Part shown: positions 1-26,143 of the stretch, in pieces
How positions within the stretch are numbered: position 1 is the first letter of the stretch
How the letters are laid out: the number at the start of each line of letters is the position of its first letter
Made by a program: the position numbers and the translations under genes
The notes under the pieces: generated by a model
Told to the model about the DNA's origin: nothing
The model's input: the letters and a program-made list of their open reading frames with translations, nothing else
The model's database searches: none
NCBI GenBank assembly: GCA_001566745.1
Contig: KQ964439.1
Location: 139,301 to 165,443 of the forward strand
Direction: 5' to 3'
Origin: Conidiobolus coronatus NRRL 28638
Taxonomy: Eukaryota; Entomophthoromycota; Entomophthoromycetes; Entomophthorales; Conidiobolaceae
Length of the DNA stretch: 26,143 nt

Positions 1-76
1 CCCACTACAAAGCAGTATTTCTACTAGCTTGATTTATGTGCCAATTACCTTTGATAATTTTTTCAACGTAATTCAT
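1..76 (-). CDS. Possible 5' end of an unidentified protein-coding gene (partial)
   Basis: On the minus strand an ATG at 76-74 opens a frame of 23 codons starting MNYVEKIIK and ending in a TAG at 7-5, just before the window edge. Two possible donor sites lie in it: GTAATT after codon 9, the donor form used by the CDC50 introns nearby, and GTAGTG just before the stop. The peptide composition looks protein-like rather than like the random AT-rich frames around it. I do not recognise the family and the rest of the gene is outside the window. It could be a chance frame. Confidence 0.3.
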
Positions 77-1470
77 AATTTATAATAGATATTACAAAAT
101 TCGACATTGTATTATTAAAATAAGTAAAATCGATGCAACAATACCGATAAAATACTATTCAAGTTATAAGAAGCCTTTTTTGGCGCTTAAGGTATAATTT
201 CATTACAAATTCAAAACATCTCAATACAAGTAACAATCAAATTTAAGAATTTAAAGCCATATAAATTTATAAAAAATAAGAGCAGCAAATACAACAACTT
301 ATATTCAGCAATAAACAAGCAATCAAATCAAATAAAGAGAATAATATATTTAATAATATAGTTAAATACTAACCTATTCAATATTACTAACAAATCCTTT
401 TTCTAAACTTAAGTACTGAATTAAAACCAATTCAACCAAAAAATTTACGTAAATCATAATTTTATACCCAAATTTTACACTTCCCTTTATTCTTTCGAAT
501 TTGACTGGTGTAATTTAATTGGTCAGTTAATATTAAGTCAAAATATTGTTTTCGTTTAATAACTGCTTATTTTCTATTATTTGGCATTTTAACTCCTCTA
601 TTTAATGATTTTATTATAAAAAGGAGAGAATAGCTAAGTATATAGACATCTAACAAAGAAAATAATCGTGAACGAGTTCAAGATGCTCTTAACGTTAATT
701 CATTAAATTTTAATTATTTTTATAACTTTTAATAACTCAATAATAGAGAGTTTTAGGACATAAATAGTGACTGAGTTTTTAGACTTGTAATATATGCTTA
801 TATGTGTTTGATTAATCTCTTAGTTATATGTATATTCCGCTTAATTATATAAACGTATTTCACTACATTATCTTTTTTTAATTTTTAATAAGTTTTGAAT
901 TGAGCACTTTAATATAATATACTGGCAAAATGCTATATATAATCACTCTGTTGTCAGATTTTATTAAGCTTTATAATTTACTGATAACTAGATCTTTAAA
1001 CACTTCACTTAGCAGTTAATAGTGCGATTGGCAGCAGATTAACTATGAGAAGTTAAATTGACAAAAATATTATGAATTTTGAATATTTTAGCTCAAATTT
1101 GCATGAAATTGGGGAATAGTGGCATTTTTTATGGAGTTTAACTTAAATAGAAGTTGTATACTATGGCTGTATAATAAGAATAGCTTATTAAATATAATTG
1201 TGTATATTATTGTACATTATACTGTAATATATCCACTGACATTAAAATTAAAATTTAGCAAAGTAAAATAAACATAGTTTCTGCGATATTTATGTGACAA
1301 TTTATTTATATTATTTGGCTGTGTAAATTCATTAATAAATCTCTGGGCAAAAATTAAGAATTATCTTTCTTTTTTGCAAAAATTAAAAATAATAAAAATA
1401 GCAAAAAATAATATTTTTATTGAATATTTGATTACTTTTTACTATTTTAAATCCTTAACTTTAACTATAA
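77..1470. other. AT-rich intergenic region before the CDC50 gene
   Basis: I see no gene, tRNA or repeat array here. All frames are broken by frequent stops and there is no exon-like run with normal codon composition. It should contain the promoter of the CDC50-type gene on the right and possibly that of the leftward gene at the window edge, but no convincing TATA or factor site stands out against the AT background. Confidence 0.5.
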
Positions 1471-2777
1471 ATGACTGTAGAAGAGCCTAAGAGTAGAAAG
1501 CCAGCTAGTAATTAACATAATATGCACATTTAAATTTTACTTATTTTTGCTTTTAGATACCGCTTTTAAGCAGCAAAGATTGAAGGCTTGGCAACCAATT
1601 TTAACACCTAAAACTGTTCTCCCTACTTTATTCATTATTGGTATTATTTTTGCTCCTATTGGCGGTGTTTTACTTTACTTTAGTAACCAAGTAATTTCCT
1701 TAATTTTTTATAAGTTATTTAATTTTAACTATATTCTCTAGGTAAAAGAAATAGTTATTGACTATACAGATTGTAAAACCGCAGATAGTAATTTTAAGGC
1801 TATACCATCTTCAGATTATGAAATTAATTTACCTTCTGGGGCTAAACCTCAAAGTACCTCAGGTCCAAGATATAAGAGTGAAACTATTGTAGTTAGTAAA
1901 TGGCTAAATCTTACAGCTCCTAAGTGTACTATTCAATTTCCTGTTGTTGTTGATATCGAAGGTCCTGTATATTTTTATTATAGACTCACCAACTTTTATC
2001 AAAATCATAGACGTTATGTTAAATCAGTTAGTTATAAGCAACTTCAAGGAAATGCTTTAAAACCAGATGACTTATTTCAAGATTGTAGCCCTCTTCACAC
2101 GGTTGATTATAAAAATGGCACTGTAAAGCCCATTTACCCCTGTGGGCTTATTGCTAATTCCTTATTTAACGATACTTACAGCAGTCTTCAACCTGTAGAT
2201 AATTCTAATAATAATCAAGAATACGTATTTAGCGGCGATAACATTAGCTGGCCTGCTGATGATGCTATATTTAAGGAAACACAATATTCTCCATCGGATG
2301 TAGTACCTCCTCCTAACTGGATCGCAAAGTATCCTGGTGGTATATATACAGCTGAAAACCCACCTCAATCTGCTATTACTGAAAACTTAAAAGTTTGGAT
2401 GCGTATCGCTGGGTTACCTCACTTCCGTAAGTTATACGGCAAATCTCAACAAACCTTAAAAGCCGGTATGTATCAAATGACAGTTAACATGACTTATGAC
2501 GATGCTATATTCGGAGGTAGAAAAGCTATTGTGATATCTACAGGGTCATTTTTAGGAGGCCGTAATCCCTTCTTAGGTAGTGCATACATTGCTATTGGAG
2601 CCTTATGCGTATTGTTTGGTATTGTATTTACCGCTATGCATATGTATCGCCCAAGGTAAAACTTACATTTATCATCTCTATCATATTTATTAACTATTTA
2701 TTTTTAGAAAATTGGGGGATCCTTCCTATTTATCATGGAATCAAGCTCAATCTAACTCAGATGGCCAACGCAACTAG
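1471..2777 (+). CDS. CDC50: CDC50/LEM3 family P4-ATPase (phospholipid flippase) beta subunit
   Basis: Four exons (1471-1507, 1557-1690, 1742-2655, 2708-2777) join to a 384-residue protein ending in TAG. CDC50/LEM3 proteins are the obligatory partners of P4-ATPases: they carry the flippase out of the ER and take part in moving phosphatidylserine and phosphatidylethanolamine to the cytosolic leaflet. Seen here: a short cytosolic N-terminus with the family signature [15 protein letters not shown] (residues 16-30), transmembrane segment 1 at about 33-55, a large lumenal domain, segment 2 at about 338-356, and the conserved tail [11 protein letters not shown] (362-372). The lumenal domain has four cysteines in the places used for the two family disulfides (contexts TDCKT, PKCTI, QDCSP, YPCGL) and five N-glycosylation sequons (NLT, NGT, NDT, NIS, NMT). 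Length fits the family (about 360-410). Introns are 49, 51 and 52 nt. Which flippase it serves cannot be told. Confidence 0.95.
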
Positions 2778-2964
2778 TTATACTAACTGTTAATAATTAT
2801 ATCGATATCCATTTACTTCTCTTTTTCTTATTTGATTAATATTAATAATATAAATATTTTACCTTACTAAACCACTATCTATGTATTTTCATTTTCATTT
2901 GAGCTTAAATAACAAATTTGTTATAATTTTAATTGTATATATAAGTTTTATTTATTAAATTATA
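2778..2964. other. Short convergent 3' spacer
   Basis: The 187 bases between the stop codons of the CDC50 gene and methylmalonyl-CoA mutase must hold the 3' UTRs and poly(A) sites of both. It is AT-rich with no obvious hairpin or gene. Confidence 0.5.
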
Positions 2965-5659
2965 CTAGTGAGTTGATGCTTGCTGAAGAGATTTATCAAT
3001 TTTATGAACTACTTCTCTAGCAGCAACTGGGATTTTAGTACCTGGACCGAATACTGCAGCAACTCCATGATCAAATAGGAATTGATAATCTTGAACAGGG
3101 ATAACACCACCTGCAATAACTAATTTATCATCAGCTCCAAGCTTCTTTAATTCTTCAATTAAGGCGGGAACTAAAGTTTTATGACCTGCAGCTTGAGAGG
3201 AAACACCTACTACGTGAACATCGGCATCAATGGCTTGACGAGCTACTTCTGCAGGAGTTTGGAAGAGAGGGCCAACATCGACATCAAATCCAAGATCAGC
3301 AAATCCAGAAGCAATAACCTTAGCACCACGATCGTGGCCATCTTGACCCATTTTGGCTACAAGCAATCTAGGGGGACGACCATGATCTTGAGTAAACTTA
3401 TTAATAGCATCTTGTGTTAAAGTGACTTCATCATGTTCACCATATTCAGACTTATAAGCGCCGCTGACAACTCTGTTTTGAGGTGAATGGCGACCAAATA
3501 CCTTTTCCAATGCATCTGAAATTTCACCAACAGTACATCTAGCTTTAGCAGCTTCAATAGATAATTCAAGCAAGTTACCCTTTCCAGTTTCAGCAGATTT
3601 GGTAAGGGCTTCAATGCAGGCTTGAGCTTTTTGGCTATCACGCTCGGCTTTTACCTTTTCAATTCTAGCGATTTGAGACTTACGTACTTTGGTATTATCA
3701 ATAGCTAAAATATCCAAGTCATCTTCCTTTTCTAATCTATACTTATTAACACCAACAATAGTTTCTTTACCGGAATCGATTCTAGCTTGACGCTTAGCAG
3801 CACTCTCTTCAATCTTTAACTTGGGCATACCAGAGTCAACGGCCTTAGCCATGCCACCCATCTCTTCAATTTCAGTGATAAGTTTAAGAGCAGCATCGTA
3901 AATGTCGTTGGTAAGTGATTCCATCATGTAAGAACCGCCCCAAGGGTCAGCGACCTTAGGAATCATAGCCTCTTCTTGTAAAATCAACTGGGTGTTACGA
4001 GCAATACGGGCACTGAATTCGGTAGGAAGACCAATAGCTTCGTCAAGAGCGTTAGTGTGAAGAGATTGAGTTCCTCCAAGAGTAGCAGCCATAGCTTCAA
4101 CAGTAGTACGAATGACATTATTATAAGGGTCTTGTTCTGTTAAAGACCATCCAGAAGTTTGAGAGTGAGTTCTCAATAACATTGATTTTTTATTCTTGGG
4201 CTGGAACTTTTCCTTGATTAAATGAGCCCATAATCTTCTAGCAGCTCTCATTTTAGCAATTTCCTATTAATTAATAAAATTAATCAGTTTGAATTTAATG
4301 AAATGATTAAGTTTACCATATAGAAATTCATTCCAATTGCCCAGAAGAATGAGAGACGAGGAGCAAACTCGTCAACAGTCATACCAGCTTTAATACCTAT
4401 CAAATAAAGTTAATATATATTAAGTTGTCTTTAATATATAATATTACCAGTTCTAACGTATTCTAAACCGTCGGCAATTGTGAAAGCTAATTCGAGTACA
4501 TTGTCAGCACCAGCTTCTTGTAAATGATAGCCGGAAATAGAAATAGAGTTATACTTAGGCATATTCTAATAGAGAGATGGTCAATAATGGCAAATTGATT
4601 ACATGTTGTTATATATTTTACCTTTGCAGTATAAGAGAAAATATCACCAATAATTCTCATTGAAGGCTCAGGAGGGTAAATAAAGGTATTACGCACCATG
4701 AACTCTTTAAGAATGTCATTTTGAATTGTACCAGCTAATTCACTAAGCTTAGCTCCCTATAATATCATTAATATTACTGTTATTTTACTTATTATTAACT
4801 TACTTGTTCTAAACCTGTGACGATATACATAGCTAGAATTGGCAATACTGCTCCGTTCATTGTCATTGATACAGACATTTTGTTAAGAGGGATACCATCA
4901 AATAAAATCTATTATAAGTCATTAACATATGATAATAATAAAATGCTAATATGCTTGCTTACTTTTGTATCTTCTACAGAGTCAATAGCTACACCTGCCA
5001 TACCTACATCACCTACAACTCTAGGGTGATCAGAATCATAACTAAAAAATATCAGAATAAGGTATATTGAATGTAATAATAAGTTTACCCTCTGTGAGTT
5101 GCCAAATCAAAAGCAACACTTAAACCTTGTTGACCAGCAGCTAAATTTTTTCTATAAAATTTATTACTTTCCTCTACAGTACTAAAACCAGCATACTATA
5201 AATTAATATTAGTTTTTGAATAAAATAAATATTTAATAATATTTTACTTGGCGAACTGTCCAAGGTCTATAGGTATACATACTAGCATAGGGGCCTCTTG
5301 TAAAAGGGAAACCACCGGGGATTTCTTCGGCAATGCCTTCTGTGTCTTTTTTTGTATATACAGGCTTTACTTTAATACCCTAAACAATTGTCAGCATACG
5401 TCTATCAATATTGATTTTTTGTTTTACTTCTGCAGTATTCCAAGTTAAAGTTTCTTCTGGGTCCTTGCCCTTTAGTTCCTTCTTAACTAATTCACTCCAT
5501 TCAGGATGTAAAGGAACTTTCCAAGTACCTGAAGAACTAGAGGAATAAGCTAAATACTAAACGTGCGATTAATAACTTTTATGCATCTATTACATTCCAT
5601 TATACCTTATTAAACTTAATATTATTGGGTTTTGATAATCTTGTGAACTGTCTCAACAT
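2965..5659 (-). CDS. mut: Methylmalonyl-CoA mutase, mitochondrial, adenosylcobalamin-dependent
   Basis: Ten exons (from the start: 5659-5606, 5556-5428, 5379-5248, 5195-5089, 5041-4963, 4908-4804, 4756-4622, 4565-4448, 4396-4317, 4263-2965) give 745 residues, close to the human enzyme. It converts methylmalonyl-CoA to succinyl-CoA, the last step of propionyl-CoA breakdown, using adenosylcobalamin. The first exon encodes exactly the first 18 residues, basic and without acids ([10 protein letters not shown]...), as in a mitochondrial targeting peptide. The catalytic barrel shows [31 protein letters not shown], the [10 protein letters not shown] active-site region and [15 protein letters not shown]. 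The C-terminal B12 domain has the base-off motif DGHDRG with the axial histidine at about residue 623, then VGVSS and AGGVIP. The SxL serine motif reads S-S-Q, an unusual change. All nine introns are 47-56 nt. Presence of this enzyme implies cobalamin use; the identification is secure. Confidence 0.97.
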
Positions 5660-6321
5660 ATTATATTAAAATAATAAAGAACAAAATTATTTTTATTATT
5701 TTCGATCCTTCATGTGATTAAATATTTAATCACAAAGTAATCATTTGTATTTTGGGACTCTATTAGCATTGTATGGTGAAGTCACTATTCTCCATTATCA
5801 TGTGATTTGATAATATTTATTGTGGTTTGAATTTATCCAATTTAAGGATAATTCGATAAATTAATTAATTTTTATTATTCAATATTAAAGAATGTAAAGT
5901 TTAATGTCATGAAGAGATCATTGTTATAAAATATTATTACTATAGAAACACTTTTATGGTAAATGATGATTGTATGATAGATTATTACTAGATAATATTG
6001 GACCATATGCTAAATGGTCTAAAAATTCAGATTTTAATAAAACAGCTATTTAGTATATCTGAAGAGTTAGTTAAGTATTATAAATGGTTTTAGTATAGGA
6101 CAGCTAGCTAACAAAAAATAGAAAAATATGATAATTAATTTAATATTATCATATATTTTAACTGAGTGACCTTAAAAGAGTGTATAAAATATAGTTTTTT
6201 TTAGTGTTGTTATGACTTTTAATTAGAATAAGTTGTAAAAAGCAATGTCAAGTAGTATAAATAAAAATAGTAGCCAGATTTGATTAATATAAGTTAAATA
6301 TAAGTTTTTATATAATAAAGT
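5660..6321. other. Intergenic region upstream of methylmalonyl-CoA mutase
   Basis: This is the promoter side of the mutase gene and the 3' flank of the RBM5-like gene. No coding exon is visible. It contains a perfect 20-bp palindrome at 5714-5733 and two copies of TCATGTGATT (5710-5719 and 5798-5807), described separately; the rest is plain AT-rich sequence. Confidence 0.5.
5714..5733. promoter_or_regulatory. Perfect 20-bp palindrome upstream of the mutase start
   Basis: GTGATTAAATATTTAATCAC reads the same on both strands and begins 55 bases upstream of the mutase start codon. Its left edge overlaps TCATGTGATT at 5710-5719, which recurs 88 bases further upstream at 5798-5807 and includes the E-box-like hexamer CATGTG. 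A dimeric regulator site is possible. The AT-rich core also makes a chance palindrome or 5'-UTR hairpin conceivable. Confidence 0.3.
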
Positions 6322-9204
6322 TTATTCTTGCTCTTCGAAAAATCTTTGACGGAACTATAAGAAATAGTATGATATTAATTTAAACTGTTTATAATACATT
6401 TAAAATACTTACCGCATTCTTTACCCTATCTCTGTATTCTAAATTCTTTTCAGCATCTTCACTATTAGATTTGGGACCACTACCTATTCCTGCACCTTGT
6501 CCATATGATTCAGCCTAGTTGAGTTAAACTGGTTAGTACTTTGCAATAAAAATAGGCAGTTGATTTACTTTGACTGGTTCTACTATTCCATCCATATTTC
6601 TACCAAGTCCTTGACCTTCCTTCCATCCCATATTCTTAAGTAGCTTACTTCCTATGGACTCAGAAGGCGGAGGAGGTGGTTGAGCTACTTGTTCAACAAC
6701 AGGTTCGCTAATACTATATTAATAAAAGCGTTTAGGCTATTTTTTATATTATTACCTGTTATGGGCTGGTTTCTTTTGAATAAAAGGATTAGAAGATTTT
6801 GGAGGGTTCTTTGGCTGATTATAAAGAATTCTCCTCTCTTGAGCTCTATCGCGATATTGACCATCCTAGAAATAAAATTAATAATATAAAACAATAAGCG
6901 TATAATAGTTTTTACTTCAATTAGACCATTAAATACATGAGCTCCAAACTTAGATTTGATTTTTTCTTGAACTTTTTTAACTAATTCAGCATCGTTTAAA
7001 TTTTGCTAAAATAAAAGTTTTAGTATGAGATGAAGTTGGTAAAAATTATATTTACTTTATGCAAGTCTGAAACGTCTCTATGGCGTAATAGCTCGTCTTC
7101 AGTTTTAAATTGTCGTTTACATAAGAGACATGCTTTTTTCTCAGAGTCTAATAAGTCTTTAAGATAGGGATTACTTGGAATAGCATTAGCTCCAGATACA
7201 GGGACTGTTGGCTATATAGATATTAATATATGTATTAAATAGTGATATTATTGGTGCTAAATTTACTGCTTCCTCAACAGGCTCTGCGGGATCTTCTTGT
7301 CTTAGCTCTGCTTGCTTTTGATTCCATTTATTAAGTTGAGCTTGGACCTAAAGGAGTGTTAGAGAGTCGAATATATTTTATAACTTATTGAGCCAACCTT
7401 TGAATTTCCAGGTTTAGAAGTTGGTTGGACAGGTTTTTTAGCTACTGTAGTATTTTGGCTATATAATGCTATTAGTTAATTACATTAGTAGTATTAAATA
7501 ACTTTACATTTGCTCTTTAATAGGCTGGTTAAGTATACTAGGCTTAGGAATATTTTCAACCAAATCAGTATCCATTTTTGAAATTTTATCATAAAGAGCA
7601 GCTAACTGCGCGTGTACGTTTTCTAAACATAAAAGTTAATACAATATATCTTATTCCAATATTAATTTTTTCTAACCTGTCGGCTGCTCAGAAATAACAG
7701 ATGACGTAGCAGCAGTATCAGGAGTAGCGGAAACTGCTGGTATTGTTGGATTATTAACAATAACATCTTTTTCAGGTTTAGTTTCCTGTTCAGTGTATGT
7801 TAAAGGAAGCTCTTTTGGATATTGATCAGCATATCCTCTGACATCCCAATACATTAAATTAGTATTTTGATCACCTGGAACAGTCCATTCAGATGGAGCT
7901 TCGGCCATAACAAATGATGTCATTTGAGCAAAAGATGGTAAAATTGGCGGATGATTTGGAATTAAGACAAAATCTTCAGGTAGTTGAGCAGGATTGCTAA
8001 TCTTAGCTAATATGGACCCAGCAGTCTATAAAGAGAATTAGATTTGCTCAATTATACAAGCTATAATACTTACGTTGACATCCCAAAACTCAATAAACCC
8101 AAATCCCCAAGATGCGTTAGATTCCCTATCTCTTATAATCCAAGCACGACGAATAACACCTAACTGAGAAAATCTTTTATAAAGATCATCAGCAGATACG
8201 TCTTTATCAAGTTGGCGAATTAATAGAACATGGAGGGGAATGCTTCCAACATCGGAGAGACCTTTATTGGCTTCGCTATATAGGACGTGTGCATTGAGAG
8301 CAACTAAGAACATTTAGCAATTTGATTATATTTAATAATTTTATGTAACAAATTACGTGGTTTTCTTGAATTACACTTATAGCAATCGAACCTTCTCCTA
8401 ATGTTAAAGAAACCACACTAAAATACCGTTAACAAAAATGTAAATATTTAAGACTCAATGTGATATTACAGTATAACAAGTCCAGTTCAAGTCATTGGGA
8501 TCTTCAGAGTTCATACCGTTTCCAGAGGGGCCACTTTGAGGTTCAGAATAGTTAAGATAAACTTTTTGTTGACCAATAGGGATGGAAGGATAAAAATTGT
8601 TATAAAAAGCCTGACTGTCATAAATTGAAAAGAATTCAACAAAGCAAAACCCTTTAGGTAAACCTGACAAAATAAATAAAAGTAATAAAATTTAGTCAAG
8701 TTGGAAAATTAACTATATTGGTAACTCAAACGAACCAGTACGTCGGTCCCTTATCAGTCTTAATTCTTTAATGTTTTGAACTTGAAGCTCTGCGAGCGAG
8801 TATAAGATCTATATGAGAATATTAATTAGCTAGTTGATTTAAACTATGAGCTTGATTTATACCCAATTTTCATCAACATTAGCTGGCAAATTAGTTAAGA
8901 TAATAGTATTATTAGGAGCGTGCTCTCTAGGACGCTGGGTTTTCTAAAAACGGAAAATTCATTAAAAACAAAGATAAAATTTGCATAAAATATATTTTAC
9001 TTCTTTATTACTTCCGTCATAAGGAGTAGGAGAAGTTTCTCTATACTTTTGATAATCATCCAGCTGCTTCTCGTAGCCATCTTCCTTTCCTCCTCTTGAG
9101 GAGTACTCATTGGAAGAACTTTTGGTTTCGCTGGAATTTTCACTATAGTTCGACCTTCCTCCACGGTCATCTCTGCGATGCTTTCTTGATTCGTAGTCTC
9201 CCAT
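6322..9204 (-). CDS. RBM5/RBM10-like splicing factor (RRM, RanBP2 zinc finger, RRM, C2H2, G-patch)
   Basis: Sixteen exons (9204-9001, 8943-8863, 8808-8736, 8663-8470, 8417-8357, 8303-8074, 8025-7677, 7622-7508, 7458-7398, 7347-7267, 7211-7056, 7005-6916, 6865-6756, 6713-6569, 6514-6413, 6354-6322) join to 694 residues. RBM5/RBM10 proteins act in early spliceosome assembly and alternative splicing. Order seen: R/S-rich start; RRM1 at about 80-165 (TIILTNLP, KGFCFVEF); RanBP2 finger W180-x-C182-x2-C185-x10-C196-x2-C199 with the N and R residues of the RNA-binding type; RRM2 at about 224-300 (VLLIRQL, SWGFGFIEF); C2H2 finger C511-x2-C514-x12-H527-x6-H534 in the RBM5 context LSDLHK-like (VSDLHK); G-patch at about 620-665 (MGWKEGQGLGRN); and a tail YRDRVKNAFRQRFFEEQE like the RBM5 end. 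I do not see the aromatic OCRE repeats that human RBM5 has between RRM2 and the C2H2 finger. Introns are 42-58 nt except a 72-nt one at 8664-8735. Confidence 0.92.
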
Positions 9205-11451
9205 GACTAATATATTTTAAAAGTTATCAATTTATATCCGAAGGGTTTACTAAAAGCTATATAAGCTTGAAATTAGTTAATATTCAAGTTATTTAAATGC
9301 TTTATTATAAGGGTTCAAACTATTAAAAGGTCATTAAGTTATGATATATTGAAAGTACTATTTTCATTGATGCTATTAAAATATTATTCTTTCCATACTT
9401 TATATAAAAATTCTATTATTAATAATATGATAAAGTAATTTGCGTGAAATTAATTCTTTTTTCAAACTTAGTTTACTTTTAAAGCAGTAGCCTTTAACAT
9501 AATTCTAACCATTTTCTCACTTAAAATATGGATTAATTCCCAATTAACTTGTTTTTTAATTATGGGATAAGAAGATCTTCCAAGATTTTTAAAAGCTGTC
9601 CTATTCAAGTTGATTATAACAGTGACACTGATCTCGATTTAATGCTATATAACAAGATTATAATAATTATTTTAAGCTTAACTAATTACATTTTTATTAA
9701 TCAATCTTAATCAAAAGTTCTGTTATTTATCTAAAATATGCTTAAATAATAATAGCAACTTAATAAACCCAACACTTAATATACAATCTTTTCTAATCTA
9801 ATTTACCGAAAATGACCAGTTAATCGCCAAAACTGATACAAGTAGGCGAAAAGCAAGTATTGATACATGCTTAATTAATACTCAAAACTATATCTCTATT
9901 GAACACAGAATCATCTGTATTTGAAATTTATTTACAGTACTAATAATAATTATTTTGAATTAACTTTTAACTTTATTGATAAAGGGAAATTTGTCTCAAC
10001 TTTAAATTAATTAACCAATTCAAATTTGCTTCAATTGTTTTGAATTTCACCACAGTTTTAAACATTACAAAAACGAGAACAACAATGCTAACTTATCTTA
10101 TCGTTTACAACTAATCATAAAATACAATATATAATAAGCTTTTGATTATGTTAATAATATTAATTTAAACAGCTTCACAGAGTTAAATTAAGCTATATTG
10201 ATTAAAGCATATGCCACTAAGAGTATAATACAAAGTGATGATTTATGAAATCATCTTCTTGGCTGAGCTTTTTATTATTTCCAATAGAAAATATGTTGCT
10301 ATGAATTCAAATTAGAGTAAAAATTAAAGAAGTATGACTTAATATTAACTCTGTACCCTGATAAGTGGTGTAAATATACGCAACAAATACATAAATTCTA
10401 CAATATATTACTATAATAAAAATTTACTAAATAAAGAACAGATTATTTTTGTGCAAACAAAACTCCCTCTATATCCCCCCTCCATTCTCCTATTTACACA
10501 ATTAGCGATCAGTTAGTTAAGGTCACCAAGTATTACCCTAGCATTTACTATTAAATATATTTTACACTTAGTTTTACTCTAAAATCTCTAATAAATCAGC
10601 TCTGCTCTTGTTAAATGCAATTTATAACTATTTTAGTTAAAACTTATGTTTAAGCAAGTAAACTGCACTTTTAGTAATTTATAGCCAATCAATAACTCGC
10701 ATTTCTACTAAGACTTAAACAAAATAAAAATACTTTAGATTAGATATAAAAGTATTGCGTGATCCATATTATCAAGCGCTTCTCATTCTATTCTGGCAAC
10801 TTTCTCTTGGATTATCAATTGTTATAATTTAACCCTTTTGTGCTGATCAGCATCTATTTATATAATTAACCGTTATAATCTACTATCAATAATATGGTTA
10901 ATAAGTTGAATAAATCGCTATAATGTATAATACAAATCATATCTATCATGTTATATCAATTTGTAATAATTATATAATATTTGCCCTTATATTTTATATT
11001 TCCAATTACTAATCCACTTCTCCCCTCTCACCCTCATTTAAATAACTCATCTCCCCTTAATAAACTGGGTTTACAGTTAATAAACTTTTCGCTAATTATC
11101 CCTTTTGCTATATAAACACCTTAAATGACAAAAAACTTTTATTTTTATTATTATTAGAGAGTTGTAAATAGTTTCAAACACTTTTAATTCAATCATTTCC
11201 CATTATCTAAATTCTTAATTTAATTTGTTATTCATTGCTCTTTCTCAATTAACTCTTATTAAGTATTTATTAAATTATTGTTATTAACCATATAACTTCT
11301 CGTGTGTTCAAACTTTCTTCATCTCTTATTATACACAGCATACACACACTACTACTGCTTTATTTAGTTCAGCCACAAATACTTTAGTTATTGATATATA
11401 AAAATTATCTGTTTAACCATTCTCTCTTTCATTGTATAAAGTTTATAAAAT
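9205..11451. other. 2.2-kb gene-poor divergent intergenic region
   Basis: It separates the starts of the RBM5-like (-) and SIP5-like (+) genes, so it holds both promoters. I find no tRNA and no gene I can support. The right part has C-rich islets unusual for the local AT content: a run of six C at 10475-10480 and CCCCT words at 10477-10481, 11022-11026 and 11053-11057. A TATATAAA lies at 11109-11116, followed by a pyrimidine-rich leader up to the SIP5-like ATG. Confidence 0.45.
11109..11116 (+). promoter_or_regulatory. Candidate TATA box of the SIP5-like gene
   Basis: TATATAAA lies about 340 bases before the SIP5-like ATG, downstream of two CCCCT words and upstream of a T/C-rich leader typical of transcribed fungal 5' regions. 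In such AT-rich DNA a TATA word alone is weak evidence. Confidence 0.25.
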
Positions 11452-13309
11452 ATGGGTAACCACCAAGGAAAGCACAAAGTAAAGCAAGAAGAAACTATTG
11501 ATTATGGTACTTATACACCTTTCGGAATTTATCAATTAAGCAATTTAGACTATGACCAGAAAATTATTAAAAAATTAATACTTGAAAGGAAAATAGCACC
11601 TTTTTATAAAGGTTTAAATGAGCCCGATGAAGTTATTAAATTGCCCTCTCCTCTACTTAACAAACTATACCAACAACCAAGACCAAAATCATCTAGTCAA
11701 TTAAGCTTACCCAGCTCAGGAGGTGGTAATAATAAGTGGGGAAATTTAACAGGTCACCAAAAGTCTCAAAGTCAAAAATCTCCCAAGATTGATACTTCAC
11801 TCGCTAATGCTCAAGAGAATATTTTAACTGGTTTATATAAGAAATCTATCGAGTGTCCTATTTGCTTTTTAGTAAGTTATCTTCTTTTTTATATATTATA
11901 CGGAAAATTTCAAAAAAGCGTATATACTTTATTAAGCAAACAATATAAACTAAAACAAAGCCTTTTACTAATACATTTCTATAAATAGTATTATCCTTCC
12001 AATATAAACTACTCAAGTTGCTNNNNNNNNNNNNNNNNNNNNNNNNNNNNNNNNNNNNNNNNNNNNNNNNNNNNNNNNNNNNNNNNNNNNNNNNNNNNNN
12101 NNNNNNNNNNNNNNNNNNNNNNNNNNNNNNNNNNNNNNNNNNNNNNNNNNNNNNNNNNNNNNNNNNNNNNNNNNNNNNNNNNNNNNNNNNNNNNNNNNNN
12201 NNNNNNNNNNNNNNNNNNNNNNNNNNNNNNNNNNNNNNNNNNNNNNNNNNNNNNNNNNNNNNNNNNNNNNNNNNNNNNNNNNGTGACGAGCCTATTTGTA
12301 CGGAATGTTTGGTTGAAATTAAGAGAGCTGCTAACTCCGAAACTCCTCCACTGTAAGTTTAAAAAGAAAGATTTCATTTTAAGGGGACTGTTCATCTTAG
12401 AGCCTTCTTAATCTCTTTCAAATTATAACTTTGAAAAGTTCCAGGCACTAACTATATACTTTTCTTCTTTTAGTTGTCCTTTCTGTGCACATGAGAACTT
12501 TGCTGTAAGATATGACCATTTGGAAAATCCTTACTTAGCTAATCCAAGTAATCCCGAGGTAATTTATTGTTTTTATCCCTAAGATATCTTAAAAGAGAAA
12601 GAGACGTCTAATATTTTATATCTATCTTTCTATCTTTTCTCTGTTATATAAGAAATGATTCTTACTTTGAATTTAATTTAGATTTCGGATAATGATGAAA
12701 AGCCTCAAAAGCATAAATCTGCCAGCTCTATCACAGCAGGTAAAACTCAATTTAAATTTGCGTTATTTATACTAATATGCTAATCTCTATATAGACGAAT
12801 TCCGCCCTGAAAATATGAGAAACTCTTCAAACAGAGGTAATCAAAGAGGAACACTGTTGGGTCATCCAGGAAGATTTTTGTCAATTCGTCCACGTTCATC
12901 ACGCCGTAATAGAGGCGATCTCCCAAGTGACTACGCTGGATATTTAGCTGCTGTTCATAATATGGGGGTAGACATTGAGGAATTAATGATTATGGAAGCT
13001 ATACGAGCAAGCTTATTAGAAGCTGAGCAAAACGGATACTCTACAGAAAATACACCAGCCTCTCAACCTGCAGAGACTGCCAACGCACCAAATGACGAAG
13101 AGACTGTGTCACCTCAAGCATCTCAACAAGAAACGCTACCATCTCCATCAGAAGCTGCTGACGATACGATTCAGTCAGATACTACATCGATCCAAACTGG
13201 GCCAATTAATTCGCCTACTACAAGTCCTACTACTACTGATTTGGATGACAAACGCCCAATAACAAATTCTGAGCTAATAGCACAAGAAGATTCAACTCAA
13301 ATTGCTTAG
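11452..13309 (+). CDS. SIP5: SIP5-like RING-finger protein with a UIM (interrupted by an assembly gap)
   Basis: Exons 11452-11871, 11989-12022, 12283-12352, 12474-12558, 12682-12739 and 12795-13309 give 393 residues if the run of N hides no coding bases. SIP5 was named in yeast as a Snf1-interacting protein; the family is cytosolic and its molecular role is poorly defined. Seen here: an MGN start that could be N-myristoylated; a basic, S/Q-rich N-terminal third; and a cysteine-only RING with ECPICFLYYPSNIN, then C-C-D-E-P-I-C-T-E-C and LCPFC (cysteines 135, 138, 151, 152, 157, 160, 176, 179), the family hallmark. A helix at about 283-300, EELMIMEAIRASLLE, matches the ubiquitin-interacting motif and is conserved in SIP5 proteins. 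The last 90 residues are a T/S/P/Q-rich tail. Its introns (117, 121, 123 and 55 nt) are longer than in its neighbours. Family call is firm; the gap leaves one junction unproven. Confidence 0.9.
12023..12282. other. Assembly gap (260 N) inside the SIP5-like RING
   Basis: The run of N falls inside a codon of the RING. The left flank ends ...TGC T and the right flank begins GT GAC, so closing the gap with zero bases yields TGC TGT GAC (Cys-Cys-Asp), exactly what the family has here. The true missing sequence is therefore either nothing or a single intron. Confidence 0.8.
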
Positions 13310-15752
13310 ATTGGGCTTATCTTTTCAATGTTGCATCAACCTTTTGCCAAATTTTGTTAATAATCAAAACCCTCTAGTTTAAAACGATTTTAGACAAAGT
13401 TAATTAATTCTTCTTCTTTCGCTGATGAAAAATTATATTGCCCCCTAGCACATGATGATGCCATTGATATATTTATAACTTCCTCCACACATATTGTTAA
13501 TAATTTGTTATTTTTACAAATCCCTCCCTATGCCTTATATATAACATCAAATTGTCCTCTTTATCATTTTATTATATTGGATATCGATACCTATCTCCTT
13601 CCATTTAAAAAAGAAATATTGAATAATTACAAACATTTTATTATTAGAAATAAGCAATTTTATTATTTTAATTAACTACACACATATAACATCTTTTGAC
13701 ATTGATCAATTTAATTTGAAATTAATTGAAGAGAAATACGACTATTTCATTAATTATAAAGTAACAGTTGAGGGTATACCTAATACCTATATATAGCATA
13801 TATAGATTTCTACCGCTTCTCTTTTAATTACCTTTATATAATATTAACTCTCTCTTCTCTTTGCTCACTGCTTTAAAGCTTTTCCACCATAAATACAATC
13901 AATGTCAAAGACTCGTTTTAAATAAAAGCGCCAATACTTTATCCTCCCTCTTCTCTCTTATTACCATTATTTATACACTCTCTTTATCTACTACTAAATT
14001 ACTGTATATTTTTATAGTACGATAATTTGTAAAATATCTTGTGATTATAACACCCACTTATAGTGAATGCTAATCAATATTAATTAAAGGGTTTAATTAA
14101 TACTGGGGTTTATACAAAAATTTTATCTCGAACTGTTTATAGTTATTTTGCAATAATATTTACTCATAGGCTTTTACATAGGAACAGCTTCAAATCATAT
14201 ATCATATTAATTCAACAAATTGCAAAATAGCCAGTATATTGCTAGTATTTTCTTTTTTGATATAGCAATTACTTAATTTATTACTGTTGAGATTTAATTT
14301 GATATTTGAATAATATATTTACTTGAAAAAACGGCTAAGGTCTAATTATTCTTTCATGTAATCAACTAATCAAATTATTATATGAGCAACTACAATAAAT
14401 TTGCTCAAGGCTTTTAAAAACTCTGTCTAAAATTTTAATATAAAATAAGCGAGTTATTAATACTTATAACTCTTATTTGAATGAGAAAAACTGATAATAT
14501 TATATTGTTATATTGTTAACTTTATTTAGCATTACTGGCTGTATAATATGTTTTAGGAAAATAAAAATAAAAACTAATGTAAATTTGACTTCATTTTTGA
14601 ACAAAAACTTCATCAAATTAACTAGAATATTGCCTATATTCTATGTTATTATGATTTAATCTAAAATAGTGGCATTCTAAGCACTTATGCCTACAACCAT
14701 ATAAATAAATCTTACTATTTAAATATAAAATAATATACATTGATTTGTATGTTTAGCTTGAAATAATAAACTTTGCAAGAATTTTAACAAACTATTCAAA
14801 AAAAATAAACTTAAATTACATAGTCAAATCTGTGTATGAAAGATATTTAGTGAATTGTATCTATATATTAAAACTTGGAGATATAGTTTGCATCCATTAC
14901 ATATTTTTATTATTTTTTTGGTAGCGAGATACAACACAATTGTCTCATTTTTAACAAATTAGTTTGAAATAGCCAAAAATCTAGGGAATATTTCCGTCAC
15001 ACCGCAAAAAGTTACTCATATTTAAGTATAAACATGTGAGATTTTAATTACGAATAATACTACAATTCATAATCATTACTGTTGTAATTTTTTATTGCTT
15101 TAACTCAAATAGTATTAACAAACTCTAGCTTGATGCATGCTGTAAAATATACGTAAATATAGTTTTATAAATTCGTCTCCTAAAATATAGAATAAAAATA
15201 ACTTGGAACTTTGATTAAACAAAATTTGAATCAAACTCACTAAAACCTGCATATGTTAAATAAATAATACTTTAGTTTTCTTCATCTATTGAGTAGATCC
15301 CATAAATAGATTTAAAATAGAAGCAATTTTTATCAAAAATATTAACTTGCAATTATTAATCATTTAAGTCATCATTAACCATAATAATTAAATATATTAT
15401 TAATTTATTCTAAAAATCAATGTTTTAATGATTAAAGTTTACATAAAAAAGATAGCATAGATGATTTATTCGCGCTTTACAGCTACTAAATTACATTTTA
15501 GTATGTGTATAAGTTAAAGAATACGATTTTAATTATATTAAAATTAATTTACAGTTAACTTGGTCATATTTATACTAACATTAGATATATCTATAACATT
15601 TATGATGGATTTCTTTATATGTATGTCATATGCTGCCTGTTAGATAAATATTCCCAGCTCAATAATCTAAATCCTATTATATTTATGATAATAAACCATT
15701 GACACTACTTTTTAAAATAAATTTAGCATATCTTTAAAAAGTATTTTTTGAC

Positions 15753-15775
15753 ACAATACAACATTTTTGTATTGT
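15753..15775. repeat. Short inverted repeat (9-bp stem, 5-nt loop)
   Basis: ACAATACAA and its reverse complement TTGTATTGT are separated by five bases. It lies about 400 bases upstream of the BRCA1/BARD1-like start. Function unknown; chance cannot be excluded. Confidence 0.35.
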
Positions 15776-15971
15776 TAGTAATCAATTTTTAGTTTATTTT
15801 TTCGTGACTGATACTAGAAGCAAACGATTGGATAAAACTTTAAAGAATTAACCAATCAACTCGAATGATTAGTAATTTTCAATTTCAATTTTTAAATTAT
15901 TAAATGTGAGCAAATCAAAAATTTAATCAAGATAATTGGCTTCCAAAAGCGGTTGATGAAGATAACCTGGG

Positions 15972-15979
15972 TATAAATA
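15972..15979 (+). promoter_or_regulatory. Candidate TATA box of the BRCA1/BARD1-like gene
   Basis: TATAAATA sits in a locally GC-richer setting (CCTGGG before it, GAGG after it), about 195 bases before the start codon at 16174. Position and sequence fit a core promoter, but no transcript data are available. Confidence 0.35.
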
Positions 15980-16173
15980 GAGGTTATAGTATAAAATTTT
16001 TGATTACAAATTCATTATTTTTAAAATTTATTTAGTATAGATTTTTTTTATCATATTTTATTGCATTTCCTAACTCTTAACACTTTAATATTCATCATTA
16101 TTTTACTTCATTCAAAATAAAATACACTTAATAGATTATATTTTAAGTTTTGTAAATTATAAACAATATTCAA

Positions 16174-19100
16174 ATGACTCCGAATAACGCAGACTTTAAC
16201 GAGCAAGTTCAAAATTTAACAGCTAAGCTTACTTGTCTCATATGGTAACACCAACAGTCTTATGATATATAAATATATTCACAGTTTTCTATAGTAAAGA
16301 TATTTATAAAAATGCTAGCACAATCAGTGAATGTGGAGATACATTTTGCGAGTAAGCTTTATTACTTAATTAATATAATCGTTTTATTAAAATGTTTTTG
16401 TAGTAAATGTATAAGAGAGCATATATCAGACTTTAACTCATGCTATGACTGTGGTAGCTTCGCTATACCTGTAAATGTTAAAAGTAACCCACCAATAAGA
16501 AACCTAGTTGAGCTATTACATGAATTAAGAACTCTTGGATCATCAGTAGAGTTTGATGATTCATTTTCGAATATATCAAACTTTAATTTAAGGTTATCAG
16601 AAAGTGATCATGGGAGTGCACGATTAAGTGCTATAAATGAAGAATCTGAAAAATTCGAAAATGATATTATACCAATGGAATTTACTCAATTAGATAACGT
16701 TCCTGTAAAATCACCTTTTATAATGGACGATATCATAAGCTTATCTCAAGCGCCATCTAATGAACATTTTGATAAAAAACACTCATCTAATTCTCAAAAT
16801 TTTGACTTTACTTCAACTCAGGACCCTGCTCAAAAAGCAACAGTTTCAGAACCAAGGAATTTATCAATAGAATTTAATGATAGCACTACCCAATTATCGA
16901 GTATTGCTAAACATCATTCTGAAATAGACGAGTTTATGGAGTTCTCTCCTATCAAAACTCAGAAAGCTGCTAATGATTCTCCTATTAGAATGTTGCTATC
17001 TCAGGTGGGTCCATCAGATGAGCCACTTAACAAAAAACGCTCCCAAAATTCTGAGACGGTTACTTCAACTCAGATGCAGTTTCAAAAACCATCACTACAA
17101 GATTTAGATAATCATATGGAGTTTTCTGAAGATGGAATGCTAAACGATACCTTTTTAGCATCTACACAAAATCCCAATCAACAACAATCTAATCGAAAAA
17201 CCACTGGAGATCAAGAAGCTTTTCTTCCAAATTCTCAAGAATTTAGCGTTATACACTCACATGCTCCACCATCTACCAGTGGAAGAGCCGAAAATGATAA
17301 AGTTACTCAAGAAAGCAGACACAGCGAAGATATGGAGCTATGCACGCCTCAAAATACACAACATGCTCAAAAGATTGGTATACTCGAAAAAATAAGCGAT
17401 ACAAATGATGATACTAGCGACACATCTTTCAATGGAATTGATGAACCTGCAATGTTAAGCATTGAAATAACCCCATCAGAAGATATTCCTACAGCTTCAG
17501 AAACGATAAAGGTAAAGCTTATTAACATTTTAAATATCTTCTTCTAATCATGACTTACAGGATCCTGTAAAAGTTGATCCTAAATCAGCTAAAGAGCCAG
17601 AATCTTTAGATAAGTTTGATTATATAGAAGTTGCCTCAAATTCTCAATTCGATGAGTCTACATTTAAAAATCAAACAGCAACTGAGGTAATCATATATTT
17701 TCAAAGCCCAAATACATTATTTAATTATCATGTAATAGGATGACTCTGCGCAAGCTGATACGCTTGAACTACCAATTACAAAATCTGATGTATCTCAAAT
17801 CAACGTAAATTTTTAATTCACTTATTCAAAAAATATTTTCTAATAATTTTTAGGAAATGGTTAAAACCAAGTTGAATATTAAGAAATCAAGAAAAAGATC
17901 TATTCAAGAGCCTGATCTCAAGAAGTTCAAAACTGAAAAAGCTTCTTCTATATCTGTATATTAATATTCATACTATAATTTATTTATCAACTAACTTTAC
18001 TAAATAGAATAAATTATCTGAAGATGCGTCAGGAATGAGTACTCCAGTATCTAAATCAAAAACTACTTCGTCCAAGACTAAAGTAAGTATATTAATAAGC
18101 ATACTTAACTTTATCATTTTATTTACTGTTATTTTTAGACTATTCCTACGCCTGATTCTGATACTTCTGAATGGGCTTGCTTGAAATGTACTTTGTTAAA
18201 TTCTTCCAAAAGGCGTAAATGTAGAGTATGCAATAGCCTTCGCTTTTCTTCTAAAAATGCAAATGGAAAGAAAGGTTTAAAAGTCAGTAGTCCTGAAGCA
18301 GATTCATCATTTGTAAAAAATACATCTCCTGCTAAAGCAGCTTCTAAACTAAAAACACCTAAACTTTTCAAAGACTCGAAACAAAGTACAAATAGTTCAA
18401 GTAAAGCTAAATCGCCTAATACAAATTATGCTATAAAATCTAAGCCTTGGGGAAGAGTATATTTAGCAACTACTGGACTTGATGATGATCTTAAGGTATA
18501 CTATTTATAACACTTTTTTACTTGTTTTTAATTTTAATTGTAGGAGCGATTAAAGCAAGATATTACATATCTTAAAGCAATTGGTGTAAATATTTCTTTG
18601 ACAACTAGTAAACCATATGACCAAAAAACTACTCATCTAGTTGGCAGCTATAGAGAACTAGAAAATGGGTGCCTTCGTAGTAACACATACCTCTTTGGCA
18701 TATTACTATCTCAAAATATTTTAAGCTATGATTGTAAGTATCGCAAAAATGAGATAAAGTATTTGTACTAACTATATTTTAGGGGTTATTCAAAGTATTG
18801 AAGCTGGAGGTCTTCTTGAAGAAGAGCCTTTTGTAGTATTGGGAGACTCTGTTGTATATCCTTGCGATGGACCAAAATTGGCTTTTGAAAGACCCATTGG
18901 CGAGGTAATAAGAATATTTCACAAATAGTAATATAATATTTAATTATAATTAGATACATCAACTATTTTCAAATGTCGAATTTCATTTTGATGGAAAATT
19001 TGATACTGGTGGTGCTAGCAAAGCAGATTTAAGAAACTTAGCCAAGATGGGGAAGGGCATAGTCAATCCAAAACCTCTAACCCGTGTTCAAGGTGTTAAT

Positions 19101-19238
19101 GACAATATGAAGTTAGTTATAATTCGTGATAGAATTGAAACACCATCCAAATCCATCCATAGCGATGATGATATATTTGTTCGTGACAAAAAGTGGTTTT
19201 TGGACTGTATTTCAACTGGAAAACTTGACTTAGCTTAA
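16174..19238 (+). CDS. BRCA1/BARD1-family protein: RING, SQ/TQ cluster, RanBP2-type zinc finger, tandem BRCT
   Basis: Eleven exons (16174-16244, 16295-16351, 16404-17511, 17561-17686, 17739-17804, 17854-17955, 18008-18082, 18139-18495, 18544-18733, 18783-18904, 18954-19238) join to 852 residues. BRCA1 and BARD1 form a nuclear E3 ligase that ubiquitylates H2A and supports homologous recombination. Seen here: an N-terminal RING with C21, C24, C37, D39, C42, C45, C56, C59, where Asp stands at the usual His, followed by a BARD1-like helix (LVELLHELRTL). Then comes a disordered region of about 450 residues rich in SQ/TQ and MEF motifs, and a zinc finger W547-x-C549-x2-C552-x10-C563-x2-C566. BRCT1 is at about 637-730 (YDWVIQSIEAGGLL) and BRCT2 at about 760-852 (WFLDC near the end). 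The linker VVYPCDGPKLAFERP and the second BRCT align by eye with BRCA1 and BARD1. I cannot decide between the two paralogues. Introns are 48-56 nt. Confidence 0.85.
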
Positions 19239-19615
19239 TTTTTTTTCTCTTTTAGCATAATCTAATATATAACTATATTATCTAGTAAATAACTTCAACT
19301 TTCTTAATAAATTACTTTTGCAAACTTAACAAATTATTTTAACCTGAGAGAAAACATAATTAGTGTCACTATAGTTACTTTGATACACTAAAAGTATAAT
19401 ACATGCATTACGAGCATATGATCTTATTTGGAATGTTAAGTAAAAGGTTCTGATACTATGCACTTATAAAATCTTCATATATATTTAATAAGTATTAATA
19501 TATAAAGACTAGAAGCATTAATTTATTGAATGATCTAATATTATCGATATAGCTAATAAAAAATCTATAGAGATCAGAAATAGTATACATGATATATAGT
19601 GATTACACAATATTA
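19239..19615. other. Convergent 3' spacer
   Basis: The 377 bases between the stops of the BRCA1/BARD1-like and SWA2-like genes should hold their 3' UTRs. It opens with a T-rich tract just after the first stop. No gene or repeat seen. Confidence 0.45.
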
Positions 19616-22139
19616 TTAATTGCCATTGTTTTGAAACTCATCCCAACTTCTATTCAAAGTAGCAAATACTAAATTAGCCATCAATTTTTGATCTACGGTA
19701 GTGGTTTGAGATAACTTATCGGGGTGAAGTTTACCAATAGCCCTCATATAACAAATTTTAACCTGCTTTTCAGTTAAAACATCTCCAAGACCAATAGTCT
19801 TCCAATTTAGCTCTGGCCATAATAAAGTGTGCAAAGAGCTTAATAAAGCACGGATATTTGCTTCTTTACCTTGTTTCCAAGCATTTACTCTTGCTTCAAT
19901 TTGATCAGTAATCCTTAATTTCTGATCATCTTCTCTATCCTGCGCAGCTTGCTGCTGTCTAAGTTTTTGAACTGCATCAGATCTGTTTACATCAGCTCTA
20001 GTTACAGGTTTGGCTGGAGGCTTATATGCAGGCTTTGGCTTTGGCTTTGGCTTTAATGCTTTTTGGCAGCGTTGAATACCTTGATTGGCTTGTGGTAAGA
20101 ATTGACTTGATCCTAATTGGACAAGATCTTGATATTTAGACATTGCGTCATTGAATCTTTCTAACCCTTCTAATGCTGTACCAAGCTTGATTACACTTTT
20201 GCCATAGTGCTCTTTTAAGTTCATTTGAGCCATTAAAGAAGATGAGTTTACACTTTGAGGCATGTAGTTCTTATGAGGACCAATTAATTGGATAATTTGA
20301 TTACAATCCTCGACTACTTTGTTAAAATCTCCTGATTTTAGCAATGATGCAGTTCGATTGTTTAGTAATGGAATTAAATTAGGATGATTTGCAGGGAGGA
20401 TATCAATTGCTTGAGTATAATATGATTGGGCTTGGTCGTATTGGCCAAGTTTGAAAAACTCATTACCTTTTTGGCGCAATTGATCTGATCTGGAAAGAGT
20501 TTGAGCATCTGTAGAAGCTTTATCAGTTGGAGGAGGGGTAGAGGCAGATAATGGTTTAGATGATCGGGTGGGTACAGGAGGTCTAGACTTTGATGCAAGC
20601 TGTGGAGATGGGGAGGCTTGCTGACGAGATTGAGAATATGATGAAGTGCTCGACATTCCCAATAAATCAAACTCAGGATCTTGCTGTTTAGCTGCAACTG
20701 GCGCTTTTCTTGAGCTGGAAATTGGTGATACATTTAAATTGTTTCTCTGGTGAGAAGAGCTATTGAAATCTTCTACATTAGAGGTGAATTTTTGATAACC
20801 GGTATTGTTGTCATCATCATCATCTGAGTCATCTTTAAATCTCTCATGACTATTTGGGAAATCATCGTCACTTGAATTGTCTCCATAGCGATCAACTTCA
20901 TAATTTCCAAATTTTTTCCTCCTCTCATTCCTATCTCTAAATTCTGGAGGTGTTGAGCCGGCAGAAGAGAAATCGGAGCTCTGAATTTCGTCCCAAGTTT
21001 CTTTAATTCTTTGCTTAGATTTGTTAAAGAATGTCGATGCCTTATTAAATACATTGGTTCCAAATTCATTTGCTTGCTGCATGATTTGCTCTTGATTAAT
21101 ATTTTTTAAGAATGGCATATTTGCATTGGGCATAGTTCTCGAATTAGTATTAGTTCTACGAGGAGGAACTGGTGGTCTACTAAGACCGTCTTCTTCATCA
21201 CTAGAAAATCTAGATGGGATACTATTCTTAGTTTGAATAGATTGCTGCTGTAACAAAGTTTGTCTAGCTTGTTCGACGTTGTTTCCTTCAAGCTGTAGCG
21301 CAATTTGCACGGCTTCTAATTCAAAGCCCTCTCCCATTAATTGAGCTATAGCAAAATCATCTGAGGTATCTTCTGGAGTACGAACACTGCGAAGAGGAGA
21401 GCTGACTCGGGGACTATATGGCTTTCCTAGATCTCCTAGAAAATCGTCTTCATCTCCAAACGGATCCTTAGGAGGGACTACTCTAGTTGATGGAATCGAG
21501 TTGAAAGGATCCGAATTCTGATTTTTTAAATTAGAGCTATCAAATGGATCGGACTGGTGAAGAGAAGTTTTTGAATTATTGCTACTCTAAATACTAAAAT
21601 TGAATATAAAATTAAAAAAATAAATATTAGCTATTTACTGTTAATGAGCTAACGTCGAAAGGGTCTAAATTAGGAATAGGGGTAGCGGGTTTGGATTTAG
21701 AAGATGCATTTGATAAGAAATCTAAGTCCCAGGGATCAGATCTATAATATATTATTAATATAAAATGGATATTTAACTTAAATAATAAAAAATACGTTTT
21801 AGGCGAAGCTGATGCATATCCACCAGTGGGAGTACTACTGAGCGTAGGCGGAGAGCTCACACTTTGTTCCGCAGCCAATCTATTCAGAGGTAAGTTTGTG
21901 GGCTGCTGATTGCCATTATGAATAACTGTAGAACTGCTCATATTCCAAAATGAACCTCCTGAGGGTGTTGAAGGCTTTGGTTGGGTTCCAGACTGTGGAG
22001 AGGCCATTGGAGTGGGTGGTTTTGATGAAGACTTATTCATACCGATTAATGAAGCAAATGGATCCTCTTTACTTGCAGAAGGCTTGCTCCCATCTACTTT
22101 GTTAGACCACCCAGTATTCGAGCTATTATTAAAACTCAT
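19616..22139 (-). CDS. SWA2: Auxilin-like clathrin-uncoating J-domain protein (SWA2 type: DPF/DPW motifs, UBA, TPR, J)
   Basis: Three exons (22139-21796, 21741-21639, 21586-19616) give 805 residues. Auxilins recruit Hsp70 to clathrin-coated vesicles through a C-terminal J domain and trigger coat removal. Seen here: an S/P-rich N-terminus with five DPF and one DPW motif, the type that binds adaptor appendage domains, and a DLL clathrin-box-like sequence (EFDLLGM); a UBA domain at about 224-264 (LMGEGFELEAVQIAL); acidic and S-rich linkers with two SH3-ligand-like RPPVP motifs; TPR repeats at about 515-657 (KGNEFFKLGQYDQAQSYY); a KPKPKPKP linker; and an auxilin-type J domain at about 719-805 with the HPDK signature at 770-773. 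The UBA-TPR-J order is that of yeast Swa2 rather than of animal auxilin, which has PTEN and kinase modules. The second intron uses the second of two nearby AGs; the first would bring a stop. Confidence 0.93.
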
Positions 22140-22866
22140 ATTGATTAATAAATGAAATTATATTAATATATTGTATTATTATATTGAATTATTTTTAACA
22201 GATTAAGGAATTAACATGTAAACTGATGTGACATTATTATAAACAATAAGTTGCCTCAGTTACATTTCATTTTAATAAATTGCAAATTACCCTTAAATTT
22301 ACCAAAATTAAAATTTAATTTTTACAAGTTGTTTAAAATAATACGAGTTATATGAATTATACTATCCATTATTAGCATATAAGCTCCTTTATTTCTTTAT
22401 CTATAGTATAATTCTCGTCAGTTAACCTATGCCATTATAATACTAAGCTTCTTGAAATATTTGGATAGATATGTTTGACTATTATATTATAATACAGTGA
22501 TTCAGATCGATATTTATATCCAAGCGATTTAAACAATTATTGAAAATGACGAAATTTGCACAAAATTTAATAAAATATTTCAATAACTGTTGAGAAATGA
22601 TTGAATCTGGGCAGCTAATTTATGCAATAATCCACTTGATAATCTGTACTTATATAATAAACAATATAGCGATATTCAACTCATGTTAAGTGCATAGTTG
22701 AATATATTAAAATGTATAATAAAAATCAAAAAAAATTAAATATAATTAAGCTTAATTTTCTAACATTAATTGATTTAAGCTCATTAACCCATAACTATAA
22801 ATAATAAGACCCAAGTCACCATTAATTTGATTGAATTTGTAACTAATAAGACCATTTATAATAAAA
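22140..22866. other. Divergent intergenic region between SWA2-like and the small gene
   Basis: AT-rich promoter and leader region for two divergent genes. The right end (up to 22867) is proposed to be the 5' leader exon of the small gene. A short frame starting at 22546 (MTKFAQ...) was considered as an upstream exon and rejected. No RNA gene seen. Confidence 0.4.
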
Positions 22867-23266
22867 AGTAAATTCATTAAGCTTTGTTAATGTTTTAATT
22901 ATTAACCTTACATCTTTAGTGGACGAACTTTTCGAAGGTCTTGACTCAAATGACGGTATTTTGTCAAAGTATGAGCCTAGCGACATAAAGCAGTATGGCT
23001 TGCCTATCTATATCCCTGACCACAATACTCAGCCACCTCAAAATCAGAGTAAATTAGATTTGCATATTAATACTTATTAATACTTATCATAAAATATTTA
23101 GATTTTGAGCGTATTACAGATGAAGCGGAATTAAAATTTTTATATGATTTATGCCAAGTATGCTTTTAAAAATATACTATTAACCTTGACTTTTTACTTA
23201 TTATTATTTTTATAGACGCCAAAAAAGACAAAAAAAGGTCACTATCTCAAAATAGCCCAAATATAA
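22867..23266 (+). CDS. Small unidentified spliced gene; start codon split by an intron
   Basis: Three clearly coding exons (22920-23048, 23102-23157, 23216-23266) are joined by introns of 53 and 58 nt. The first begins TGGACGAA after a good acceptor (CATCTTTAG), with no in-frame ATG. A 52-nt intron from 22868 to 22919 would join an A at 22867 to TG, making ATG GAC GAA and a 78-residue protein starting MDELFEGLDSND. The product is acidic at first, has PIYIPDHN in the middle, FERITDEAELKFLYDLC, and ends with a lysine-rich tail (TPKKTKKG). No transmembrane segment or known domain is visible and I do not recognise the family. In the last exon another frame stays open to 23292 with an equally plausible lysine-rich end, so a homopolymer indel or frameshift in the A-runs at 23221-23236 is possible. 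Fragment of a larger or decayed gene is the alternative. Confidence 0.5.
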
Positions 23267-23553
23267 ATTTATCTAAGAAACGCTCAAATTAAGCCTATAT
23301 TCTTTCATACCTCATACTATTTTTGCAATTAGCAAGCAATAAACTCATATATAGCTCTATATAAAAATCGATATTAAGTCCCTTATAGTGTTTTTAGCTA
23401 TTATTATATAAAAATTTAAAATAAAGCGAATAAGTTAAAGCTTGAAATAAGTAGCATAAAAGTATATTTTAAATAAGTGTTAAGATTGCTTTAGAGATAG
23501 ATAGATATAATGCTATATTCTTTATTCACGTATATGTACTAGGAATTATAAAA

Positions 23554-23576
23554 TATATTATATTATATTATATTAT
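23554..23576. repeat. 5-bp AT microsatellite
   Basis: About four and a half direct copies of a TATAT/ATATT-type pentamer. A simple-sequence repeat with no apparent function. Confidence 0.6.
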
Positions 23577-23820
23577 CATATTATATACTATTCAATCAAA
23601 TTTATTAAGCCTTATAAGTATGATATTCATCAAAACAACTCAGATTTAGACTGAATTTGGCATACGGGATATGATAGTTTTATGACAATTAGCCAATTTG
23701 GGAATTATGGGATCGAATTGTGTGGAAAAATGTATTGAATCAATTTACCAACCAAAATTAAAATTATAATAAAATTATTATTGAATTTAGGCAAAAGTGT
23801 GTGATAAGTCGACATTAATT

Positions 23821-23832
23821 ATGGGTCTATGA
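23821..23832 (+). promoter_or_regulatory. Minimal upstream ORF before eL18
   Basis: ATG GGT CTA TGA lies 41 bases before the eL18 start. If the transcript begins upstream of it, ribosomes would meet this three-codon frame first. The transcription start is unknown, so it may not be in the mRNA. Confidence 0.3.
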
Positions 23833-23873
23833 ACTTCTCTTCCATTACCGCTACGGGATAATAATTTGACGAA

Positions 23874-24720
23874 ATGGTGAGTAGTAAAGAAATGATAAAT
23901 ACATACAATAACGAACAACATAATGATACAAAATAATTATAACGGATGGGTTAATGGATGCAATGGATTATACACGATAAAACAAACTAAACGATATTAA
24001 TTAATATAAAAATGAACAAATCAATGAATTAAAATCACCAAATTAAACACAAAAATAACATAACAAGCAATTATAATGATCGATTACTAAACGTATTTTT
24101 AATAATTAGGGTATTGATATTGCTAAGCATCACGTCCGCAACAAGAACCGTAAGGCTCCCCGTAGCACTAACGTCTACTTGAGCCTTTTGGTCAAGTTAT
24201 ACCGTTTCTTAGCTCGCCGTACTGAGTCCGACTTCAACAAGGTTGTCTTAAAGCGTCTCTTTATGTCTCGCATTCACCGCCCCCCTGTCTCCATCTCCCG
24301 CGTTGTCAAGCTCTCCGCTAACTCCGCTGATAAGACCGTCGTCATTGTTGGTACCATTACCAATGACGAACGTCTCTCTGAAGTCCCTGCCTTAAAGGTC
24401 TGTGCTCTTCGTTTCACCCGCACTGCCCGTGCCCGCATTGTTCAAGCTGGTGGTGAATGTTTAACTTTCGATCAACTTGCCTTAAGAGCCCCCACTGGTG
24501 CTAACTGCTTATTACTCCGCGGTAAAAAGAACTCCCGTGAAGCCGTCAAGCACTTCGGAGCTGCCGGTGTCCCCAAGAGTCACGCCAAGTATGTTTTTCT
24601 ATATTTTATTCAGGTGTATATTTTTACTAATATTACTTTTTTAGGCCCTACGTCCGCTCCAAGGGACGCAAGTTCGAACGTGCTCGTGGTCGTCGTGCCA
24701 GCCGTGGTTACAAGAACTAA
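23874..24720 (+). CDS. RPL18: Large-subunit ribosomal protein eL18 (L18)
   Basis: Exons 23874-23876, 24110-24588 and 24645-24720 give 185 residues. eL18 is a cytosolic 60S subunit protein. The first exon is only the ATG; a 233-nt intron follows, with a branch-like TACTAA at 24085-24090, and the second exon starts GGT ATT GAT, giving the conserved MGIDI start. The family landmarks are present: [51 protein letters not shown], and the basic tail ending ASRGYKN. Length matches the family (about 186-188). Codons are strongly biased to C-ending forms (GTC, CTC, CGC), unlike every other gene here, as expected for a very highly expressed gene. A second intron of 56 nt splits the Lys codon before [10 protein letters not shown]. 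An intron at or near the ATG is common in fungal ribosomal protein genes. Confidence 0.97.
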
Positions 24721-24757
24721 AAAGCTTACATACCCACATGGTTTGGTTTGTACCAAT

Positions 24758-24763
24758 AATAAA
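24758..24763 (+). terminator. Possible poly(A) signal of eL18
   Basis: AATAAA 38 bases after the stop codon, at a sensible distance for 3'-end formation. The word is frequent in AT-rich DNA, so support is modest. Confidence 0.3.
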
Positions 24764-25656
24764 TATTATATTGCAATCAGCCCTGTTATTAGAGTACTAA
24801 TACTGCATATATCAACCCTCCTCTATAGATTAGCTTTGGATTTATTAAGGTATTCCTCCGTATCGAGCGAGTGTATCCGATAATGTTTTAAATACCAAAT
24901 AATATCTCTCTGTTTATATATTTTAACTTTGCTATTGTTAATAATTTTTGTTTTTTTGTATAAGTCTAAGTTCTAGCAGCTATAGATATAATATCATAAT
25001 TCGATCAATATTCAATGTATATACTATATAGATTTTTATTACAGACAACATTATTAAGCTAGGCGTATAATTTAATATCATACCTAATTCCTTGATCTCT
25101 CTATTTACATATTATTGCAATTCAACTAAGTGACTTATAGCTATTGTTTCAACTATAACCTATTTTTTTATTTATATCAATCGTTTCAAAAACTTTGATT
25201 TAAACCCTTTTATTACTATACTTTACATATATTAAATGCTAATTAGATGTTGAATTTGTCATAATTTATTTATCACATTATATGATAGCATATTATTTTT
25301 GTTATTAAACTATATATTCTTCACTTGTAATTTAACTATTAAATCTTAATTATGTTACTCTTATTAAAATCTATATAGATTATTATTTTTAGTAATTAAT
25401 AAACATAACTTCAGTTATATATAGTGTTGGTTATTAAGCTTAACTTAACCATTATTATATTACAGCTTTTATCTGGCAATTGAAGCTCTTTTTTCCGCAC
25501 AATATGTTACTCTTTCTCCAAACTATTCTAATCAGGGTGATATCTTTGAGCATTCCTGCAAAATAAATTACAAAAATTATTTGAAATAGTCATTACCACG
25601 TTTTTGCACTATTACTCGTGATTGTAAACCATAGATCATCTGTTCAATATTTTAAA

Positions 25657-25690
25657 TGATACATTTGATACATTTGATACATTTGATACA
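25657..25690. repeat. 9-bp tandem repeat (TGATACATT, about four copies)
   Basis: Four direct head-to-tail copies of TGATACATT/TGATACAAT in intergenic sequence. It looks like a minisatellite, with no gene nearby to suggest a role. Confidence 0.75.
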
Positions 25691-26143
25691 ATTTAATATA
25701 CGCACGCTATTAATTTAGTCCATTTATTTTAACAACAATATCTATAATATTGCTAATATATACTATTTTATCGTATAAAGGCAAATATAATTAGCTTACA
25801 ATATTTAAATATTCTAATAATAATAGTAATATATTATTTGCAGATATTATTATAGATTTATTTACTTAATAAAAATTAAAAAATTTAATATTAAAGCTTT
25901 ACAATTATTTTAAATATAAATACAATAATTAAATAATTAAATAAATAATATTACATATTATATATTATAGTATATAATATAATACAGATAATAATAGAAT
26001 AATAGAATAATATAATTGATTAGTAGATTTACTAATGAAGTTAATCTTTAAACTTTAATTATATAAAAATATATATTATATTGCACTCTCATACCTTTTT
26101 TTAATTCATATAATAACGATAAATTATTATTTCTGTTATATTT

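What the first reader, a model, noticed from the sequence alone, without database searches (positions are those of the whole stretch)
16174..19238. BRCA1/BARD1-type protein in what looks like a fungal genome
The spliced gene has an N-terminal RING and a C-terminal tandem BRCT pair whose linker and second repeat resemble BRCA1/BARD1. Model Dikarya yeasts lack BRCA1 and BARD1, so a complete copy beside fungal SIP5 and SWA2-type genes suggests the complex was retained in an early fungal branch.
Basis: partly seen in the sequence, partly recalled or inferred. Interest (0 to 1): 0.75.

Follow-up and report, generated by a model that had tools for sequence, protein, structure and literature searches.

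The report
BRCA1-like repair protein in a fungus
A gene in a fungal genome, likely from an early branch, is predicted to encode a protein with a RING, a zinc finger that may read ubiquitin and a BRCA1-like BRCT pair, so it would probably mark damaged DNA with ubiquitin, a job whose animal version (BRCA1-BARD1) the model yeasts have lost.

Summary
Eleven exons (16174-19238, +), joined by ten GT-AG introns of 48-56 nt, give an 852-residue protein with an N-terminal RING and a C-terminal BRCT pair. The BRCA1 resemblance lies in the first BRCT repeat and linker (z 16.0); the second repeat is near noise (z 1.0 to BRCA1, 3.5 to BARD1). MDC1, PTIP and TopBP1 are not the nearest families. The RING is not specifically BRCA1/BARD1-like and has Asp where the zinc-binding His belongs.

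The genome is fungal; a B12-dependent mutase nearby points to a non-Dikarya lineage.

BRCA1 in early fungi is already in print (PMC11061109; PMC12818731). No partner was found, but those searches were insensitive. Best reading: a BRCA1-like, damage-regulated ubiquitin ligase, a new variant of a known kind; not filed as BRCA1 or BARD1, because tested features fail.

The parts
16174..19238 (+). Predicted gene, 11 exons: 16174-16244, 16295-16351, 16404-17511, 17561-17686, 17739-17804, 17854-17955, 18008-18082, 18139-18495, 18544-18733, 18783-18904, 18954-19238; 852 residues
   Evidence: ten GT-AG introns of 48-56 nt, no in-frame stop before the last codon; the in-frame codon score is positive in 9 of 11 exons (about zero in exons 2 and 9) and the best of three frames in 10 of 11 (exon 1 is the exception)
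16234..16452 (+). RING finger, residues 21-59, across exons 1-3 (C-x2-C ... C-x-D-x2-C-x2-C ... C-x2-C)
   Evidence: PF13923 30.1 bits (cut-off 27), PF00097 24.2 (cut-off 21)
16684..17798 (+). SQ/TQ cluster, residues 137-474 (low-complexity middle, exons 3-5; includes two introns)
   Evidence: 15 SQ/TQ in residues 96-540 against 6.4 expected, 5 of 10,000 shuffles reach it; 7 in 100 residues
18172..18231 (+). RanBP2/NZF-type zinc finger, residues 547-566 (W-x-C-x2-C-x10-C-x2-C), exon 8
   Evidence: PF00641 15.5 bits, below the cut-off of 27; best PDB match ZRANB2 E 0.003; pattern in 0 of 20,000 shuffles of the protein
18439..18904 (+). First BRCT repeat and linker, residues about 636-758 (exons 8-10; includes two introns)
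   Evidence: BRCA1 E 4.3e-6 over residues 674-776; z 16.0 to BRCA1 for residues 636-757
18954..19238 (+). Second BRCT repeat, residues 759-852, with stop codon (exon 11)
   Evidence: PF16589 24.9 bits (cut-off 27.3), residues 761-850; 24.6 bits for this exon alone

Best explanation
The gene is predicted to encode a BRCA1-like protein, RING - SQ/TQ cluster - NZF-like zinc finger - tandem BRCT, that likely works as a ubiquitin ligase subunit brought to damaged chromatin. Inferred steps: ATM/ATR-type kinases would phosphorylate the SQ/TQ cluster; the BRCT pair would dock on a damage-site protein; the RING, probably as a dimer through its flanking helices, would bind an E2 and place ubiquitin; the NZF-like finger would read ubiquitin already there and hold the ligase in place. 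Shown here: the open spliced reading frame, the four sequence features and the BRCA1-like first BRCT repeat plus linker. Inferred: all activities, any partner, and the pathway.
For: Gene model. RING over Pfam cut-off. BRCT nearest to BRCA1 in 177,635 distinct PDB sequences (E 4e-6), MCPH1 next (E 1e-3); BARD1, MDC1, PTIP, 53BP1 and TopBP1 not among the 22 listed at E 10 or better. Controls: the genome's own TopBP1/Rad4-like protein hits Rad4 and TopBP1 and lists no BRCA1; MDC1 hits PTIP, Brc1, Mdb1 and MCPH1, and BRCA1 only at E 0.02. BARD1's own BRCT gives the same order as the window gene, BRCA1 then MCPH1. z 16.0 for first repeat plus linker. Direct BLASTP to BARD1: 20% identity over 203 columns, E 5e-4 for the single comparison. 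Of 30 BRCA1 positions that I picked, 28 were aligned and 18 of those keep the same residue, R1699, G1706, W1718, G1738, P1749, K1750, W1837 and D1840 among them (numbering recalled). Ile at the BRCA1 I26 E2-contact position (sequence; role recalled). SQ/TQ cluster. NZF pattern.
Against: BRCA1 K1702, which binds the phosphate (recalled), is Thr, and M1775 of the +3 pocket is Gly; 10 of the 28 aligned picked positions differ. The second BRCT repeat gives z 1.0 to BRCA1 and 3.5 to BARD1. The BRCT pair scores no better to BARD1 (z 4.8) than to MDC1 (z 6.1). RING: the zinc ligand His is Asp, Pro after the seventh Cys is Tyr, and K65 is Gly (roles recalled). In the PDB the RING is nearest to PCGF5, RNF4, RING2 and RBBP6; neither BRCA1 nor BARD1 is among the 60 shown of 101, whereas BARD1's own RING does find BRCA1 (E 2.5e-5). 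NZF is below Pfam's cut-off, and its best PDB match, ZRANB2, binds RNA, not ubiquitin (binding recalled). No partner was found. The methylmalonyl-CoA mutase frame, not a repair protein, has 1.85 SQ/TQ per 100 residues, close to 1.88 for the whole window protein; only the middle region (3.37), which I chose after seeing the sequence, stands out. No homologues could be retrieved, so no tree was built.
Confidence: 0.58

Rival explanations
1. It is an ordinary early-fungal BRCA1 orthologue with an unfound BARD1 partner, working as in animals and plants.
For: BRCT1 and linker nearest to BRCA1; BRCA1 homologues reported in early-diverging fungi (PMC11061109, passages and sections seen). A partner with split exons would have escaped: human BRCA1 and BARD1 BRCT queries found not even the window gene, and PF13923 missed its RING.
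Against: K1702 is Thr, the His ligand is Asp, the RING is nearer to BARD1 (z 9.6) than to BRCA1 (z 4.5) and nearest to PCGF5 (z 15.7); BARD1 is mentioned 0 times in PMC11061109.
Confidence: 0.3
2. It is a chimera: a RING of another family (PCGF- or RBBP6-like) joined to a BRCA1/MCPH1-type BRCT pair, so the BRCA1 architecture is convergent.
For: RING z 15.7 to PCGF5 and 14.0 to human RBBP6 against 4.5 to BRCA1; MCPH1, which has no RING (recalled), is the second PDB family for the BRCT pair.
Against: RING pairs of different families also reach z 12.0 (PCGF6 against human RBBP6) and 10.9 (BRCA1 against the genome's own RBBP6), and PCGF5 and RBBP6 were picked as top hits, so RING scores do not decide. 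The stretch after the RING has the BRCA1 spacing and an I-x2-L-V-E-x-L core (sequence), though TRIM and RAD18 RINGs have a similar one (recalled).
Confidence: 0.15
3. The RING exons and the BRCT exons are two genes, wrongly joined.
For: The long middle is low-complexity, and no transcripts were available.
Against: Exons 4-7 are open in the joined frame, score positive there (0.24 to 0.48 bits per codon) and are separated by introns of the same size as the rest.
Confidence: 0.05

Closest known systems
BRCA1 (animals, plants)
   Same: N-terminal RING, long middle with an SQ/TQ cluster (that of BRCA1 recalled), C-terminal BRCT pair; first repeat and linker clearly alike
   Different: 852 residues against about 1,860 in human (recalled); NZF-like finger; RING His to Asp; BRCT K1702 to Thr; second repeat unlike
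BARD1
   Same: RING plus BRCT pair; RING z 9.6 and second repeat z 3.5, both higher than to BRCA1
   Different: No ankyrin family and PF14835 at 12.1 bits, far under the cut-off of 35; BRCT pair overall z 4.8 against 15.6 to BRCA1
Early-diverging fungal 'BRCA1' (PMC11061109; Mucor/Rhizopus Brca1, KOG4362, PMC12818731)
   Same: Probably the same kind of gene in related fungi; reported expressed (PMC11061109), and disruption in Rhizopus microsporus gave a phenotype (PMC12818731, abstract and passages)
   Different: 'RING' and 'BARD1' have 0 occurrences in PMC12818731; the passages seen of either paper describe no NZF or partner for it; its sequence could not be compared here
MCPH1, MDC1, PTIP, Crb2, TopBP1/Rad4 (other tandem BRCTs)
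   Same: BRCT pair
   Different: No N-terminal RING (recalled); MCPH1 is a weak second match, the others are not among the 22 sequences at E 10 or better (presence of Crb2 in the PDB copy is recalled)

Membership tests
BRCA1 | C-terminal tandem BRCT of the BRCA1 type | tested here: met
   E 4e-6, z 15.6; carried by first repeat plus linker only (second repeat z 1.0)
BRCA1 | N-terminal C3HC4 RING with BRCA1-type sequence | tested here: not met
   RING present over Pfam cut-off, but the His ligand is Asp and z to BRCA1, 4.5, is the lowest of seven RINGs compared
BRCA1 | Phosphoserine pocket S1655, G1656, K1702 | tested here: not met
   Thr and Gly at the first two by the MAFFT alignment (outside the local alignment), Thr at K1702
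BRCA1 | RING heterodimer with BARD1 | tested here: inconclusive
   No partner; searches lack sensitivity for split exons
BRCA1 | Orthology by tree | not tested
   Protein database search failed five times and was then capped
BARD1 | BARD1-type RING (PF14835) | tested here: not met
   12.1 bits against a cut-off of 35
BARD1 | Ankyrin repeats (animal BARD1) | tested here: not met
   No ankyrin family among the 8 families at E 1 or better
MDC1, PTIP, TopBP1, Crb2/Rad9 and similar mediators | BRCT pair nearest to these families | tested here: not met
   None of them among the 22 sequences at E 10 or better; MDC1's own neighbours differ. Crb2's presence in the PDB copy is recalled, so for Crb2 the test is weaker
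NZF ubiquitin-binding zinc finger | W-x-C-x2-C-T-phi-x-N-x6-C-x-phi-C | tested here: met
   Pattern exact, with T-L and V at the contact places (sequence; pattern and contact places recalled)
NZF ubiquitin-binding zinc finger | Pfam PF00641 over cut-off | tested here: not met
   15.5 bits against 27; best PDB match is the RNA-binding ZRANB2
NZF ubiquitin-binding zinc finger | Binds ubiquitin | not testable with these tools
   Needs a binding assay
E3 ubiquitin ligase | Ubiquitin transfer with an E2 | not testable with these tools
   Needs an assay; Ile at the I26 place is kept, the K65 place is Gly

The most novel reading that the evidence does not exclude
An undivided, BARD1-free BRCA1-type ligase: one chain in an early fungus carries the RING writer, its own ubiquitin-reading NZF finger and the BRCT dock, doing alone what animals and plants split between BRCA1 and BARD1, with the NZF taking the place of BARD1's reading of ubiquitinated H2A.
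Probability: 0.2. Interest if true: 0.75.

Novelty: new variant of a known kind. Interest (0 to 1): 0.42.

Why it matters
If the NZF and the lack of a partner hold, an early fungus would show a one-chain form of the BRCA1-BARD1 ligase. That would let researchers ask which half came first and how ubiquitin reading was built in. A 17.5 Mb genome would also be a small system for it. Bare presence of BRCA1 in early fungi is already reported, so without those two points this is one more member of a known set.

Tried and rejected
Homologue search: failed, then capped; no fungal, plant or other relatives were obtained, so no RING or BRCT tree was made.

Structure: exon 11 alone folded without an alignment at mean pLDDT 37.3, useless; not searched further.

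Partner: the 10 RING matches of PF13923 were all read by eye; none looked like BRCA1/BARD1. Flanks of 8 of those 10 places, fetched, were scanned only for a RING pattern, not with a BRCT profile. BRCT places lie on C131 (TopBP1/Rad4-like), C153 (Pescadillo) and in the window (C22), none on a contig with one of those 10 RINGs. PF14835 gave two places, a RING-TRAF-type and an RBBP6-like gene. BRCA2 OB1 gave nothing, but nothing rang in the 14 controls either.

Alignment A1 used as a PDB profile holds the window gene, BRCA1 and BARD1, so its ranking is biased and not used as evidence.

Considered and rejected: RNA-binding type of RanBP2 finger. The best PDB match is of that type (ZRANB2), but most of its Asn/Trp/Arg contacts are absent here (contacts recalled).

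Full report
What was checked. The finding claims a spliced gene at 16174-19238 with an N-terminal RING and a C-terminal BRCT pair of BRCA1/BARD1 type in a fungal genome. Splicing by GT-AG gives 11 exons and exactly 852 residues. The ten introns are 48-56 nt long and 12-26% G+C, against 34.5% for the exons. No exon has an in-frame stop before the final TAA. With codon usage taken from seven other reading frames of the genome, the in-frame score is the best of the three frames in 10 of 11 exons and positive in 9 of 11; exon 1 is beaten by one frame that holds three stops, and exons 2 and 9 score about zero. Exons 4-7, which join the RING part to the BRCT part, score 0.24 to 0.48 bits per codon in frame. 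A two-gene reading is therefore unlikely, though no transcripts were available.

Domains. Pfam finds the RING over cut-off (PF13923, residues 21-59, 30.1 bits), a BRCT below cut-off at 761-850 (24.9 of 27.3), an RTT107-type BRCT below cut-off at 631-735 (17.9 of 27) and a RanBP2-type zinc finger below cut-off at 546-571 (15.5 of 27). The finger has the exact spacing W-x-C-x2-C-x10-C-x2-C at 547-566, which none of 20,000 shuffles of the protein shows. Its PDB matches, 40 at E 10 or better and all weak, begin with ZRANB2 (E 0.003) and include YAF2, NUP153, RYBP, RBM5, NPL4 and TAB2; these bind RNA, Ran or ubiquitin (recalled), so the match alone does not tell the ligand. The Thr-Leu and Val at the contact places look more like the ubiquitin-binding NZF type than the RNA-binding type (contact places recalled). 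Nor did it mention the SQ/TQ cluster: 15 sites in residues 96-540, 6.4 expected, reached by 5 of 10,000 shuffles, with 7 in one stretch of 100 residues. Such clusters mark targets of ATM/ATR-type kinases (recalled), and BRCA1 has one (recalled). As a caution, I chose the region after seeing the sequence, and the methylmalonyl-CoA mutase frame has 1.85 SQ/TQ per 100 residues, as many as the whole window protein (1.88); the middle region has 3.37, and the four other control frames 0.22 to 0.61.

Which BRCT family. Against 177,635 distinct PDB sequences the BRCT pair matches BRCA1 first (E 4.3e-6), then microcephalin (E 1.1e-3); S. pombe Brc1 is at E 1.0, and a phage tail protein at E 0.84 shows the noise level. 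BARD1, MDC1, PTIP, 53BP1 and TopBP1, which other calls show to be in this PDB copy, are not among the 22 sequences at E 10 or better; nor is Crb2, whose presence in the copy is recalled. Three controls: human BARD1's BRCT pair gives the same order, BRCA1 then microcephalin; MDC1's gives PTIP, Brc1, Mdb1 and microcephalin, with BRCA1 at E 0.02; the genome's own TopBP1/Rad4-like protein on C131 gives Rad4 and TopBP1 and no BRCA1 among 24. In shuffle tests the pair scores z 15.6 to BRCA1, 6.1 to MDC1, 4.8 to BARD1, 2.9 to the genome's Pescadillo BRCT and 0.6 to 3.6 to four stretches of the C131 protein; BARD1 to BRCA1 scores 22.0, BRCA1 to MDC1 8.9 and BARD1 to MDC1 4.9. So the pair is BRCA1-like, but no nearer to BARD1 than to MDC1; a direct BLASTP to BARD1 gives 20% identity over 203 columns, E 5e-4 for that single comparison. 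Split in two, the first repeat plus linker carries the signal (z 16.0 to BRCA1, 7.1 to MDC1, 3.2 to BARD1); the second repeat gives 1.0 to BRCA1, 3.5 to BARD1 and -1.2 to MDC1, with 4.5 for BARD1 against BRCA1 as yardstick.

Functional residues. I picked 30 BRCA1 positions (numbering recalled). In the local alignment 28 of them are aligned and 18 keep the same residue, among them R1699, G1706, W1718, G1738, P1749, K1750, W1837 and D1840; 10 differ, among them K1702, which holds the phosphate (recalled) and is Thr, and M1775, which is Gly. S1655-G1656 lie outside that local alignment and stand against Thr-Gly in the MAFFT alignment. Phosphopeptide binding of the classic kind is thus in doubt. 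In the RING the His ligand is Asp (C-G-D-T-F-C), the residue after the seventh Cys is Tyr and the K65 place is Gly, while the Ile of the E2 contact (I26) is kept (roles recalled).

The RING family cannot be told. In the PDB the RING is nearest to PCGF5, RNF4, RING2, RBBP6 and PCGF6; BRCA1 and BARD1 are not among the 60 shown of 101. BARD1's own RING does find BRCA1's, at E 2.5e-5, so a RING of this kind could have been recognised. z is 15.7 to PCGF5, 14.0 to human RBBP6, 12.5 to PCGF6, 9.6 to BARD1 and 4.5 to BRCA1, but RING pairs of different families reach 12.0, and PCGF5, PCGF6 and RBBP6 were chosen because they were top hits. The RING therefore does not support BRCA1/BARD1 descent, and is too short to exclude it.

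Partner. Whole-genome searches by exon: PF00533 gave two places on C131; PF16589 gave four places: C153 (Pescadillo), two on C131 and the window gene; PF14835 gave two, on C18 and C26, which are a RING-TRAF-type and an RBBP6-like gene; PF13923 gave 10, all read by eye, none BRCA1/BARD1-like. The window's own RING and BRCT sequences found only themselves. Human BRCA1 and BARD1 BRCT queries found nothing, not even the window gene, and PF13923 missed the window's RING, so absence of a partner is not shown.

Which organism. The assembly has 17.5 Mb in 186 contigs. Zn2Cys6 clusters (Pfam's fungal binuclear cluster) occur at 18 places, one on the window's own contig C22, and in 0 of 14 control genomes, so the contig is taken as fungal. 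A B12-dependent methylmalonyl-CoA mutase lies at 2965-4263 (-). PMC8085122 (search listing and passages, part of the abstract among them) reports B12 use in all non-Dikarya lineages and its probable loss at the base of Dikarya and in Mucorinae, so the genome is likely non-Dikarya and not Mucorinae. The species was not identified; the FANCD2 and rRNA searches did not complete.

Prior print. PMC11061109 (abstract, passages, sections 5, 11, 12 and the first of two parts of section 13) maps 40 Fanconi reference proteins, BRCA1 among those listed, on 183 fungal proteomes and reports BRCA1 expressed in early-diverging fungi; BARD1 has 0 occurrences. PMC12818731 (abstract, sections 9 and 11 and passages) studies a BRCT protein named Brca1 (KOG4362) in Mucor and Rhizopus; the terms RING and BARD1 have 0 occurrences. 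PMC3969565 (passages; [quoted passage not shown] PMC8483008 (passages) states that databases hold no fungal BRCA1. In eight paper searches on BRCA1, BARD1 or BRCT with fungi, plants or RanBP2-type fingers no listed title or abstract opening described a RING-NZF-BRCT protein; only the listed rows were seen (at most 15 per search), apart from the papers named here and passages of PMC4102429, PMC8131943 and PMC10406608, which did not bear on it. BARD1 had 0 occurrences in the 12 papers listed.

Verdict. A real, BRCA1-like gene with an architecture that these searches did not find in print; likely a damage-regulated ubiquitin ligase subunit. It works like BRCA1 in plan, but is not filed as BRCA1 or BARD1 because the phosphate-pocket Lys, the RING type and the BARD1 features were tested and not met.

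Noticed in passing
window 2965-4263 (-): B12-dependent methylmalonyl-CoA mutase exon (PF01642 and PF02310), a non-Dikarya marker in a fungal genome.
   Followed up: partly
L001 1-2562 (+) (G000:C131): TopBP1/Rad4-like protein with several BRCT repeats in one open frame of at least 854 residues, although the window gene has ten introns.
   Followed up: partly
L011 1492-2058 (+) and downstream (G000:C18): RING followed by a Sina/TRAF-type zinc finger match (below Pfam's cut-off) and what look by eye like WD40 repeats; its RING scores 19.4 bits with the BARD1-type model, more than the window gene's 12.1.
   Followed up: no
   Followed up: no
window 16245-18953: Introns are very uniform (48-56 nt), and 7 of 10 carry a YTAAY motif that starts 10-18 nt before the end of the intron.
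   Followed up: partly
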